Shown: positions 1-64,000 of the stretch, in pieces
Numbering within the stretch: position 1 is the first letter of the stretch
Layout: every line of letters starts with the position of its first letter
Origin: Ignavibacteriota bacterium
Lineage (GTDB): Bacteria > Bacteroidota > Ignavibacteria > Tepidaquicellales > Tepidaquicellaceae
Direction: 5' to 3'
Assembly: GCA_016218085.1 (NCBI GenBank)
Contig: JACREY010000003.1
Location: 1-64,000 of the forward strand
DNA length: 64,000 nt
The notes under the pieces: generated by a model
Told to the model about the DNA's origin: nothing
What the model saw: the letters and a program-made list of their open reading frames with translations, nothing else
Database searches by the model: none
Position numbers and translations under genes: made by a program

Positions 1-60
1 CCACGGATTTAGGGCTTGTGTGATAATTAATAAATTACCCCACCGTTTACAAGGCTGTGA

Positions 61-197
61 GATTATTCGAATTTGTAAATCCCGCAGGGATGAAATTATT
101 ATAGAAAATTGATAAATGAATAGAAATCAAACCCTGAAAGGGTGACATTGCAGTAATAATCCCCGTGTCGGAGAGTCTCCTAATCGGTGGACTCTCG
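61..197. repeat. dispersed repeat, copy A
   Basis: This copy is almost identical over about 120 bases to a second copy at 422-596. Both carry two short inverted repeats, CCCGCAGGG (CCCGTAGGG in copy B) and CCCTGAAAGGG, about 40 bases apart, followed by 'CCCCGTGTCGG'. Phrases of this kind recur between genes in Bacteroidota and related genomes and are non-coding. Function is unknown; a REP-like or structured element is an inference. Confidence 0.8.
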
Positions 198-421
198 AAA
201 GAATAATCAAAGCAAACAATAAATGGCTCTAAAAAAATCAAGATACGACAAAGATGTATTTTATTTTTTCACGTTAACTTGTTTTAAGTGGCTAAATTTA
301 TTTGAAATTAGAAATCTATAAGACCATATTTAAACTTTCGGATGATTATAGAAAATAAACACATTCGAGATTTCTCGGGAGTCCCCTAAAGAGCAGGGAG
401 ACTCCCCGAAACACACAGTGT

Positions 422-596
422 GATTATTCGAATTTGTAAATCCCGTAGGGATGAAATTATTATAGAAAGTTCATAAATGTATAGAAATCAAACCCTGAAA
501 GGGTGACATTGCTGTAATAATCCCCGTGTCGGAAAGTCTCTCTCCGCCGTGGTCGAAGACTCACCGTGGTGAGCGGATTCCTAATCGGAGGACTCC
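422..596. repeat. dispersed repeat, copy B
   Basis: Second copy of the element at 61-197, with scattered point differences. Towards its end, after 'GTCGG', it has roughly 40 extra bases absent from copy A. The extra piece contains the hairpin CTCACC-GT-GGTGAG and is bounded by TCCGC ... GCGGA. It looks like a small nested insertion or a deletion in copy A. Confidence 0.75.
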
Positions 597-758
597 CATA
601 AAAATAATTCCCTTCCCTTTCTTTCCCCCTGCAGTTTTTTTATACTCAAAAATTAGTATGGATTGAAACGAAAATCTATATTAAATTACGCAGTTACCAG
701 GTAAAAGAAAGAACTTTTTAAAAATATAAAAAAGCTTCTATCAAAGAGAGGAAAATTT

Positions 759-1391
759 ATGAAGTACATTTTATACCTGCTTATCCTTATGATTCCGTTA
801 ACTGCTTGTAAAAAAACTCCAAAACTTTCTGTAAAAAAAGAATTAAAAAACACTACAACTGCTGCGTTTGAAGTTGATTCTACAGGCGTTCCTGTTGACC
901 CGAATATTAATTACTTCCCGCTTGAGCTTGACTCGGCAAAAGTACCGTTTTTCTCAAAAATGCTCTTTGCAATGTATGAGCCTGTTTTATATGACTGCAA
1001 AATGGACAAGGAATCTTACAGGTTCCTGTGGCTGCGAACAGTGAAAAATCCGGTGGCAATCAGACTGGAAAAAATTAAAGATACTGTTATAATGTATATC
1101 AAGGTTACAACCGGGCAGGGCGGAGTGGCGCCGGGCAGGCTTAAAGTCAGCGATTCAAAAGTGCTAACTGCAAAAGAGTGGAATGAGTTTTCGGAACTGA
1201 TTAAGCAGTGTGACTTCTGGAATATGCCCGCTCTCGATAATGAAAAAAAGATTTCCGGCGAACAGTGGATTATGGAAGGATATAAAAAAGATGACTATAA
1301 CCTGACCGAAATATGGAATCCCGAACTGGACGATGCTTTGAGAAAAGCGTGTGAGTACCTGCTTAATGTTAGCGGCGTACCGACTAATTGA
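759..1391 (+). CDS. hypothetical lipoprotein
   Basis: A 210-residue protein of unknown function. The N-terminus has a short hydrophobic segment ending in the lipobox LTAC (Cys17), so it should be a lipid-anchored periplasmic or outer-membrane protein. The mature part is Lys-rich at first and then a soluble domain with several Trp and Tyr residues; I recognise no catalytic motif. The ATG is preceded by AGAGAGGA about six bases upstream, which fixes the start. It stands alone: 130 bases separate it from the oxidoreductase gene, with an imperfect long hairpin (AAAGGCTGACTCA near 1414 against TGAGCCTGCCTTT near 1494) that may end transcription. Coding is secure; the role is unknown. Confidence 0.8.
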   Translation: MKYILYLLILMIPLTACKKTPKLSVKKELKNTTTAAFEVDSTGVPVDPNINYFPLELDSAKVPFFSKMLFAMYEPVLYDCKMDKESYRFLWLRTVKNPVAIRLEKIKDTVIMYIKVTTGQGGVAPGRLKVSDSKVLTAKEWNEFSELIKQCDFWNMPALDNEKKISGEQWIMEGYKKDDYNLTEIWNPELDDALRKACEYLLNVSGVPTN

Positions 1392-1520
1392 TTTTTAAGT
1401 TTGATTTTTATAAAAGGCTGACTCATTTTTTAAGTATTGAATTTATGTCTGTTACTACAAGAATGCTGTGATGTAAATTAAATGCTTAATTCCTGAGCCT
1501 GCCTTTTTTTTAAATACTTT

Positions 1521-3020
1521 ATGCCAAAAAAAGTAATAATCATAGGCGCCGGTATCGCCGGACTTTCAGCAGGATGCTATCTGCAAATGAACGGATACGA
1601 TACTGAAATTTTTGAAATGCATTCCCTGCCGGGCGGCCTGTGCACTTCCTGGAGCCGCTCCGGATATACATTCGACGGTTGCCTCCACTGGGTGGTCGGC
1701 TCTACCCCGTCCGATAACCTCTTTAATCTCTGGAATGAATTAATCGATATGAAAAAAATCGAATGGGTGGAATTCGATTACCATTCCGTGTACAGCGATT
1801 CTGACGGAAAAACTATTACCTTCTATAATGATATCGAAAAACTTAAAAAGGAACTGCTCGAAAAAGCTCCCGAAGATAAGGTTACATTGAACGGTTTCCT
1901 TAAAGCCGTAAAGAAATTCTCCAAGTTTTCTGCTCCGTCCGATAAAGCCCCTGAAACATCAGGATTCTGGGACGGGATTAAAATGTTTTCCAAAATACTG
2001 CCTTATATCAGCCGGTATAAAAAATGGATTAATCTGTCCATTAACGAATTTGCCGGCTTTCTCAGAAATGATGCGTTAAGAAAATCTTTTTCGGTTCATC
2101 CGGTTGAGGATATGTCCGCTTTCTTTATTGTTATGATGCATGCCTGGATGAATAAAAAGAGCGCCGGTTACCCTTTAGGCGGCTCGCTTAAATTTTCACA
2201 ACTGATTGAAAAAAAATATCTTGAACTCGGCGGCAGGATTAACTACAGGCAGAAAGTAACAAAAATTAATGTAAAAAATAAAACTGCCTGCGGAATACAA
2301 ACCGAAAGCGGAGATGAACATAAAGCCGATATAGTGATTTCTGCAGCAGACGGGCATTATACAATTTATAAAATGCTCGAAGGCAACTTCAAAGATAAAA
2401 AAACTGATAAAATCTATAAGTCATTTGAAACATTCCCGTCTTACGTACAGGTATCGCTTGGCGTGAATCACGATTTTTCCGGAATCCCCCATATGCTAAA
2501 ATTCCCTCTCGGTAAGAAGCTTAAGCTGGATGAAGAAACGGAATATGACAATATGTTCGTAAGAATATTCAACTTCGACAGAACTATGGCCCCCCCGGGT
2601 AAAACATCTATGTACACTCTGTTTGCAACCAGGAATTCTTCTTATTGGGAATACCTCAGGAAAAATGACAAGGTCAGATACCAGTCGGAAAAAGACAGAA
2701 TCGCAGGTGAAGTTATCGAAGCCATCGATAAAAAAATCGGAAATGTGAAAGCAAATGTGGAAGAAATCGATGTATCCACTCCTGCAACAGTTATCCGCTA
2801 TACAAATAACTGGAAAGGAAGCTATGAAGGCTGGATACCGTCCGGTCAAACAGGTATTATGGGCCTGAAAAAAACAATAAAAGGACTGGAAAATTTTTAT
2901 ATGATTGGACAGTGGATTGAAGTCGGAGGCGGTGTGCCCTCTGCATTGATGTCGGGAAGAAATGTTACACAGATAATTTGTAAAAAAGACAAAAGAAAAT
3001 TTTCAACAACACATTATTAA
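1521..3020 (+). CDS. FAD-dependent phytoene desaturase/CrtISO-like oxidoreductase
   Basis: A 499-residue flavoprotein of the amine-oxidase/phytoene-desaturase superfamily. The N-terminal Rossmann fold is clear: GAGIAG at residues 9-14 within 'VIIIGAGIAGLSAG', followed by an acidic residue at the end of beta-2 and the downstream 'GGLCTSW' stretch typical of CrtI/CrtISO proteins. The C-terminal FAD-binding segment 'GQWIEVGGGVPSALMSGR' is also present. Full family length. Members desaturate or isomerise carotenoids, or act on other isoprenoid or sterol-like lipids; the substrate here cannot be told, and no carotenoid genes are nearby. The amino acid permease gene follows after 18 bases, so the two may be co-transcribed. 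The ATG lies 20 bases after a T-rich run and has no strong ribosome site. Confidence 0.85.
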   Translation: MPKKVIIIGAGIAGLSAGCYLQMNGYDTEIFEMHSLPGGLCTSWSRSGYTFDGCLHWVVGSTPSDNLFNLWNELIDMKKIEWVEFDYHSVYSDSDGKTITFYNDIEKLKKELLEKAPEDKVTLNGFLKAVKKFSKFSAPSDKAPETSGFWDGIKMFSKILPYISRYKKWINLSINEFAGFLRNDALRKSFSVHPVEDMSAFFIVMMHAWMNKKSAGYPLGGSLKFSQLIEKKYLELGGRINYRQKVTKINVKNKTACGIQTESGDEHKADIVISAADGHYTIYKMLEGNFKDKKTDKIYKSFETFPSYVQVSLGVNHDFSGIPHMLKFPLGKKLKLDEETEYDNMFVRIFNFDRTMAPPGKTSMYTLFATRNSSYWEYLRKNDKVRYQSEKDRIAGEVIEAIDKKIGNVKANVEEIDVSTPATVIRYTNNWKGSYEGWIPSGQTGIMGLKKTIKGLENFYMIGQWIEVGGGVPSALMSGRNVTQIICKKDKRKFSTTHY

Positions 3021-3038
3021 ATAAAAAAGGATATATTT

Positions 3039-4541
3039 ATGAATCAATTCTTCGCTCGAAAACCTCTGAGCCTCCTCCTCGAAGAGATGAAAGGTGAAAA
3101 CCGGCTTAGACGAATACTCGGCCCGGTAACGCTTACCAGTCTTGGCGTCGGCGCTATCATCGGAACAGGCATTTTCGTTCTGACGGGTATTGCCGCTCAC
3201 GATAAATCAGGTCCTGCAATAATTCTTTCCTTCGTCGCTGCAGGGATTGCCTGCGTTTTTGCGGCTCTCTGCTATGCTGAATTCGCATCGATGGTTCCTG
3301 TCGCCGGCTCTGCATATACATATGCTTATGCCACGATGGGAGAATTTTTTGCATGGATAATCGGATGGGATTTAATTCTCGAATATGCGGTCGGCTCTGC
3401 TACTGTTGCACACGGATGGTCGCATTACTTTCAGGATTTCATCGGTATATTCGGCTTGAAGATTCCGCTGATATTCCGAAAGGCGCCGATGGACTTTGAC
3501 CCCGCACTCGGCCATTTCGTTGCTACGGGGTCATATTTCGATTTGCCTGCAATCATTATCACAATAATAATTACTTTTATACTTATAAAAGGTATTCAGG
3601 AAAGTGCTAATTTTAACGCAACTATGGTCGGTATAAAAGTCGCTATAGTTCTGCTTGTTATTGGCGTTGGAATATTTTTCATTAATCCTGATAACTGGTC
3701 AAACTTTGCTCCTTTCGGATACGGCGGACTTACTTTCTTCGGAAAAACCGTATGGGGACAGGAAGCTATGGATGGCGCTCCGCTTGGAATGCTTGCAGGC
3801 GCTGCAATGATATTCTTTGCGTATATCGGATTCGACTCCGTATCCACTCACGCTGAAGAAGCTAAAAACCCAAGAAAAGACGTTCCTATCGGAATAATAG
3901 CATCACTTTTAATTTGTACAGTTCTTTATATTCTTGTTGCGGGAGTCCTGACAGGAATGGTTCCCTATAACCAGATTAATATCGATGCACCGGTTTCCGA
4001 TGCATTCAATAAAGTCGGACTGACCTGGGCACAGTTTGTAATTTCGCTTGGAGCACTGGCAGGTATCACTTCTGTATTGCTTGTTATGATGCTCAGCCAG
4101 CCGAGAGTTATGCTGGCTATGGCAAGAGACGGACTCGTTCCCCCAAGCGTCTTCGGGGCAATTCACGAAAAATTCAGAACACCCTGGAAGTCCACAATTA
4201 TAACAGGAATATTCGTAGGAATTCTGGCGGGCTTTCTTCCTCTTAGAGTACTTGCAGAACTCGTAAATATCGGTACTCTCTTTGCATTTGTCGTTGTCTG
4301 CACTGCGGTTTTAATAATGCGCAGAAAACATCCTGAAGCGGAAAGACCTTTTAAAGCGCCTTTTTTCCCGCTTACACCTATACTCGGTATTATTACTTGC
4401 TCAGTGCTTATGTTTTCACTCCCGCTTGAAAACTGGTATCGCCTCTTCGGGTGGCTTGCAATTGGTATGCTGATTTATTTCTTCTACGGCAGAAAACACA
4501 GCGTTATGCATAAAATGATTCAAAGCGGAGAAATAAAATAA
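3039..4541 (+). CDS. APC family amino acid permease
   Basis: A 500-residue inner-membrane transporter of the amino acid-polyamine-organocation superfamily, close to the YfnA/cationic amino acid transporter branch. About twelve hydrophobic segments can be traced. The first contains 'GVGAIIGTGIFVLTG', the unwound substrate-binding helix signature, and 'FFAYIGFDSVSTHAEEAKNP' is the conserved helix 6 segment of the family. It should import amino acids by proton symport or exchange; the substrate is not predictable. The ATG has the ribosome site AAAAAGGA ten bases upstream. A strong terminator follows at 4562-4594. Confidence 0.92.
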   Translation: MNQFFARKPLSLLLEEMKGENRLRRILGPVTLTSLGVGAIIGTGIFVLTGIAAHDKSGPAIILSFVAAGIACVFAALCYAEFASMVPVAGSAYTYAYATMGEFFAWIIGWDLILEYAVGSATVAHGWSHYFQDFIGIFGLKIPLIFRKAPMDFDPALGHFVATGSYFDLPAIIITIIITFILIKGIQESANFNATMVGIKVAIVLLVIGVGIFFINPDNWSNFAPFGYGGLTFFGKTVWGQEAMDGAPLGMLAGAAMIFFAYIGFDSVSTHAEEAKNPRKDVPIGIIASLLICTVLYILVAGVLTGMVPYNQINIDAPVSDAFNKVGLTWAQFVISLGALAGITSVLLVMMLSQPRVMLAMARDGLVPPSVFGAIHEKFRTPWKSTIITGIFVGILAGFLPLRVLAELVNIGTLFAFVVVCTAVLIMRRKHPEAERPFKAPFFPLTPILGIITCSVLMFSLPLENWYRLFGWLAIGMLIYFFYGRKHSVMHKMIQSGEIK

Positions 4542-4561
4542 TTTCAACTCGGAATAATAAA

Positions 4562-4594
4562 AAAACGCTCTCATTAATTATATGAGAGCGTTTT
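4562..4594 (+). terminator. rho-independent terminator after the APC permease gene
   Basis: Perfect 13-bp inverted repeat AAAACGCTCTCAT / ATGAGAGCGTTTT with a 7-base loop, 20 bases after the permease stop codon and ending in a T-run. Confidence 0.9.
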
Positions 4595-4723
4595 CTGTTT
4601 ATGACAGGAACAGGATTCCACTTTTTGAGTATAAAAAAGTGAACACCTTATTTTATTATATAATAAAACATTAATTTTGCATATTTTAAACAGTACATTT
4701 CAAATAACTAATTTTTTTTAATT

Positions 4724-7700
4724 ATGAGAACTAATATCTTTGCCCTCGCATTTCTTTTTTTTGCATTATCAGTTCTGCCTATAAATTACAGCCATGCTGT
4801 TGAAAATAAAGATAGTAAATCACCCGTTTTCCTTCAGGACTATGATAAAGATTGGAAAACAGTTGATTCACTTGTAAACTACGGATTGCCGAAATCCGCT
4901 CTGGAGATTGTGCTGAAAATTTATGAACAGGCAAAAAATGAAAATAATGCTCCGAATTTCGTAAAGGCTGTCATATACAAAGCAAAACTGAATCTTAACA
5001 CAAAAGAGGATTCCTATGAACAGAACATAAAGGATATTACGGAAGAAATGAACTCCGCATCCTTCCCTGTCAAACCGGTTCTGCAGTCAATGCTCGCTGA
5101 AATGTACTGGACTTATTACCAGCAGAACAGGTATAAAATTCTCGACAGGTCAAAAACCACAGGATTCGAACAGAATGATATTAAAACGTGGGATTTGAGC
5201 AAGTTCGTCGAAAAAGTTATTTTTTATTACAGGGAATCCCTCACCGATTCCTGGAATCTGCAGAATACAAAAATCGATTTGTATGATGAAATTCTGAACG
5301 ATTATAAAAATAATAAATATATACCCAACGGAAGAGTATTCAGACCGACACTTTACGACTTTCTCGTTCACCGCGCAATTGACTTTTTTATGAATAAGGA
5401 ATCAGACCTTACTAGACCGGCCGATGAATTTAATCTTAATGACCCTGCCTTCTTCTCGAATGCGGAAGATTTTGTAAAATACGAAATTAAAACAAGTGAT
5501 AAGAGTTCTTTTAAATATTACGCTTCTACCCTGCTTCAGGAAGCATTGAAATTCCATATAAGTGATAATAATACTGATGCACTTGTCGAGCTTGACCTGA
5601 AAAGATTTACATACTTAATTACATACTCCGGAAATGATGACAGGTATAATCTCTATATGAAAGCTCTTGATGATATGGAGCAGAAATATTCATCAAATCC
5701 CGTCTCCGTAAAAGTTGCTTATTACAAGGCAAATTATATTTATTCGAGAAGTTTGAAATATGACCCGGGTAAATCCGAAGAATATAAATGGGATGCAAAA
5801 ACAGCTTATGAAATCTGTGAAAATGCAATCAAAAAATTCCCGGAATCCGACGGTGCTACGAACTGCAAAAGCCTGCAGTTAAGCATTCTTAACAAAAACC
5901 TCTCTCTCGAAGTGGAAAGCATAAACCTCCCGGGAAAGGATTTTAAATGCCTCGTGTCTTATAAAAATGTAAGTACACTTTACTTCAGAATTATTAAAAC
6001 ATCGCAAAACGATATTAAGGATATACTCTCCGGACTTGAAAATAATTACGGATATGCAACCGATAAATTAAATGAAGCGCTCATAGAATATTATTCACAA
6101 AAAACCCCTGTGGAAAAATTTTCTATAAACCTGCCGAATGACAATGATTTTCAATCACACAAAACAGAAACAAAGATTTCAAAACTTGGTTTTGGCGAAT
6201 ACATCATAATTGCAGGTACAAATGAAAATCTTAGCTATGAAAAAAACGGCGTCGCGTACTGCTTCTCTACCGTGTCAAACATAAGCTACTTTAACCGCAA
6301 TATGCCAAACGGCTCAATGGAATTCTATGTTATGAACAGGCTCACAGGCGAACCTTTGAACAACGTGGACGTGACTATGTTCCTTCAGCACTATAATCCC
6401 GATAACTACAGGTACGAATATAAGAAAGAAAAAACATTTAAAACCAACAGTGAAGGATTTTTTATTATTAAAACTCCTAAGGATTATATTACTTATTATC
6501 TCGAATTTGAAAAAGATGACGATTATCTGAACTCCGCTCTTACAGGCAGGGATTTTCTTAATACATATTATATGAACGGATTGTTCTATCAGTCCGATAC
6601 AAGGTATGATGAAAATAATTCCCAGCCGTACACGCACGTGTATTTCTTCACGGATCGTGCTATCTACCGTCCCGGCCAGACTGTCTTTTTCAAAGGGATT
6701 GTGCTTGAATCCAAAGGTAAGGAAAATAAAGTTTTACCGGGATTCAATGTAACCGTAACTTTTAAAGATGTAAACTATAAGGATATTTCAACGCTCAGCC
6801 TGGCAAGTAACGAGTTCGGAACGTTTAACGGCTCTTTCACTGCACCGACAGGCGTTATGAACGGACAGTTGCACATTATCGCGGAAAACTACGGCTCTAT
6901 TCCCGTTCAGGTCGAAGACTATAAAAGACCTAAGTTTGAAGTTAAGTTCGACCCCGTTAAAGGCAGCTACAGGCTCGGCGATATTGTGGAAGTAAAAGGA
7001 AATGCAAAATCATTCTCCGGCGCAAATGTGGATAACGCAAAAGTAAAATACAGAATCGTTAGAAAAGCTAACTTTCCATACTGGTGGTTTTACTGGTACG
7101 GATACTATCCTTCATCACCCGAAGTTGAAGTTTTAAACGGTACAACTGTAACAAATGAAAACGGTGAATTCGAAATTAAATTTAATGCCGTTCCGGATAA
7201 ATCAGTCCCGAAAGAATCAAAACCTTATTTCACTTATAAGGTAATGGCTGATATCACCGATATCAACGGAGAAACCAGAAGCGGAATCAAAAACATTTCC
7301 GTCGGTTATAACTCGCTGATTATCGGTGTTGAGATTCCGCAGTATCTCGATAAGAACGACAAATCTGATTTTAAATTAACAACTACAAACCTGAACGGTG
7401 AATTCGAACCCGCCGAAGGCAATATCACGATTTATAAACTGAAAGGACCTGATAAAGTCCTCAAGAGCTCATTCTGGGGCAAGCCCGATAAATATCTTTA
7501 TTCAAAAGAAGAATACAATAGACTCTTTCCCGATTTCGAATACGGTGAAGAAAATAATTTTCATAAATGGGAAAAAGAATTTAAAGTTAATGAATTCGGA
7601 TTTAATACGGCCGTTGATTCCATACTTCACATCACAAACCTTAACCAGTGGAACCAGGGACTCTATCTCGCTGAAATGACTTCAAAAGATAAGTACGGAG

Positions 7701-10700
7701 AAGAAGTAAAAGAGCAGTTCTACTTCACTGCGTTCAGCACCGGTGAAAAAACTCTGCCCTATATGACAAGCGACTGGTTTAATGTTACAAGGGAAAAAGC
7801 CGAGCCCGGCGACTATGCTTCATTCATCGCAGGTACGGGAGAAAATGCAAAAATACTTTACGAAATTGAACAGAACGGAAAAATTATTGAGAAGCAGTGG
7901 TTAAACCTCAGGAATGAACAAAGATATTTCACAATTCCAATCAAGGAAGAATACCGGGGTAATGTTTTTATTCATTACACATTCATTTCGAATAATAGGG
8001 GGTACATTCATCAGAATATTATCGAAGTGCCGTATACAAATAAAATGCTCGACATTAAATTTGAAACTTTCAGGGATAAACTGACCGCCGGTGAAAATGA
8101 AGAGTGGCGGCTCAGACTCAGCGGCAAGTACGGCGATAAAGTTGCCGCTGAAATGGTAGCTACTCTTTACGATGCTTCACTTGATGCATTCAAGCCGAAT
8201 AACTGGGGACTCAGTCTGTACTATCCCTATTCAAGCAGGATTTACTGGACAACGGGAGGTAACTTCGAGGCAAATACAGGTTTTGTATATTCGAAAGAAT
8301 GGAATGAGTATTATTATCCGGTTTATTATTATTATGACTATCTCAATTGGTTTGGTTATCCCAGCGCTACAAATTATTATTATGGCTATATGGATTATAT
8401 GCAGATGCCTGTTTCTAACCAGCCCTACTTATTTACTACCGACGGGCTGAAATCAATGGATGAAGAAAGGTCCGGAAGGATTTCCGATGTCTCTTTCAAA
8501 AAAGATTACGCAAAAGAAAAATCAAAGGACGAAGGATATTCCGAAACTGAAAAAGTTGCCGAAGAAAAAGTTATAGACCAGAAAAATGGGAAAGGTGATG
8601 ATTTAAGAGGCGGGAGATTGGATAATCAACCCGGCGAAATCACCGGCGTTACCGCAAGAAAAAATTTTAGTGAAACAGCATTCTTCTATCCCGAACTCCG
8701 CACCGATGAAAACGGCGAAATCATTGTCAAATTCCAGGTGCCCGAAGCGCTTACAAAATGGAAAATGCTCGGCTTTGCCCATACAAAAGATTTGAAAATC
8801 GGATTCGCAACAAACCAGCTCGTCACTCAAAAAGAACTGATGGTAGTCCCGAATCCTCCGCGCTACTTCCGCGAAAGTGATAAAATTACTTTCAGCGCAA
8901 AAATTACAAACCTGTCCGAAAAAGATTTAACAGGCAATGCCCAGCTCGAACTTTTCGATGCTTTCACAATGAAACCCGTTGACAACTGGCTCGGCAATAA
9001 GCAGAAAGTTATTTCATTCGATACTAAAAAAGGGCTCAGCACTTCCGTAAGCTGGACTCTCGATATTCCTTTCGGACTCGATGCCGTTACTTACAGAATT
9101 GTGGCTAAAGCAGATAACTTCTCCGACGGAGAAGAGAATACCCTGCCTGTGCTTACAAACAGAATGCTCGTAACCGAAACTATGCCTCTTCCCGTCAGGT
9201 CAAACCAGACAAAGAATTTCACGATGGATAAAATGGTGAATAATAAATCAACAACGCTGACTAATTATAAACTGACTCTTGAATTCACTTCCAATCCCGC
9301 CTGGTATGCGGTTCAGGCTCTGCCATACCTGATGGAGTATCCCTGGGAATGCGCGGAAAATGTATTTGCAAGAATATATGCCAACAGCATCGCAACTCAC
9401 ATTGCTAACAGCAACCCGAAAATAAAACAGGTATTCGATACCTGGTCGAAATATGAACCTAATGCCCTGCTATCGAACCTCGAGAAAAATGAAGAACTTA
9501 AATCAGTAATGCTCGAAGAAACTCCCTGGGTGAACGAAGCTAAGGATGAAAGCGAAAGAAAAAGAAGAATCGGTGTGCTCTTCGATATCAGAAGGATGAC
9601 AAGAGAACTCGATAAATCAGTCGATAAACTTGTCAAAATGCAGTACTCGAACGGCGGTTGGCCCTGGTTCGACGGTATGCCCGAAGACAGGTATATGACA
9701 CAGTATATCATAGAAGGATTAGGACACCTCGACCACCTCGGCGTTACTAATATCCGCAATGATTACCGTATATGGGAAATGGTTACTAAAGGAATCCGCT
9801 ATATGGACTATATGAATAAAAAAGATTATGATTACCTTGTGGAACAGGCAAAGGAAGGCAGGATAAAATTATCGGATAACCACCTCTGGCAGATTAATAT
9901 TAGCTATCTCTATACCAGAAGCTACTTTAATGATATACCGATTCCCGATGAAAACAAGGAAGCATTCGAATATTTCAAAGGACAGGCTGAAAAATACTGG
10001 CTCGAAAACAACCGCCATCTGCAGGGTATGATTGCACTCGGCCTGCACAGGTACGGCAGCACATCAGTTCCGGCTATGATTGTAAAATCTATGAACGAAA
10101 ATGCAATCCGGCACGAAGAACTCGGAATGTACTGGAAAGATAATGAAAGCGGCTGGTACTGGTATCAGGCTCCTATCGAAACTCAGGCTCTGCTTATCGA
10201 AGTCTATGATGAAGTTGCAAAAGATAAAGTTGCAGTTGATGACCTTAAAGTCTGGCTGCTCAAACAAAAGCAGACACAGAACTGGCAGACAACCAAATCC
10301 ACTGCCGAAGCCTGCTATGCCCTGCTCCTGAAAGGCACAGACTGGCTCGCATCCGAAGTCCTCGTGGATATCACTGTCGGCAGTCAGAAAATTGACCCGA
10401 AAAACATTCCCGACGTGAAGGTCGAAGCGGGCACGGGATATTTCAAAACAAACTGGTACTACGATGAAATCAAACCCGAAATGGGAAATGTTACGGTCTC
10501 CAAAAAAGATGAAGGCGTAAGCTGGGGAGCGCTCTACTGGCAGTATTTTGAACAGCTCGATAAAATTACAAAAGCGGAAACCCCGCTCAAACTCGATAAA
10601 AAACTCTTCCTGCAGGAAAATACTTCCACGGGACCGGTGATTACACCTATTACCGATAATACTCAACTCAAAGTCGGCGACCTTGTCAAAGTCAGAATCG

Positions 10701-11002
10701 AACTCCGCGCCGATAGAGATATGGAATATGTCCATATGAAGGATATGCGCGCCGCGTGCTTCGAGCCGCTGAATGTTATTTCGCAGTATAAATATCAGGG
10801 TGGACTTGGATATTACGAAACCACGCGCGATGCTTCGACTAACTTCTTCTTCGGCTGGCTGCCTAAAGGAACCTATGTATTCGAATATTCTTTGAGAGTG
10901 AATAATACCGGTGACTTCTCCAATGGCATTACATCAATACAATGTATGTATGCACCCGAATTCACCGCCCACTCCGAAGGCGTAAGAGTAAATGTGAAAT
11001 AA
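4724..11002 (+). CDS. alpha-2-macroglobulin family protein, thioester site altered
   Basis: A 2092-residue secreted protein with a Sec signal peptide (residues 1-25). In order: a helical, TPR-like N-terminal region (to about 400); a carboxypeptidase-regulatory-like beta domain (about 535-600); the MG2 macroglobulin domain beginning at 'FFTDRAIYRPGQTVFFKG' (about 640); further MG domains; a very Tyr-rich segment (about 1190-1240); the A2M core 'FFYPELRTDENGEIIVKF' (about 1318); and an alpha/alpha-barrel thioester-like domain. In the family the thioester forms between Cys and Gln of C-x-E-Q. Here the site is Cys1543-Ala-Glu-Asn1546, so the classical thioester should not form. Bacterial relatives trap invading proteases in the periplasm or at the surface, often beside pbpC; none is adjacent here. 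Identification is firm, activity is uncertain. Confidence 0.93.
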   Translation: MRTNIFALAFLFFALSVLPINYSHAVENKDSKSPVFLQDYDKDWKTVDSLVNYGLPKSALEIVLKIYEQAKNENNAPNFVKAVIYKAKLNLNTKEDSYEQNIKDITEEMNSASFPVKPVLQSMLAEMYWTYYQQNRYKILDRSKTTGFEQNDIKTWDLSKFVEKVIFYYRESLTDSWNLQNTKIDLYDEILNDYKNNKYIPNGRVFRPTLYDFLVHRAIDFFMNKESDLTRPADEFNLNDPAFFSNAEDFVKYEIKTSDKSSFKYYASTLLQEALKFHISDNNTDALVELDLKRFTYLITYSGNDDRYNLYMKALDDMEQKYSSNPVSVKVAYYKANYIYSRSLKYDPGKSEEYKWDAKTAYEICENAIKKFPESDGATNCKSLQLSILNKNLSLEVESINLPGKDFKCLVSYKNVSTLYFRIIKTSQNDIKDILSGLENNYGYATDKLNEALIEYYSQKTPVEKFSINLPNDNDFQSHKTETKISKLGFGEYIIIAGTNENLSYEKNGVAYCFSTVSNISYFNRNMPNGSMEFYVMNRLTGEPLNNVDVTMFLQHYNPDNYRYEYKKEKTFKTNSEGFFIIKTPKDYITYYLEFEKDDDYLNSALTGRDFLNTYYMNGLFYQSDTRYDENNSQPYTHVYFFTDRAIYRPGQTVFFKGIVLESKGKENKVLPGFNVTVTFKDVNYKDISTLSLASNEFGTFNGSFTAPTGVMNGQLHIIAENYGSIPVQVEDYKRPKFEVKFDPVKGSYRLGDIVEVKGNAKSFSGANVDNAKVKYRIVRKANFPYWWFYWYGYYPSSPEVEVLNGTTVTNENGEFEIKFNAVPDKSVPKESKPYFTYKVMADITDINGETRSGIKNISVGYNSLIIGVEIPQYLDKNDKSDFKLTTTNLNGEFEPAEGNITIYKLKGPDKVLKSSFWGKPDKYLYSKEEYNRLFPDFEYGEENNFHKWEKEFKVNEFGFNTAVDSILHITNLNQWNQGLYLAEMTSKDKYGEEVKEQFYFTAFSTGEKTLPYMTSDWFNVTREKAEPGDYASFIAGTGENAKILYEIEQNGKIIEKQWLNLRNEQRYFTIPIKEEYRGNVFIHYTFISNNRGYIHQNIIEVPYTNKMLDIKFETFRDKLTAGENEEWRLRLSGKYGDKVAAEMVATLYDASLDAFKPNNWGLSLYYPYSSRIYWTTGGNFEANTGFVYSKEWNEYYYPVYYYYDYLNWFGYPSATNYYYGYMDYMQMPVSNQPYLFTTDGLKSMDEERSGRISDVSFKKDYAKEKSKDEGYSETEKVAEEKVIDQKNGKGDDLRGGRLDNQPGEITGVTARKNFSETAFFYPELRTDENGEIIVKFQVPEALTKWKMLGFAHTKDLKIGFATNQLVTQKELMVVPNPPRYFRESDKITFSAKITNLSEKDLTGNAQLELFDAFTMKPVDNWLGNKQKVISFDTKKGLSTSVSWTLDIPFGLDAVTYRIVAKADNFSDGEENTLPVLTNRMLVTETMPLPVRSNQTKNFTMDKMVNNKSTTLTNYKLTLEFTSNPAWYAVQALPYLMEYPWECAENVFARIYANSIATHIANSNPKIKQVFDTWSKYEPNALLSNLEKNEELKSVMLEETPWVNEAKDESERKRRIGVLFDIRRMTRELDKSVDKLVKMQYSNGGWPWFDGMPEDRYMTQYIIEGLGHLDHLGVTNIRNDYRIWEMVTKGIRYMDYMNKKDYDYLVEQAKEGRIKLSDNHLWQINISYLYTRSYFNDIPIPDENKEAFEYFKGQAEKYWLENNRHLQGMIALGLHRYGSTSVPAMIVKSMNENAIRHEELGMYWKDNESGWYWYQAPIETQALLIEVYDEVAKDKVAVDDLKVWLLKQKQTQNWQTTKSTAEACYALLLKGTDWLASEVLVDITVGSQKIDPKNIPDVKVEAGTGYFKTNWYYDEIKPEMGNVTVSKKDEGVSWGALYWQYFEQLDKITKAETPLKLDKKLFLQENTSTGPVITPITDNTQLKVGDLVKVRIELRADRDMEYVHMKDMRAACFEPLNVISQYKYQGGLGYYETTRDASTNFFFGWLPKGTYVFEYSLRVNNTGDFSNGITSIQCMYAPEFTAHSEGVRVNVK

Positions 11003-11075
11003 GATATTGTTAATGTAAATAGCGTCATTATAAATAGTAAAACGAAATTTATTGATAAATTAATATTTCAATATA

Positions 11076-12233
11076 ATGATTGGTCAAAATCCATTTACAC
11101 CACGTTCAGGTCAGGAACCTAAAGTATTTATAGGACGCGAAAAAGAGATTGGTGTTTTTGAAAAACACTTAAAAGATGCACTTAATAAAAAATATAATCA
11201 TTTTATTACTACGGGCGGTTGGGGTATCGGTAAAACAACATTATTAAAAGAATTTAAGAAAATAGCTCAAAGCAAAAGTATTATTTCATCAACATTAAAT
11301 GTTCCTGAATTTATTGAAAAAGATCTTTTAACACCTGTAATTAATTTGATTTCTCAATTACCTCGAAATCTTCCTATTAAAAGAGAAAAATTAAAATCAT
11401 TCTATGAATCAATGAAAGGAATTGGAATAACAATTCCAGTTATCGGAGGTGGAATAGAATTCAAAGAAAAGAATAAATATGAAGGAGATCCACAGGGATT
11501 GCTATTAGATTCTATGATAAAACTTTGGAAAAGTCTGAAAAATGATATGAAAGCACTTGTAGTATTATTAGATGATGTACAAAATTACAGAGTTATTCCT
11601 GAATTTCTTACTTTATTAAAAAACGTACTTTCAGATAGTGAATTTATAGAAAACACGGGCTATTTATTTGTCTTATCTAGTACGTACGATGGATGGAATA
11701 TGTTTTTGCAGAAGTTAAATCCAATTGGAAGATATTTTATTCCAATATTAAAACTGGAAAATATTAGCAAAAAAAGTTCTGATGTTTTAATTCAAGAATC
11801 ATTAAAAGAAACAGGTGTAGCATTTAGCAGTGATGTAACACATAATGTTTTTGAAATAACTGAAGGACATCCATTTTTAATACAAATTATATGTAATTAT
11901 CTTTTCGATAACCAAATAAAAGGCAAGGTATCTATTGAACAGTTCGATACTTCTTTAAATCAAGCAATTTCGGAGTTAAGCCCGATTATTCTTGATCCTC
12001 TTTATTTCAAAGCAAGTGGACAGGAAAAAGACATTTTACATATTATGTCTTCTGAGTATAGAATATATACTTTCGAAGAATTACTAATTTCAGCTAAGAA
12101 ATTTAAAATCGGGAAAGGACATTTGTCTGCTACATTAAACAGACTATATGAAAAGGGTATGATTGTTAAAATTGAACGTGGGAAATATAGGATTATTAAT
12201 AAAATTTTCAACATTTATTTAGAAAAGAAATAA
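11076..12233 (+). CDS. AAA/STAND-like ATPase with C-terminal winged helix
   Basis: A 385-residue P-loop ATPase of the archaeal-type AAA / Orc1-Cdc6-like group. The N-terminal 'FIGREKEI' element is followed by Walker A GGWGIGKT (residues 47-54) and Walker B 'ALVVLLDDVQ' (about 160-169). The last 80 residues look like a winged helix-turn-helix that may bind DNA. There is no signal peptide, so it is cytoplasmic. It starts 73 bases after the macroglobulin gene and runs towards a type III-like mod/res pair, from which it is separated by hairpins. Such ATPases occur in defence islands and as STAND-type sensors, but also near housekeeping genes; a defence role here rests on the neighbours only. Confidence 0.8.
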   Translation: MIGQNPFTPRSGQEPKVFIGREKEIGVFEKHLKDALNKKYNHFITTGGWGIGKTTLLKEFKKIAQSKSIISSTLNVPEFIEKDLLTPVINLISQLPRNLPIKREKLKSFYESMKGIGITIPVIGGGIEFKEKNKYEGDPQGLLLDSMIKLWKSLKNDMKALVVLLDDVQNYRVIPEFLTLLKNVLSDSEFIENTGYLFVLSSTYDGWNMFLQKLNPIGRYFIPILKLENISKKSSDVLIQESLKETGVAFSSDVTHNVFEITEGHPFLIQIICNYLFDNQIKGKVSIEQFDTSLNQAISELSPIILDPLYFKASGQEKDILHIMSSEYRIYTFEELLISAKKFKIGKGHLSATLNRLYEKGMIVKIERGKYRIINKIFNIYLEKK

Positions 12234-12282
12234 AGTCAGCAAAGTCTGCAAAATAGACTTATTTTTGCAGACTTTGCTGACT
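12234..12282. terminator. 20-bp perfect inverted repeat after the ATPase gene
   Basis: AGTCAGCAAAGTCTGCAAAA (12234-12253) pairs without mismatch with 12263-12282 across a 9-base loop. The left arm begins directly after the ATPase stop codon. The arms end in an A-run and T-run next to the loop rather than outside it, so it is an unusual terminator; it may equally protect the mRNA 3' end. Confidence 0.75.
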
Positions 12283-12343
12283 ATTGCCTTTGAGTAGCTC
12301 GAGTAAAGAAAACTTCATGAAAATGAGGATGTTTTGTCCGCCA

Positions 12344-12375
12344 TTGTTGGTGTTAAAGCGAAGCGTCACCAACAA
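12344..12375 (-). terminator. hairpin downstream of mod
   Basis: TTGTTGGTG (12344-12352) pairs with CACCAACAA (12367-12375) around a GC-containing loop, 11 bases beyond the mod stop codon. It probably ends the res-mod transcript, although it has no long T-run. Confidence 0.5.
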
Positions 12376-12385
12376 CAAATTTAGT

Positions 12386-14440
12386 CTAGAAAATTTTTAA
12401 AACTTCCTCACCTAACATATCTATTATTTTTACGGCGATTTTGGAGTTCCTGTCATTTAACTCGAATTCGTATTCGCCGATTATAAAGTCTTTCTTTTTT
12501 TCAGGAACATCGCTGATGCAGATATTGAAAACATCGCCTTTGTAATTTGTATCGATTAATACAACATCGATTTGACTGCGGAAATCTTTGATTTGCGCCT
12601 GAAACAATTTGCTATCAATATTTAATCGCTGTAATATTGTTGGTGATATAAAATCTTTTATTATAACTTTTGCTTTATCTTTTTGTTTGGTTATTGAAAT
12701 GTCTGCCTGTGCAGGTTTGTGCACGAAGAAAGAACCATATTTCTTATCAGTTCTTAATTCAATTGTACGGATTTTATTAACAGGACGTAATTTATTGTAA
12801 GAATCAATTTCAGTTTTTACATTGACTTCCATGCCGAGAGAAACCAAAATAATATTTCTTGTTTCATCTTTACGTTTACCCAATTCATTTTTTACTAACT
12901 GAACATCATATAATGAAAGAGGATGATTGAAAGGAATAATTTTTACCAATTCAGTTCCTAATGTACCATCAAAAAAACTATCGATTCGTAATCGTTTGAT
13001 TCCAAGATGCTCAATAACTAATTCTTTCAGTTCATTATGCTGAATTTGAACGTCATAATCATTAATTTTATAATGAGCGAAGGATGTATAGAAAGTTTTT
13101 CTTTCCTCTAATTTAAGTTTGCCTTTTTCTTTCTGGATTATTTTTTCTTGACCTCTAATTATGCTTTGTAGACGACTGCTTGTTGTTTGAATAGAACTTT
13201 TGTTTATGTCGCATGCTATCCACTTCATGCCTAATTTTTGAGCCACAGCTGCAGTCGTTCCACTTCCATTAAAACAATCCATTATAACCTTATCAGGCTT
13301 GGCACAAAGACGAATAATTCGATTTAATAAATCCTCAGAATTTTCAGTTGGATAACCTGTTGTTGTCGCATAAGACGGTATATCCATCCAATTATTATTT
13401 ACTTGTACATCATCATTACCTAAATATTCAACATTGAAATTGTCTTTCCCGCAATTTAAACATTCTTTTAACTCTATTACAACTTTAAATTCTGTTGATG
13501 ATGAAATATCGTAATATTTGAATCTATTTTCTTTCTTTTTTGATTGCTTATTAAAGTTATGTTCTGAATCACCATAAAAATATATACACCCACAGTCTTT
13601 ACATTTTAATCGCAAAAAATGTTCTTTGATAAGTTTGTCGCATTTTTCTTGTTTTAAGGTAAAATGTTGTCCGGGTAATGGAAGAAATATTTTATTAAAA
13701 AAACTTCTTTCTGGGGGATTTCTATCACCACCCATAGTAAAGCCTGTCCAAGCAATCTCCGAAATTGGTCTTTTGGCAAAAATTTGATTTAATTTATAAT
13801 CATTAGATTTTGAATACAAATAGATACTTTCAGTTGTCACTTCTAATTTCGAATGGGAACCTGCAGTTTCGCGACTTCTACCAATAATAATTTCATTAAT
13901 AAAATTATCTTTAGAAAATACTTCATCCAAAATAACTTTAATATAATGCGAATAATTATAATCAATTCTTACTGCTATTAAACCAGTATCTTTATTTAAA
14001 AGATTACTTAATAACAAAAGTACATCTTTCATAAATTGAAGAAAATTGCTTTCAAGAAATGCGTTTTCATACATTATTTGTTCATCAAAAGACATTTCAT
14101 CCCCTTCAAGTTTTTTATTTGTACCTCTGAGTTTTACTTTCCGAACATAATCGAGTCCTGTATTAAAAGGTGGATCGATATAGACAAAATCAACTTTATT
14201 TTGAAATCCATTTACCAACAAAGTGGACATAACTTCTCGATTATCCCCATGCAATAATAAGTTAGTCCAATCATTCTTTAAATTCTCAAAAGTAGGGACT
14301 TTGGGGATTGTATCTGTATTAAAGGTTTCCACCAATTGTGCTGGAAAGGATTTTACTGTTTCCAATGGTTGTTTACCAATCCAATGTAACATTGGACGAC
14401 CTTTTACTTCGGCTATTTTCATTTCTTTCTTTTCTGACAT
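12386..14440 (-). CDS. type III-like site-specific DNA methyltransferase (Mod)
   Basis: A 684-residue adenine- or cytosine-N4 methyltransferase of the beta group. The catalytic motif IV DPPF is at residues 89-92 ('YIDPPFNTG'), and the SAM-binding motif I follows later at about 387 ('DCFNGSGTTAAVAQKLG'), the beta-class order used by type III Mod subunits. Between them, at about 280-335, are two CxxC pairs ('CKDCGC' and 'CLNCG') that look like a zinc-ribbon insertion. The C-terminal 270 residues are probably the target-recognition and Res-contact region. It starts 1 base after the res stop codon, so the two genes are one operon with res first, the reverse of the usual mod-res order. It would methylate an unknown asymmetric site and protect the host. 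Confidence 0.9.
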   Translation of the reverse strand: MSEKKEMKIAEVKGRPMLHWIGKQPLETVKSFPAQLVETFNTDTIPKVPTFENLKNDWTNLLLHGDNREVMSTLLVNGFQNKVDFVYIDPPFNTGLDYVRKVKLRGTNKKLEGDEMSFDEQIMYENAFLESNFLQFMKDVLLLLSNLLNKDTGLIAVRIDYNYSHYIKVILDEVFSKDNFINEIIIGRSRETAGSHSKLEVTTESIYLYSKSNDYKLNQIFAKRPISEIAWTGFTMGGDRNPPERSFFNKIFLPLPGQHFTLKQEKCDKLIKEHFLRLKCKDCGCIYFYGDSEHNFNKQSKKKENRFKYYDISSSTEFKVVIELKECLNCGKDNFNVEYLGNDDVQVNNNWMDIPSYATTTGYPTENSEDLLNRIIRLCAKPDKVIMDCFNGSGTTAAVAQKLGMKWIACDINKSSIQTTSSRLQSIIRGQEKIIQKEKGKLKLEERKTFYTSFAHYKINDYDVQIQHNELKELVIEHLGIKRLRIDSFFDGTLGTELVKIIPFNHPLSLYDVQLVKNELGKRKDETRNIILVSLGMEVNVKTEIDSYNKLRPVNKIRTIELRTDKKYGSFFVHKPAQADISITKQKDKAKVIIKDFISPTILQRLNIDSKLFQAQIKDFRSQIDVVLIDTNYKGDVFNICISDVPEKKKDFIIGEYEFELNDRNSKIAVKIIDMLGEEVLKIF

Positions 14441-14441
14441 A

Positions 14442-17054
14442 TTATTCTTTGTTCAAAAATTCTTTAATATTTTTGTATTTATCTGAAGGAACAGTGCTTC
14501 CGGGAACAAAAACAATTTCATATTTGAAACGGTTTTTGTTTAAGTTTTCCAGTTCGGTTAATTTTAGTTTTTTCATTCCATTTTCTCCATCGATAGCATC
14601 ATCCCTTTCGCTTTCAGCTTTGATTTCAACTATATAAAACTTTCCATCTTTTTTCCCCTTTGACTTTTTTCTTATAATAAAATCAGGAAAATAGTTATGA
14701 TATTGCTCATCTTTACCTTTGTATTCAAAATAGAAATCAGTTTTATTAGGGTCGGTTAATGCGCCAGTGAAATAAATGTCTTCAACATCTTCGGGTTTTT
14801 CATTAATCATATTTAATAAATTGATGTAGAAATCTTTTTCGGGATTAGAATCAAAATTGTATGGTGTATAATGAAAACCGAAATTACCATTATTGTTTTC
14901 AGTCTTTTCTTTTGAAAGGAAGTTTATATCGTTACCTTTTGTATATCGAATTTCAGTGAAAAGCCTACCTTTATCATCAATTTGGAAATTGCTATTACCA
15001 TCAATATTATTTAAACGAATAATTGCGAGTGCTTCTTCGACTTCTTCTGTCGTAATTTTATAATTACAAACTTGAGATTCAACCTGATCAAATAATTTAA
15101 TTAAATGAGAAGTGGGAATTTCTTCGGAATACAAATTTTTTAGTTTCTTAAGTATTTCAAAACTATCGAGGTAATAGTTTTCCGCAATTAATATTGATGC
15201 TGCATAAACATCAATTGCAGAATCTACCTCAAGTGTTTTACTTCCCTCTGCGGTTTGATAAAGAACTTTTCCATCGCTAACGGTATTCGGGTTGTATGTA
15301 TTTATAGAAATTAATTCTTCGTTCGTTTCATCAGGCAAACTGAGAATGACATTAACTTTTTTGTTTTCTACTAAGACTACTTTTTCAATAATTTTTTTAA
15401 TGAGTAACTTAGGCATTTCTGCTTTAGTAATAAATAAGCGTTGTGTAACCATGTCCGCTTTCTTGGCGTTCAATTCAACTAAACTGCTGCCATAGGTTTC
15501 TTTTAACTCATTATCGAGAGTTTGAACATTCTGACCATCGAGATAAATTGTGGCATTCAGTTTATTATTAGCAATCTGCCTTAAACAACGAGTACTTGCC
15601 TGTAACAAGAAATTGTTTGCACCTGAAATTTTACGGATAAGTGCAGTAGCAAATAAAGACGGACAATTCCAACCTTCAGTACCCTTACCAACTAAAAGCA
15701 TAACACGGTATAAAGAATTAGGGTCGTTGAGAGCGTTAAAATCATCAATTTCCTGTTTTGAGGATGTTTGAGTATTTTTTAAAACAATTGTAGATGGCTG
15801 TCCTACTTGAACTAATGAAGTATCGATAAACGGACGAGCATCTTTAAGAGCTTCTTCGGTTGGAAAATAAAATGCTATCTTACTTTTACAACCATCAACA
15901 GTTTTTATACCGCCATACTTATCCCAAAAGTGCTGAATAATATCGGCAATCATTTCTTTGATGCTATTATTATCTCTGCTAATACTATAACTGCGAATAC
16001 CGTTCTCTAAACTTTTAAGTATATTGTCCTGAATACCTTCGGCAATACCATACCAGAAGACAACATCTTTAAGAGTTTGTGATTTGTAATAAGGCGTTCC
16101 TGTTGTATTAACAACACAAATAATTTCTTTCTTTTCGTGTAGATAATTAATGGTACTGCGTACTCGTTTTAATTCTTCGCCTAATTTCTGACCGTAAGTG
16201 TGATGTGCTTCGTCAGAGAAAATACCAAGATTTGGAAGACTTGATATTTTTTGCAGACGGAGATTAGAATAAAGCTGTTCCTGTTTCTCTTTTTCTTCGA
16301 ATTCAAGTGAAGTTTGATTTGCATTTTTACGAATTTTCCGTAACATAATTTTTTCAGTATTAGTCACAATTAAATTAAAACTTCCACCCTGTTCGACAGG
16401 AATATCTTTCTCGCCAGATTTTGTATAAGTCAGTTTTATATTTGCCATAAATGGACGATATAAACGAGAAGGCAAGATTTTATTAAACGGAATATCAGCA
16501 ATTTCTTTTAATGCTTCGATGATTGTAGTACCGGGTGCAAATACCAAAGCATTCTTCATAAAGTTTGCATCAGGATATTCGATGCTCATAGCAAATTCAG
16601 TTGCAATAATAGTACCTATTAGTATGGTTTTTCCTGCACCCATAGCAAGAGCAAGAATATAACTTGGATAATCTAAATCAAGAGATTCTTTTAATGATTC
16701 AAGCTTATTTCGCTTAACAAATTCATCGTCTGTTTTAATCTTTTCGAGATAGTCTTCTTCGTTTTCAATCATATCGGTTATTTCCTGATTAGTGTGAATT
16801 GATAAAGCTTTTCTAAAATCCGATTTTCTGGGAAACAAAGTTTTGTAGAGAGTAAGAAAATCAGGAGTTTTTTGGACAATACGTAAATACCAATAAACTT
16901 CTAATGCTCTGAATTGAGGTTCACGAAGAAACCGCAATTTACCATCTTCTTTATTGTAAAGCAGAATTTCGGATATAGCAGGAAATTCATCTGAATGATA
17001 ATTATTTTCTCTCCATTGTTTAGTTTTTTCGACTAATGATTCAAATAAATTCAT
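14442..17054 (-). CDS. type III-like restriction endonuclease subunit (Res), DEAH helicase
   Basis: An 870-residue superfamily 2 helicase-nuclease. Motif I 'MGAGKT' is near residue 141, motif II DEAH near 280 ('FSDEAHHTYGQ'), and the helicase C domain lies around 350-500 with 'LLVGKGTEGWNCPSLF' and 'QASTRCLR' as motifs V and VI. The C-terminus carries a PD-(D/E)XK nuclease: 'YFPDFIIRK' near 790 and 'VEIKAE' near 811. With Mod it should form a type III-like complex that translocates on and cuts unmethylated DNA. The gene is first in the res-mod operon; its ATG at 17054 is preceded by a long AT-rich upstream region. All key motifs appear intact. Confidence 0.9.
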   Translation of the reverse strand: MNLFESLVEKTKQWRENNYHSDEFPAISEILLYNKEDGKLRFLREPQFRALEVYWYLRIVQKTPDFLTLYKTLFPRKSDFRKALSIHTNQEITDMIENEEDYLEKIKTDDEFVKRNKLESLKESLDLDYPSYILALAMGAGKTILIGTIIATEFAMSIEYPDANFMKNALVFAPGTTIIEALKEIADIPFNKILPSRLYRPFMANIKLTYTKSGEKDIPVEQGGSFNLIVTNTEKIMLRKIRKNANQTSLEFEEKEKQEQLYSNLRLQKISSLPNLGIFSDEAHHTYGQKLGEELKRVRSTINYLHEKKEIICVVNTTGTPYYKSQTLKDVVFWYGIAEGIQDNILKSLENGIRSYSISRDNNSIKEMIADIIQHFWDKYGGIKTVDGCKSKIAFYFPTEEALKDARPFIDTSLVQVGQPSTIVLKNTQTSSKQEIDDFNALNDPNSLYRVMLLVGKGTEGWNCPSLFATALIRKISGANNFLLQASTRCLRQIANNKLNATIYLDGQNVQTLDNELKETYGSSLVELNAKKADMVTQRLFITKAEMPKLLIKKIIEKVVLVENKKVNVILSLPDETNEELISINTYNPNTVSDGKVLYQTAEGSKTLEVDSAIDVYAASILIAENYYLDSFEILKKLKNLYSEEIPTSHLIKLFDQVESQVCNYKITTEEVEEALAIIRLNNIDGNSNFQIDDKGRLFTEIRYTKGNDINFLSKEKTENNNGNFGFHYTPYNFDSNPEKDFYINLLNMINEKPEDVEDIYFTGALTDPNKTDFYFEYKGKDEQYHNYFPDFIIRKKSKGKKDGKFYIVEIKAESERDDAIDGENGMKKLKLTELENLNKNRFKYEIVFVPGSTVPSDKYKNIKEFLNKE

Positions 17055-17717
17055 ATATATATACTTTATACTTATTTTCTTACTATTGATACATTTTCCT
17101 AAATCTTATTAGTAAAATTAACGTAATTTATTTGCTATTTTTTTTCAAGATATTAATATTTCCTTTTAATAGAATTAATATCCGTCCACTTCTTTCCCTC
17201 TTGCTTTTTAATTTTAATACCCTTATATTATTATGGTATATAGTTCTTTGACATAATGGCTGGAAAATGGATTAACAAAAGGGCGTTTCCCGCGTTTCCC
17301 AAAACTGCAACACTTTTCCCCGTTCAGCCGGCTTGCAAATAATTGTTTTTTAACTAATTATCCGGGTGGAAAACAAAACTGCTACGTACTGCAACGCGGA
17401 AACGTTTCCCAAAAGTGAATTGTCTGAATAACAGTACTTTAGAAATTTTTAAAAATTGATATGTTTCCAAGCTTAGTCAACTCGGAAAAGTGATGAAAAA
17501 TTGAAATGCCGGATAATCAGTAATTTCAAGTTTTTTGAATTTAGTGATGAATCGTCTTTTATTTATTAATAAAACAATACTTACAATATTACACCCCCCC
17601 CCGTAGCTATTTACTTTTTGCTATTGGATATTTGCTATGTGCAAATTGTTATTTGCTATTTGTGCGTTCTTTGCATCCCGATGTTCTTTATCGGGACTAT
17701 TTGTTATTTGCTATTTG
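17055..17717. other. 660-base gene-free region with palindromes, C10 tract and repeats
   Basis: No gene is seen between res and the barrel-protein gene. It holds repeated GTTTCCC motifs (about 17284-17410), a 12-bp palindrome GGAAACGTTTCC at 17398-17409, a run of ten C at 17594-17603, an 18-base direct repeat TTGTTATTTGCTATTTGT at 17646-17663 and 17701-17718, and between these a TCCCGAT/ATCGGGA hairpin (17676-17682 / 17690-17696). The res promoter must lie within it. Confidence 0.7.
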
Positions 17718-17718
17718 T
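17646..17718. repeat. 18-bp direct repeat TTGTTATTTGCTATTTGT
   Basis: Two exact copies, 17646-17663 and 17701-17718, the second touching the stop codon of the barrel-protein gene. A 15-base match in inverse orientation (ACAAATAGCAAATAA) occurs at 38041-38055, at the portal gene stop codon. This looks like a dispersed low-complexity intergenic motif of the genome. Confidence 0.7.
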
Positions 17719-18452
17719 CAAAAGTAATACGATGCGCCTATGCTGACTTTCAGGCCGTCAACATACACCTTCGAGTATAAATCCTTTTCGAAGTAATATA
17801 TCTGACCTTCGTATGTGATGCGGTTTGTGGGATACTGGCTGTGCACCTTGAATTTTCCGTCGCGCACCTTCATCTCGGCGTTGAAGGAAATATTTTTTTC
17901 AACAAAATATTCGGCTCCGAAAATTACATTAAGACTGAAAAGCGGGTCGCTGGAAATTAGCTTTGTCTCCATTCCTGCCATTTTCTCCGTTCTCTTGCCG
18001 AAATATAATCCCGCTCCTCCTCCAAGGTAAATGTTTAGATTGTTTACAAACCTCGGAATGTTGAAATATGCTGAAAGCTCCACGGGTATCATCTCTACTG
18101 TCTCCGTCAGGCGCGCCCTTACATAGTCATTGTCATTCTCCAGAATTGCGGCAAGCTCATCATCATATATTCTCAGGTACTCGGCGGATATTCCGACATA
18201 AACATCCTCGAAAAGTTTTTTCTTCAGAGTCGCGCCGTATCCGTATCCGCCCTTAAGCTGAACTGTGGTGTTTCTTTCTATTAAATCCGGACTGTTCGGA
18301 TTAAGGAGAATAGTTGCGGATGAAACATAATTCATTGAAACATTTAAAGAAAAACCTGAAAATATATTTTTCAAAGTGAAGTTCTGTGCACTCCCCTCCG
18401 CTGTGATGAAAAAAAGCAGAATGAATAATATTTTTAATAACCTGAAACTCAA
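17718..18452 (-). CDS. outer-membrane beta-barrel-like protein
   Basis: A 244-residue protein with a signal peptide (about residues 1-22, ending near 'GSAQ'), alternating hydrophobic strands, and a C-terminal strand ending in 'SIGASYYF', as expected of a small outer-membrane barrel. Its Gly/Tyr-rich strands resemble the opacity/OmpW-type families in general shape; I cannot assign a family. It is monocistronic on the minus strand and separated from the transporter gene by a terminator. Function unknown. Confidence 0.75.
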   Translation of the reverse strand: MSFRLLKILFILLFFITAEGSAQNFTLKNIFSGFSLNVSMNYVSSATILLNPNSPDLIERNTTVQLKGGYGYGATLKKKLFEDVYVGISAEYLRIYDDELAAILENDNDYVRARLTETVEMIPVELSAYFNIPRFVNNLNIYLGGGAGLYFGKRTEKMAGMETKLISSDPLFSLNVIFGAEYFVEKNISFNAEMKVRDGKFKVHSQYPTNRITYEGQIYYFEKDLYSKVYVDGLKVSIGASYYF

Positions 18453-18516
18453 ACGGATTATTTTCTTAATTATCGCTAAAAATCAGTTAATAAAAAATTC
18501 AAAAATTATCTCAAAT

Positions 18517-18541
18517 AAAAAACCCCGCTTCCGCAGGGCTT
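18517..18541 (-). terminator. terminator after the APC-Usp gene
   Basis: Read on the minus strand, CCCTGC-GGAA-GCGGGG forms a GC-rich stem with a tetraloop, preceded by A4 and followed by T6, about 50 bases after the stop codon of the transporter gene. It lies just upstream of the barrel-protein gene and separates the two. Confidence 0.85.
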
Positions 18542-18589
18542 TTGACTTTGTTTTTAATCTTCAATCTTTAATCTTATAAATCTTCAATC

Positions 18590-20656
18590 TTATAAATCGA
18601 TAGTATATTCCTTATGCAGAACAATTATTCTCAGCTTAACGTGATTATTTTCATCGGAGTTCACAGTTCCCCAGAGCAATGCAAGTTGCTGCATCTGCAC
18701 GTCGGGCTTGTACTTTGCCGAAAGCCCGATAACTACTTCCCTCACTTTTAAGCTTGCGGCTACATTCATAATGGAATAAAACGCATTGTTAGTGGGCACC
18801 ACAATAGGTATCACGGGCTTGCCGATTTTTTCAGCCGTGTTCACCACTTCGCTGAAAAGATGTCTTTCATCCGATTCGAGGTCATTCTTCACTTCCGTGT
18901 TCTGCTTGTCCTTGAATACGCGCGCTATCATTACCACTATATCGGTTTTCTCGGTATCTGTTTCTTCGATAATTCTTTTTAAATGCTCCAGGTTGGAAGG
19001 GTCTCTCACCGCAACCATCACCCTGTCGCTCAATGAGCTCTCAATAGCTTCGGGAGTAATTTGTGATTCGTCTTCAAGATTAAAATGCTCGAGTATTTTC
19101 TGATGAGTTTCACTGTGGAATTCTTCTTCTGTAATATTCTTTTCTTCCATTGTCTTCTTTTTCACAATGTGCTCTGATATTACAAACACAATAAAGAAGC
19201 TGACGGTGAAAATAATCCCAGAAACTGTCGCGAGAGGTTTTGTAAGTAAGTTTGTTAATGCCGTAAATAATAAAGCCATAAAAATTACAAGCAGTCCGAA
19301 TGGAATATGTATCTTCTTACCGTCGAAATTTAAAGGCACTCTCCATTCCCTTGGTCTTTTGTCTTTATATCTTAAGACTACCATTGAAAATGCCTTAAAT
19401 GTAAGACTCCAGATTACCCCGAATGCATATGCTTCACCAAGAATTAATACATCTCCTTTTGAGAGTATAATTGTAGCGATTTGCAATATAGCTATAAGGT
19501 TTAAAACTCTGTATGTAGTACCGAATTTCTTGCTCGGTTTCCTGAACCAGTCTGTTAGCACCCTATCTTCGGCAACCCTGTTGATTACGCTGTTTGCACC
19601 AACTATGGCAGTATTGCAGGCACCTGATAATATTAAAACTCCTACAATAACAACAAATCCGTGGAATATAAGCTTCAGCCATAGCGGTCCGTAAAGAAAC
19701 ATTGCTATACCGCCAATCATATTATCAATATACTGAGGACGAATATCATCCGGAATCAGCATCACGCCGAGGAAAGCTACGCTCGTGGTAAGAGTGAAAC
19801 TGAAAATAAAAATTACAGTAACTGTTTTTTTCAGATTTTTTAATTTTGGAAATTCAACTTCTCTGTACACCTGTCCTAGCGTTTCAGAACCGCTCAGTGC
19901 AAGCAGTGAATGACCAAATGCAATTATTATACTGATAAAACCTATTGACTTAACCCAGTCCATTCCGTGCAGCCACCCGAAAGCTTCTTCGGGCAGTTCA
20001 AGATGAAGAGGCGGCAGATTTGCAAAAAATGGTTTGTCGCTCATAAACAGTGTAACGATACCCCATGTTATTACAATCACTCCCATAACACCTGTGATTA
20101 TGAAAATCTTAAGTGCCTTGCTTGACGATTCTTCTATCCCTTTAATATTTTCCCACCAGAAATATATAATAATTATTATGGCGATTGCCATCGAGGAAAT
20201 ACTTCTGTCAAGCTGGAAATGCAATCCGGCACTATGCAGTAATTCATTTATTAATCCGGTGAGATACTGACCTGCAGATACACTGCTTATCGGGCCTGTT
20301 AATACATAATCAAACATCAGTGCACTTACAGATATTTTTGCAAACCAGTTGCCCATTGCAAGTTTCACAACCCTGTAAACACCCCCCCTTGTAAAAAGTG
20401 GCGATGATTCCACGTATAATGCATTAACTGCTAATGAAAAAAGCATTACCAGAAGAATAAAAAAAGGTGCAATCTTTCCGACAAACTGCTCAGCAATACC
20501 TCCTATGTAATATGCGGTTGAACCTAAATCTCCTACGACAACGGCTGCAGCTCGCCAGTAAGATATGAAAGTGAACATTACCGTAGTAAGTACAATTACT
20601 TTTGTTGTTTTTGATCCCAACACGCTGCCTTTACTTTGCGATGAGTCTGAATCCAT
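18590..20656 (-). CDS. APC family permease with C-terminal Usp-like domain
   Basis: A 688-residue protein. Residues 1 to about 490 contain roughly twelve membrane segments of an APC-superfamily transporter ('GALSGSETLGQ'-type helix 6 is seen as 'ALSGSETLGQVYREVEFP'). Residues about 530-688 form a soluble alpha/beta domain like universal stress proteins, with 'RVMVAVRDPSNLEHLKRI' as its first strand and helix and 'KPVIPIVVPTN' later. Usp-type tails on APC transporters are known and are thought to sense nucleotides and gate transport. The substrate is unknown; amino acids or potassium are both possible for this group. The gene has its own terminators on both sides. Confidence 0.88.
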   Translation of the reverse strand: MDSDSSQSKGSVLGSKTTKVIVLTTVMFTFISYWRAAAVVVGDLGSTAYYIGGIAEQFVGKIAPFFILLVMLFSLAVNALYVESSPLFTRGGVYRVVKLAMGNWFAKISVSALMFDYVLTGPISSVSAGQYLTGLINELLHSAGLHFQLDRSISSMAIAIIIIIYFWWENIKGIEESSSKALKIFIITGVMGVIVITWGIVTLFMSDKPFFANLPPLHLELPEEAFGWLHGMDWVKSIGFISIIIAFGHSLLALSGSETLGQVYREVEFPKLKNLKKTVTVIFIFSFTLTTSVAFLGVMLIPDDIRPQYIDNMIGGIAMFLYGPLWLKLIFHGFVVIVGVLILSGACNTAIVGANSVINRVAEDRVLTDWFRKPSKKFGTTYRVLNLIAILQIATIILSKGDVLILGEAYAFGVIWSLTFKAFSMVVLRYKDKRPREWRVPLNFDGKKIHIPFGLLVIFMALLFTALTNLLTKPLATVSGIIFTVSFFIVFVISEHIVKKKTMEEKNITEEEFHSETHQKILEHFNLEDESQITPEAIESSLSDRVMVAVRDPSNLEHLKRIIEETDTEKTDIVVMIARVFKDKQNTEVKNDLESDERHLFSEVVNTAEKIGKPVIPIVVPTNNAFYSIMNVAASLKVREVVIGLSAKYKPDVQMQQLALLWGTVNSDENNHVKLRIIVLHKEYTIDL

Positions 20657-20695
20657 ATTATTTTATATTCTGTAACATTCTTTTATGCATAAAAA

Positions 20696-20749
20696 AATCC
20701 ATCATACAATATGCAAAATATTAATAATTTGAAATTGTATAATGGATTC
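20696..20749 (-). terminator. terminator after the prolyl isomerase gene
   Basis: AATCCATCATACAAT pairs with ATTGTATAATGGATT with one mismatch across an AT-rich loop, 14 bases after the stop codon. On the minus strand it is followed by T7. Confidence 0.85.
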
Positions 20750-20762
20750 TTTAAAAGCTCTG

Positions 20763-22940
20763 TTAGTTCAGCAGTCTGTCCCTGTTGTCTTCTATGTCAG
20801 CTGAGTTCTGCAGATTCTGCATCCACTCCTGTACCGCCGACTGTTGCTTTGTCATTAACATCTGCTTTCTGATATCTGCCTGCTTTGCAAGATATTCCTG
20901 CTCATTGAATGGAGTTATCCAGTCTATTTTAACTATAAAATATCCCCTGTCACCTTTTATAGGAGCAGATATTTCACCCTGTTTCAGCTTGAATATTTCA
21001 TTGAAAACTTTATAATCCAGTCCCATTTTCTGGTCAGGCTTACCGACTGAAACCGAATCTGCCTTTTCAACTTTATACTGCGGAAAAGCAGCTGAAAGAG
21101 AATTCAGGTCATTGCCCTGTATTTTACTTTTCAGTTCAGTAGCGGTTTTCAGCATTACTTCAAATCTCTTTTTATTTTGAAGTTTCGGCTTAATCATTGT
21201 AACTTTTACTGAATCAAAATTCTTATATCCTTCTGAAATTTTCTGCATAACCTGGTAAACTCCGTATCCGTTCTGCACTTTAACAGGTCCGTAAATTTTA
21301 TCAACACCGCTTTCAAGACCAAATCTTATTACGCTCTGGTTTTGACCTGCACCCGGCAGGAATCCGTTTTTAGAAACCTCCGGTGTAACAAGCGAAACCA
21401 TATTTAACGATTTTGCAAGCGTGTCCATCGATAGTTTTTTTCCGGCATTGCAGGATAAGATAGAGCCCTGACCTTCTTCAAGCTGCTTAATGAAATCTGC
21501 GGCTTTCTTTCTTGCAATATCCTTCGTCCTTGTACTGGAGACTACCGGTTTTTTCATTTCTGCAATCTTGAATTCCTTCTTTGATTTTCCTTTAACTTTT
21601 ATAATATGGAATCCAAACTGAGTTTTAACAGGTCCTGCAATTTCCCCTGCTTTTCCGTTCATACACGCATCTTCAAATTCCTTTACCATTGCTCCCTTTG
21701 TAAACCAACCCAGATCACCCTTATTCTGCTTTGCAGAAGGATCTTCGGATAATTCACCTGCAAGTTTATCAAAATCTTCACCTTTTTTTAGTCTTGCTAT
21801 GATATCTTCGGCTTTCTTTTTCGCTGCTGCAGTATCTGCACCGAAATTGACAAGTATATGGGAAGCATTTACATATGTATCTTCGCCTTCCTTTGAGTCA
21901 AGAAGTTTCACGATTTTATAAGCATCCTGGTCAATTATCAAACTCGATACTGAATCTTTTGCCGCACCAAAAAGAAAATTAAGAACACCTCTGCCAAGCG
22001 CATTGGGTTTCTGGAATTCAGCATTGAAAGGTGATGCTGATTCATCGTTAATAATTTTAATTAATGAGGAATCTTCAACTACAGCTGTTTTTAGCTGTTT
22101 TATATATCCTTCAAGAAGTTTTTTAACGTTTGCTGAATCCTCAGCGGTAGCTGCATCATTGAATATTAAATATCTGAACTTAACTGCTTCATCCTGCTTG
22201 AATTCTTCTTTATGCTCATCATAATATTTTTGCATCTCTTCATTTGTGACCTGAAACATAGTAGTATCCAGAATTGTGTTCGGGTCAAATAATAAATAAC
22301 TGAAACCTGCTTTTAAATTATCATCCTTATACTTCTGAAGCACATCACCTTCCGAAACAGATACCGATGCAGCAATCAGCGAATTCATTTTATTATCCTG
22401 CAGAATTTTCTTCAAATACTGTTCGATTTCAACCCATTTGGATTTATTCTCAGGAGCCTGAATTGCCATCTGAAGGTATTCAGCGTGAAAAACTCCAAGC
22501 GAATCGTTGAAATTGTTTTTAAGCCAGTCGGGAAGTGATTCGGGTTCATTGAAGACCCAATCAAGAATTTCCTGGTCAGAAACTGCTATACCGAGTCTTT
22601 TCATTTCCTGGTCTTTTAATGTCTGCTGTACGAGATAATTCCATACCTGCTCTTTAATCTGATTATAAGTTTGTTCATCCAGTTCTTTTCCTTTATTTTG
22701 TTCCCTCATCTGTTCAACCTGTCTCTGAAGTAATGTCTCATACTCCTGATAATGAATCTCTGTACCGTTCACCTTTCCAAACACAACCATCTGAGAACCT
22801 CTCAGACCAAGATAATTCATACCCCATTCGAAAATTATGGTACCGAGAAATGCAATAATTAGTATGATGATGATAAGTGGCATCTTATCTCTCATTTTAT
22901 TCATTATTCCGGTATTATGCTTCGTCTTTGGCTTATCCAT
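20763..22940 (-). CDS. peptidylprolyl isomerase, PpiD/SurA-like
   Basis: A 725-residue membrane-anchored periplasmic folding factor. A short cytoplasmic tail is followed by one membrane helix (about residues 24-42) and a SurA_N/PpiD-type chaperone region that begins 'VFGKVNGTEIHYQEYE'. A parvulin (PpiC) domain lies at about 355-455: 'ASHILVNFG' opens it and 'DPSAKQNKGDLGWF' and 'TQFGFHIIKVKG' are its hallmark segments. A second, degenerate parvulin-like repeat follows (about 480-590, 'VQNGYGVYQV'), then a chaperone tail. It should help fold outer-membrane and secreted proteins leaving the Sec translocon, fitting the many exported proteins here. The ATG has AAAGGAG upstream. Confidence 0.92.
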   Translation of the reverse strand: MDKPKTKHNTGIMNKMRDKMPLIIIILIIAFLGTIIFEWGMNYLGLRGSQMVVFGKVNGTEIHYQEYETLLQRQVEQMREQNKGKELDEQTYNQIKEQVWNYLVQQTLKDQEMKRLGIAVSDQEILDWVFNEPESLPDWLKNNFNDSLGVFHAEYLQMAIQAPENKSKWVEIEQYLKKILQDNKMNSLIAASVSVSEGDVLQKYKDDNLKAGFSYLLFDPNTILDTTMFQVTNEEMQKYYDEHKEEFKQDEAVKFRYLIFNDAATAEDSANVKKLLEGYIKQLKTAVVEDSSLIKIINDESASPFNAEFQKPNALGRGVLNFLFGAAKDSVSSLIIDQDAYKIVKLLDSKEGEDTYVNASHILVNFGADTAAAKKKAEDIIARLKKGEDFDKLAGELSEDPSAKQNKGDLGWFTKGAMVKEFEDACMNGKAGEIAGPVKTQFGFHIIKVKGKSKKEFKIAEMKKPVVSSTRTKDIARKKAADFIKQLEEGQGSILSCNAGKKLSMDTLAKSLNMVSLVTPEVSKNGFLPGAGQNQSVIRFGLESGVDKIYGPVKVQNGYGVYQVMQKISEGYKNFDSVKVTMIKPKLQNKKRFEVMLKTATELKSKIQGNDLNSLSAAFPQYKVEKADSVSVGKPDQKMGLDYKVFNEIFKLKQGEISAPIKGDRGYFIVKIDWITPFNEQEYLAKQADIRKQMLMTKQQSAVQEWMQNLQNSADIEDNRDRLLN

Positions 22941-22988
22941 TCGCTTGTAAATACTCCTTTAAATAAAAAATGAAAATTTTATTAATTT

Positions 22989-23008
22989 AAACCTTAAAAT
23001 TAAGGTTT
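22989..23008. promoter_or_regulatory. short palindrome between divergent genes
   Basis: AAACCTTA-AAAT-TAAGGTTT, an 8-bp stem, lies between the prolyl isomerase gene and the divergent T9SS cargo gene. It could be an operator or a hairpin in one leader; nothing in the sequence decides. Confidence 0.4.
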
Positions 23009-23163
23009 TTATACTGTAAAATCAATGAATAACAGAGTCTGAAGTTTATTTAACAATATTAAAAAGCACTTAAAAATTGAATTTTAACTTTATTTTAAGT
23101 ATTATTTAATAATTGCTTATTACAATTTTTTATAAAAGTTTTTATCAAACAGAAAGTGCTTAA

Positions 23164-25692
23164 ATGAAATACTCTAAACTTATTGTCTATTTAGCATTGG
23201 CGTTTTTACTGCTTATTCTATATTTCTTTTATCTGAATAAATTTAACACGGAGAACGCGAAGGATAAAAAATCGGAAATTCCGGAATATGAGTGGTTCGA
23301 AACTCAAAGAGCATATCCATTTGATGAGATTCCAAATGAAGAAAGAGTTTATTCCATGGAGTATGTTAAAAAAAATGTTCCTGTCAATGAACAGTACAGA
23401 AATTCGGAATGGATTCTTACAGGGCCGACAAATATAGAAGGCAGAATAACTACTATAGCTATAGATCCTTCTAACCATCAGACCGTTTATGCAGGATGCG
23501 CAAACGGAGGTTTATGGAAGTCAACTAATTTCTGCCAGAGCTGGTCAAGTGTTTTTGACAATCAGAATACTTCATCAATCGGTGCGCTGGCAATTAATCC
23601 GATAAATCCGAATATTATTTATTGCGGAACAGGTGAAGCTAATTCATTAAGAAGTTATTACCCGGGAACAGGTATTTATAAATCAACGAATTCAGGGTTG
23701 AATTGGACTTTTATCGGGCTGCAAAATACTTACAGCATAGGTAATATTGCAATCAATCCTGTTAATACAAATGAAATTTATGCAGCGGCTGTCGGCTCTT
23801 TAAGACATAACAATACCGAAAGAGGAATTTATAAATCGACAGATGCGGGGACTACATGGTCGAAAGTACTTTATATATCTGATTCGGTAGGGGCAATTGA
23901 TGTTGCGATAGATCCCCAAAATCCTTCCAGGGTTTTTGCGGCAATGTGGGAAAGAACAAGAAGAGAAAATTACATCAAATACGGAGGCCCGAATTCAGCA
24001 TTATACGTTTCTTCAAACTCAGGGCAGAACTGGACAGTTGTAAACGGAGGTTTTCCATCAAACACTTCGACACTTGGCAGAATTTCGATTGATATTTGTG
24101 CATCCAATTCACAAATGATATATGCTCTTCTGGCAAACTCAAGCGGATATACAGCAGGTCTGTACAAATCAACAAACGGCGGAATTAACTGGTCGCTTAT
24201 TAACTCGTCTGCAGGAGGCTCTTCTAATTATGCGTGGTTTAACAGGATATGCAAGGTCAATCCTACAAATTTTAACCAGGTTTTTTGCGGTGGTCTGTAT
24301 ATGGAGATTTCAACAGACGGTGGAACCTCGTTTCCTTCTGTCTTATCTTCAATCCATGTTGATCATCACGCGGTTTGTTTTGCACCTTCAAATTCATATT
24401 ACATAGTAATCGGAAATGACGGTGGAATAGACTATTCCACTAACGGCGGCTACACATTCACATCAAGTCCATCGCTCCCGGTTACCCAGTTTTATGCAGG
24501 AGATGTAAGTAACCAAAACCCAAATTTGTTGTTGGGCGGGTCGCAGGATAATTCTTGTGTTATGACTTCGGGAAGTTTAACATGGAATACTGTGACAGGC
24601 GGTGACGGATTTTACTGTCTTATTGATTATCAAAATTCACAATTTATGTACGCATCCTCACAAAACGGCGGTTTGATGCGTTCGACAAACGGAGGCAGTT
24701 CTTTTTTAAATGCTACATCAGGACTTGATTTAACTTATACAAACTGGAGCACACCCTGGATTATTGATAAAAACAATCCATCAATTCTATACTGCGGGAC
24801 TTATAAAATCCATAAATCAACAAACAGAGCGGCAAGCTGGACTGCAATAAGCCCTGATCTTGCAAAAGGCCATGTGGTTAATCTTGGTAACATTACAACC
24901 CTTGATGTATCAAAATCAGATCCAAATGTAATTTATGCAGGAACAGATGATGCAAATATATGGGTTACAACCAACGGAGGTACAAACTGGAATTTAATAA
25001 ATGCAGGACTACCCAACCGCTGGGTAACACGAGTTACAATTCACAAAGATTCTGCAAATATTTGTTATGTAACGCTTTCCGGATACAAAGTGGATTCCAC
25101 CGGGGCGCATATTTTCCGAACGACTAATTTCGGAGCAATCTGGACAGCAATAAACGGTAATCTGCCCGATGCACCAATAAATGATGTTGTAATTGATCCG
25201 TTTACCCCAAACAAACTATATGTGGGAACTGATTATGGTGTTATGGTTACAACAAATATTGGGCAGAACTGGGCAATTATGGGAGGAGGATTACCGACTA
25301 ATGTACCTGTACATGATTTAACCCTCCATCCTCCGAGCGGTCAGATATTTGCATGGACTCATGGAAGAAGCGTATTTAAAACTGAGTTTGCTTTGATTCA
25401 GAATATTACGAATCTTAATAATGTCGCTGAAGAATTCAGGTTATTTCAGAATTATCCTAATCCGTTTAATCCAACAACTAGCATCAAATTCAGCATACCT
25501 GAAAACGGTAATGTACAATTGAAAGTTTATGATATATTGGGAAAAAAGGTCGCAACATTAGTAAATGAAAAATTAGAATCTGGAACTTATAAGGTAGCAT
25601 TTAACGCCGGTAATTTAAGCTCTGGAATTTATTTTTATATTCTATCAACTGATAATTTCAATAAATCGATGAAGATGGTACTAATCAAATAA
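23164..25692 (+). CDS. T9SS-sorted BNR/sortilin-like repeat protein
   Basis: An 842-residue exported protein. An N-terminal hydrophobic signal (residues 5-24) is followed by a large beta-propeller region built of BNR/Asp-box and sortilin-like repeats; units of the type 'YKSTNSGLNWTFI' recur through residues 100-750. The last 80 residues are a T9SS type A sorting domain ('NYPNPFNPTTSIKF', then 'SSGIYFYIL', ending MKMVLIK). It should cross the outer membrane by T9SS and be anchored or released there. The propeller may bind glycans or proteins; the sialidase catalytic residues are not evident. It is first of three consecutive plus-strand T9SS genes, and the next starts 10 bases after its stop. 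Confidence 0.9.
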   Translation: MKYSKLIVYLALAFLLLILYFFYLNKFNTENAKDKKSEIPEYEWFETQRAYPFDEIPNEERVYSMEYVKKNVPVNEQYRNSEWILTGPTNIEGRITTIAIDPSNHQTVYAGCANGGLWKSTNFCQSWSSVFDNQNTSSIGALAINPINPNIIYCGTGEANSLRSYYPGTGIYKSTNSGLNWTFIGLQNTYSIGNIAINPVNTNEIYAAAVGSLRHNNTERGIYKSTDAGTTWSKVLYISDSVGAIDVAIDPQNPSRVFAAMWERTRRENYIKYGGPNSALYVSSNSGQNWTVVNGGFPSNTSTLGRISIDICASNSQMIYALLANSSGYTAGLYKSTNGGINWSLINSSAGGSSNYAWFNRICKVNPTNFNQVFCGGLYMEISTDGGTSFPSVLSSIHVDHHAVCFAPSNSYYIVIGNDGGIDYSTNGGYTFTSSPSLPVTQFYAGDVSNQNPNLLLGGSQDNSCVMTSGSLTWNTVTGGDGFYCLIDYQNSQFMYASSQNGGLMRSTNGGSSFLNATSGLDLTYTNWSTPWIIDKNNPSILYCGTYKIHKSTNRAASWTAISPDLAKGHVVNLGNITTLDVSKSDPNVIYAGTDDANIWVTTNGGTNWNLINAGLPNRWVTRVTIHKDSANICYVTLSGYKVDSTGAHIFRTTNFGAIWTAINGNLPDAPINDVVIDPFTPNKLYVGTDYGVMVTTNIGQNWAIMGGGLPTNVPVHDLTLHPPSGQIFAWTHGRSVFKTEFALIQNITNLNNVAEEFRLFQNYPNPFNPTTSIKFSIPENGNVQLKVYDILGKKVATLVNEKLESGTYKVAFNAGNLSSGIYFYILSTDNFNKSMKMVLIK

Positions 25693-25702
25693 AGATATTT
25701 TT

Positions 25703-27007
25703 TTGAATTTTATTTTAAAAATATCATACAGTAATTTTAAAAAAATATTTATAATAATATTTTTTTTAACATTCTTGTATTCCGATAAATTCTCCGGGAG
25801 TTGTTATGCTCAGTGGCAAATTCAGACAAGCGGAACCAGCGAACATTTAAGTTCAATTTGCTTTACAGGTACAAATAATCAGATTGGCTATGCAGTTGGA
25901 CATAATGGAGTAGTTATTAAAACAACAAACTTAGGATTAAATTGGTCATCTGTCAATATTCCCACATTATGGAATTATAATTCTGTTTTTTTTACAAATT
26001 CAGATAACGGTTGGGTTGTTGGATTTGAAGTTTACAGAACATCAAATGGTGGTGAAGACTGGACAAAAGTAATTACTAATCCCGAAATTGCGGGTTTTAA
26101 AGTGCAATTTTTTGATTCTGAAAACGGATGGATTCTCGGTTTGAAAATAAATACCAGATTAAGAATATGGAAAACTACAAATGGAGGAGATAACTGGGAT
26201 ACATCAACAATTATTTTAAACCCGTATATTTCAGACCCAATGGATATGCATTTCCCTTCAGTTGAAACAGGATTTATCTCAGGTGGAAATACAAGTTCGT
26301 TTATCGCAAAGACAATTACGAGCGGAAAGAACTGGTTTTTCCAAAACGTACCTTATGGTCGTTATATTTCCGGAATAAATTTTAAAGATAATTTGACGGG
26401 TTGGGCCATATCAGACAGTGGTAATATTTTAAAAACAACTAACGGAGGGACTAATTGGTATAAAACAAATACGGTTGCTTATGGCGGTAAAAAAATCTAT
26501 TATAAAAATATTAATAATAATGAACAATTGTGGATTATCGGCGCAAATGGATCAATATTATATTCCGGTAATTTAGGGAATTCGTGGCAATCCGTTACTT
26601 TTAATTCAGGACATTTTTACGAAGATTTAACTTTTTCCGGAAATAATCAAACGGGAATTCACATTGTTGGTAATAACGGAATGATAATTTACTCAGGAAA
26701 TGCAGGAGGCGTAAATATTAAAAAAGAATCTTCTGTTAACCCTCAATGCTTTACTTTATATCAGAATTACCCGAATCCTTTTAATCCAAATACTGTTATT
26801 AAATATAGCTTAGAAAAATCGGGCTTCGTTTCACTTAAAGTTTATGATATAATGGGAAAAGAAATGAAGATACTTGTTAATGAAAATAAAAATATTGGAG
26901 ATTATGAAGTTAATTTTCATTCGGAAAATCTGGCATCAGGTATTTATTTTTATCGAATAAAATCCGGGAATTTTTCTGAAACAAAATGTATGTTATTAAT
27001 TAAATAA
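25703..27007 (+). CDS. T9SS-sorted Ycf48-like beta-propeller protein
   Basis: A 434-residue secreted protein with a signal peptide (ending near 'CYAQWQ', residue 36) and Ycf48/photosystem II assembly factor-like propeller repeats, e.g. 'IKTTNLGLNWSSV' and 'LKTTNGGTNWYKT'. The name reflects fold resemblance only; no photosynthetic role is implied. A T9SS sorting domain ends the protein ('NYPNPFNPNTVIKYS'). The start is TTG, 10 bases after the previous stop codon, consistent with co-transcription; no in-frame ATG lies before the signal peptide. Confidence 0.87.
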   Translation: MNFILKISYSNFKKIFIIIFFLTFLYSDKFSGSCYAQWQIQTSGTSEHLSSICFTGTNNQIGYAVGHNGVVIKTTNLGLNWSSVNIPTLWNYNSVFFTNSDNGWVVGFEVYRTSNGGEDWTKVITNPEIAGFKVQFFDSENGWILGLKINTRLRIWKTTNGGDNWDTSTIILNPYISDPMDMHFPSVETGFISGGNTSSFIAKTITSGKNWFFQNVPYGRYISGINFKDNLTGWAISDSGNILKTTNGGTNWYKTNTVAYGGKKIYYKNINNNEQLWIIGANGSILYSGNLGNSWQSVTFNSGHFYEDLTFSGNNQTGIHIVGNNGMIIYSGNAGGVNIKKESSVNPQCFTLYQNYPNPFNPNTVIKYSLEKSGFVSLKVYDIMGKEMKILVNENKNIGDYEVNFHSENLASGIYFYRIKSGNFSETKCMLLIK

Positions 27008-27078
27008 TTTTGATACCTTCAAACTCAGGGTATTAAAATAAATTTCGAAAAAAACTCAATAAACGAAAGGAGAAAGAA

Positions 27079-28602
27079 ATGAACAAAATCTTAACAATAA
27101 TCTTTGTATTATTTATTTCAGGTTTTGCCTTTCCACAGCAATATTCTGTTCAAACGGCGATACCGTCAGGAAATATTTCCCAAACAAACCCAAGCTGGGG
27201 GGGCGACGTTCAGGTTTCAGCTTATGAACCTATAGGTCCTATCGCTACATCAAAATTAGGTAGCACAATCTATATTGCTCTTAATGACACACTTGTGACA
27301 AACAATTTGGGTATAATACTGTACAAATCTACAAATAATGGTGCAAACTGGACGATGCATACATCAGGAATAAATTTAAGAGATAAAATTGACAGGTTTG
27401 TATTGACAAGAACCGGAGCAGGGCCTGATTCGTTATATTTGTTTTTTATGTATCAAAATACAATTTACAAATGGAATGTAGTCAACAACTCATTTAATCA
27501 GGTATTGACTGCAGGTTTATACAGAACATTTGATGTTGCAGGCTCATCCACAGGAGCGCTTTATTTGTTCTTAGACGTGCTTGCCTCAAACAGTATTCCA
27601 AGATGCTCTTCGGTTGACGGAGGCACAACATGGTCAGCGACTTCGACCGTAACATCTGCGGGAGCGATACCGCGTATTTCGCAAATGATGGATGGCGACT
27701 CTGTGATATTAAACTATTACAATACAGGTACGATTGTAGGTACTGATACTTCCACAGCAATTATCCGTTCTGCGAGATACAGACAGACTGCGAATGGTAC
27801 TATGAGCTCAGCCAATTTTGTTGATGTAGCTACAGAAACAACTCCAAAGACAGAATATAAGAGCGTAAAATTTAACGGTAATGTATGGTTAATATATACA
27901 ACCGGAACAACAGGAAGCATAAATATTGTTGGAAGGAAGAGCGATACATACGGTGTTTCTTACGGCTCACCTGTAAATATTGCATCGAATCCAAATGTGG
28001 ATGAATACTGGTTTGATGCAAATGTCTACATGGGAACATCAAACGGTTTCGATTTAATTTTATATTCTGACAGCTTACAAACAGGTCAACCGACTAATGG
28101 TACCGACAAACTGATGTACTGTTATTCAAATGCCACCGCAACAACTTTTTCAAATCCCGTTGCGATAAGCGAGCACTCACCCGGCTGGTCTGCGAGAGGA
28201 TATATACCTGCAATTGTTGAACTTCCATCGCTTGACCTCGGTGCAGTGTGGGTAGGTATGGACGCATCAGTTAAAAAAGTGTATTTTGACAGGTACAGTC
28301 TTGTCTCGAAAATCCGGAATGAAAACAACCTCACGCCACAGAAATATGTACTTGAACAAAATTATCCCAATCCATTTAATCCTGTAACCAATATCAAATT
28401 CTCGATTCCTAAAAACGGATTCGTCAGCCTGAAAGTTTATGATATTATGGGAAAAGAAGTTGAGACATTAATTTCAAAAGAAATGACAACAGGAAGTTAT
28501 CATGTTGATTGGAATGCAGTGAAGTATTCAAGCGGAATTTATTTCTACAAGCTTGAATCGAACGGATTTACCGATACAAAGAAAATGATACTTGTGAAAT
28601 AA
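27079..28602 (+). CDS. T9SS-sorted BNR-repeat protein
   Basis: A 507-residue secreted protein. Residues 1-19 are a signal peptide ending near 'FAFPQQ'. The middle is a beta-propeller-like region with Asp-box units such as 'YKSTNNGANWTMH' and 'SVDGGTTWSATS'. The C-terminal 80 residues are a T9SS type A sorting domain beginning 'LEQNYPNPFNPVTNIKF'. The ATG has a good ribosome site, AAAGGAG, six bases upstream. It is third in the T9SS run, 71 bases after the second, and is closed by the terminator at 28621-28653. Function beyond export is unknown. Confidence 0.88.
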   Translation: MNKILTIIFVLFISGFAFPQQYSVQTAIPSGNISQTNPSWGGDVQVSAYEPIGPIATSKLGSTIYIALNDTLVTNNLGIILYKSTNNGANWTMHTSGINLRDKIDRFVLTRTGAGPDSLYLFFMYQNTIYKWNVVNNSFNQVLTAGLYRTFDVAGSSTGALYLFLDVLASNSIPRCSSVDGGTTWSATSTVTSAGAIPRISQMMDGDSVILNYYNTGTIVGTDTSTAIIRSARYRQTANGTMSSANFVDVATETTPKTEYKSVKFNGNVWLIYTTGTTGSINIVGRKSDTYGVSYGSPVNIASNPNVDEYWFDANVYMGTSNGFDLILYSDSLQTGQPTNGTDKLMYCYSNATATTFSNPVAISEHSPGWSARGYIPAIVELPSLDLGAVWVGMDASVKKVYFDRYSLVSKIRNENNLTPQKYVLEQNYPNPFNPVTNIKFSIPKNGFVSLKVYDIMGKEVETLISKEMTTGSYHVDWNAVKYSSGIYFYKLESNGFTDTKKMILVK

Positions 28603-28620
28603 TTTTAAAATACGTTTACA

Positions 28621-28653
28621 AAAAAGAGTTATTCGATACGGATAACTCTTTTT
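28621..28653. terminator. bidirectional terminator
   Basis: Perfect 12-bp inverted repeat AAAAAGAGTTAT / ATAACTCTTTTT with a 9-base loop and T-runs in both directions. It lies between the plus-strand T9SS gene and the convergent LamG gene, so it can serve both. Confidence 0.9.
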
Positions 28654-28666
28654 TTATTTAAAATAT

Positions 28667-29884
28667 TTACTGATTTATAACCGGACCTTCAGTGCTCCAG
28701 AATGGATTATTTTTTAAATAACCGTTATTAAGCTTTGGAGAAGCATCATAAGTTACATTACCGGACCCTTCATTCATTTTTAAATACATAATCAGTCCCG
28801 GTTCGCTACCCGAAAGATACCTGTTGTAATAATTTGCTATTTCAGACTCGCTTCTGACTATATTCCAGATTCTGACCTCATCAACTTTTCCAAATCCGTA
28901 TTCATCTGCACCGCTGCTGCCGTAAGCTACATAGAGGGTATCGTGGTAAAAAGTATTTAAGATATATGCAGTATCAATTTGCTTGACTAACTGTCCGTTT
29001 AGTTAAAAAATTGTTCTGTCATTTATCCCGTCAAAGGTAATTGCGATATGTTGCCAGGTATTCAGTTGAAGCGGTACTTTAGCGCTTAAAGTTGGCCTCC
29101 CCGGAAAAACCAGAGTCCAGGTTGAATCCGCTTTGTAGTATTCACAATACCAGTGATTAAGTTTATCAAGGAAAGAAAAGTAATTATACCTCGGAAATCC
29201 TGTAATGTTATACCATCCTTCCAGAGTAAAAGTCCGTTTAATTCCAAGAGAATCAATTGAAGAAGAACTGTTAATTGACACAAAATTACTTGTCCCGTTA
29301 AAATCCAAGCAGTAATTCGAAGGGACAGCGCTGTATGTGATAGTAATGCTCCAGGATTTTATTACACCGGTTTTAACCGAGCCGCTGTTAAATATTCTTA
29401 AAATATATTGTCCATCAGCAGATAAATTTTTGAACGCAGACATTGGATTTTGTGGTTTAAAAATTCCCGTGTAAGTTCCGCTTCCGTTCGCAATTGGTGT
29501 TTCGGATGAATCGCTTAGAGTTGTATTAATAAAACCTATTCCTGCATTTCTAAGTGTGTCAATCGCCAAAACACCTGTACCCTGGTGTATTAGCATAACT
29601 TTAAGCTTTGTCACATCGATACCCACGATAGAATCCAGAGTTAATGAAATATCTGAAGTATAGTTACTTAGAACGGAATTTGAAATAACAGCATTCAGAG
29701 TATCAAAGGTGAATCCATTGTTACCAGCAATAACTTTATTAACACCTGTTCTTTTGAACTGTTTTGTAACAAGAGGAGATGTTGGTGTTCCGGTATTCGA
29801 AATTGGGTTATCTTCTTTTTTACAAGAAGATAAAAAAGTAGAAATAATAAATAAACAAATAGCAATGATTAATAACTTTTTCAT
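28667..29884 (-). pseudogene. LamG/P-domain lipoprotein gene interrupted by an in-frame TAA
   Basis: The gene starts at 29884 with a signal sequence and lipobox LSSC (Cys21), followed by 'KKEDNP'. A proprotein convertase P-domain-like region comes next (about residues 50-185, with 'SADGQYILRIFNSG' and 'IKSWSITITYS'). A LamG/concanavalin-like domain starts near 190 ('YCLDFNGTSNFVSI'). At codon 294 (29005-29003) the frame hits TAA inside this domain, after 'INDRTIF'. The same frame then continues open for 111 codons with sensible LamG sequence ('LNGQLVKQID', 'GKVDEVRIWN', 'MYLKMNEGSG') to a TAA at 28669-28667. The two parts share one frame, so this is a nonsense change, not a frameshift. The 293-residue product would lack half the LamG fold. 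A sequencing error is possible. Confidence 0.85.
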
Positions 29885-29950
29885 AGTTTATAATTTATTT
29901 ATAAAAATTTCTTTCTTATTATAATTTATCCCCGGGGAGGTAAAACAAAA

Positions 29951-29980
29951 AAAGGGCTTCTCAATTATGAAAAGCCCTTT
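29951..29980 (-). terminator. terminator after the subtilase gene
   Basis: AAAGGGCTT (29951-29959) pairs with AAGCCCTTT (29972-29980), ten bases beyond the subtilase stop codon, with A/T runs outside. Confidence 0.88.
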
Positions 29981-29989
29981 AAGTAAAAA

Positions 29990-32146
29990 TTATTTAATCA
30001 GCATCATCTTTTTCGTATCTGAAAAATCTCCCGCCTGAATTTTATAAATATAGAGTCCTGAAGAAAGTTCCTTTCCGTCGAAATCAACATTAAACTCTCC
30101 TGCCTGAAGTTTCTGATTTACCAGAGTAATAACCAGCTTACCGGTAATATCGTATACTTTAAGAGTTACAAATCCCGGCTTCACTATATTGAATTTAATT
30201 TTAGTTGACGGGTTAAACGGATTCGGATAATTATTAAAAAGCTTATATTCACCGGGAACTTCATTACTTATAACCGAAACGGAAGTGGTAACATTAAAAG
30301 TAAACCTGGTTGAAGGTGCAGTTGAACCCGGAGGATTTATACCGCTTCCGCCAGCCGGCAGAGTTGATGCTAACGGATTCGGAAGTGCGATATCCTGTGC
30401 ACCAAAATAATATTCTACCTTGGTACCTAATGCACTGCCGGGAACCTGAAAATAGAAAGTATCTCTAGTAGTAGTTGAAGTAAAATTAGCAGATGTGTAA
30501 GCAGTCCAGTTTACCCCGTTGTTTGTTGTTTTCCTGTAATAAATTCTTGGAGCTTCACCTGAACGAGTTCTGATTATACCATTATCGAAAACTCTTGCTT
30601 TAAGAGTAACAACTCCTGTATTAGTAGTATTCACAAAAGGCTGAACGTGCTGAATTGTTGGCGCAGAAACATCCAGTTTTCTTGCAGTGTCAACCGATAA
30701 TTTAGCATTAATAATTCCCCAGCCGTTAAGGTTATTCGGAGAGTTAGTATTATTTCCGAATTTTCTTAAAATTGCCCTAACCTGAAGCGGTGTAAGATTT
30801 TTATTAGCAGAAAGCATCAAGCCAATAACTCCCGATGTAAGAGGACAAGAATATGAAGTGCCGCTACCGAATGTGCTGTATCCGGTACTTCCCGATGCTG
30901 TTTTATTACCACTTCCGCAAGCCATAACATCAGGTTTAATTCTTGCAGGAACGTCAGTTGTTGGACCGACAGAACTAAATGAAGCCCTGACACCACTTAA
31001 ATCAACAGCTCCGACAGTTACTATGCTGTCTGCATCAGCAGGACCGCCAAGCGTGTTATGAGATGTGTTATTCCCGTTATTACCTGCAGAATTGCTTACA
31101 ACAATTCCTTTATATGCAGCCAAAGCTGCAGCTCTTGTAATTAACAAAGTTTTTCCGTTCATATGCTGCCAGGTATAACTGGAATCGGGAGAATCAAATT
31201 CGAGATAGCCGAGTGAACTCGTAATCAAATCAACTCCAAGACTATCCACCCATTGAGCAGCTGCTGACCAATGGTCCATTTCAAACCACCTTTCACCAGG
31301 GTCAACCTCAGTTCTGCAAAGAATAAAGGTTGAACGGAAAGAAGGTCCAATCATATTACCGGGGTGATAGGCACCTACCAGTGACAACGTAGCCTGACCG
31401 TGCGAATGTGCAGTCAGATTAACCGTATCACCTGTATGAAAATCTTTTCTTTTGTAAATATTCATCGGAAGCGTGGTATACGCTGGGTGAGTAAGATTTG
31501 AAAATCCTGCATCGAAATTTGCAATCATAACACCCTGTCCGAATATTCCATCGTTATGGACAAGGTTTACATTTATCTGTGTAAGCTGGGTCAGTCCCGA
31601 ACCGGTACCGTAATTCAATGAGTCAACTAGCGGTTGTTCATTTTTAATTACATTGCCGTGAAAAATTTGATTATCCGGCACTCCATTTTCAACATTTTCA
31701 TTATTCTTTTTAAATCTCTCGACAAGGTCAATTTTATTGACATATTTCAAGTTTGCGACATCATATAACTGGTTAAGAGTCACTTCAGCAGAAATCACAT
31801 TGAACCATTTAAGTGCATGTCTGATTTTAGAAACTTTAGAATTTATCTCAGTTGAATAAGGTTCATACACAGGAATATCGGATATATCCACAAGCTGGCC
31901 AGGAGGCAAAACTTTGGAGCGTCTATCAAGAGAGCGCTGTGAAACGAGGCTCAATGGATCGGCAAGCTTGGATTCTGCATTTGGTCCTTTATCGCTTAAA
32001 TAAATATAAACGCTGTAATATGTATCAGTTGAATTTTCGAGTACGTACTTTAACTGCGGACTGAATTTATCTGTCCGTGGCTTTGAAGCTATAAAAACAG
32101 CAAGAAAAGCTATTGCTAAAACAGTAAGGGATAGTATTTTTTTCAT
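29990..32146 (-). CDS. T9SS-sorted S8 family serine peptidase (subtilase)
   Basis: A 718-residue secreted subtilisin-like protease. After a signal peptide (about 1-20) and a propeptide region, the S8 catalytic triad is visible: Asp212 ('IANFDAGF'), His249 ('AHSHGQATLSLVG') and Ser431 ('GSGTSYSCP'), with the oxyanion Asn356 in 'SAGNNG'. A beta-rich domain follows (about 490-620), then a T9SS sorting domain ('NYPNPFNPSTKIKF'). It should act at the cell surface or outside, degrading proteins for nutrition or processing other exported proteins. All active-site residues are intact. It is monocistronic, with terminators on both sides. Confidence 0.93.
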   Translation of the reverse strand: MKKILSLTVLAIAFLAVFIASKPRTDKFSPQLKYVLENSTDTYYSVYIYLSDKGPNAESKLADPLSLVSQRSLDRRSKVLPPGQLVDISDIPVYEPYSTEINSKVSKIRHALKWFNVISAEVTLNQLYDVANLKYVNKIDLVERFKKNNENVENGVPDNQIFHGNVIKNEQPLVDSLNYGTGSGLTQLTQINVNLVHNDGIFGQGVMIANFDAGFSNLTHPAYTTLPMNIYKRKDFHTGDTVNLTAHSHGQATLSLVGAYHPGNMIGPSFRSTFILCRTEVDPGERWFEMDHWSAAAQWVDSLGVDLITSSLGYLEFDSPDSSYTWQHMNGKTLLITRAAALAAYKGIVVSNSAGNNGNNTSHNTLGGPADADSIVTVGAVDLSGVRASFSSVGPTTDVPARIKPDVMACGSGNKTASGSTGYSTFGSGTSYSCPLTSGVIGLMLSANKNLTPLQVRAILRKFGNNTNSPNNLNGWGIINAKLSVDTARKLDVSAPTIQHVQPFVNTTNTGVVTLKARVFDNGIIRTRSGEAPRIYYRKTTNNGVNWTAYTSANFTSTTTRDTFYFQVPGSALGTKVEYYFGAQDIALPNPLASTLPAGGSGINPPGSTAPSTRFTFNVTTSVSVISNEVPGEYKLFNNYPNPFNPSTKIKFNIVKPGFVTLKVYDITGKLVITLVNQKLQAGEFNVDFDGKELSSGLYIYKIQAGDFSDTKKMMLIK

Positions 32147-32258
32147 TTAAATATATTTTTTACTTAATAACAAATTTACAAATATTAAAGTTAAATTTAT
32201 ATATAAATTGTGTAAATAAATATTGAAAATTTAATGAAAATTGTAACAAATTGTAAAT

Positions 32259-32287
32259 AAAAAACCGGGTCAAATGCCCGGTTTTTT
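32259..32287 (-). terminator. terminator after the 548-residue T9SS gene
   Basis: AAAAAACCGGG and CCCGGTTTTTT form a perfect 11-bp stem with a 7-base loop, about 25 bases after the stop codon at 32313. Confidence 0.9.
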
Positions 32288-32312
32288 AATAATTTCATTC
32301 ATAGTCTTTCAA

Positions 32313-33959
32313 TTATTTCAGTAACACCATTTTTTTAACTTCAGAATAATTTCCGGCATTTATCCGATAGTAATAAATTCCTGAACTTAATAAGCTTCCG
32401 TCAAAATTTATTTCATACTCCCCTGCACTGAGTCTTTCATTTACAAGGGTGGATATTTCTTTTCCCAGCATTTCGAAAATACTAAGTTTCACAAAATCTT
32501 TATTCCTGATTTTAAATTTGATTTTTGTAACCGGATTAAAAGGATTCGGATAGTTTTGAAAAAGTGCATATTTATCAGGTACAATAGAAGAAATCTGGCT
32601 GATTCCAATTATCCAGTTATTGTTATATAAATTCCATGCAACATCTGAAAGCTGTTTAAGCTTAGTGACGGAATTAAGATTGGTTGTTCCCCTTGCGATT
32701 AACTGGCAAAGATAAACCGTTTGAGTATCCCCGTTATTTACTGTAAAATTCTCTGCACCGGAGCTGATAATAAATCTTCTATCGCCTGCAGGATTAGTTC
32801 CGATAGCAATTCCTGAATCGTGCAATCCCATATCGCAGTTCTGCACAGAACCGAAATACTCAGTCCAGCCTGTATTTCCTTCAGGGTCACCGTAATAACA
32901 GAATTTAGTTCTTTCATAATGGCCAAAGCCGAGAGGTTTCCTCACATCAAGCCAGTTAGAAGAATCTTTTTTAAATCCCTTCATCATTAAATATGCAGGT
33001 CCGGGTTCACCATTAGGGTCTTTTTCACAAGGGGGACCTAAGGAAGCAGTGTTTGTAAAAAAGCCAAAAGATGACATTCCTATATCTTTATTTGGGATTA
33101 CGGATTTATTATACATACCTTTCAACAACACTATCCCAACGGCAGGGGGATTAGCTCCATATACATTATCGTTGTTGCTGTAATTATAACAATATCCGAG
33201 TTTTCTCACGGTATCGCATCCGATATAATCATCATTTGAATTACCCAAATCTGGATCGCTTACAACTGAAAAATAAGTATTATTCCACTGCTTTTTACTT
33301 TTATTAATAATTTGATATTTAATAAACTGCATATCTGCATATTGGGTTTGTGTATAAGCCCAGGCAGTCAAATGAACCTCAGCATAAATCGGAAGAGTTC
33401 CTCCACCAAAACCTTCGCCTGAACTGTGTGTGTACTCAAAACCGTCTGTCAAACAAATGAATATTGTAGATGCGGCATATTTTACACCAGGAGTATCAAT
33501 CGCAGGTTCATAAATTCCATTATGATTCGCATCAACATATGGCGCACCGTAAGGAACCATCAGACCCCAGTTTGCCCAGTCTGGATTTGTATTTTGATTA
33601 TCCCCTGCCGAAACTTTATAAATTTTAAAATTGCTGTTTGTCGAAGGAATGCTGTCAACGCAATAACCGGGTCCATATTCTCCCATATAAGACCCCATCG
33701 CTTGTCTAAGTTGTCCGTTTATTTTAGCGGCGAGACATATACCGGCAGTAAATATTGCAAATTTATTTGAACCTTTCGGCCATTCAAATCCCGGTGTATT
33801 GGAGGTTCTTTTGTCCTGGTCATAAATTCCCGTGTTGTAGAAAAAGGAATTTATGTTATTAGCATTGAGATTTACATACTGCAATGTAACCTGTGCCTGA
33901 TTAATTCCTGCTGCGAATATCAAAAAAAGAGGAAGGATTTTCAAAAAATATTTTCCCAT
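32313..33959 (-). CDS. T9SS-sorted secreted protein of unknown function
   Basis: A 548-residue exported protein. Residues 1-22 are a signal peptide ('GINQAQ' at its end). The long middle region has 'GYCYNYSNNDNVYG' and other aromatic- and Asn-rich strands and resembles uncharacterised Ignavibacteria surface proteins; I recognise no enzyme motif. The last 80 residues are a T9SS sorting domain ('NYPNPFNPVTKIKF', 'SSGIYYYRI'). The ATG is preceded by AGGAG. It lies between the subtilase gene and a lipoprotein gene, all on the minus strand with separate terminators or gaps, so they probably form separate units. Confidence 0.85.
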   Translation of the reverse strand: MGKYFLKILPLFLIFAAGINQAQVTLQYVNLNANNINSFFYNTGIYDQDKRTSNTPGFEWPKGSNKFAIFTAGICLAAKINGQLRQAMGSYMGEYGPGYCVDSIPSTNSNFKIYKVSAGDNQNTNPDWANWGLMVPYGAPYVDANHNGIYEPAIDTPGVKYAASTIFICLTDGFEYTHSSGEGFGGGTLPIYAEVHLTAWAYTQTQYADMQFIKYQIINKSKKQWNNTYFSVVSDPDLGNSNDDYIGCDTVRKLGYCYNYSNNDNVYGANPPAVGIVLLKGMYNKSVIPNKDIGMSSFGFFTNTASLGPPCEKDPNGEPGPAYLMMKGFKKDSSNWLDVRKPLGFGHYERTKFCYYGDPEGNTGWTEYFGSVQNCDMGLHDSGIAIGTNPAGDRRFIISSGAENFTVNNGDTQTVYLCQLIARGTTNLNSVTKLKQLSDVAWNLYNNNWIIGISQISSIVPDKYALFQNYPNPFNPVTKIKFKIRNKDFVKLSIFEMLGKEISTLVNERLSAGEYEINFDGSLLSSGIYYYRINAGNYSEVKKMVLLK

Positions 33960-34068
33960 AACTTTTTCTCCTGTGAAGTGTTAAGAAAAACCAAAATAAT
34001 TTTTTTAAATATAATAATTCAATTATAAATAATAAGGGCAAATACAATGCATATTGCCTCAGGTTCTT

Positions 34069-35313
34069 TTACGGATTAAAATAATACTGTCTGGAAACAG
34101 GAAAAGAATTTCGAATAGCCAGATTATTGATATTCGGATTAACAAAGTCATTCAGGCTATTAAACTGACTAATTGCTAAAACTTCAAAATATATTCTTGA
34201 ATTCGGATTAAACCTGCCCAGACCTAATTTACTGATAGAGGATAAGTTAACAGAATTTGCACTTGTAATATATTTAATGGATTTTAAAGAATCGCTGATT
34301 GTAAGATAAAAAAACTCCTGTGTGCCTGTTCCGCTGAAGCTTATATTTGTGTTTGAATCTAAAACAGAATTTTCCGCAGGAGATAAAATTATCGGGGTAG
34401 AAGGTGCATTTAGTACTATTCCAGTACCTCCTGCCTTTGGAAGCGAATAAAACGCCTGGGTATAATGATTATTAGAAGTATTTTGAAATATTATATACAT
34501 CAAAGGATAATAATTTACACTTAGATTGGCAGGTAATAAAATATTGAAAGTATTTCCTGAGAAATTTTCAAATTGAATATTAGTACTATAAAAGTTTGTC
34601 TGTCTTGGAGAAACAAATATCGTTGAAAAAGCATAATTGTTTTGAATATTATTTGAAAAAGTGTTTATCGAACCTGAAACGGAAACTGAATACGGATGAA
34701 AACTGCAAATTGAATCATTGAAAGATAAATTAACATTTACATTTGGAGCTAATGTAACATTATCGATGTAACCAAATTTATCGAAGCTAATACCAGTAGT
34801 ATATAACAAATAACAAACTTTACCCGTAACGGGTGTGTTATCAGGCAAAAATACCTCACAAAATGGGTCATTTCCGATTCCGCTTACATTTTTTCCGTCA
34901 GTGAAAAATATTTTTCTTGCGTTCGATGTTCCAATATTCCCTGAATAACTAACATTGACCGTAGCCCGTAATTCGTTTGGAGAAGTCCCGTTAACAAATT
35001 TTAGATGACATTCGGGTTCACTCAATCCTTCATAAATACATCCTCTGCTTGATGCGGAATCTGTAATGTAAACTGTGTAAGGAGTTTTAACTTCAGGAAT
35101 GTAGAACTTTCCGAACTGGTCTGCAGTTATAATTTTATCCTCAATCCTTATTTTTGCATAAGGTAAGCCCTGGTTAAATAAATAACCGATAACTCTGCCG
35201 GAAACGTTAATACTTTTTTGAGTTTCGATTGGGTTGTTATAACTGCTGTCACACCCATTTATAAATGCGAATACAGCAAAAAGCACTGCGGCTAGAGCTA
35301 TTCTGCCTTTCAT
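34069..35313 (-). CDS. lipoprotein with carboxypeptidase-regulatory-like domain
   Basis: A 414-residue lipoprotein. The signal sequence ends in the lipobox INGC (Cys21), followed by 'DSSYNNP'. Residues about 38-90 form a carboxypeptidase-regulatory-like/CarboxypepD_reg fold ('NVSGRVIGYLFNQGLPYAKI'), and the rest is Asn/Ser-rich beta structure, possibly Ig-like. There is no T9SS tail, so it is likely anchored in the outer membrane by lipid. The ribosome site AAAAGGAG fixes the ATG. Role unknown; the regulatory-like domain is a structural stalk in many surface proteins. Confidence 0.8.
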   Translation of the reverse strand: MKGRIALAAVLFAVFAFINGCDSSYNNPIETQKSINVSGRVIGYLFNQGLPYAKIRIEDKIITADQFGKFYIPEVKTPYTVYITDSASSRGCIYEGLSEPECHLKFVNGTSPNELRATVNVSYSGNIGTSNARKIFFTDGKNVSGIGNDPFCEVFLPDNTPVTGKVCYLLYTTGISFDKFGYIDNVTLAPNVNVNLSFNDSICSFHPYSVSVSGSINTFSNNIQNNYAFSTIFVSPRQTNFYSTNIQFENFSGNTFNILLPANLSVNYYPLMYIIFQNTSNNHYTQAFYSLPKAGGTGIVLNAPSTPIILSPAENSVLDSNTNISFSGTGTQEFFYLTISDSLKSIKYITSANSVNLSSISKLGLGRFNPNSRIYFEVLAISQFNSLNDFVNPNINNLAIRNSFPVSRQYYFNP

Positions 35314-35546
35314 TTTAATCTCCTTTTAAAATTTAAAAAAGAGATAGAAAAAAATAATAATTTATCTTTTTTGTTTTTGGAAAAATAACTTTTCGGTAAA
35401 AAAGTTTTTCTATAGTCGGGGTTTTGATTTATACAAATCTAAAAAGATTATTTATTATTGTCAATATTCTTTTTTCGGCTGTGCTTTAAATTACGCATTT
35501 CAATTATCACAGTAAAATAATAACTTATCCGAAACATAAAACCGAT

Positions 35547-36134
35547 ATGATAATACTCAGGACTCTTGTTTTATTGGTTTTACATATATTGACCGCAGAA
35601 TTACTTCCTGCACAGGATTCGGCATCTTATAAGATTCTTTATACAAAAGATTTCGAATTGCTTATGGAATCAAGCAGAACACTTCATTACAAAACCGGCA
35701 AATGGGATACGGAAACAAATTATAAATTTTATTTCGACTGCAATAAACTCACTCCCCTATCCGATTCGAGTTTCAGCGTCAGACATAATGAAGGAAGCGA
35801 TTTGCTATTGTATAAAAATATTAATGAAATTACTTTTTACGGTAAAAACCGGTTCGGGAAGGGTCTGAAATGGGGAGCGCTTACAGGTTTGGGTGTCGGC
35901 ATTATTGCGGAATTACTATTTCTTTCATATGATGCTCGCGGTGAGGAAGGAATTGGAAAAGCAATCGCACTGATTTTTTCTATTCCCTTTTTCACAGGAC
36001 TGGGTACGATAACAGGCGGAATATACGGAGCGCTGACTCGAGAAAGTGAATCATATGATTTTACAAGATACCCAATAAATCAAAGGAGGGATATGACATA
36101 CAATATTTTAATCAAACATCAAATAAATTTTTGA
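35547..36134 (+). CDS. hypothetical membrane protein, paralogue 1
   Basis: A 195-residue protein with a signal sequence (residues 1-22), a short beta-rich region, and two Gly-rich hydrophobic segments ('WGALTGLGVGIIAELLF' and 'IPFFTGLGTITGGIYGAL'). It shares layout and several motifs with the next gene: a 'LILYKDI'-type strand before the first Gly-rich helix, and a C-terminal 'YDFTRYPINQRR' against 'YDLTKFKPEQRK'. They are a tandem duplication. The family is unknown to me; the glycine-zipper-like helices suggest an envelope location. The start codon of the second gene follows the stop codon directly. Confidence 0.75.
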   Translation: MIILRTLVLLVLHILTAELLPAQDSASYKILYTKDFELLMESSRTLHYKTGKWDTETNYKFYFDCNKLTPLSDSSFSVRHNEGSDLLLYKNINEITFYGKNRFGKGLKWGALTGLGVGIIAELLFLSYDARGEEGIGKAIALIFSIPFFTGLGTITGGIYGALTRESESYDFTRYPINQRRDMTYNILIKHQINF

Positions 36135-36686
36135 ATGAAAAGAATAATTTTTATTGTCGCAGTTTTATTTGTAAGTTTGAGCAATGCATATTCACAGGAC
36201 ACGCTGATTGGAAAGACAATCAGGACAAAAGAGTTCGACCTACGGACATACGGAATAAAACAGAACCTGATATATAAAGAATGCAATAATATCACACCTG
36301 CGAGCGACACATCATTTTTTGCCGGCGAGAAGCTGAACAGCAAACTTATATTGTACAAAGACATAAGGCGTATTGATATTCAATCGGATAATCGCAGAAC
36401 CTGGGAAGGAGTATGGAAAGGCGGACTGACAGGCGGACTTGCAGGGATAATGGCTATGACGTTTTTCAATAAGACTTTTTTCCCTACAAGCAAAATTGAG
36501 GGAGGGGGGGGTGTCTTTCTTGCGATGCTATATGAAACGGTTTTTATAGCATCGGGAAGTTTAATCGGCGGAATCATCGGCTCTATGTCGTTCTATTCTG
36601 ACTACTACGACCTCACAAAATTTAAACCGGAACAGCGAAAACAGAAAGCATTAAGCATTTTTCTAAAATACAGCTTAAATTTGTGA
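36135..36686 (+). CDS. hypothetical membrane protein, paralogue 2
   Basis: A 183-residue paralogue of the preceding gene, beginning immediately after its stop codon, so the two are translationally linked. A signal peptide ending near 'SNAYSQ' (residue 21) is followed by a beta-rich part and two Gly-rich hydrophobic segments ('GGLTGGLAGIMAM' and 'GSLIGGIIGSM'). The gene contains a run of eight G (36504-36511) coding 'GGGG', a place where slippage could switch the frame. Function unknown. Confidence 0.75.
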   Translation: MKRIIFIVAVLFVSLSNAYSQDTLIGKTIRTKEFDLRTYGIKQNLIYKECNNITPASDTSFFAGEKLNSKLILYKDIRRIDIQSDNRRTWEGVWKGGLTGGLAGIMAMTFFNKTFFPTSKIEGGGGVFLAMLYETVFIASGSLIGGIIGSMSFYSDYYDLTKFKPEQRKQKALSIFLKYSLNL

Positions 36687-36877
36687 TTATTTTTTTACAA
36701 TTTTTTCAATTCTTTTGATTTTCTGTAACTCCTTTACAGAAAGGCATTCCGACAGTTTTTCATTTAGTTTATAATTTTAACAACCACCTACCGGCGGTCG
36801 GAAACCAGCATAAACACTGATTTTTTTCTTTCAATGTCAATATTTTTCATATTAGTTTTTATTTACCATAATTTTGT

Positions 36878-38041
36878 ATGGAAGTTAAAATTAAAATAAG
36901 TGATATGAAAATAGCAGACAGAATAAAAAACATTTTCGGGAAAGCCGAAAAAAAGAATTTTGAAAGCGGATGGCACTCCCTGACCGAATATTTAAATAAC
37001 TGGGGAGGCGAGTCCTATAAATCGTACACGTTTGCCTGTATCAATGCAAGAGCAGAAAATATATCCAAGGCAGGTATATTCCTTTATAAAAGGACAGGAA
37101 ACGGTGAGCAAAAAGAAGTAAAGAATCACGAGTTCCTTTCTCTAATAGCAAAGCCGAATAAAAGGAATCAGACTTTCAAGGAAATACTACATAAGATATC
37201 GACGTCTCTTGATTTATATGGAAATGCTTATGTTTTCATACACAGGGGATTAAAGAACAAGCCGCTCGGTCTTTACCACCTGCCTTCGAACAATATCAAG
37301 ATTAACATGAACAAGGGCATGACGGAAATAGAGAGTTATGATCATTACACAGACCAGGGAATCGTGAAATACAAACCCAAAGATATTATACATTTTCTGA
37401 TTCCCGATCCAGACTCGAACATTTACGGTAAATCAACCGTATCGGGATTTAATTTCACTTTAGAAATAGATTATCTGCAGAATCTTTACCAGAGAAACTT
37501 TTACAAAAATGATGCGGCAATAGGGATGCTTCTGGAATCCGATAGCATTTTGCCTGATGACAAATACGAGAGATACGTGAACCAGTTCAAGCAAACATAT
37601 GAAGGAGCTGTTAATTCGGGAAAAACGCTGCTTCTCGAAGGCGGAATAAAAGCAAAACCATATCAGGCATTCCCAAAAGATGTAGAGATACTCCCCTCCC
37701 GCAAACTGATACGCGATGAAATAATGACACTATTCAGGGTGCCGAAGGTAATTCTCGGTATTACAGATGATGTAAACAGGGCAAATTCGAGAGAATCCAT
37801 TAAGATTTTCAATGATTATGTAATAAAACCATTTGCGAAAATAAATATTGAGAGCAAGCTAAACATTTTTCTCAAGAACAACTATGAAGAAGAAAATCTT
37901 TTTCTTTCGCTTGAGTATGATTTTGAAATAGACAGGGACCTGCAGTTGAAAGCTTATGAAATTTACAGGAAGTACGACATTGCATCAGTGAACGAAATCA
38001 GGGAGATGGAAGGCTTTGGGCAAATATCAAATAATAAATAA
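36878..38041 (+). CDS. HK97-type phage portal protein
   Basis: A 387-residue portal protein, the dodecameric channel at one vertex of a phage head through which DNA passes. Typical features of the HK97 gp3 family are seen: 'SYTFACINARAENISK' near residue 55, 'LDLYGNAYVFIHRG' near 112, 'KPKDIIHFLIPDPD', and near the C-terminus 'LFRVPKVILGITDDVNRANS' (the 'ppxllG' segment). The length is near normal. It opens a plus-strand operon of capsid genes; no terminase gene precedes it. The first ATG lies directly after TAATTTTG, a -7-like element, so the real start could be Met10 at 36905. The C-terminus is coded by the low-complexity motif around 38030-38055. Confidence 0.92.
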   Translation: MEVKIKISDMKIADRIKNIFGKAEKKNFESGWHSLTEYLNNWGGESYKSYTFACINARAENISKAGIFLYKRTGNGEQKEVKNHEFLSLIAKPNKRNQTFKEILHKISTSLDLYGNAYVFIHRGLKNKPLGLYHLPSNNIKINMNKGMTEIESYDHYTDQGIVKYKPKDIIHFLIPDPDSNIYGKSTVSGFNFTLEIDYLQNLYQRNFYKNDAAIGMLLESDSILPDDKYERYVNQFKQTYEGAVNSGKTLLLEGGIKAKPYQAFPKDVEILPSRKLIRDEIMTLFRVPKVILGITDDVNRANSRESIKIFNDYVIKPFAKINIESKLNIFLKNNYEEENLFLSLEYDFEIDRDLQLKAYEIYRKYDIASVNEIREMEGFGQISNNK

Positions 38042-38075
38042 CAAATAGCAAATAATTAATTTAAAATAAAAAGTG

Positions 38076-38729
38076 ATGGAATACAAAAATTTTATTATAA
38101 CTGAGAAATCGTTTAACGACAAGGATATGACAATCACCCATTACATATCCACGGTGACACCGGACAGGTTCGGAGATATAGTCAATCCATTCGGAATGGA
38201 TGCAGATAACTTCAGGAAGAATCCGATTGTACTTTTCGGGCACAGTCACAATGCAAGAACCAATATAATCGGTAAAAATATATTGCTTGCACCTGATGAT
38301 TTCGGAGTGAAGGCAATGACTAAATTTGCAGACACTTCCGCAGGTAAAGATATATACAATCTTAACAAGGAAGGATACCTGAATGCATGGTCAATAGGAT
38401 TCATTCCGAAGAAGACTAAAATCCAGAATACAACTGTAAACAATCAGCCCGGGACTTACAACATAATTGATGAATGGGAGCTACTAGAATATTCTTCGGT
38501 TGCTATACCTGCAAATCCAGATGCACTGAACCTGATGTATAAGGAGATAAAATCACCTGAAATACTTCATGAAATTAATTTTGCACTTATTAGAAGCGAA
38601 CTTGACTCATACAAAGTATCTGCAAAGGAACTTTCTGTAAATCTTGAGAAGCTTGAGGAAAAAACCGCAAAGAAGCTGAAAGAAATTATAAATTTAATCC
38701 GAAGAAACCGGATGCAGAAATGCAATTAA
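38076..38729 (+). CDS. HK97 family prohead protease
   Basis: A prohead protease of peptidase family U35, about 217 residues. It trims the delta domain of the capsid protein during head maturation. The catalytic pair is visible: His in 'VLFGHSHN' (about residue 56) and Ser in 'NAWSIGF' (about 106). 'YISTVTPDRFGDIVNPFGMD' is the family's opening segment. The start may be GTG at 38073 or ATG at 38076; the ATG is preferred. The C-terminal 50 residues are Lys/Glu-rich and predicted helical, as in relatives with a scaffold-like tail. The gene lies between portal and capsid genes, the standard order. Confidence 0.92.
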   Translation: MEYKNFIITEKSFNDKDMTITHYISTVTPDRFGDIVNPFGMDADNFRKNPIVLFGHSHNARTNIIGKNILLAPDDFGVKAMTKFADTSAGKDIYNLNKEGYLNAWSIGFIPKKTKIQNTTVNNQPGTYNIIDEWELLEYSSVAIPANPDALNLMYKEIKSPEILHEINFALIRSELDSYKVSAKELSVNLEKLEEKTAKKLKEIINLIRRNRMQKCN

Positions 38730-38767
38730 AAAAAAACTAAAATAAACTCAAAAGAAAGGATTTAAAA

Positions 38768-39928
38768 ATGGAAAAAGAGACAAAAAAGCTGGAAGATGTA
38801 ACCATTCCTGATGAAAATGATGAAACAAAAATCGAAAGGATTTCGAAAAAAGTAGCCGAAGATGTAGTTAAAAAGGAACTGGACGAGATCAACAAGAACA
38901 TTTCCGGCATTCCGACGGAGCAGTTCCGTTCAGTGGAAAACAAGGAAGACCCTTTCGTTCAAGAAGGAAGAAATATCATCAAGGGTATTATTTACAACCG
39001 TCCCGAATTATTTTCGGAGAGATATAAAAGCTTCTTGAATGAATCATCGGGGGCAAGCGGAGGTTACCTGGTGCCACAGGAATGGTACAAACAGATACTG
39101 AAGTTCGTGACCGAATCGGGTGTTGTAAGAAAAAATGCAACTGTATTAAACATGAGCAGGAAGGAGCTTGCAATTCCAAAGCTCGACAGACTTCCTTCTT
39201 TCTCATTTGTCACGGAAGGTTCGATGAAACCTGTAAGTAATCCGACTTTTGCCCAGGTCGTGCTTTCGAGAAAAGACGGAGGATTCATAGTGATTTTCTC
39301 GAAACAGTTAATCGAAGATGAGGCGTTTGACATTATGGGTTTTGTATCCAGGCTTGCCGCACAAATCATCAGCAGAACCGAAGACCTTGCCGGGTTCAAG
39401 GGCATTACTGATAAAATTGACGGACTTTTCACAAGCGGAATCGGTGCTACGGAAATCGAAATTGACGGAACTGCATTCAACAGTATAAAGTATGATGATA
39501 TTATCAAGATGGTTTCAGCAGTGCCGTCAGAAACACTTGGCAGGGCAAAATGGTACATGCACAGGACAATATACGGGATGCTGAGGGCAATGAAATACGA
39601 CGGCTCGCAGGAATACATTATTTCTCCGGATGAGAGAAAGAACAACCTTCTCGAAGGATATCCGGTCGTATTAACTGACCAAACTTACTCTTTATCAGAG
39701 GATTTACCAAACAGGGCATTCATCGGATTCGGAGATCTGCAGTATATGATACTGGGAACAAGAAATTCTCTGAGCATAGATTACTCAAAGGATGCAACGG
39801 TTGATATGGGAAGCGGACAAACTGTAAACTTATGGCAAAACGGACTTGTAGGATTAAATTTCGGAGCTTCTTTCGATATTAAATTCTCATTCCCGTCTGC
39901 ACTTGCAGTTGCAAAGACAAAAAGTTAA
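38768..39928 (+). CDS. HK97-fold phage major capsid protein
   Basis: A 386-residue major capsid protein. Residues 1 to about 85 are charged and helical and match the delta (scaffolding) domain that the neighbouring protease removes. The mature part begins around 'SSGASGGYLVPQEWY' and shows HK97-fold segments: 'LNMSRKELAIPKLD', 'VLSRKDGGFIVIFSKQLIED', 'GDLQYMILGTRNSLSID'. The family is known to form icosahedral heads. The ATG is preceded by AAAGGA. A GC-rich hairpin follows at 39948-39974, typical of a strongly expressed capsid gene. No stop, frameshift or truncation is seen. Confidence 0.93.
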   Translation: MEKETKKLEDVTIPDENDETKIERISKKVAEDVVKKELDEINKNISGIPTEQFRSVENKEDPFVQEGRNIIKGIIYNRPELFSERYKSFLNESSGASGGYLVPQEWYKQILKFVTESGVVRKNATVLNMSRKELAIPKLDRLPSFSFVTEGSMKPVSNPTFAQVVLSRKDGGFIVIFSKQLIEDEAFDIMGFVSRLAAQIISRTEDLAGFKGITDKIDGLFTSGIGATEIEIDGTAFNSIKYDDIIKMVSAVPSETLGRAKWYMHRTIYGMLRAMKYDGSQEYIISPDERKNNLLEGYPVVLTDQTYSLSEDLPNRAFIGFGDLQYMILGTRNSLSIDYSKDATVDMGSGQTVNLWQNGLVGLNFGASFDIKFSFPSALAVAKTKS

Positions 39929-39947
39929 AAAACATTTTTAAAACAAA

Positions 39948-39974
39948 AACCCGTCCGCATTGACCGGGCGGGTT
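39948..39974 (+). terminator. hairpin after the capsid gene
   Basis: AACCCG-T-CCG and CGG-G-CGGGTT form a 10-pair stem (one T-G pair) with a 7-base loop. There is no T-run, so it may attenuate read-through or protect the capsid mRNA rather than stop transcription fully. It lies 17 bases before the connector gene. Confidence 0.6.
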
Positions 39975-39990
39975 AATAAATATATTTGAA

Positions 39991-40614
39991 ATGATAAACT
40001 TAGATGATTTAAAATACTATCTTAATATAAACGATGGCACGCAGGATGAATTCCTTTTGAAATTGATAGATATGGCAGTTGAAAGGATTAACAACCTATG
40101 CAGAAGAAGCATTAATTACGGTGTCAGATTCGATGTAAAAGACGGAAACGGACAGAATTTAATCTGGTTAAAAGATTATCCTGTCGAAAAAATAACGGCA
40201 ATAAAATACAGGAAAGAAACAGGTTCGTTCGACCACGATTTATTTCCTGATGGTAATATAGAAGGCAACATTTACCTGGACAAGAAAACCGGTAAGCTAT
40301 TATTGCTCAATAATTATGTACTTCCCAACGGTGCTTCCAACGTGCAAATCAGATACTATTCTGGATACATGGATAATGCACCCGATCCCGTGAACGAAAC
40401 ACCGAAAGATTTGAAATCGATTGCACTTCTTATGAGTGCAGAATTATTTCTTAAAAGTTTTCAGAATGCAGGCGAAGAGATTACCAGGAGACTTGGACTT
40501 CTGCATTTCGAACACGTAATAAAAGGAAACGACAACGAATCAAGGAGGGATTTTACATACAAAGATGAAGACTACGAAAATCTTTTAGAAAAATACAAAT
40601 CATTAAAAGTCTGA
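39991..40614 (+). CDS. phage head-tail connector protein (gp6-like)
   Basis: A 207-residue protein of the HK97 gp6/SPP1 gp15-like head completion family. The N-terminal helix 'MINLDDLKYYLNI' and 'FLLKLIDMAVERINNLC' are typical ('eel K..L ..d..D..l..li..A...ie'). In phages it forms a ring under the portal that joins head and tail. Here no stopper or tail gene follows; the next ORF starts 1 base later and codes a small membrane protein. About 100 residues longer than minimal gp6 proteins, with a beta-rich middle part as in Gram-positive phage relatives. Confidence 0.85.
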   Translation: MINLDDLKYYLNINDGTQDEFLLKLIDMAVERINNLCRRSINYGVRFDVKDGNGQNLIWLKDYPVEKITAIKYRKETGSFDHDLFPDGNIEGNIYLDKKTGKLLLLNNYVLPNGASNVQIRYYSGYMDNAPDPVNETPKDLKSIALLMSAELFLKSFQNAGEEITRRLGLLHFEHVIKGNDNESRRDFTYKDEDYENLLEKYKSLKV

Positions 40615-40615
40615 T

Positions 40616-40831
40616 ATGGATATAACAAACGGCAATACAAAAATTTCGTTTTACATTTCAGAATTCCTGAAATGGACGCTTGAAGTTGTAATCATAGTAG
40701 GTACAGCTGTTGCCTTGTATTACAATCTTACCAACGAATTCAACCTGATGAAATCAGATATGATAAGACTGAACAAGGAATTCGAAGAAATGAAAACAGA
40801 ATTCAGAATACACTTAAAGGAGAAAAGATGA
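40616..40831 (+). CDS. small membrane protein with coiled coil, phage lysis region
   Basis: A 71-residue protein with one membrane helix (about residues 19-38) followed by a charged coiled-coil tail rich in Glu and Lys ('MKSDMIRLNKEFEEMKTEF'). The ATG begins 1 base after the connector stop codon, and its own stop overlaps the next start (ATGA). By size, shape and position it resembles small accessory lysis proteins or holin partners (XhlA-like in general plan), but there is no diagnostic motif. Confidence 0.75.
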   Translation: MDITNGNTKISFYISEFLKWTLEVVIIVGTAVALYYNLTNEFNLMKSDMIRLNKEFEEMKTEFRIHLKEKR

Positions 40832-41064
40832 GGCAATTTTTTATTGAAGGCAACGAATACTCGATGATGCGGCTGCTTTCGTTTTTAAGCGTTTGCGCTG
40901 CAATAATAATATCCGGTTTTGCCGTGTTTTTGATTTTCCGGAAAGCCGATATCACATACATTAGGGAAGCGATTCTTCTTTCGGGGACTCTTCTTGGATT
41001 CGGTTTTGGCGGAAAAGCAGCACAGAAATTCGGTGAGAAATCAATCGGCAGAGGAGACAGTTAA
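40828..41064 (+). CDS. putative holin, two membrane helices
   Basis: A 78-residue protein with two hydrophobic helices (about residues 16-36 and 45-62) and a charged, basic C-terminus, the plan of class II phage holins. The ribosome site AAAGGAG lies in the end of the previous gene, and the ATGA overlap couples the two. It sits three genes before the M15 endolysin, consistent with a lysis cassette. The holin call is by topology and position, not sequence family. Confidence 0.65.
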   Translation: MRQFFIEGNEYSMMRLLSFLSVCAAIIISGFAVFLIFRKADITYIREAILLSGTLLGFGFGGKAAQKFGEKSIGRGDS

Positions 41065-41685
41065 ATGGAAATACTTAAAAAATATTATTTGATTCTGTGT
41101 TTATTATTAATCATAATATCAGGAATAATATATTCTATTTACAGATATTCCCGGAAACCTCAGGATAGCGGAACAAAAATTATCCATGATACTACCCTGC
41201 TTACCAGATATGAAAAAGAAATAAAGAAGGACACTGTTATAAAATGGCATGAAAGAATAGTACAGAAAAAATCCGAGCCTGAAACAATTTATTATCAGAG
41301 AATAGATACTGTATTCACGGAAAAAGTCCTGAATTACGACCTGATGCTGCAGGTTAATAAGGATGATGATAAACTGATTATTAAAGCTGTAAATAATGAA
41401 GGCAGGATATTGAAAGAGTATATTTATGATAATGTATATGATAATTTTTCTGTTAAATCGCAAAAAAATAATTTATTTGTAAAGTCATCGAAATTTAAAT
41501 GGAGCGGAATAAACGCAGCACTGAATATTAAATACCCTATCGGCAAATCTGTTAAACCTGATTACCAGCCGGGCATTGAAACGGGTATAAATATCATTAA
41601 CAAGCTGGACCTTAGTGCATCGCTAAATTATTCTACTTCAGACAATCAATTTTTTTTTAAAACAGGGATTAAAATAAAATTTTAG
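41065..41685 (+). CDS. membrane-anchored protein of the lysis region
   Basis: A 206-residue protein with an N-terminal membrane helix (about residues 7-27) and a long periplasmic part. Residues 35-130 are charged, with a coiled-coil-like stretch around 'RYEKEIKKDTVIKWHERI'; the C-terminal 70 residues look beta-rich. It starts directly after the holin-like gene and ends 3 bases before the endolysin ATG. Position suggests an inner-membrane spanin-like or phage structural-accessory role, but this is a guess; similar proteins in Bacteroidota phages are annotated only as hypothetical. Confidence 0.7.
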   Translation: MEILKKYYLILCLLLIIISGIIYSIYRYSRKPQDSGTKIIHDTTLLTRYEKEIKKDTVIKWHERIVQKKSEPETIYYQRIDTVFTEKVLNYDLMLQVNKDDDKLIIKAVNNEGRILKEYIYDNVYDNFSVKSQKNNLFVKSSKFKWSGINAALNIKYPIGKSVKPDYQPGIETGINIINKLDLSASLNYSTSDNQFFFKTGIKIKF

Positions 41686-41688
41686 AAA

Positions 41689-42135
41689 ATGAAATTTGAA
41701 AATATCTGCATACATTACAATAATATAATAAGACAATCAGATGAATACGATTCGGTGAAGCCTATCAGGAATACTGATTTGCTTTTGCCAGAATTTTACA
41801 ATACTCTTGTTTTTTGCTTTAATGAGTACCAGAAAAAATACCCAAGTCAGAGAGCGTACATCACCGAATCATACAGAAGTAACTCTTTGCAACTGAAATA
41901 TTATAAGACAGGAAAAAGCAAAATCAGGAAAAACGGGATGCACCATTACGGTATAGCTGCTGACGTAGCTTTTATTATAAACGATAAATTAAGTTACAAG
42001 GGCGATTACAATTACCTGAGAAAAATATTTAAAGAGAATAATCTGACTGTACTTGACTGGGAACTGGGGCATGTACAGTTCATACCGGTTTCAGAACAAA
42101 GTGCATTGAGAGAAGAGATTGAAAATAGTGTTTAG
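41689..42135 (+). CDS. M15 family peptidase (endolysin-like)
   Basis: A 148-residue zinc peptidase of family M15 (VanY/L-Ala-D-Glu or D,D-carboxypeptidase type), the common endolysin fold of Bacteroidota phages. The zinc site is intact: His85 and Asp92 in 'HHYGIAAD', and His128 with catalytic Glu125 in 'WELGHVQF'. There is no signal peptide, so it would need the holin-like protein to reach peptidoglycan. It ends the plus-strand phage-like operon; a convergent methyltransferase gene begins 80 bases later. Confidence 0.9.
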   Translation: MKFENICIHYNNIIRQSDEYDSVKPIRNTDLLLPEFYNTLVFCFNEYQKKYPSQRAYITESYRSNSLQLKYYKTGKSKIRKNGMHHYGIAADVAFIINDKLSYKGDYNYLRKIFKENNLTVLDWELGHVQFIPVSEQSALREEIENSV

Positions 42136-42218
42136 ATACTTGTGATTAGTGATTTGTATAATAATGAAACAAAATTTACCTTAACCATTTTCACTATTTC
42201 TTTTTTCTATTTCCGGAA

Positions 42219-42929
42219 TCAGTCTTTGCGGAAGAGAAAGAGTTTCTGGTTTATGCGGAAGGGGAAGAGATATTTATGGGCGTAGAGGTAGAGCTTTTTT
42301 AAACCGTAAAACGGAATGAATTCGAGAAGCTTTCCCGTCTTCCCTTTCGAACTGAGTATTACTCCGTAATAATTTTTATATAATCCGAATCCGAGCTGTC
42401 CGAATTTTTTCAGAATCCTTTTTTCGGAAATGAACATTTCATTATCCTTGTTTACAGGCAGTGAAATAATTACTTTTGCATCGCTGTTAATTTTTTCGTG
42501 CAGGATTTCAAGAAACATCGCCTTTCTCATTTTATCGAGGTAATAAATGCATTCGAGTATGATAATCAGGTCATATGTTGCTAGCTCGCTGTTTGCAATA
42601 AACTGAATCATATCGGCACAGATGAACTCGGCATTTGGTATATTTTTCTTTTTTGCCCTTTGAATTGCTTTTTCCGAAATGTCAACAGCAGTTATGCGGT
42701 ATTCCTGTTTTGAAAGATGTGCCGTAAAATGCCCTTCCGAGCAGCCAAGCTCGAGAATTTTCATATTCGGCTTCTGAATATTTTTTCTGATGAATTCTAT
42801 TGTGCGGCGGTAGCGGAACTGCTCCTGCCTGCCTCTGAGCTTCCAGGGGTCTTCCGTTGAATAAATTTCCTCGAATTTTTCTTTGTTGGTATTGAAGAGC
42901 GCGTATTCATCGATTTTTCTGGTGTACAT
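42219..42929 (-). CDS. class I SAM-dependent methyltransferase (NodS-like)
   Basis: A 236-residue class I methyltransferase. Motif I is 'ILELGCSEGHFTAHL' (about residues 58-72), followed by the acidic 'AVDIS' strand end, 'FICADMIQF' for motif III, and 'LIIILECIYYL' for motif IV. The N-terminal 'YSTEDPWKLRGRQEQFRYRRT' segment is typical of NodS-type and glycosylation-linked small-molecule methyltransferases. The substrate is not predictable; no sugar or lipid genes flank it. It converges on the phage-like operon and begins with ATG. Confidence 0.85.
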   Translation of the reverse strand: MYTRKIDEYALFNTNKEKFEEIYSTEDPWKLRGRQEQFRYRRTIEFIRKNIQKPNMKILELGCSEGHFTAHLSKQEYRITAVDISEKAIQRAKKKNIPNAEFICADMIQFIANSELATYDLIIILECIYYLDKMRKAMFLEILHEKINSDAKVIISLPVNKDNEMFISEKRILKKFGQLGFGLYKNYYGVILSSKGKTGKLLEFIPFYGLKKLYLYAHKYLFPFRINQKLFLFRKD

Positions 42930-43030
42930 ATCGGAAAAATTATTCTTAAATATTACAGTATATTATCGCTTTGTTTTAAATTAAGAAATTATTCTTTTGA
43001 TGGCAATATATTTTATTTTAACTTAAATAT

Positions 43031-43885
43031 TTACAGTACCAGTCCGAGTTTTGCAGTGACAAATCCGCTCGGACCACCGCTTCCGGTAAACCATAAATTA
43101 TATTGAAACTCTGCAAATGTCCTGATTCCGCTTGTGATTTTTAAATTACCTCCAAGTCCCGCTGAAAATCCGAAACAGACTGATGTGAATTTTTCATATT
43201 CAGTAGGAGAATCTGGCACTGTGGAGCTTTTTATCCTAGTGTTTTTTATCTCATAAATTTTTGAACTACCGAATCCGGCTCCGAGCATTCCGTAATACAT
43301 CGTAGGTTTTTCAGGATTCATTTCACCGGTCAAATAGTTAATTTTAAATAGATATGCTTTCGCATCGCCGCCTAAGTATTCCGTAATTCTGGTAACTCCT
43401 GCAAAATCAGTCGAAGTGATTGAATATTTTTCTCTGTTGAGTTCGAAATAATCGAAATCAATACGAAGCGCTCTTTTTTGACTCAGCAAGTAAAGCCATT
43501 TTACGGTTATATCAAGTCCGTTGGAATATTTATGGGAAGAAACAGGAACAGAAATCAGGTAACCTGCTCCAACATATAGAAATGTTCTTTTAGTTGATTC
43601 GGATTTATTTTCCTGAATTAAATAATCTTTTAAAGAAACAATTTTATTGATTTTAGATGTATCAATTTCTAAAGTTAAATTGTCTTTAAAAACGATAATA
43701 TTTTCTTCAACGATTCCTAAATAAATTCCATTTATGATAATGTCAGGATTTATATAAAAATAAAATTCGTTTCCTGCTCTTAAAGTGTCATTTCTAAAAA
43801 CGGTATATTTTGAAATGCTGTCTTTTTGAGAGAAAGCACTCTGCAATGTTATGGAAAGAAACAGAATAATAAAAATATTTTTCAC
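43031..43885 (-). CDS. hypothetical outer-membrane protein, paralogue A
   Basis: A 284-residue exported protein with a signal peptide (about 1-19, 'LQSAFSQK') and GTG start. An N-terminal beta region ('NGIYLGIVEENIIVFKDN') precedes a barrel-like part with Gly-rich strands ('FGFSAGLGGNLKITSG', ending 'GFVTAKLGLVL'). The upstream neighbour is a clear paralogue with the same domain order, so this is a tandem duplication. Function unknown; the C-terminal terminal Leu pattern fits an outer-membrane barrel. Confidence 0.75.
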   Translation of the reverse strand: MKNIFIILFLSITLQSAFSQKDSISKYTVFRNDTLRAGNEFYFYINPDIIINGIYLGIVEENIIVFKDNLTLEIDTSKINKIVSLKDYLIQENKSESTKRTFLYVGAGYLISVPVSSHKYSNGLDITVKWLYLLSQKRALRIDFDYFELNREKYSITSTDFAGVTRITEYLGGDAKAYLFKINYLTGEMNPEKPTMYYGMLGAGFGSSKIYEIKNTRIKSSTVPDSPTEYEKFTSVCFGFSAGLGGNLKITSGIRTFAEFQYNLWFTGSGGPSGFVTAKLGLVL

Positions 43886-43900
43886 TGATAATATATTTTT

Positions 43901-44773
43901 TTATAGAATAATTCCGAACTTGATAGCCGGGAACACAGGAGGACCTTTATCTCCCAGATACCAGATATTGTGCTGATACTCGGCAAACATCCTGATTTTT
44001 TTATTTATTTTGAAATTCATACCCGCTCCAAGTGAAACGCCAATACAAAATCCGGGGCTTGCATCGTAAGTATATGTTGACGAAGGATAGTTGGAATATG
44101 TATGAGTACTTGTTTGTTTTGTGTAATAAGCCATACCTATTCCAAGACCCGGAAGAAAATAAAACATTATCGGCTCTTCAGGATTCAGATCACCAAATGC
44201 AAGGTTAGCCCTGAAAAGAAAAGCGTTAACAGAATTACCTGTAGTATATGTGGAGCTTGAGAAGGTTCCGTATGTATATGAATAAGTGTGATCTTCTTTA
44301 TTTATATGATAAAAATCAAAATCAGACCTTATCCCGAAGTATTTTGAAAAAGTAAACAAAGAGTTAGCCGTAATTCCAAAACCGAAATTATAACCGTTTC
44401 CATCGCCGTCAATAAGTTTAGGAAAGAGCAACTGAGCTCCAAGGAAATAATAAGTCTTATTTCTTCCGGCTTCCTTGCTTTCAATATATTCACCGAATAA
44501 ATAGCTTGAGGGGTCGAGTATTTTTAATATTTTTGAAGTATCAATTTCTTCGATATCTTTATCGGTAAAAACTATAAACTCATCTTCCACAAATCCCAGA
44601 AGTTTTCCTATTACAGGGTTTTCAAGCTTTTGAATAAATGTATAATGATTTCCAAGTGTCAGAGTATCATTTCTGAAAATGATTTTCTTTTTCAAGCTGT
44701 CGTTTTGCGAATATCCCGAACTGAACAGAATAAAAACAATAGAAACAGCAAAAATAATTTTCAGGATTTTCAT
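43901..44773 (-). CDS. hypothetical outer-membrane protein, paralogue B
   Basis: A 290-residue paralogue of the next gene downstream (43031-43885). It has a signal peptide ending near 'SSGYSQ', the same N-terminal strand pattern ('GKLLGFVEDEFIVFTDKD'), and a barrel-like C-terminal half ending 'FPAIKFGIIL'. The start could also be GTG at 44779; the ATG at 44773 gives the better signal peptide. It lies 15 bases before paralogue A and just after a 548-residue gene, so the three probably form one transcript. Function unknown. Confidence 0.75.
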   Translation of the reverse strand: MKILKIIFAVSIVFILFSSGYSQNDSLKKKIIFRNDTLTLGNHYTFIQKLENPVIGKLLGFVEDEFIVFTDKDIEEIDTSKILKILDPSSYLFGEYIESKEAGRNKTYYFLGAQLLFPKLIDGDGNGYNFGFGITANSLFTFSKYFGIRSDFDFYHINKEDHTYSYTYGTFSSSTYTTGNSVNAFLFRANLAFGDLNPEEPIMFYFLPGLGIGMAYYTKQTSTHTYSNYPSSTYTYDASPGFCIGVSLGAGMNFKINKKIRMFAEYQHNIWYLGDKGPPVFPAIKFGIIL

Positions 44774-44784
44774 ATTCACAGTTA

Positions 44785-46431
44785 TTAATTATTTTTTTTG
44801 TTATTTGTACGAGCTAGCGATTCCATATTCTGTCTAAAGAGCTGAAGCGAATATTCGACAATCTTTCCCGGAGTATTCATCAGTTCATCAAGAAGTGCTG
44901 ACTGCGGGGATTTTGATTTATCGGTATTGATTTCATACCAGCCGCTTGTTTTCAGGAATACTTCGCAGGTTTTTCTGTTGAAATTTTCCGGAGCATCGAA
45001 CTGCAAATCGAATGCATTTCCTATTTCCGGCATCAGGTGATAATTTTTATCTCTGATGGAAAGTTCCTCCCTGATATCGGTTCCGTTTCTGTCGGAAGCA
45101 AGAGCAGAGTTTAGTTCCGTAATATCTTCATCAGGCACGGATTCATATTCAAAAATCATTCCGACCTGCTCGAACTTCCAGTATCCTGCGGGAGGATTCA
45201 AAGTAATTTCGATGAAATCACCGGAAACATTTTCCAGCGGAATCTGCATTACTTTATCTTCGTCAATTTTCGGTCCGCCGCCGGGGATAACTGCTTTCAC
45301 GCTGTATCCGTTTTCTTCTTTCAAATTTACTTTGAGATAATAGATTTCTTCACCGACAATATATTCGTGCAGTTTTTTAAGTTTGGCTCCTTTTTTGTTA
45401 AACTCGGAATACCATTCGTCTATTTTACTTCCGTTCAGCGAAATTGTATTCTTCACCATTTTAGAGCCCCAGTTTGAAATGCCTCCGTTTACAAAAAGGA
45501 GCGCGCTTTTTACACCTTCGGGTTTTTTAAATCTGAATTTTAGCGAATGCTTTCCGCTGACGCTGCCATCGTACATTTTGATTAAATCTGTCTGCCATCT
45601 GAATTCATCTTTTTCCGAAAAATATTTTGTAATGTCGGTGCCGCTTTCATCCAAAACTGATTCGGGAGGATTTATTTTTCTGTATTTGAAAAATTTATTT
45701 TGCAAATCCGAAGTGACTGATTGCCCTTCTTCGTGATTTATCAGAAGCAGTTTCATTTCATCCAGGCGCTGCTGCTCATCATTTTCATTTTTAACAAAAA
45801 GTTTGAATTTACCGTCAGAGACTGTAAGATGTTCGAGCCGAGAAACATCAGTCCTGGCAAGAGCTTCGCAGATAACACCTCCGAGCGGCTCGGCATCGTA
45901 AATGTAATTTGCGCCATCGAATGAATAAATATACGGACACGAATGTATCGGATGAGATGCAAGGTAAATAAAAACAGAAGCAACAAAAATTACGGCAAGA
46001 GCAACTACAATTCCGCCCACCAGCAGGAGTGTTTTTCCCGTATCGAATTCTTTTCTTTCCACATACACTTCATTCACCTGGGATATGGGAATAATTTTTT
46101 CGATTGTTTTTACGACAAGCTTTTGTTTTCCGTTTACAATCGTTGCAATTGCGGTATCACCCATAGTTATAATAATTACATTTGTTGTATCTGCATATTT
46201 TTCATAATAAAAAACCTGCCTGTCCTGTGTATTGATATAGGTACCGTCTTTTAAAATTATATGAGCAATGCCTTCAAGCTTTGATTTCTTTTTAAGATTT
46301 TCGGATGTGTATCGCTCGGTGTATGTTGTTTCGCATCCGTTTGAAGTTATTACATAAAAAACGATTAAAGCAAAAGACAAAAGTCTGAAATAAGGCCTGA
46401 AACTTCCTTTGTTAAATGCAGCAAAAAACAT
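44785..46431 (-). CDS. hypothetical lipoprotein with membrane segment
   Basis: A 548-residue protein of a family I cannot name. The N-terminus has a hydrophobic segment with lipobox-like SNGC (Cys33). A beta-rich region with 'AHIILKDGTYINTQDRQVFYYE' type strands comes next and a membrane helix follows at about 128-152 ('GKTLLLVGGIVVALAVIF'). 'SCPYIYSFDGANYIYDAEPL' starts a large, soluble C-terminal domain (residues 160-500) that is seen in uncharacterised Bacteroidota proteins. The start has the ribosome site GGAGGG. It is first in a minus-strand operon with the two paralogous barrel proteins, with which its N-terminal strands share features, so an envelope role is likely. Confidence 0.75.
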   Translation of the reverse strand: MFFAAFNKGSFRPYFRLLSFALIVFYVITSNGCETTYTERYTSENLKKKSKLEGIAHIILKDGTYINTQDRQVFYYEKYADTTNVIIITMGDTAIATIVNGKQKLVVKTIEKIIPISQVNEVYVERKEFDTGKTLLLVGGIVVALAVIFVASVFIYLASHPIHSCPYIYSFDGANYIYDAEPLGGVICEALARTDVSRLEHLTVSDGKFKLFVKNENDEQQRLDEMKLLLINHEEGQSVTSDLQNKFFKYRKINPPESVLDESGTDITKYFSEKDEFRWQTDLIKMYDGSVSGKHSLKFRFKKPEGVKSALLFVNGGISNWGSKMVKNTISLNGSKIDEWYSEFNKKGAKLKKLHEYIVGEEIYYLKVNLKEENGYSVKAVIPGGGPKIDEDKVMQIPLENVSGDFIEITLNPPAGYWKFEQVGMIFEYESVPDEDITELNSALASDRNGTDIREELSIRDKNYHLMPEIGNAFDLQFDAPENFNRKTCEVFLKTSGWYEINTDKSKSPQSALLDELMNTPGKIVEYSLQLFRQNMESLARTNNKKNN

Positions 46432-46513
46432 TTACCCTCCGGTATAAATGAATAGTTATTATAAGATAAGTAATTTATAATATTTGAGAAAGTCTAATTC
46501 AATTAAGGATGCT

Positions 46514-47875
46514 TTATTTTATCAACATCATTTTTTTTGTTTCGGAATAATCCCCTGCCGATAGTTTATAGAAATACACTCCGCTTGGCAAATGGTTATT
46601 TGAAAATTGTGTAATGGAAAATGGTACTTCATAAAAGCCCGGTTGTAATTTTTCGCTGACAAGAGTTGCAATTTCTTTCCCGAGAATATCGAAGACCTTT
46701 AGAGTAATAAATCCTGATTCTTTAATCTGGAATCTTATAATAGTAGAAGGATTAAACGGATTGGGATAGTTCTGGGAAAGAGAATAATTTTCCGGAATTG
46801 AATTTTCTTCTTTTTTTACAAGCGGATATAAAATTCCACGTTGATATACTTTTCCGCTATCCCCTACAAGAAAAACAACCCAGTTATATCCGTTAATATA
46901 ATTAATTCCTCTTAATCCGCTCGCGATAGCATAATAATAGGAATATGTCCAGGAAGTGAAAACTGTCTGCCATCCGAGAGAATCGGTTTTCATCAGGAAA
47001 GAGGGACTGGAATATCCATCAGAGACACTGCAAACCATTGTCGAAGCGAAAGAATTTGAATCCGACGTTATCCAGTTCGTTCCGCCGTTTGAGGATATGC
47101 TGAAATACTTATTTCCTCCGATAAATAATCTGGGAGTTCCTGTATTCACATAGCTGAAGCCGGTCATTGGATGATTAATACCTGGAATAATAATATTCCA
47201 GTTTTTTCCGAAATTTGTAGAGCGGAAAACCATTGATTCTGTTCCGTTGTATGTAGCTCCAAAATAAAGAGTTGAATCACGGTATGATGTTTGCTTACCC
47301 TGCAGATTATTTGCAAATCCTGTATAATTAACACCGTTGAGAAATAATCCCGCAGAGTCCCAGTTCACGCCCTTGTTTGTAGTTCTCCAAATTTGCCATC
47401 TGCCGCCAATTGGCTCACCGATTGCAATCCCGTTCAGGGTATCTTTAAACCAGATGGCATCGAATTTAGCACCCGTCCCGGTTAAAGTATGCACGAGATT
47501 CCAGTTAATACCGAAATTTGAAGTCATATAAATATAAGAACCTGAATTATCTGATCCTGTAACATAAGCAAGTCTACGCTCATTGAAAGAAGGTGAATTC
47601 ATATATTTATGGCTGAAGATATGTATCAGTTTCAGGTTTACAGGTATTCCGTTTCCCGTTAAATTTATCCAGATTACCCCGTTATTCGAAGTTCTTAAAA
47701 CCGTTCCGCTGTCTCCGCAAATCCAGGAATAATAATCAGCAGCAGAAATTGAATAAAGTTTTTTTGTAGTTCCTGAATACTGGAGATTCCAGTTTTGACT
47801 GAAAGATAATTCAGAAATCAGAAATAACAGAGAAATGGAAAAAGCAATTATAATCTTTTTTTTATCGAAAAGCAT
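46514..47875 (-). CDS. T9SS-sorted Ycf48-like beta-propeller protein
   Basis: A 453-residue secreted protein with a signal peptide (ending near 'ELSFSQN', residue 27). Propeller repeats follow, with units such as 'LRTSNNGVIWINL', 'YMTSNFGINWNLV' and 'FRSTNFGKNWNII'. A T9SS sorting domain ends it ('NYPNPFNPSTIIRF', 'PSGVYFYKL'). It is the sixth T9SS cargo in the window and closest in plan to the protein at 25703-27007. The ATG has AGAGG upstream. Ligand and role unknown. Confidence 0.88.
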   Translation of the reverse strand: MLFDKKKIIIAFSISLLFLISELSFSQNWNLQYSGTTKKLYSISAADYYSWICGDSGTVLRTSNNGVIWINLTGNGIPVNLKLIHIFSHKYMNSPSFNERRLAYVTGSDNSGSYIYMTSNFGINWNLVHTLTGTGAKFDAIWFKDTLNGIAIGEPIGGRWQIWRTTNKGVNWDSAGLFLNGVNYTGFANNLQGKQTSYRDSTLYFGATYNGTESMVFRSTNFGKNWNIIIPGINHPMTGFSYVNTGTPRLFIGGNKYFSISSNGGTNWITSDSNSFASTMVCSVSDGYSSPSFLMKTDSLGWQTVFTSWTYSYYYAIASGLRGINYINGYNWVVFLVGDSGKVYQRGILYPLVKKEENSIPENYSLSQNYPNPFNPSTIIRFQIKESGFITLKVFDILGKEIATLVSEKLQPGFYEVPFSITQFSNNHLPSGVYFYKLSAGDYSETKKMMLIK

Positions 47876-47951
47876 ACTTACCTCTTTATTTAAATTAAAA
47901 AAATAAGTACAATATTTATTATAATATATTATTAATTCTAATCAATATCAA

Positions 47952-48776
47952 TTAAAAACATATTTGCATAACAATTCCCCCGGTGGAAGGAAAAAGTTTC
48001 AGAGTTGTTTTTTTTGAGATGATTTTTGGTTTATCCGATGAAATATAATTCCCGACAAAATATCCGATTGCCGAGCCGAGTACTACATCCGATGCCCAGT
48101 GCTTGTCGGAATATATTCTTGATAGCGCAGTGAGTGTAGAAATTGAATAAAGTCCTATCGATACATATACATTATTAATCCTGTTTGAAAGCACTGAAGA
48201 CACGGCAAATGCAGTTGTTGCGTGTCCTGAGGGCAGAGAAAAATAACTTTCTTTAAAAGACAGCAATTTATAAAAATCCGGTCCGCGCTCCGAATATGGC
48301 CGGCTGCGGCCGATAACAACTTTTGATACATCTGTAATGATACCTGAAAAAGTGACAGCTTCAATTATCATCCTTCCGGTTACCCTGGTATATTCATCCT
48401 TTAAAAAAAGTCCGCCTGAATATACTCCAGCTCCAAATACAAGAGGGACGAGAGCATTTCCGTAAAAATTTCCTGCATCGGCAATTTTATCTTTTGTATT
48501 GTTATGCCCTTTTAAAAATTCTTTTCTGATATCCCCGTCAAATGGCATAAATGCACCTGTCACTGCAAGTGTTCCTCCTGTTTTAATCCAGTCGCTGCCG
48601 CTAAACCTGAAAGGGGCAGTAAACACACTAATCCCGTCATTAAATGATTCAGTAAAATCCCTTCCGATTATTCTGAAAATATTCGATTCTTTGCTTTGCG
48701 GATAGATTTCCACAGATAATACTGAGGAAAAAACAAAAAGGAATGCCAGTATTTTAAAAATGTTTTTTAGTATCAA
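47952..48776 (-). CDS. PAP2 family phosphatase
   Basis: A 274-residue type 2 phosphatidic acid phosphatase-like membrane enzyme. The three PAP2 motifs are intact: 'KVVIGRSRP' (K-x6-RP), 'PSGHATT', and 'SRIYSDKHWASD' (SR-x5-H-x3-D). A signal-like N-terminal helix and several hydrophobic helices place the active site on the periplasmic side. It would dephosphorylate lipid phosphates such as undecaprenyl pyrophosphate or phosphatidate. The start is TTG at 48776 overlapping the previous gene's TGA (TTGA), so translation is coupled to the YD-repeat-like gene. Confidence 0.9.
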   Translation of the reverse strand: MILKNIFKILAFLFVFSSVLSVEIYPQSKESNIFRIIGRDFTESFNDGISVFTAPFRFSGSDWIKTGGTLAVTGAFMPFDGDIRKEFLKGHNNTKDKIADAGNFYGNALVPLVFGAGVYSGGLFLKDEYTRVTGRMIIEAVTFSGIITDVSKVVIGRSRPYSERGPDFYKLLSFKESYFSLPSGHATTAFAVSSVLSNRINNVYVSIGLYSISTLTALSRIYSDKHWASDVVLGSAIGYFVGNYISSDKPKIISKKTTLKLFPSTGGIVMQICF

Positions 48777-49609
48777 TAATATTCGTAGATATATTTAAAA
48801 ACTTTATTCAGCTTTCCCGATTCAATGTAATATTTCATTTCCCTGATATTATAATACTCGTCATAAATATAATCCAGTGTATATTCCGGTTTTTCCGAAG
48901 AAAAGAAATGATTCTCCTGAATTCTGTTGCCGTTAATGTCATATTCATAAACCCATCTTTCATATACTCCCCCATTGGCATAATAATTTATTTTTTCGGC
49001 AAGAAGGTTTCTTTCATTATACCTGAAGGCATAGTGAGTGATAACGGCAGCTTCATTATTATAATGAGTTTCATCAACAAGGTTTCCGTTTTCATCGTAT
49101 TCGAATTTTTTCTCTTCATAAACATTTCCTTTTTTATTATACCACTCTTCGCTTTCCAGCAGGTTCCTGTCGTTATACCTGTACAGAATAGTTGTGCTTT
49201 CCTTACCGTTCTGTTTGTATTTTGTTCTTTCAATCAACCTTCCGGATGCATCATATTTATATTTACATTTCAAAGCTATCCGGCCGGATACATCGTATTC
49301 AATATCTTCGTTAAGAACTCCCTCACGGTTGTAAAAATACTCGTAACTTGCAGTAATTTTTTCTTTCCGAAGGCTGTATTGTTGTTTCATCTTTAAATTT
49401 CCGTTTTGGTCATAGCTGTAATAAAAAACAATCCTTCCGGTTTTTTCCGGCATTTCGTTTGCACATTTATACATCTCGCCTTTGATTTCCTTAATTTTCC
49501 GGAAAAGTATTTTATCTTTTATGTTCTCTCCAAGATAAAAAGATTCAATCTGGCATATGGCATCACCAAATGTCAGTAAAATAAGGAAAGTTAAAATAAG
49601 CTTCCTCAT
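48773..49609 (-). CDS. secreted YD-repeat-like protein
   Basis: A 278-residue exported protein with a signal peptide (about 1-19). Most of the mature protein is made of short repeats of the type 'YDENGNLVDETHY', 'YDASGRLIERTKY' and 'YDINGNRIQENHF', about 20-22 residues each, related to the YD/RHS repeat. It is too short for a full RHS toxin shell and has no toxin tip; single-domain secreted proteins like it are common in Bacteroidota. It precedes the PAP2 gene with overlapping stop and start codons, so they are one operon. Function unknown. Confidence 0.82.
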   Translation of the reverse strand: MRKLILTFLILLTFGDAICQIESFYLGENIKDKILFRKIKEIKGEMYKCANEMPEKTGRIVFYYSYDQNGNLKMKQQYSLRKEKITASYEYFYNREGVLNEDIEYDVSGRIALKCKYKYDASGRLIERTKYKQNGKESTTILYRYNDRNLLESEEWYNKKGNVYEEKKFEYDENGNLVDETHYNNEAAVITHYAFRYNERNLLAEKINYYANGGVYERWVYEYDINGNRIQENHFFSSEKPEYTLDYIYDEYYNIREMKYYIESGKLNKVFKYIYEYY

Positions 49610-49636
49610 ATAGATTAATTAGGATTAATAGTTTTT

Positions 49637-50368
49637 TTATTCAGCAGGCATTACAAAAATCTTATCATCTATTTTTGCATTAATTTCAATCTTATCAACA
49701 GTAATCATCTGGTTGCTGGTTTGAGCTCCCCCGAGTCTCTGGTCCTGAATGAAAGGAATTAAAATGTCATTCACTTTAGTATAATTACTGAATACAGTCT
49801 CCGACGTAAATTCAGAACCGCTCCTTATAAAGCTTGATGTACTTTTATAAATCAGGAAAGTGGATGTTTCAATATAATAATTACTAACTTTTCCGTCTTT
49901 ATCGGTAAGTTTAATATTGAATACTTCTTTGCCGTCAACCTGTTCAGTTCCTACAAGTTCTACAGCATATTCCATTTCTTTTACATTAAGAAGTTTACCT
50001 CCTATAAGTGTATTAGCTTTATAGGTTTTTGTTGTTTCCTCGTCAGTCTTTTCCGGTTTTTTTGAGCCCATCATTGGATTTATCATCCATCCTGATGCAC
50101 CGTCATAAGCCTGAATAATTTTCATACCCTGTACCTGCACTTCTACAAGCCAGAGCCCTTGTCTTTTAACGTATTGAGTATAGGGTATATCCATATTCAT
50201 AATATTCATATAGCCGGTTACTTTCATTGATTTTACTGCATCCCAGTTTGCTTTTCCACCGATAGCATCTGTATATTTCGAAATAATCTCGTCCGCACTC
50301 TGTGAAAAAACGTTAAAAGAAAAAAGAACTGTTAAAATAACTCCGAATAAAATAGTTTTTGATTTCAT
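49637..50368 (-). CDS. LolA/outer-membrane lipoprotein carrier-like protein
   Basis: A periplasmic protein of about 243 residues. The signal peptide runs from the ATG at 50368 ('MKSKTILFGVILTVLF' to 'NVFSQ'). An upstream ATG at 50404 would add 12 residues before the signal and is less likely. The mature part has the LolA/LolB-like half-barrel pattern: 'DEIISKYTDAIGGKANWDAV', 'GYMNIMNMDIPYTQYV', 'YDGASGWMINPMMG' and 'YYIETSTFLIYKS'. Such proteins bind lipid chains and may move lipoproteins or other lipids; this one stands alone, 27 bases upstream of the YD-repeat gene. Confidence 0.75.
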   Translation of the reverse strand: MKSKTILFGVILTVLFSFNVFSQSADEIISKYTDAIGGKANWDAVKSMKVTGYMNIMNMDIPYTQYVKRQGLWLVEVQVQGMKIIQAYDGASGWMINPMMGSKKPEKTDEETTKTYKANTLIGGKLLNVKEMEYAVELVGTEQVDGKEVFNIKLTDKDGKVSNYYIETSTFLIYKSTSSFIRSGSEFTSETVFSNYTKVNDILIPFIQDQRLGGAQTSNQMITVDKIEINAKIDDKIFVMPAE

Positions 50369-50443
50369 ATTATGTCTGAAAAGTTTATATGTATATAAAA
50401 ACATAAATTAATTAAATCAAAAATTAAACAGAAAAATTTGTAT

Positions 50444-50965
50444 TTAAATCAGCTTTTTCGACATGAGGAAAACCTTGAGCCAGTTATATTTCATTCTCTC
50501 TGACCTTTTAAGTTTGATGATTTTATATTCATTCCACACCGGATTATTATAGTCATAGTTTATATAGCTTTTAAGCAAAGCTTCGAAATCCTTTATGTCA
50601 GTGCTGTATGTTTTCACACCGATTTTTCCTTCTGCTTCCAGTTTCCTCAAAGCAAGATTATGCGGCTCGTTATTCAGGAAATTTTTGTCCCTGTGAAGAA
50701 TCCTGTAATTATTGCTATTAATTTTTCTGAAGGCAGATGCAATCAGTTTATGCACGTGCACGCCTTCCTTTATTTTATTTTTATAAACATAAACGGAAAG
50801 ATACCGGGAATACGGGAGTCTGTATTCCGCAATCTGTCTGAAAGCTTCCCCTCCTTTTTGCTTTCTGTATATCCTTCCGTTTTTGTATGCATAATAACCG
50901 GCATATCCCGGAATTTTCCTCATTTGTTTTTTATCAAATGTCTCCATCCTAAAAAAATTTATCAT
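50444..50965 (-). CDS. phage-type NUMOD4/HNH endonuclease
   Basis: A 173-residue protein with a NUMOD4-like opening ('IPGYAGYYAYKNGRIYRKQ') and a HNH_3-type core: 'VHVHKLIASAFRKI', 'ILHRDKNFLNNEPHNLAL'. Members are phage or intron-type nucleases, often beside terminase genes, and may nick DNA at packaging or homing sites. The catalytic His and Asn positions of the core appear kept. The start may be Met7 at 50947, which has AGG just before it. It follows the 207-residue phage-like gene by 10 bases and shares its promoter. Confidence 0.8.
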   Translation of the reverse strand: MINFFRMETFDKKQMRKIPGYAGYYAYKNGRIYRKQKGGEAFRQIAEYRLPYSRYLSVYVYKNKIKEGVHVHKLIASAFRKINSNNYRILHRDKNFLNNEPHNLALRKLEAEGKIGVKTYSTDIKDFEALLKSYINYDYNNPVWNEYKIIKLKRSERMKYNWLKVFLMSKKLI

Positions 50966-50975
50966 TGATAAATAT

Positions 50976-51599
50976 TCAGTTTACGGCTGCATCTTGAGTA
51001 AAGAATTCGGATGTTCCGCTTGCCATTAAAACAGCTCCTACGAATGCCCTTTTTTGCGCTACTTTTTGTATAATATTCTTCAAAGAAAGCACCTCAGGGT
51101 TTTCCTTTCTCTCCATCCAAACCCATTTATCCTCTGATTTCTTCCACTTTCCGAGTCCTTCAGCTTTCAAAATTCCAATTTTCTTTCTGTCGGGTATTCC
51201 TGATGCAGGCTTAAATACATATCTGAATTTAGCCTCCTTACTGTTTGCATTACCATCGCATATTCCGAGCTTTACCCCGGTCTTTGAAGTTATCACACAT
51301 TTGTAAGTATAGTCAATAAATCCTTTTTGCACATCTACGGTTTCTTTAATGCAGTCAAGTCTTTCAACCTGAAGGTTAAAAGCCCTCCTAATTTTTTCAG
51401 CGCCGGGTTTCAGAAGTGCGGGTTTTTTTGTGCCAAGGATAAGACCGTAATCAATATTTACTTTAAGAATTTCCCTGCCAAACTCCTCCATAATTCTGTA
51501 CCATTTTTTCATTTCCGAAACCGGAACCAAATCAATTCCGTTAAATGTTGTTTCGGAATCCGCTGATTTATTATAATTTTCCAAGTGAATTTTTTCCAT
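50976..51599 (-). CDS. phage-associated protein of unknown function
   Basis: A 207-residue cytoplasmic protein. Segments such as 'YGLILGTKKPALLKPGAEKI' and 'KVAQKRAFVGAVLMASGTSE' with 'FFTQDAAV' are, from memory, hallmarks of a family common in prophages and plasmids and usually annotated as hypothetical; a DNA-metabolism role has been suggested by context. The gene is first of a two-gene unit with the HNH nuclease and is driven by the promoter at 51628-51656. AAAGGGG precedes the ATG. Family membership would need a profile search. Confidence 0.7.
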   Translation of the reverse strand: MEKIHLENYNKSADSETTFNGIDLVPVSEMKKWYRIMEEFGREILKVNIDYGLILGTKKPALLKPGAEKIRRAFNLQVERLDCIKETVDVQKGFIDYTYKCVITSKTGVKLGICDGNANSKEAKFRYVFKPASGIPDRKKIGILKAEGLGKWKKSEDKWVWMERKENPEVLSLKNIIQKVAQKRAFVGAVLMASGTSEFFTQDAAVN

Positions 51600-51627
51600 A
51601 AAATACCCCTTTCTTTTTTTTATTTAC

Positions 51628-51680
51628 AAGTTAACCTAATTAGATAATATTGTCAAGGATAATTTTATCTAATTAGATTA
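51628..51680 (-). promoter_or_regulatory. promoter with paired palindromic operators
   Basis: On the minus strand TTGACA (51656-51651) and TAACTT (51633-51628) are spaced by 17 bases, a good vegetative-type promoter for the 207-residue gene 29 bases further on. One CTAATTAG palindrome (51636-51643) lies in the spacer. A second, longer one, ATCTAATTAGAT (51667-51678), lies 11 bases upstream of the -35. The centres are 33 bases apart, about three helical turns. This is the layout of a repressor-controlled, phage-like promoter. No repressor gene is adjacent. Confidence 0.72.
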
Positions 51681-51875
51681 TTTAATAATTGGAGGGGAGA
51701 GGGTAGAACTACATATATTATTGTTATTTCATATTGTTATTAGTGTTTACAACAGGATAAAATATTTTAATAAATGCAATTGCATCAAAGATATTTTCGC
51801 TACAAGTGCCCGGTTGAATGTTGTTGATAATAAAATATATTCGCTGATAGAATTACATTACAAATAGAAGGGTAT

Positions 51876-54800
51876 TTATTTTTCGATAGCTTCCTGAATT
51901 ACTTTTATCAGATTTTCTTTTGTGAATGGTTTGGATAGATAGTGCGTACAGCCATTGCGGATAAACTCTTCCTTGTCGCCGACCATAGCATATGCAGTAA
52001 CTGCAACGATAGGAATATTTTCATAGCCGGGGATTGTGCGCATTGCCTGAGCGGTTTCTATTCCGCTAATACCTCTGAGGTTTATATCCATTAAAACAAG
52101 ATCAAACTTTTCTCTTTTAGCCAGTTGAAGTGCAGATTCACCATCTTCCAGGCTCGTTACATTGCAGTCTTTTTTAAGAAGAACTTTCACTACTTTTCTG
52201 CCCAGCATATCATCTTCCACATGAAGTATATTCGGAATGGATTCGAATATTCTGCTTCTTTCAACCGTCAAGGTTTTTTCTATACAGCCGTTCCCGTTTT
52301 CACTTTCATCGGCAGGGAGCAAGACTGTAAAAACAGAACCTTTGCTTATTTTACTTTCAACAGTAAGGACTCCTCCCATCAGTTCTACGAATTTTTTTGA
52401 AATTGTAAGACCGAGTCCCGTTCCTTCATATTTCCTGTCAAGCCCTTCGCTTACCTGCCTGAAAGGCTCGAAAATCCTTTCTATATCTTTCGGCAGTATT
52501 CCTATTCCTGTATCCTTGACTTTTACAAACGTATAATCGCCGTCATCCGAATGGTGTCTGCCGCAAAGAACTTTTATCTCACCTGCTTCTGTAAATTTAA
52601 TCGCATTATTAATAAGATTATTCAGCACCTGTATAAAAAGTCTCTCGTCAATTCTAGTTTTCGGAGTATCCTTATCGGGAAGGAATTTTACAAAAACGCC
52701 TTTCTGGTTTGCAGAAAGTTCAAACAGCTTTATTGAATCCTTTATTAGTTCGATAATATTTTTCTTTTGAATCTTAATATTTATCTTATTCGCCTCAATG
52801 CTTGATAAATCGAGTATAGAATTCAGAGTATCAGTAAGTCTCAAACCGCCTTTCAGAATCATTCCTGCCATTTCCTTGAGTTCAGGTTCCAGGAGTTCAT
52901 TGTGCATAAGTTCTGCAAATCCGAGAATACCGGTCATAGGTGTTCTCAGCTCGTGGCTCATATTCGCAAGGAAATTTGATTTCAGGCGGCTGGCTTCTTC
53001 TGCGCGCTCTTTCGCTATCCTTAATTCCTCTTCAGTTTGTTTGCGTTTTGTAATATCCTCTTTCACGGATAGGAGATGTGTTGTTTCCCCTTTATCATTT
53101 TTTATGGGTGACATCACGGCAAATTCCCAGTATATCTCTCCGGTTTTTTTCTGAATAGGAACTTCTCCGCTCCACTCCCCTTTTTCACGAAGAATTTCCC
53201 AGAGCCTGTCGTCTTCCTCTTCCCACATATCCGGAGGTCTGAGTTTTCTTATGTCTTTACCGATAAGTTCTTCCACACTGTAGCCGCAGGATTCCGTAAA
53301 TTTAGGATTAACGAATTCGATAATTCCGCTCATATCCGTAATAGCTATAGAAATAAAACTGTGCTGGATACCGCTGGAAAGTTTCCTGATTAGCTCTTCT
53401 TTTTCAAAAAACTCCAATGCATAATTAAGGTTGGAAGCGAGTTCATCAAAAAGCTGGATTTCATTATATTTGAAAGTATCCACCTCTCCGGAATATATCG
53501 CAAGCACTCCGAACGGTTTTCCAAGGGAGCGGATTGCAAATGCTGCAAGAGAATTAAGTCCGTTTTCCAGAGCGAGTTTGCGCCAGGGCGGGTCAGGTAT
53601 TTTATATTCCAGGTCAATATTATTGCAGATTGAATTTTTCCCGCTTTTAAGTGTAATTATAACCGGACCAACTATATTATCGTTGGAATTTGCATTAAAG
53701 CTAAGGTGGTCAATGTAATCAGTTTTACTTCCGAATTTTGATTTAATTTCCAGATTGCCCGAAGTTTCATTCACAAGCCCGATCCACGCCATTTTATATT
53801 TACCGTCTTCAACAATGACTCTGCACACTTCATTAAAGAGGTCTTCCGAATTTCTGAACCTGACAATTGCGTGATTAACATTGCTCAGCACCCTGTATAT
53901 TTTTGTCAACTGTTCGATTTTTCTTTCTTTAATTTTTCTTTCCGTTACATCACGGGCAACAAGTATGACTTTTTCATCGGCGAGCGGTGAAAGAGATGCT
54001 TCGAACCATTTGATTCTTCCTTTTACGGATAGTGAATACTCGACATTAATTGTTTTTCTGGATTTAAAAACAATATCAAAATAGCTCTGGAAGAGTTCGG
54101 CTTGCTTTTGCGGAATTGTATCGTATAATTTTTTTCCGATAAGCTCTTCAGGGGATTTATAAAGCAGATCGACATTTGTCGGACCGATTTTTACAATTCT
54201 GCTTTCATTATCCAGAACAATTATTACATCTTTCATTGAAGCAAAAAGGGCTCTTAATTCAGATTCCGATTCAACAATCTTTTTTTCGGCTTCTTTTCTT
54301 TCAGTTATATCCCTTATAATGCTCTGAAAGTACTTTACTCCTTCAATTTCTATTATTCTAACACTGTTTTCGATTGTAAAAGAGATTCCGTTTTTCTTTA
54401 CGTGCTCAATCTCTAAAACTTTTTCACCTGTTTTGATAATTTCATCGATATCCTCGGTGTAATTTTTCAGCGATTCTTTGGAGCGCAGATTATACCCGTA
54501 CATATTCAGAAATTCTTGCTCAGTGTATCCATAAAGGCTTTTTGCTTTTTCATTAACTTCAATAATCTTTCCATCCATATTTACAAGCATTATTGCATCG
54601 CTTGCATACTTAATCATATAGTTAAAATGCTTTGTTAGCGCTTCGCGCTGCAGCTGGTAGGCATATTGCGTTTTATAGTATTTAAATTTCTGATGCCTCC
54701 ACAGAGCAAGCAGCAGAATGCCCTGAAGCAAAATAATGACAAAGATTAAAACAGTTATTAAACCTGCTCTTTCCTTTATTCCCGAATAAATTTCGTTTTT

Positions 54801-55709
54801 ATCCACTTTCACAATCATTATCCAGCCGTGAATTAATATCGGTTTGATGAATGAAAGGACTTCCGTTTTTCTGAAATCAGTGCCTTCGTAAATGCCCGTT
54901 CCGCCATTTACGGCAAAAGATGTTATAAGGTTAGTATCTTCAACCGGCTCTTTTAACTTTAGCGATGTATTTTTTTCATTTCGCAAATCATTTAGATAAA
55001 CAGATTGATTTCCTACTTTTTTAATCAATATGGTTTCAGAGCTGGTGCTTGCAGTTGGCCAGGATTGAAGTGTCGGAAACAAAAACTTATTTGGATTGAT
55101 TTCAAAGACTAAAAATCCGTAAACAGAATTTTCACTTTTTAATTTTTCAACCAGAGGAACTATTAAATAAAGCCCGGTTTTTCCTGAGACAGAGTCGATA
55201 ATCCTGAAATCTGTTAATACGCTTTTTCCATTGATGTAATTCTCGGCAATATTTTCAGGTAAAGAATTCAATTTGAAATTACCGGGGAGAAAAAATACCG
55301 GTTTACTGTTTTTATCCAAAAGTACTACGCTCTCGTAATCATAGAGCTCGAGCATTTTATTCAGCCAGAGTTCAACATTTTCTTTTGAACCCTTACTTTT
55401 GCCGTTTAATATTTTTATTATCTCATCCAGAATGAGCGGATTTTGGGAAATCAGATCTCCGTCATTTAACCTTTCCTTTTGCCAGGTTATGATTTCAACC
55501 GCTTTCAGGTTGGCTATAGCAGAGAGCTCGCTTTGCTTTTCGGTTTTTATTCTGTCTCGTTGAGAGTGATAGTATAATGTACCCAAATACCAGACTACAA
55601 GTGAAAGGAGTATAAATACTGATATCAGCATCCACGGTAATTTACCCGAAGAGCTTTTATTAAAGTGAGTCAATTTATCCGGATTGAACGAGAATTTTGA
55701 ATCTATCAC
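51876..55709 (-). CDS. hybrid sensor histidine kinase/response regulator
   Basis: A 1277-residue membrane sensor kinase. A membrane helix near 28-48 and another near 318-340 enclose a periplasmic Cache-like sensor. Then come PAS ('DAIMLVNMDGKIIEVN', about 360-480), a second PAS ('DVIIVLDNESRIVKIG', about 485-600), a GAF domain (about 620-775), a third PAS ('FVNPKFTESCGYSVEE', about 785-900), HisKA with 'SHELRTPMTGILGF' (His near 920), HATPase_c with 'GTGLGLTISKKFVELMGG', and a receiver domain with phospho-acceptor Asp in 'LVLMDINLRG' (near 1205) and 'VAVTAYAM'. The start codon is GTG with no clear ribosome site. No output regulator is adjacent, so its target is unknown. Confidence 0.93.
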   Translation of the reverse strand: MIDSKFSFNPDKLTHFNKSSSGKLPWMLISVFILLSLVVWYLGTLYYHSQRDRIKTEKQSELSAIANLKAVEIITWQKERLNDGDLISQNPLILDEIIKILNGKSKGSKENVELWLNKMLELYDYESVVLLDKNSKPVFFLPGNFKLNSLPENIAENYINGKSVLTDFRIIDSVSGKTGLYLIVPLVEKLKSENSVYGFLVFEINPNKFLFPTLQSWPTASTSSETILIKKVGNQSVYLNDLRNEKNTSLKLKEPVEDTNLITSFAVNGGTGIYEGTDFRKTEVLSFIKPILIHGWIMIVKVDKNEIYSGIKERAGLITVLIFVIILLQGILLLALWRHQKFKYYKTQYAYQLQREALTKHFNYMIKYASDAIMLVNMDGKIIEVNEKAKSLYGYTEQEFLNMYGYNLRSKESLKNYTEDIDEIIKTGEKVLEIEHVKKNGISFTIENSVRIIEIEGVKYFQSIIRDITERKEAEKKIVESESELRALFASMKDVIIVLDNESRIVKIGPTNVDLLYKSPEELIGKKLYDTIPQKQAELFQSYFDIVFKSRKTINVEYSLSVKGRIKWFEASLSPLADEKVILVARDVTERKIKERKIEQLTKIYRVLSNVNHAIVRFRNSEDLFNEVCRVIVEDGKYKMAWIGLVNETSGNLEIKSKFGSKTDYIDHLSFNANSNDNIVGPVIITLKSGKNSICNNIDLEYKIPDPPWRKLALENGLNSLAAFAIRSLGKPFGVLAIYSGEVDTFKYNEIQLFDELASNLNYALEFFEKEELIRKLSSGIQHSFISIAITDMSGIIEFVNPKFTESCGYSVEELIGKDIRKLRPPDMWEEEDDRLWEILREKGEWSGEVPIQKKTGEIYWEFAVMSPIKNDKGETTHLLSVKEDITKRKQTEEELRIAKERAEEASRLKSNFLANMSHELRTPMTGILGFAELMHNELLEPELKEMAGMILKGGLRLTDTLNSILDLSSIEANKINIKIQKKNIIELIKDSIKLFELSANQKGVFVKFLPDKDTPKTRIDERLFIQVLNNLINNAIKFTEAGEIKVLCGRHHSDDGDYTFVKVKDTGIGILPKDIERIFEPFRQVSEGLDRKYEGTGLGLTISKKFVELMGGVLTVESKISKGSVFTVLLPADESENGNGCIEKTLTVERSRIFESIPNILHVEDDMLGRKVVKVLLKKDCNVTSLEDGESALQLAKREKFDLVLMDINLRGISGIETAQAMRTIPGYENIPIVAVTAYAMVGDKEEFIRNGCTHYLSKPFTKENLIKVIQEAIEK

Positions 55710-55881
55710 TATTATTATTCTGGAATTAAACTGTTCCGTAAGTTATAATAAAATTAATGCAAAAAACAGTCAGAAATCATTCGGTTTAAGAACTTTTATA
55801 ATTTCTAATTGGTTTTAAATTTAAAGAAAAATTTTTAAATATCTTTTATTATATTTTTTTTCTAATTTTATATAATTGTTA

Positions 55882-56118
55882 ATGCCGAAAAAAAGAGATT
55901 CAACTGAAATGCAGCGCGAACCAAAATCTCTGTTTTGTACCGAATGCAACGAAGAGCTTGACGATTTTTGTTTTAACAGCATGTCTAAAAACAAAAAGGC
56001 GGTTAGGAAGAGACACAAAAAATGTGTTAAAACCGGAAAGTTCAACGGTGAATTTTGTTCAAAAATTTTCATCTCTGACGACATTCTGCTGAATGAAATT
56101 TGGCAAAAGGAAGAATAA
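55882..56118 (+). CDS. small Cys-containing protein
   Basis: A 78-residue basic protein read from the ATG at 55882 (a TTG lies two codons earlier). It has a 'CTECNEELDDFC' motif and two further Cys residues in 'KKCVKT' and 'GEFCSKI', enough to bind a metal ion. Rich in Lys and Arg. I do not recognise the family; small zinc-binding proteins of this kind are often uncharacterised. The tRNA-Leu gene follows. Confidence 0.6.
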   Translation: MPKKRDSTEMQREPKSLFCTECNEELDDFCFNSMSKNKKAVRKRHKKCVKTGKFNGEFCSKIFISDDILLNEIWQKEE

Positions 56119-56185
56119 TCCAGAAATATATTTCCCACTTAAACTATTTTCTTAGATAAACCATTTAACCGCAAATAAAATAAAG

Positions 56186-56216
56186 TTGTAATTATTAATT
56201 CTATTTTATATTTTTG
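56186..56216 (+). promoter_or_regulatory. Bacteroidota-type promoter of tRNA-Leu
   Basis: TTG at 56186-56188, a 20-base spacer and TATTTTTG at 56209-56216 match the -33 TTG / -7 TAnnTTTG pattern of the phylum's primary sigma factor. It lies about 38 bases before the tRNA. Confidence 0.65.
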
Positions 56217-56253
56217 TATAGTATTTCCATAAAAAAATATAAATAATATTGAT

Positions 56254-56335
56254 GCGTGAATGGCGGAATTGGCAGACGCACTAGACTTAGGATCTAGCGG
56301 GGCAACCCGTGGGGGTTCGACTCCCCCTTCGCGCA
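56254..56335 (+). tRNA. tRNA-Leu, anticodon TAG
   Basis: A full cloverleaf can be drawn: acceptor stem GCGTGAA paired with TTCGCGC (one G-T pair), anticodon stem CTAGA/TCTAG with TAG at 56288-56290, a long variable arm (class II tRNA, 'CGGGGCAACCCG'), and T-loop 'GGGGGTTCGACTCCCCC'. It reads CUA codons and, by wobble, others of the CUN box. The 3' CCA is not encoded; after the discriminator A comes CAC. clpX starts 31 bases later. Confidence 0.96.
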
Positions 56336-56366
56336 CACTGTAAACTAATTTTAAACTATTGATTTT

Positions 56367-57659
56367 ATGACATCAAAAAATACTTCCCGAACAGTTTCAC
56401 CGCGATGCTCATTTTGCGGAAGAAGTGCAGATAAAGTGACGAATATGATTAAAGGACCGGTCGACACATACGGTAAAGCGATTTACATTTGCGAAATCTG
56501 CATAGGCAATGCTCTTCAGATAATAAAAATGAACACAGATTCTGCTTTTAACAGGAGTATGGATAAATTCCGCTCCAATCTTACACCCCAATCAATCAAG
56601 AAATTTCTGGATGAATATATTATCGGGCAGGACGATGCAAAAAAATCATTGGCAGTGGCAGTTTACAATCATTACAAGAGAATAGATTCACTTGAATTCA
56701 ACAGCATAGATGAAGTAGAGATAGAAAAAAGCAATGTGCTTCTTATCGGCGGCACAGGAACCGGGAAAACTTATCTGGCACAGACACTGGCGAGATTTCT
56801 GAATGTACCGTTTGCAATTGCAGATGCAACTACATTGACAGAAGCGGGATATGTTGGTGATGATGTTGAATCGATACTGGTTCACCTTCTGCAAAATGCG
56901 GATTACAATCCATCAAGAGCTGAAAGAGGTATAATATATCTGGATGAGATAGACAAGATTTCAAGAAAGAGCGAAAATGTTTCTATAACAAGAGATGTAT
57001 CCGGAGAAGGAGTACAGCAGGCATTACTGAAAATACTGGAAGGAACGGTAGCAGGCATTCCACCGAAAGGCGGCAGGAAGCATCCCGAACAACCGCTTGT
57101 TAACATCAACACTCGCAATATACTTTTCATTTGCGGCGGAGCTTTCGACGGACTTGAAAAAATTATAGAGAAAAGAGTAGCAAAAGGCTCGATAGGATTT
57201 TCAGGAGAAATATTTTCCAAGAAAGACATAAAGCGCGATGAAATTTTATCGCAGGTTGAGCCTGATGACCTTATAAAATTCGGTATAATACCAGAACTCG
57301 TGGGAAGATTGCCTATAGTGACTACTCTCAGAAGTCTCGACAGGAAAGCCCTGCTCAACATACTTACCGAACCAAAAAATGCAATAATAAAACAATACAA
57401 AAAACTTCTGAGAATGGAAGGTGTGGAACTGGAATTCGATACCGATGCACTGGATGTAGTTGCAGATATTGCAATAGAAAGAGGAACAGGTGCAAGGGCG
57501 CTGCGCTCTATACTCGAAAATATTATGGTTGATATAATGTACAAGATTCCTTCCAAGGAAAACGTACACACTTGTATAATAACAAAAGAAGTAATTACTG
57601 AAAAGAAGGAGCCGGTTTACCTTAGCGGCAACGCTGGCAAGAAAAACCAAAGCGCCTGA
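56367..57659 (+). CDS. clpX: ClpX, ATP-dependent Clp protease ATP-binding subunit
   Basis: A 430-residue unfoldase of the ClpXP protease. The N-terminal zinc-binding domain has '[11 protein letters not shown]' and 'ICEICIGNA' (four Cys). The AAA+ domain has Walker A '[11 protein letters not shown]', Walker B '[12 protein letters not shown]', and the pore loop 'GYVGDDVE'. The C-terminal part ends with '[18 protein letters not shown]' as expected. The loop for ClpP docking appears as '[15 protein letters not shown]' with the following 'IGF' (in 'SIGFSG'). It unfolds tagged proteins in the cytoplasm. clpP and trigger factor genes are not beside it, so the operon has been broken up. Confidence 0.97.
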
Positions 57660-57705
57660 TAATTAATAAATTGCTTTTTATTATTATTACAGAATTCTAT
57701 TCCTG

Positions 57706-59157
57706 TTATTCTTCGTTTTTAACCGGTTCATTAGCTTCTTCATCATTTTCAATTTCATAAATTCTTTTTAGATTTACTGAATCCGTGTTTTTGTATTTTT
57801 CCTGCAAATCCTTTTCATACCTCTTCATTTTTTCTTCGAACTTTTTCATTTTCTCTTCATATTTCTTTCCCATTTTTTCCATTTTTTCGGCATCGATATT
57901 TATTTTCAGGCTATCGACTAAAATTTTTATATTTTTATCAAGTTCATCATAGTTAAAATTGAATTTGAAACTGTTTTCATCAAATTCCGGTATTTCAGGA
58001 ATTTCCACGTCAACATCAACGTCTACTTCCGGCGCTTCAGGAATTTCAAAATCGAAGTCCAGTTTGGGCAGATTTTTCAGTTCTTCAAGGCTTTCCTGAT
58101 AATCTTCCATCTCTACCTGATATTCTTCCATCTGTTCATTGAACTTTTCCATTTTCTTGTTAAACTTTTCCATACTCTCATTGAATTTTTCCATCTTCAG
58201 GTTGAAGCGCTCTATTTTTTCCTTGCGGTTAATATCGCCGTGTTTAAGCCGGAGATGCAGGGTATCGAGGCTTCTGTGAACTTCATAAAGCACAGCACCG
58301 GGATTTATATTCTCACCATTTATTCTTACAATCATTTTCTTTATCACCGAATCGTTAATATACTTAATGGGAGTGATAATATTTTCCATTTCTTCGAGTG
58401 CCCTGTCGAGGTCGTAATTATAAACGATATCGTCGTGAATCCTGATTCTGACAGATTCCGGTTCTGCAATATTGAAGCTTACCGTTTTTCCGGCAACACC
58501 ATTCGGCTGGAAATTAAAGCCGACATAGTTACCGAGCCCTGCGTACTTTAATTGTTCATATACGCTGTTTTTTATTTCTTCCGGATTTGCATAATTTTTA
58601 TCATAATCATAATTGAAAATCTTTTCCATTGCCACGGCATACAGGGGTTGTTTTACCGGTTCTGAAATCGGCTGAATATCTATAGTCATTATTTCTTTTA
58701 TATTTGCCAGCTGTGTCTTATATGATTCTATTTCATTTGTATTAGCGGTGGGCATAAGCATTTTATATGTCAGCACTGTTCCGTTATCCGTTTTTGATTC
58801 TTCAACTACCAGCTGTGATTTATCTATCCAGTCAAGATTATCGATTTTCTTTATTGCTTCAGTCTTCTGTTTGTCTATTGTCCAGCTCATCACGCTGCCG
58901 ACCATTTCGGACCTTGTTACGGAAAAGTTTGAAGTGATACCCGCAAGGATAAGGATAATGAAAAGGTATGCAAACTTCATCCTGCCTTCGGAGAACACAA
59001 ACCGGAAGAAAGCATAATTCTTCTTAGCCGGTGCGGAAGAAGCGTGGGCGGCTTCCCTCCTTAGCCAGTTTCCGACATCATTGAAAGACTCCTTATAGCT
59101 CTCTTTTCTGATAGAGTCTAAATATTTATCCTGTATTTTTTCTTCGTAGTTTTCCAT
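57706..59157 (-). CDS. single-pass membrane protein with heptad coiled coil, probable sigma-factor partner
   Basis: A 483-residue protein with a cytoplasmic N-terminal 60 residues, one membrane helix (61-78), a periplasmic beta domain (about 85-300), six nearly exact heptads of the MEKFNxx type (about 310-355), an acidic Pro/Val linker rich in 'DVDV' and 'EIPE', and a second coiled coil near the C-terminus ('EEKMKKFEEKMKRYEKDL'). It lies just downstream of an ECF sigma factor gene, as anti-sigma factors do, and the topology fits, but the usual HxxxCxxC zinc motif is missing. The repeats should form a long rod in the periplasm. Confidence 0.75.
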   Translation of the reverse strand: MENYEEKIQDKYLDSIRKESYKESFNDVGNWLRREAAHASSAPAKKNYAFFRFVFSEGRMKFAYLFIILILAGITSNFSVTRSEMVGSVMSWTIDKQKTEAIKKIDNLDWIDKSQLVVEESKTDNGTVLTYKMLMPTANTNEIESYKTQLANIKEIMTIDIQPISEPVKQPLYAVAMEKIFNYDYDKNYANPEEIKNSVYEQLKYAGLGNYVGFNFQPNGVAGKTVSFNIAEPESVRIRIHDDIVYNYDLDRALEEMENIITPIKYINDSVIKKMIVRINGENINPGAVLYEVHRSLDTLHLRLKHGDINRKEKIERFNLKMEKFNESMEKFNKKMEKFNEQMEEYQVEMEDYQESLEELKNLPKLDFDFEIPEAPEVDVDVDVEIPEIPEFDENSFKFNFNYDELDKNIKILVDSLKINIDAEKMEKMGKKYEEKMKKFEEKMKRYEKDLQEKYKNTDSVNLKRIYEIENDEEANEPVKNEE

Positions 59158-59180
59158 TTGTATAAATTTTTATTTTTACT

Positions 59181-59251
59181 ATCCCGATTCATTCCATTCA
59201 CCGGGATTAGTTTGACTTACAAATTTCAATGCACTTCGTTTTTGAAATTTG
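59181..59251 (-). promoter_or_regulatory. two hairpins between sigma factor and membrane protein genes
   Basis: ATCCCG (59181-59186) pairs with CGGGAT (59202-59207), and CAAATTTCA (59220-59228) with TGAAATTTG (59243-59251). They could lower expression of the partner gene relative to the sigma factor. No T-run follows either. Confidence 0.4.
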
Positions 59252-59258
59252 AGTCTTG

Positions 59259-59849
59259 CTAATAAATTATTTCGCTGTCCGCTGCAATATTTCCGGCAAG
59301 GTGTTTTTCGTAGTCGGATTCGAGTCCTGTGATTATATCCTTCAGTTTTTTCCTTGCCCGGCTGAGTCTGGATTTCACCGCAGAAATGCTTCTCTCCTGC
59401 TGGAGTTCGGTGATTTCCTCAATAGAAAATCCCTCTATTTCAAAAAGCAGGACAGCAATTCTCTCTTTATCGGACAACCTTTCAAGAGCCGCAGAGACAA
59501 GATTCCTGGTATCGCTGTGGACGGCGTTTGTATAAACATCCGGAATGTCTTCCCTCGCCTCGTAAAGCTCAAGCGATATCAGGTTTTTCCAGAAATTTTT
59601 ACGGGTAACGTCGTAAAAGCAATTCGTGATAATTTTAAAGAACCAGGATTTGAATTTCGCCTCCTCTTTCAGCATTCCGAAATTTTCCAGAGCGCGCAGA
59701 AATGCCTGCTGCAAAACATCTTTTGCTTCGCCCGAATGTCTGCCGGAGCAAAGGGCTCTGCAGTACCTGAGAGCATCACTGTAATGCGGTTTTACAAGCT
59801 CTAAAAATTTATCCATTCCGGAATTTTTTATGTTCTTCAGCTCTTTCAA
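59259..59849 (-). CDS. ECF-type RNA polymerase sigma factor
   Basis: A sigma-70 family factor of the extracytoplasmic function type, 196 residues from TTG at 59849 or 185 from ATG at 59816. Region 2 is 'VLQQAFLRALENFGML' with 'FKSWFFKIITNCFYDVTRK', and region 4 is 'LSDKERIAVLLFEIEGFSIEEI' with 'SAVKSRLSRARKKL'. It directs RNA polymerase to envelope or stress genes. The membrane protein gene follows after 101 bases containing two hairpins (ATCCCG/CGGGAT and CAAATTTCA/TGAAATTTG), so both are likely one transcript with internal control. Confidence 0.9.
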   Translation of the reverse strand: MKELKNIKNSGMDKFLELVKPHYSDALRYCRALCSGRHSGEAKDVLQQAFLRALENFGMLKEEAKFKSWFFKIITNCFYDVTRKNFWKNLISLELYEAREDIPDVYTNAVHSDTRNLVSAALERLSDKERIAVLLFEIEGFSIEEITELQQERSISAVKSRLSRARKKLKDIITGLESDYEKHLAGNIAADSEIIY

Positions 59850-60220
59850 TTTATTAGACGTAAAAATAATTTAAAAAGTCGCAGAGTATATAATAAGTTA
59901 GTAAAAATAATCTATATCTGATACGAAATTCAAGAAATATTGTTACGGTGTGTGGGGGGGGGGTAAAATTTATTATGTTATTTTGTTATTATGTTATCAG
60001 AATTATTTTATTAAATTGTTTTTACAGTTAGTTATGTACAGAATACTTGATAACATACGTTATTGATTTGTTATTGGTATGTTATTAGTTATCAAAGAAA
60101 CAGGTATATGGAAAAGAACATTAAATATATAGCCATAATAATATATGGTACATCTTTATTATAAGCAAGATGAAAATATAAATAAATCAAAAATTCTAAA
60201 ATAATTAAAATTACAAAAAT

Positions 60221-60364
60221 ACTTGCTTTCAAGTTTTTGAATAGTGATTTTTGTACAGTGTACAATGCAAATAATTACTATAAAAATAATGGTGTTATAG
60301 CAATATTAGGATTTAAAAATCACGTTCATTTAGAGGAGTAATGAAAGTTACTCCTCTTTTTTTT
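60221..60364 (+). ncRNA. candidate small RNA, possibly tracrRNA
   Basis: A perfect 10-bp terminator stem AGAGGAGTAA / TTACTCCTCT followed by eight T ends here, but no plus-strand ORF precedes it, so it should end a non-coding transcript. Upstream are ACTTG-CTTT-CAAGT (60221-60234), the TTGTACA palindrome, and a small GATTT/AAATC stem. Position next to cas2 of a type II system suggests a tracrRNA. The 5' end and any match to the CRISPR repeat are unknown because no repeat is in the window. Confidence 0.35.
60332..60364 (+). terminator. orphan rho-independent terminator
   Basis: AGAGGAGTAA, loop TGAAAG, TTACTCCTCT, then T8. The T-run is only on the plus strand, so it does not serve cas2, which runs on the minus strand. 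Confidence 0.88.
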
Positions 60365-60383
60365 AGCCACAGAGGACACAGAG

Positions 60384-60713
<330 letters not shown>

Positions 60714-60717
60714 TTAA

Positions 60718-60757
60718 GTTTATAAAGTTATAAAGTTTGTAAAGTTCTTAAAGTTCA
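60718..60757. repeat. short tandem TAAAGTT repeats between cas1 and cas2
   Basis: Four to five imperfect copies of a 9-10-base unit containing TAAAGTT lie in the cas1-cas2 gap, followed by a GC-richer 'CTCCACGGCGGATG' piece. They look like an inserted intergenic repeat, not CRISPR repeats. Confidence 0.7.
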
Positions 60758-60816
60758 TCCTCCACGGCGGATGCAAAAAACGCATAAAGCAAAAAATTTA
60801 CTTAAAATGCGCTTAG

Positions 60817-61725
60817 TCACTTAGAAAATTCTGGATATTTTATTTTTTTTATTTCTCCTGAATAGCATTTAGCCAAAGATGCAGTTGTCTTGTGCATAGC
60901 CACCATTAAAGGTTTTCTTTCATCATCTAAATATACATCTAAAGTAGGAATTATAAGTAATTTTTTCTTAATATTTGTATTTAGTTCGGATATATCTTTC
61001 TCTTCTTTAGTAATTTCAAGAACAATTTTATCGACAAACGGGCGGTAAGGTTCCATAATATCATCTGCAAGGCAATAGGCATTATATTTATTGTGATGAT
61101 GGATGCCAAGCGTAGGGAGTAATCCGGAGCCGACTAAAGAGCGGGCAACAACAGCTCTTAAAACAGCATATCCATAATTCAATAAATTATTGGGCGGCTC
61201 ACCATATCTATCTCGTGAAAAATTAATTTCAGGAGAAAATAAATTTTTCCAGTAATAAGCCGAAGCACGGGCTTCCAGGTTTGATGTATCACCGGATTTT
61301 ACTTGTTCAGACCAGGCAAATATATTCTGAGAATTTTTTCCGATTGATTTTAATAGTGATGCCTGATTCGATATTTTATAAGAAATCGTTTGTTGCCAAA
61401 GTTGTTTTTTAAGTGGTACAGAAGCATTAACCTGATTTTTGAAAAATTCAGATTGAAGAGCATTTCCATCGAGATTCAGGAGCATACCGGCCGGGAGATG
61501 GGAGCTATTACAAATTACAACGGCAACATTATTTTCGAGTAAAAGCGAAAGTGAGTATTGAGTTAAAGCAACTCCGAAATGGTCAACGATAACTACCCCA
61601 ATATCTTCGATAGGTATTTTAGTTTCCTCACTATTCCCTGTTTCTGATTTCTTATTAATTATTAACTGTAAATCTTTGCAGTTAATAAAACAGGGATTAC
61701 CGAAATAAAGAGTTTTTTTAATCAT
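60817..61725 (-). CDS. cas1: CRISPR-associated endonuclease Cas1, type II
   Basis: A 302-residue integrase of the type II Cas1 group. It cuts and joins new spacers at the leader end of the array. Conserved segments are 'GVVIVDHFGVALTQYSLSLL', 'NNLLNYGYAVLRAVVARSL' and 'LGIHHHNKYNAYCLADDIME', which include the metal-binding His and acidic residues. Its ATG overlaps the cas9 stop codon (ATGA), so cas9 and cas1 are translationally coupled. Full length. Confidence 0.95.
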   Translation of the reverse strand: MIKKTLYFGNPCFINCKDLQLIINKKSETGNSEETKIPIEDIGVVIVDHFGVALTQYSLSLLLENNVAVVICNSSHLPAGMLLNLDGNALQSEFFKNQVNASVPLKKQLWQQTISYKISNQASLLKSIGKNSQNIFAWSEQVKSGDTSNLEARASAYYWKNLFSPEINFSRDRYGEPPNNLLNYGYAVLRAVVARSLVGSGLLPTLGIHHHNKYNAYCLADDIMEPYRPFVDKIVLEITKEEKDISELNTNIKKKLLIIPTLDVYLDDERKPLMVAMHKTTASLAKCYSGEIKKIKYPEFSK

Positions 61726-64000
61726 AGATTGATATCAGGTTTAATATTACCAAGCCGATCAACTTTAAGTTTGATGCAAATATTTTTTATTGGTAATCCG
61801 GATTCTTTAAAAAACTCCGTTCCATTTGTTCCTTTTCCAAATTCACCCATATATTCCTTTGCAGATTTTGCTTTACCTTCGTGTACTGTAATTTCTTTTG
61901 AGTAATTATGTGGCTGAAAATAAATAGTAATGCCTGAAAATTTAACAACTCTGAAGATCCTTTTAAATAAATTAATTTTTTCCTCAAAATTTATGTTTTC
62001 TAAATTTTCATCCGGCTTTGGAACATAAACTAAATCATTATGAGAAAGAGTAAAAATAAATTTAAAACCATTTTTATTATATTCTAATCCTTTGTCAGTC
62101 TGATAAGGATTTTCACCGGAAGTTTTAAGTTTAACAGCATCAAAAAAAGATACAACATCAAATTTCCTTTCCTTCGTTTCCGGATTTTCATAAACAGTAA
62201 CACAAAAATTTGAACCTTTTTCAACTTCCAATTTTCTTTCAATATCGTATAAAGGAGTTTTTCCAACAACTTTTCCAATAATTCCGTCCTCCATAACACG
62301 AACTGTGTAAGCAGGAATTTTTCTATCTTTGTTAAATTCGAGCAAACCTTCAGCTCCAAATGCTTTTTTAATATCTCCAATATATTCAATCTTATTTATA
62401 TGCTCAATAATTTCTGATTTTAATTTCTCATTTGGTATATTAGAAATCATATTTTCAGTTAATTCTACTAATTTGCAATTAGATATATGTCTTAGCTGAC
62501 CATTATATTTATATACTCCATAATTTGTTTCTTTATGTAATTTTCCTTTTATAGACCATGCTCTATCTTTTCCATTAGATTCATCCTGTTTAAATTTTTC
62601 TATTCTATTTGTTTCAGGATTATATTTCTGATACCAGTTTACTCCTTTTGAAACAAGTCTCTTTTTATTTTTAATGGAAATAATAATACTATTCATAGCT
62701 TCCTCAACCATACTATAGAATCTCTCAGCTTTTATATCATCTTTACCAAGGGGGGGAATAAATTTTCTTAAGCTACCACCGATTGTTTCTTCAATTTTTT
62801 TAGTTTTTCCTTTTGTAATTTGGTTTAATAAATTTAGTTGTTGAATTATACCTTGCCTTGTACAGGCAACAATTAAAGCATCTAAAGCGTGATGGCGATG
62901 ATCAAATCTCTTTGAATAACCTTTAATAACGGTCCTTTTCTTTCCAGTTGGTTCATTATTCCTACCTATAACATCTTCTACTTTTACAAACTCTTTAATT
63001 TCATATTTTTTTTGTAATTCTTCAAAACGTGGTTTAATTAATCGTCTCATCAATTCAGCTACTCCCCATTGCTCTTTTAAGTAATCGGTAACTTGTCCGG
63101 TTGTGGTTTTTACATTTTTATTATCAACAATTTTACCTAACTCTTCTTTTACTCTTTTTGAAATATATTGAGTATCTTTAATCTGCCTATCAATAAAATC
63201 ATCGGGAATTTCTTTAAGATTTAATATTCTTCTTTTTCCTTTTGGAAAAGACATAATTAATTGAACAAAATCATCGTAACTTAATTTTTCATTTTGGCGG
63301 GGAGTTCCTGTATTCAAATATTCATACGAAGTCATATTACTTTTATCTGCATTAATATGACTTTCGCATACGACTTTATTTATTAATCCATCATTATAGT
63401 ATCTTGAACGTGGAATAATATGGTCTATTTCTGTATATTCGGAGAGGATTTCACTTATTTGTAGTGGTTTACCAGTATATGGTGAGCGTTTGCCTGTCTC
63501 ATTCCAGAGTTTAATTTTTTCTATTTCCGCAAGAGAAGGATTATAATTTTGCCCTTTATGTCTCCTTATTTCTTCGATAGCTTCTTTATTTATTACATTC
63601 CTCATGTCCTGACTTTTAGATATTTTTTCCCTATCCTCTTTATTGCTTTTTAGTTCTCTAGCTAATTCGATTCGGATTTCCCCATCCTTTAATTCTGGAT
63701 ATTTCTCCCATATATTTTTAACAAGCATTAATGTTTCGTTCACGATTTGTTCGACGACAGGATTCCGTAAAGAATGTCTTTGGACTATCTTAATTTGTTC
63801 AGGTGATTCATATTTATCAAATTGTTTTGCTGAATGTTTCCCATAAATAAGAGAAGCGGCTTCAAAATACGACAATCCTTTAAAATCACCTATTTCTTTT
63901 TTTGATTTTAATCTTTTTAGCGTTTTAGGATCAAACTCATTATCTAAATCTCCATTTATAAAACTCTCTATTCGTTTTCTGTTTTTCTCTGTAAGATTAT
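61722..64000 (-). CDS. cas9: Cas9, type II-C, 3' part (start beyond the window)
   Basis: The frame stays open to the window edge, giving about 759 residues of a protein that probably has 1300-1450. RuvC-II is 'EIRIELARELKSN', the HNH domain is 'EIDHIIPRS' (catalytic His codon 63420-63422) with 'HINADKSN', and RuvC-III is 'RHHALDALIVACTRQG'; all catalytic residues shown are kept. The rest is the PAM-interacting C-terminal domain, ending 'GNIKPDINL'. The RuvC-I, bridge helix and REC lobes lie outside. With guide RNA it cuts invading DNA. Gene order cas9-cas1-cas2 without csn2 or cas4 is subtype II-C. A G7 run (62750-62756) lies in the gene. Confidence 0.95.
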   Translation of the reverse strand, partial: NLTEKNRKRIESFINGDLDNEFDPKTLKRLKSKKEIGDFKGLSYFEAASLIYGKHSAKQFDKYESPEQIKIVQRHSLRNPVVEQIVNETLMLVKNIWEKYPELKDGEIRIELARELKSNKEDREKISKSQDMRNVINKEAIEEIRRHKGQNYNPSLAEIEKIKLWNETGKRSPYTGKPLQISEILSEYTEIDHIIPRSRYYNDGLINKVVCESHINADKSNMTSYEYLNTGTPRQNEKLSYDDFVQLIMSFPKGKRRILNLKEIPDDFIDRQIKDTQYISKRVKEELGKIVDNKNVKTTTGQVTDYLKEQWGVAELMRRLIKPRFEELQKKYEIKEFVKVEDVIGRNNEPTGKKRTVIKGYSKRFDHRHHALDALIVACTRQGIIQQLNLLNQITKGKTKKIEETIGGSLRKFIPPLGKDDIKAERFYSMVEEAMNSIIISIKNKKRLVSKGVNWYQKYNPETNRIEKFKQDESNGKDRAWSIKGKLHKETNYGVYKYNGQLRHISNCKLVELTENMISNIPNEKLKSEIIEHINKIEYIGDIKKAFGAEGLLEFNKDRKIPAYTVRVMEDGIIGKVVGKTPLYDIERKLEVEKGSNFCVTVYENPETKERKFDVVSFFDAVKLKTSGENPYQTDKGLEYNKNGFKFIFTLSHNDLVYVPKPDENLENINFEEKINLFKRIFRVVKFSGITIYFQPHNYSKEITVHEGKAKSAKEYMGEFGKGTNGTEFFKESGLPIKNICIKLKVDRLGNIKPDINL

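Follow-up and report, generated by a model that had tools for sequence, protein, structure and literature searches.

A candidate GTA-like phage packaging system divided between two apparently co-regulated loci in an Ignavibacteria family

Gene transfer agents (GTAs) are encoded by dispersed, vertically inherited, remnant-like gene clusters (PMC9662315, PMC11841831). Their similarity to broken prophages and their scatter across the genome make them hard to recognize (PMC11841831). BhGTA/VSH-1 of Brachyspira hyodysenteriae (Brachygtaviriformidae) has a single conserved terL outside its structural cluster and has co-diversified with its host (PMC9662315). FpGTA I/II of Faecalibacterium is encoded in two operons ~125 kb apart, with packaging and head genes apart from lysis genes, and its particles are ~40 nm with no identifiable tail (PMC12946183). 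The accessory genes of RcGTA in Rhodobacter capsulatus are found at several loci (PMC11841831). Capsid-forming PICIs (cf-PICIs) carry capsid genes of their own (PMC10803314), and their interaction partners include diverse phage tails (PMC13345588). Among the papers searched, none mentions both "gene transfer agent" and "Ignavibacteria."

We analyzed a head-and-lysis cassette in a 64,000-nucleotide stretch of DNA (the window; contig JACREY010000003.1 of assembly GCA_016218085.1) from an Ignavibacteriota bacterium, whose genome is labeled G000 among 29 genomes of the same family. The GTAs of Brachyspira and Faecalibacterium are the known systems closest to it. As in BhGTA, a structural gene cluster is present and terL lies outside it; however, BhGTA is a characterized gene-transfer particle, whereas the system described here is a candidate, has no tail genes found, and keeps TerL in an operon of its own with a promoter element common to the head operon. 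The two-operon split is shared with FpGTA. In FpGTA, TerS/TerL are located beside the portal and capsid genes and the second operon has tail-fiber/baseplate genes, whereas here the terminase is separate, the lysis genes are with the head genes, and no tail parts were found; the host phylum is also unrelated. The head-tail cluster of RcGTA includes the terminase and the tail. RcGTA likewise has an HK97-type head, and its portal was the closest solved structure in a profile comparison (6te8/6tba, E 2.9e-16), but this distant match is no evidence of common domestication. In contrast to cf-PICIs, which are ~14-kb mobile self-packaging islands, no integrase was seen, the loci are unlinked, and inheritance appears to be vertical.

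Head-and-lysis cassette and its distribution in the family

An earlier note on this DNA had described eight intact plus-strand genes, which was correct at positions 36878-42135, and five of them were assigned to families (Table 1). In the prohead protease, H59 and S107 were invariant in an alignment of seven sequences, and a protease-capsid fusion is present in several relatives. Homologues of the major capsid protein were 44 to 84% identical. The three open reading frames between the connector and endolysin genes showed one strong predicted transmembrane (TM) segment each and no convincing family; position and topology suggest that holin and spanin roles are found among them. The first has homologues in G008 (71%) and G009 (79%), the second has a GFGFGGK motif conserved in an alignment of six, and homologues of the third occupy the matching place in relatives. 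The endolysin residues H85, H86, D92, E125, and H128 were invariant in six relatives. An M15 endolysin with a conserved site beside small TM genes corresponds to the lysis module expected of a GTA, and the head and packaging genes are likewise Caudoviricete-derived and resident in the host genome.

Table 1. Features of the head-and-lysis cassette and its promoter in the window
Feature	Coordinates	Strand	Basis or remark
Promoter: element AATGTCAATATTTTTCAT (36833-36850), -7 box TAATTTTG (36869-36876)	36833..36876	+	Upstream of portal
Portal protein, 387 aa	36878..38041	+	PF04860 1.9e-57
S78 prohead protease, 218 aa	38073..38729	+	PF04586 4e-15
HK97-fold major capsid protein with N-terminal delta-type domain, 386 aa	38768..39928	+	PF05065 8.4e-39
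gp6-type head connector/adaptor, 207 aa	39991..40614	+	PF05135 3.5e-8, phrog_442 6e-14
Small one-TM protein with charged C-terminus, putative holin/lysis accessory	40616..40831	+	One predicted TM
Small membrane protein, likely holin	40828..41064	+	Hydrophobicity and position
Putative spanin-like protein, N-terminal TM and long extracytoplasmic region	41065..41685	+	TM prediction
M15-type endolysin, 148 aa	41689..42135	+	phrog_465 2.3e-6, weaker than head-gene matches

A capsid protein search followed by capsid and portal profiles recovered the cassette in 11 of the 29 same-family genomes (G000, G002, G004, G005, G008, G009, G019 with two copies, G021, G022, G027, and G028). The gene order recurs among these relatives, and the cassette is therefore no chance stretch. 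The flanks, where read, consisted of host genes, including those for Por_Secre_tail proteins, a histidine kinase, and PmbA/TldD. No tail or integrase genes were present in the flanks read, with contig ends cutting several carriers. The earlier note had advised looking in relatives for the same gene order at the same locus; an identical chromosomal site is firm only within genus g3, in which the flanking genes are conserved. An S8-peptidase anchor was rejected as a mark of one shared site; it is multi-copy, and G000 and G021 are the only genomes in which it lies near the cassette. Window positions 50444-55709 encode a histidine kinase and two neighbors whose homologues are located no more than a few kilobases from the cassette in genus g3, which suggests that the chromosomal neighborhood is partly common across genera.

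The named database records of relatives were all Ignavibacteria/Bacteroidota MAGs, the complete chromosome CP054675.1 among them. Close portals were confined to this family among 245 genomes of the class. The more distant ones include that of a G186 prophage, in which a separate terminase is also present and the downstream genes are arranged as in ordinary phages, and portal identity to named phages reached ~27% at most. The frames of head genes were broken in two of the 11 carriers. The frameshifts, in the G009 portal (L018:2313-3417) and the G008 capsid (L026:4642-5777), are both in fen MAGs and may be either assembly errors or real losses. In G019 (L019, L023, and L051), the head cassette is present twice, and the genome encodes at least two close TerLs. 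One of the cassettes has its portal gene in inverted orientation and carries an inserted gene for an AAA_14/DUF4143 ATPase; the connector of the other is followed by a Schlafen-type AlbA_2 gene.

Unlinked terminase operon and common promoter element

The terminase is not missing but is encoded apart from the head genes. In G000, a 408-aa TerL is encoded at C4:39041-40264 (PF04466 2.8e-46, PF17288 2.2e-10). Together with a 131-aa open reading frame of TerS size directly upstream, it forms a free-standing operon (C4:38644-40267) on a different contig from the cassette. The earlier report of no terminase, tail, or integrase thus held for the DNA adjoining the cassette but not, as to the terminase, for the genome. 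Its statement that nothing packages DNA was wrong, since every carrier has a TerL operon that is unlinked to the cassette, co-inherited with it, and apparently co-regulated. The PF03354 and PF17289 profiles had no match in G000, and relying on them would have backed the wrong conclusion of no terminase; phrog_2 detected TerL in 11 of 11 genomes tested. The Walker A motif (GGAGSGKS), the acidic EEAT, and the nuclease residues D258, D311, D382, and D386 were invariant in 11 orthologues. The operon is surrounded by host genes (NAT, metallophosphatase, nitroreductase, and Sua5 in G000; RmuC in g3). In the complete genome of G021, ~540 kb separate TerL (97 kb) from the cassette (~634 kb); the two are ~11 kb apart in G004, and one TerL copy of G019 is ~3 kb from the portal gene.

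The assignment of the 131-aa gene as TerS is weak. Its product had no Pfam or PHROG match. A TerS lacking a DNA-binding domain would be expected of a GTA; the AlphaFold model of this product (pLDDT 77) has four helices with non-significant fold matches only, some of them named TerS. In G005 (L046:8471-8547) and G002 (L045:5515-5589), the terminase promoter is kept and leads straight into TerL; no TerS open reading frame was seen beside TerL in these two genomes, in contrast to G004 of the same genus.

The common promoter is the most telling evidence for tying the two loci together. The 18-mer AATGTCAATATTTTTCAT also precedes the TerS-size gene on C4 (L041:9575, plus strand) at near-identical spacing to the -7 box, which in the G000 promoters is of the Bacteroidota type TAnnTTTG. 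In 2.05 Mb (about 62%) of G000, the exact 18-mer occurred only at the portal and terminase promoters, as did the element plus box at 23 to 28 nt; widening the spacing to 22 to 30 nt added one further site with no open reading frame behind it, and the element was not seen at a third operon. In the background test, for which G000 was used, this promoter pair scored above all 142 background upstream comparisons. A weaker promoter-like site on C7 (L230:282), without a -7 box and upstream of a secreted protein, was dismissed as chance. A matching pair was found in eight of eight genomes examined with both loci, with a weak match between the loci of G008, and the counts outside G000 are partly circular because those patterns were read off these same promoters. 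The element varies by genus and matches within each genome (TGTCAATAT in g1, GGTCATTT in g3, and ATATTTGA in g13), and the whole promoter unit spans 41 to 43 nt in g1, g3, and g5 and 36 to 37 nt in g13 as scanned. The head and terminase operons are apparently switched by the same promoter type and co-regulated. The element common to two unlinked loci suggests that these dispersed genes answer to a common control, as those of GTAs do.

The two loci also occur together. Both were present in 11 of the 29 family genomes, the head alone in none, TerL alone in one (G023, without a detected head cassette), and neither in 17 (Fisher 3.5e-7); by genus, the same four counts were 7, 0, 0, and 9 (p = 8.7e-5), and both p-values are optimistic because the genomes are related. 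Portal and TerL distances were correlated across nine genomes (r=0.86, Mantel p=1e-4). The two trees agreed in placing G002 and G005 with G004, G000 with G008, and G021 with G022, and both recovered the groups g1/g5, g3, and g13. In a 48-sequence tree, the family TerLs (12 plus the second copy of G019) formed one group with 100/100 support, and 35 virus and prophage TerLs fell outside it. The portal and TerL trees, the Mantel test, and the TerL clade apart from phages point to vertical transmission and co-diversification with the host, as would be expected of a GTA.

The pS values of the portal, protease/capsid, connector, TerL, and endolysin genes were 0.57 to 0.91, which is near saturation, versus pN values of 0.04 to 0.2, and the flanking host genes showed a comparable pattern. 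The TerS-size and spanin-like genes evolved faster. Because dS was saturated, no numerical value was placed on the per-gene dN/dS ratios. The low pN against saturated synonymous divergence indicates that the head cassette and TerL are under purifying selection, in agreement with the selection claimed for the cassette earlier.

GTA-like reading and its alternatives

We consider it likely that these genes are a vertically inherited, domesticated GTA-like phage packaging system split over two co-regulated loci. The earlier suggestion of a domesticated, GTA-like element gained support from the recurrence of the cassette flanked by host genes and from congruent descent. The system would work much as BhGTA and FpGTA do, and we regard it as a GTA-like candidate, not a proven member, whose arrangement and host group are both new. 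The lack of a detected tail, the weak TerS, the frameshifts in G009 and G008, and the TerL without a head in G023 are points against this reading.

A decaying prophage remnant, split through rearrangement and kept by chance, would account for the lack of tail, integrase, and replication genes, for the G009 and G008 frameshifts and the rearranged copy in G019, and for the absence of the cassette from the majority of the family genomes. Relaxed selection and mostly broken frames would be expected of it, but pN was far below pS under selection like that on the flanking host genes, with saturated dS, and only two of 11 carriers had broken frames. The catalytic residues are invariant, and two unlinked loci were kept together with promoters that match yet are genus-specific; a remnant is accordingly improbable. 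The patchy distribution, and heads and a terminase of its own without tails, would also suit a capsid-forming satellite that borrows helper-phage tails to move its own DNA; cf-PICIs likewise produce capsids themselves (PMC10803314) and exploit the tails of phages (PMC13345588). However, an integrase and a self-packaging island would then be expected. No integrase was seen in the flanking open reading frames, and with packaging genes unlinked by up to ~540 kb, as in G021, there is no single mobile unit. The congruent portal and TerL trees and the shared flanking genes within genus g3 also speak against a satellite, which we regard as unlikely.

The genes may instead serve as an anti-phage weapon, in which head, terminase, and lysis genes expressed upon infection poison phage assembly or kill the cell. 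Host-encoded capsid parts in known satellites can interfere with phages, the lysis genes share the head operon, and in G029 an extra cassette adjoins a Mu-like phage genome. We give this explanation little credence: a complete, catalytically intact packaging set exceeds the needs of interference, no defense function was shown nearby, and the ~20 to 40% portal/capsid identity to most related phages makes co-assembly doubtful. The HK97 fold is also common to encapsulins, but a protein-cargo compartment with an encapsulin-like shell is very unlikely, because the portal, connector, protease, and co-regulated terminase, needless for a protein shell, are retained; an encapsulin would be a shell without portal or terminase and with a cargo enzyme. 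Both the protein-cargo capsid and the plain remnant offered by the earlier note are made unlikely by the unlinked, co-inherited TerL operon in every carrier.

A tail for delivery is usual in GTAs. Profiles for the tape measure (PF10145), Neck1/tail completion (phrog_5), and the sheath (PF04984) gave no meaningful match in 12 genomes, with controls matching, and tail proteins of related phages used as queries found nothing in 2.05 Mb of G000. The absence of a tail claimed earlier is plausible and stands within reach of these three families and the related-phage tail proteins; the searches leave room for divergent or podovirus-type tails. The tail may be missing, too divergent for detection, or borrowed. 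A separate prophage in G004 had a weak PHROG tape-measure match that was missed by PF10145, indicating limited sensitivity to the tails of this clade.

In the GTA-like system, one regulator would fire the head and terminase promoters in some cells. The portal, capsid, and protease would produce a mature head, the terminase would thread DNA via the portal by headful packaging, and the connector would cap the DNA-filled head. The packaged DNA would most likely be that of the host because no replication or excision genes were seen. The holin, spanin, and M15 endolysin would lyse the cell and release the DNA-filled heads. The DNA might then enter a recipient through a tail that is encoded at an undetected locus or borrowed from a phage, or might not be injected at all. 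We propose only tentatively a minimal tail-less GTA, whose whole regulon would be two operons (terminase; head plus lysis) and whose DNA-filled heads would be released by lysis without a tail of their own; delivery of the DNA, if any, would then depend on a borrowed tail or on uptake machinery. The scattered parts were joined via co-occurrence, co-evolution, and the promoter, with no reliance on similarity to known GTAs, and this recipe is usable elsewhere. It also makes testable whether, and why, a bacterium can maintain a terminase-equipped, tail-less head with lysis genes.

Head cassettes were also observed in G012 and G029. G012 has a much more divergent one (C343, L027; 25% for the capsid and 44% for the protease) in the vicinity of efflux/MFS genes and a 41% TerL on another contig (C18, L050), and is possibly a second, older example of the split arrangement. 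The cassette in G029 (IMGVR_UViG_3300050581_000215; L148 and L149) comprises portal-protease/capsid-connector genes at L149:7090-11709 on the minus strand and could be cargo or host DNA adjoining a Mu-like prophage. G029 was rejected as a tail-bearing parental phage: its Mu-like phage (Portal_Mu 6e-65, Mu-like_Pro) has its own portal and protease and merely adjoins the cassette, and its tail is thus no evidence for the window cassette. The G029 cassette was 60% (portal), 51% (capsid), and 44% (connector) identical to that of the window, and its endolysin is Amidase_2, not M15.
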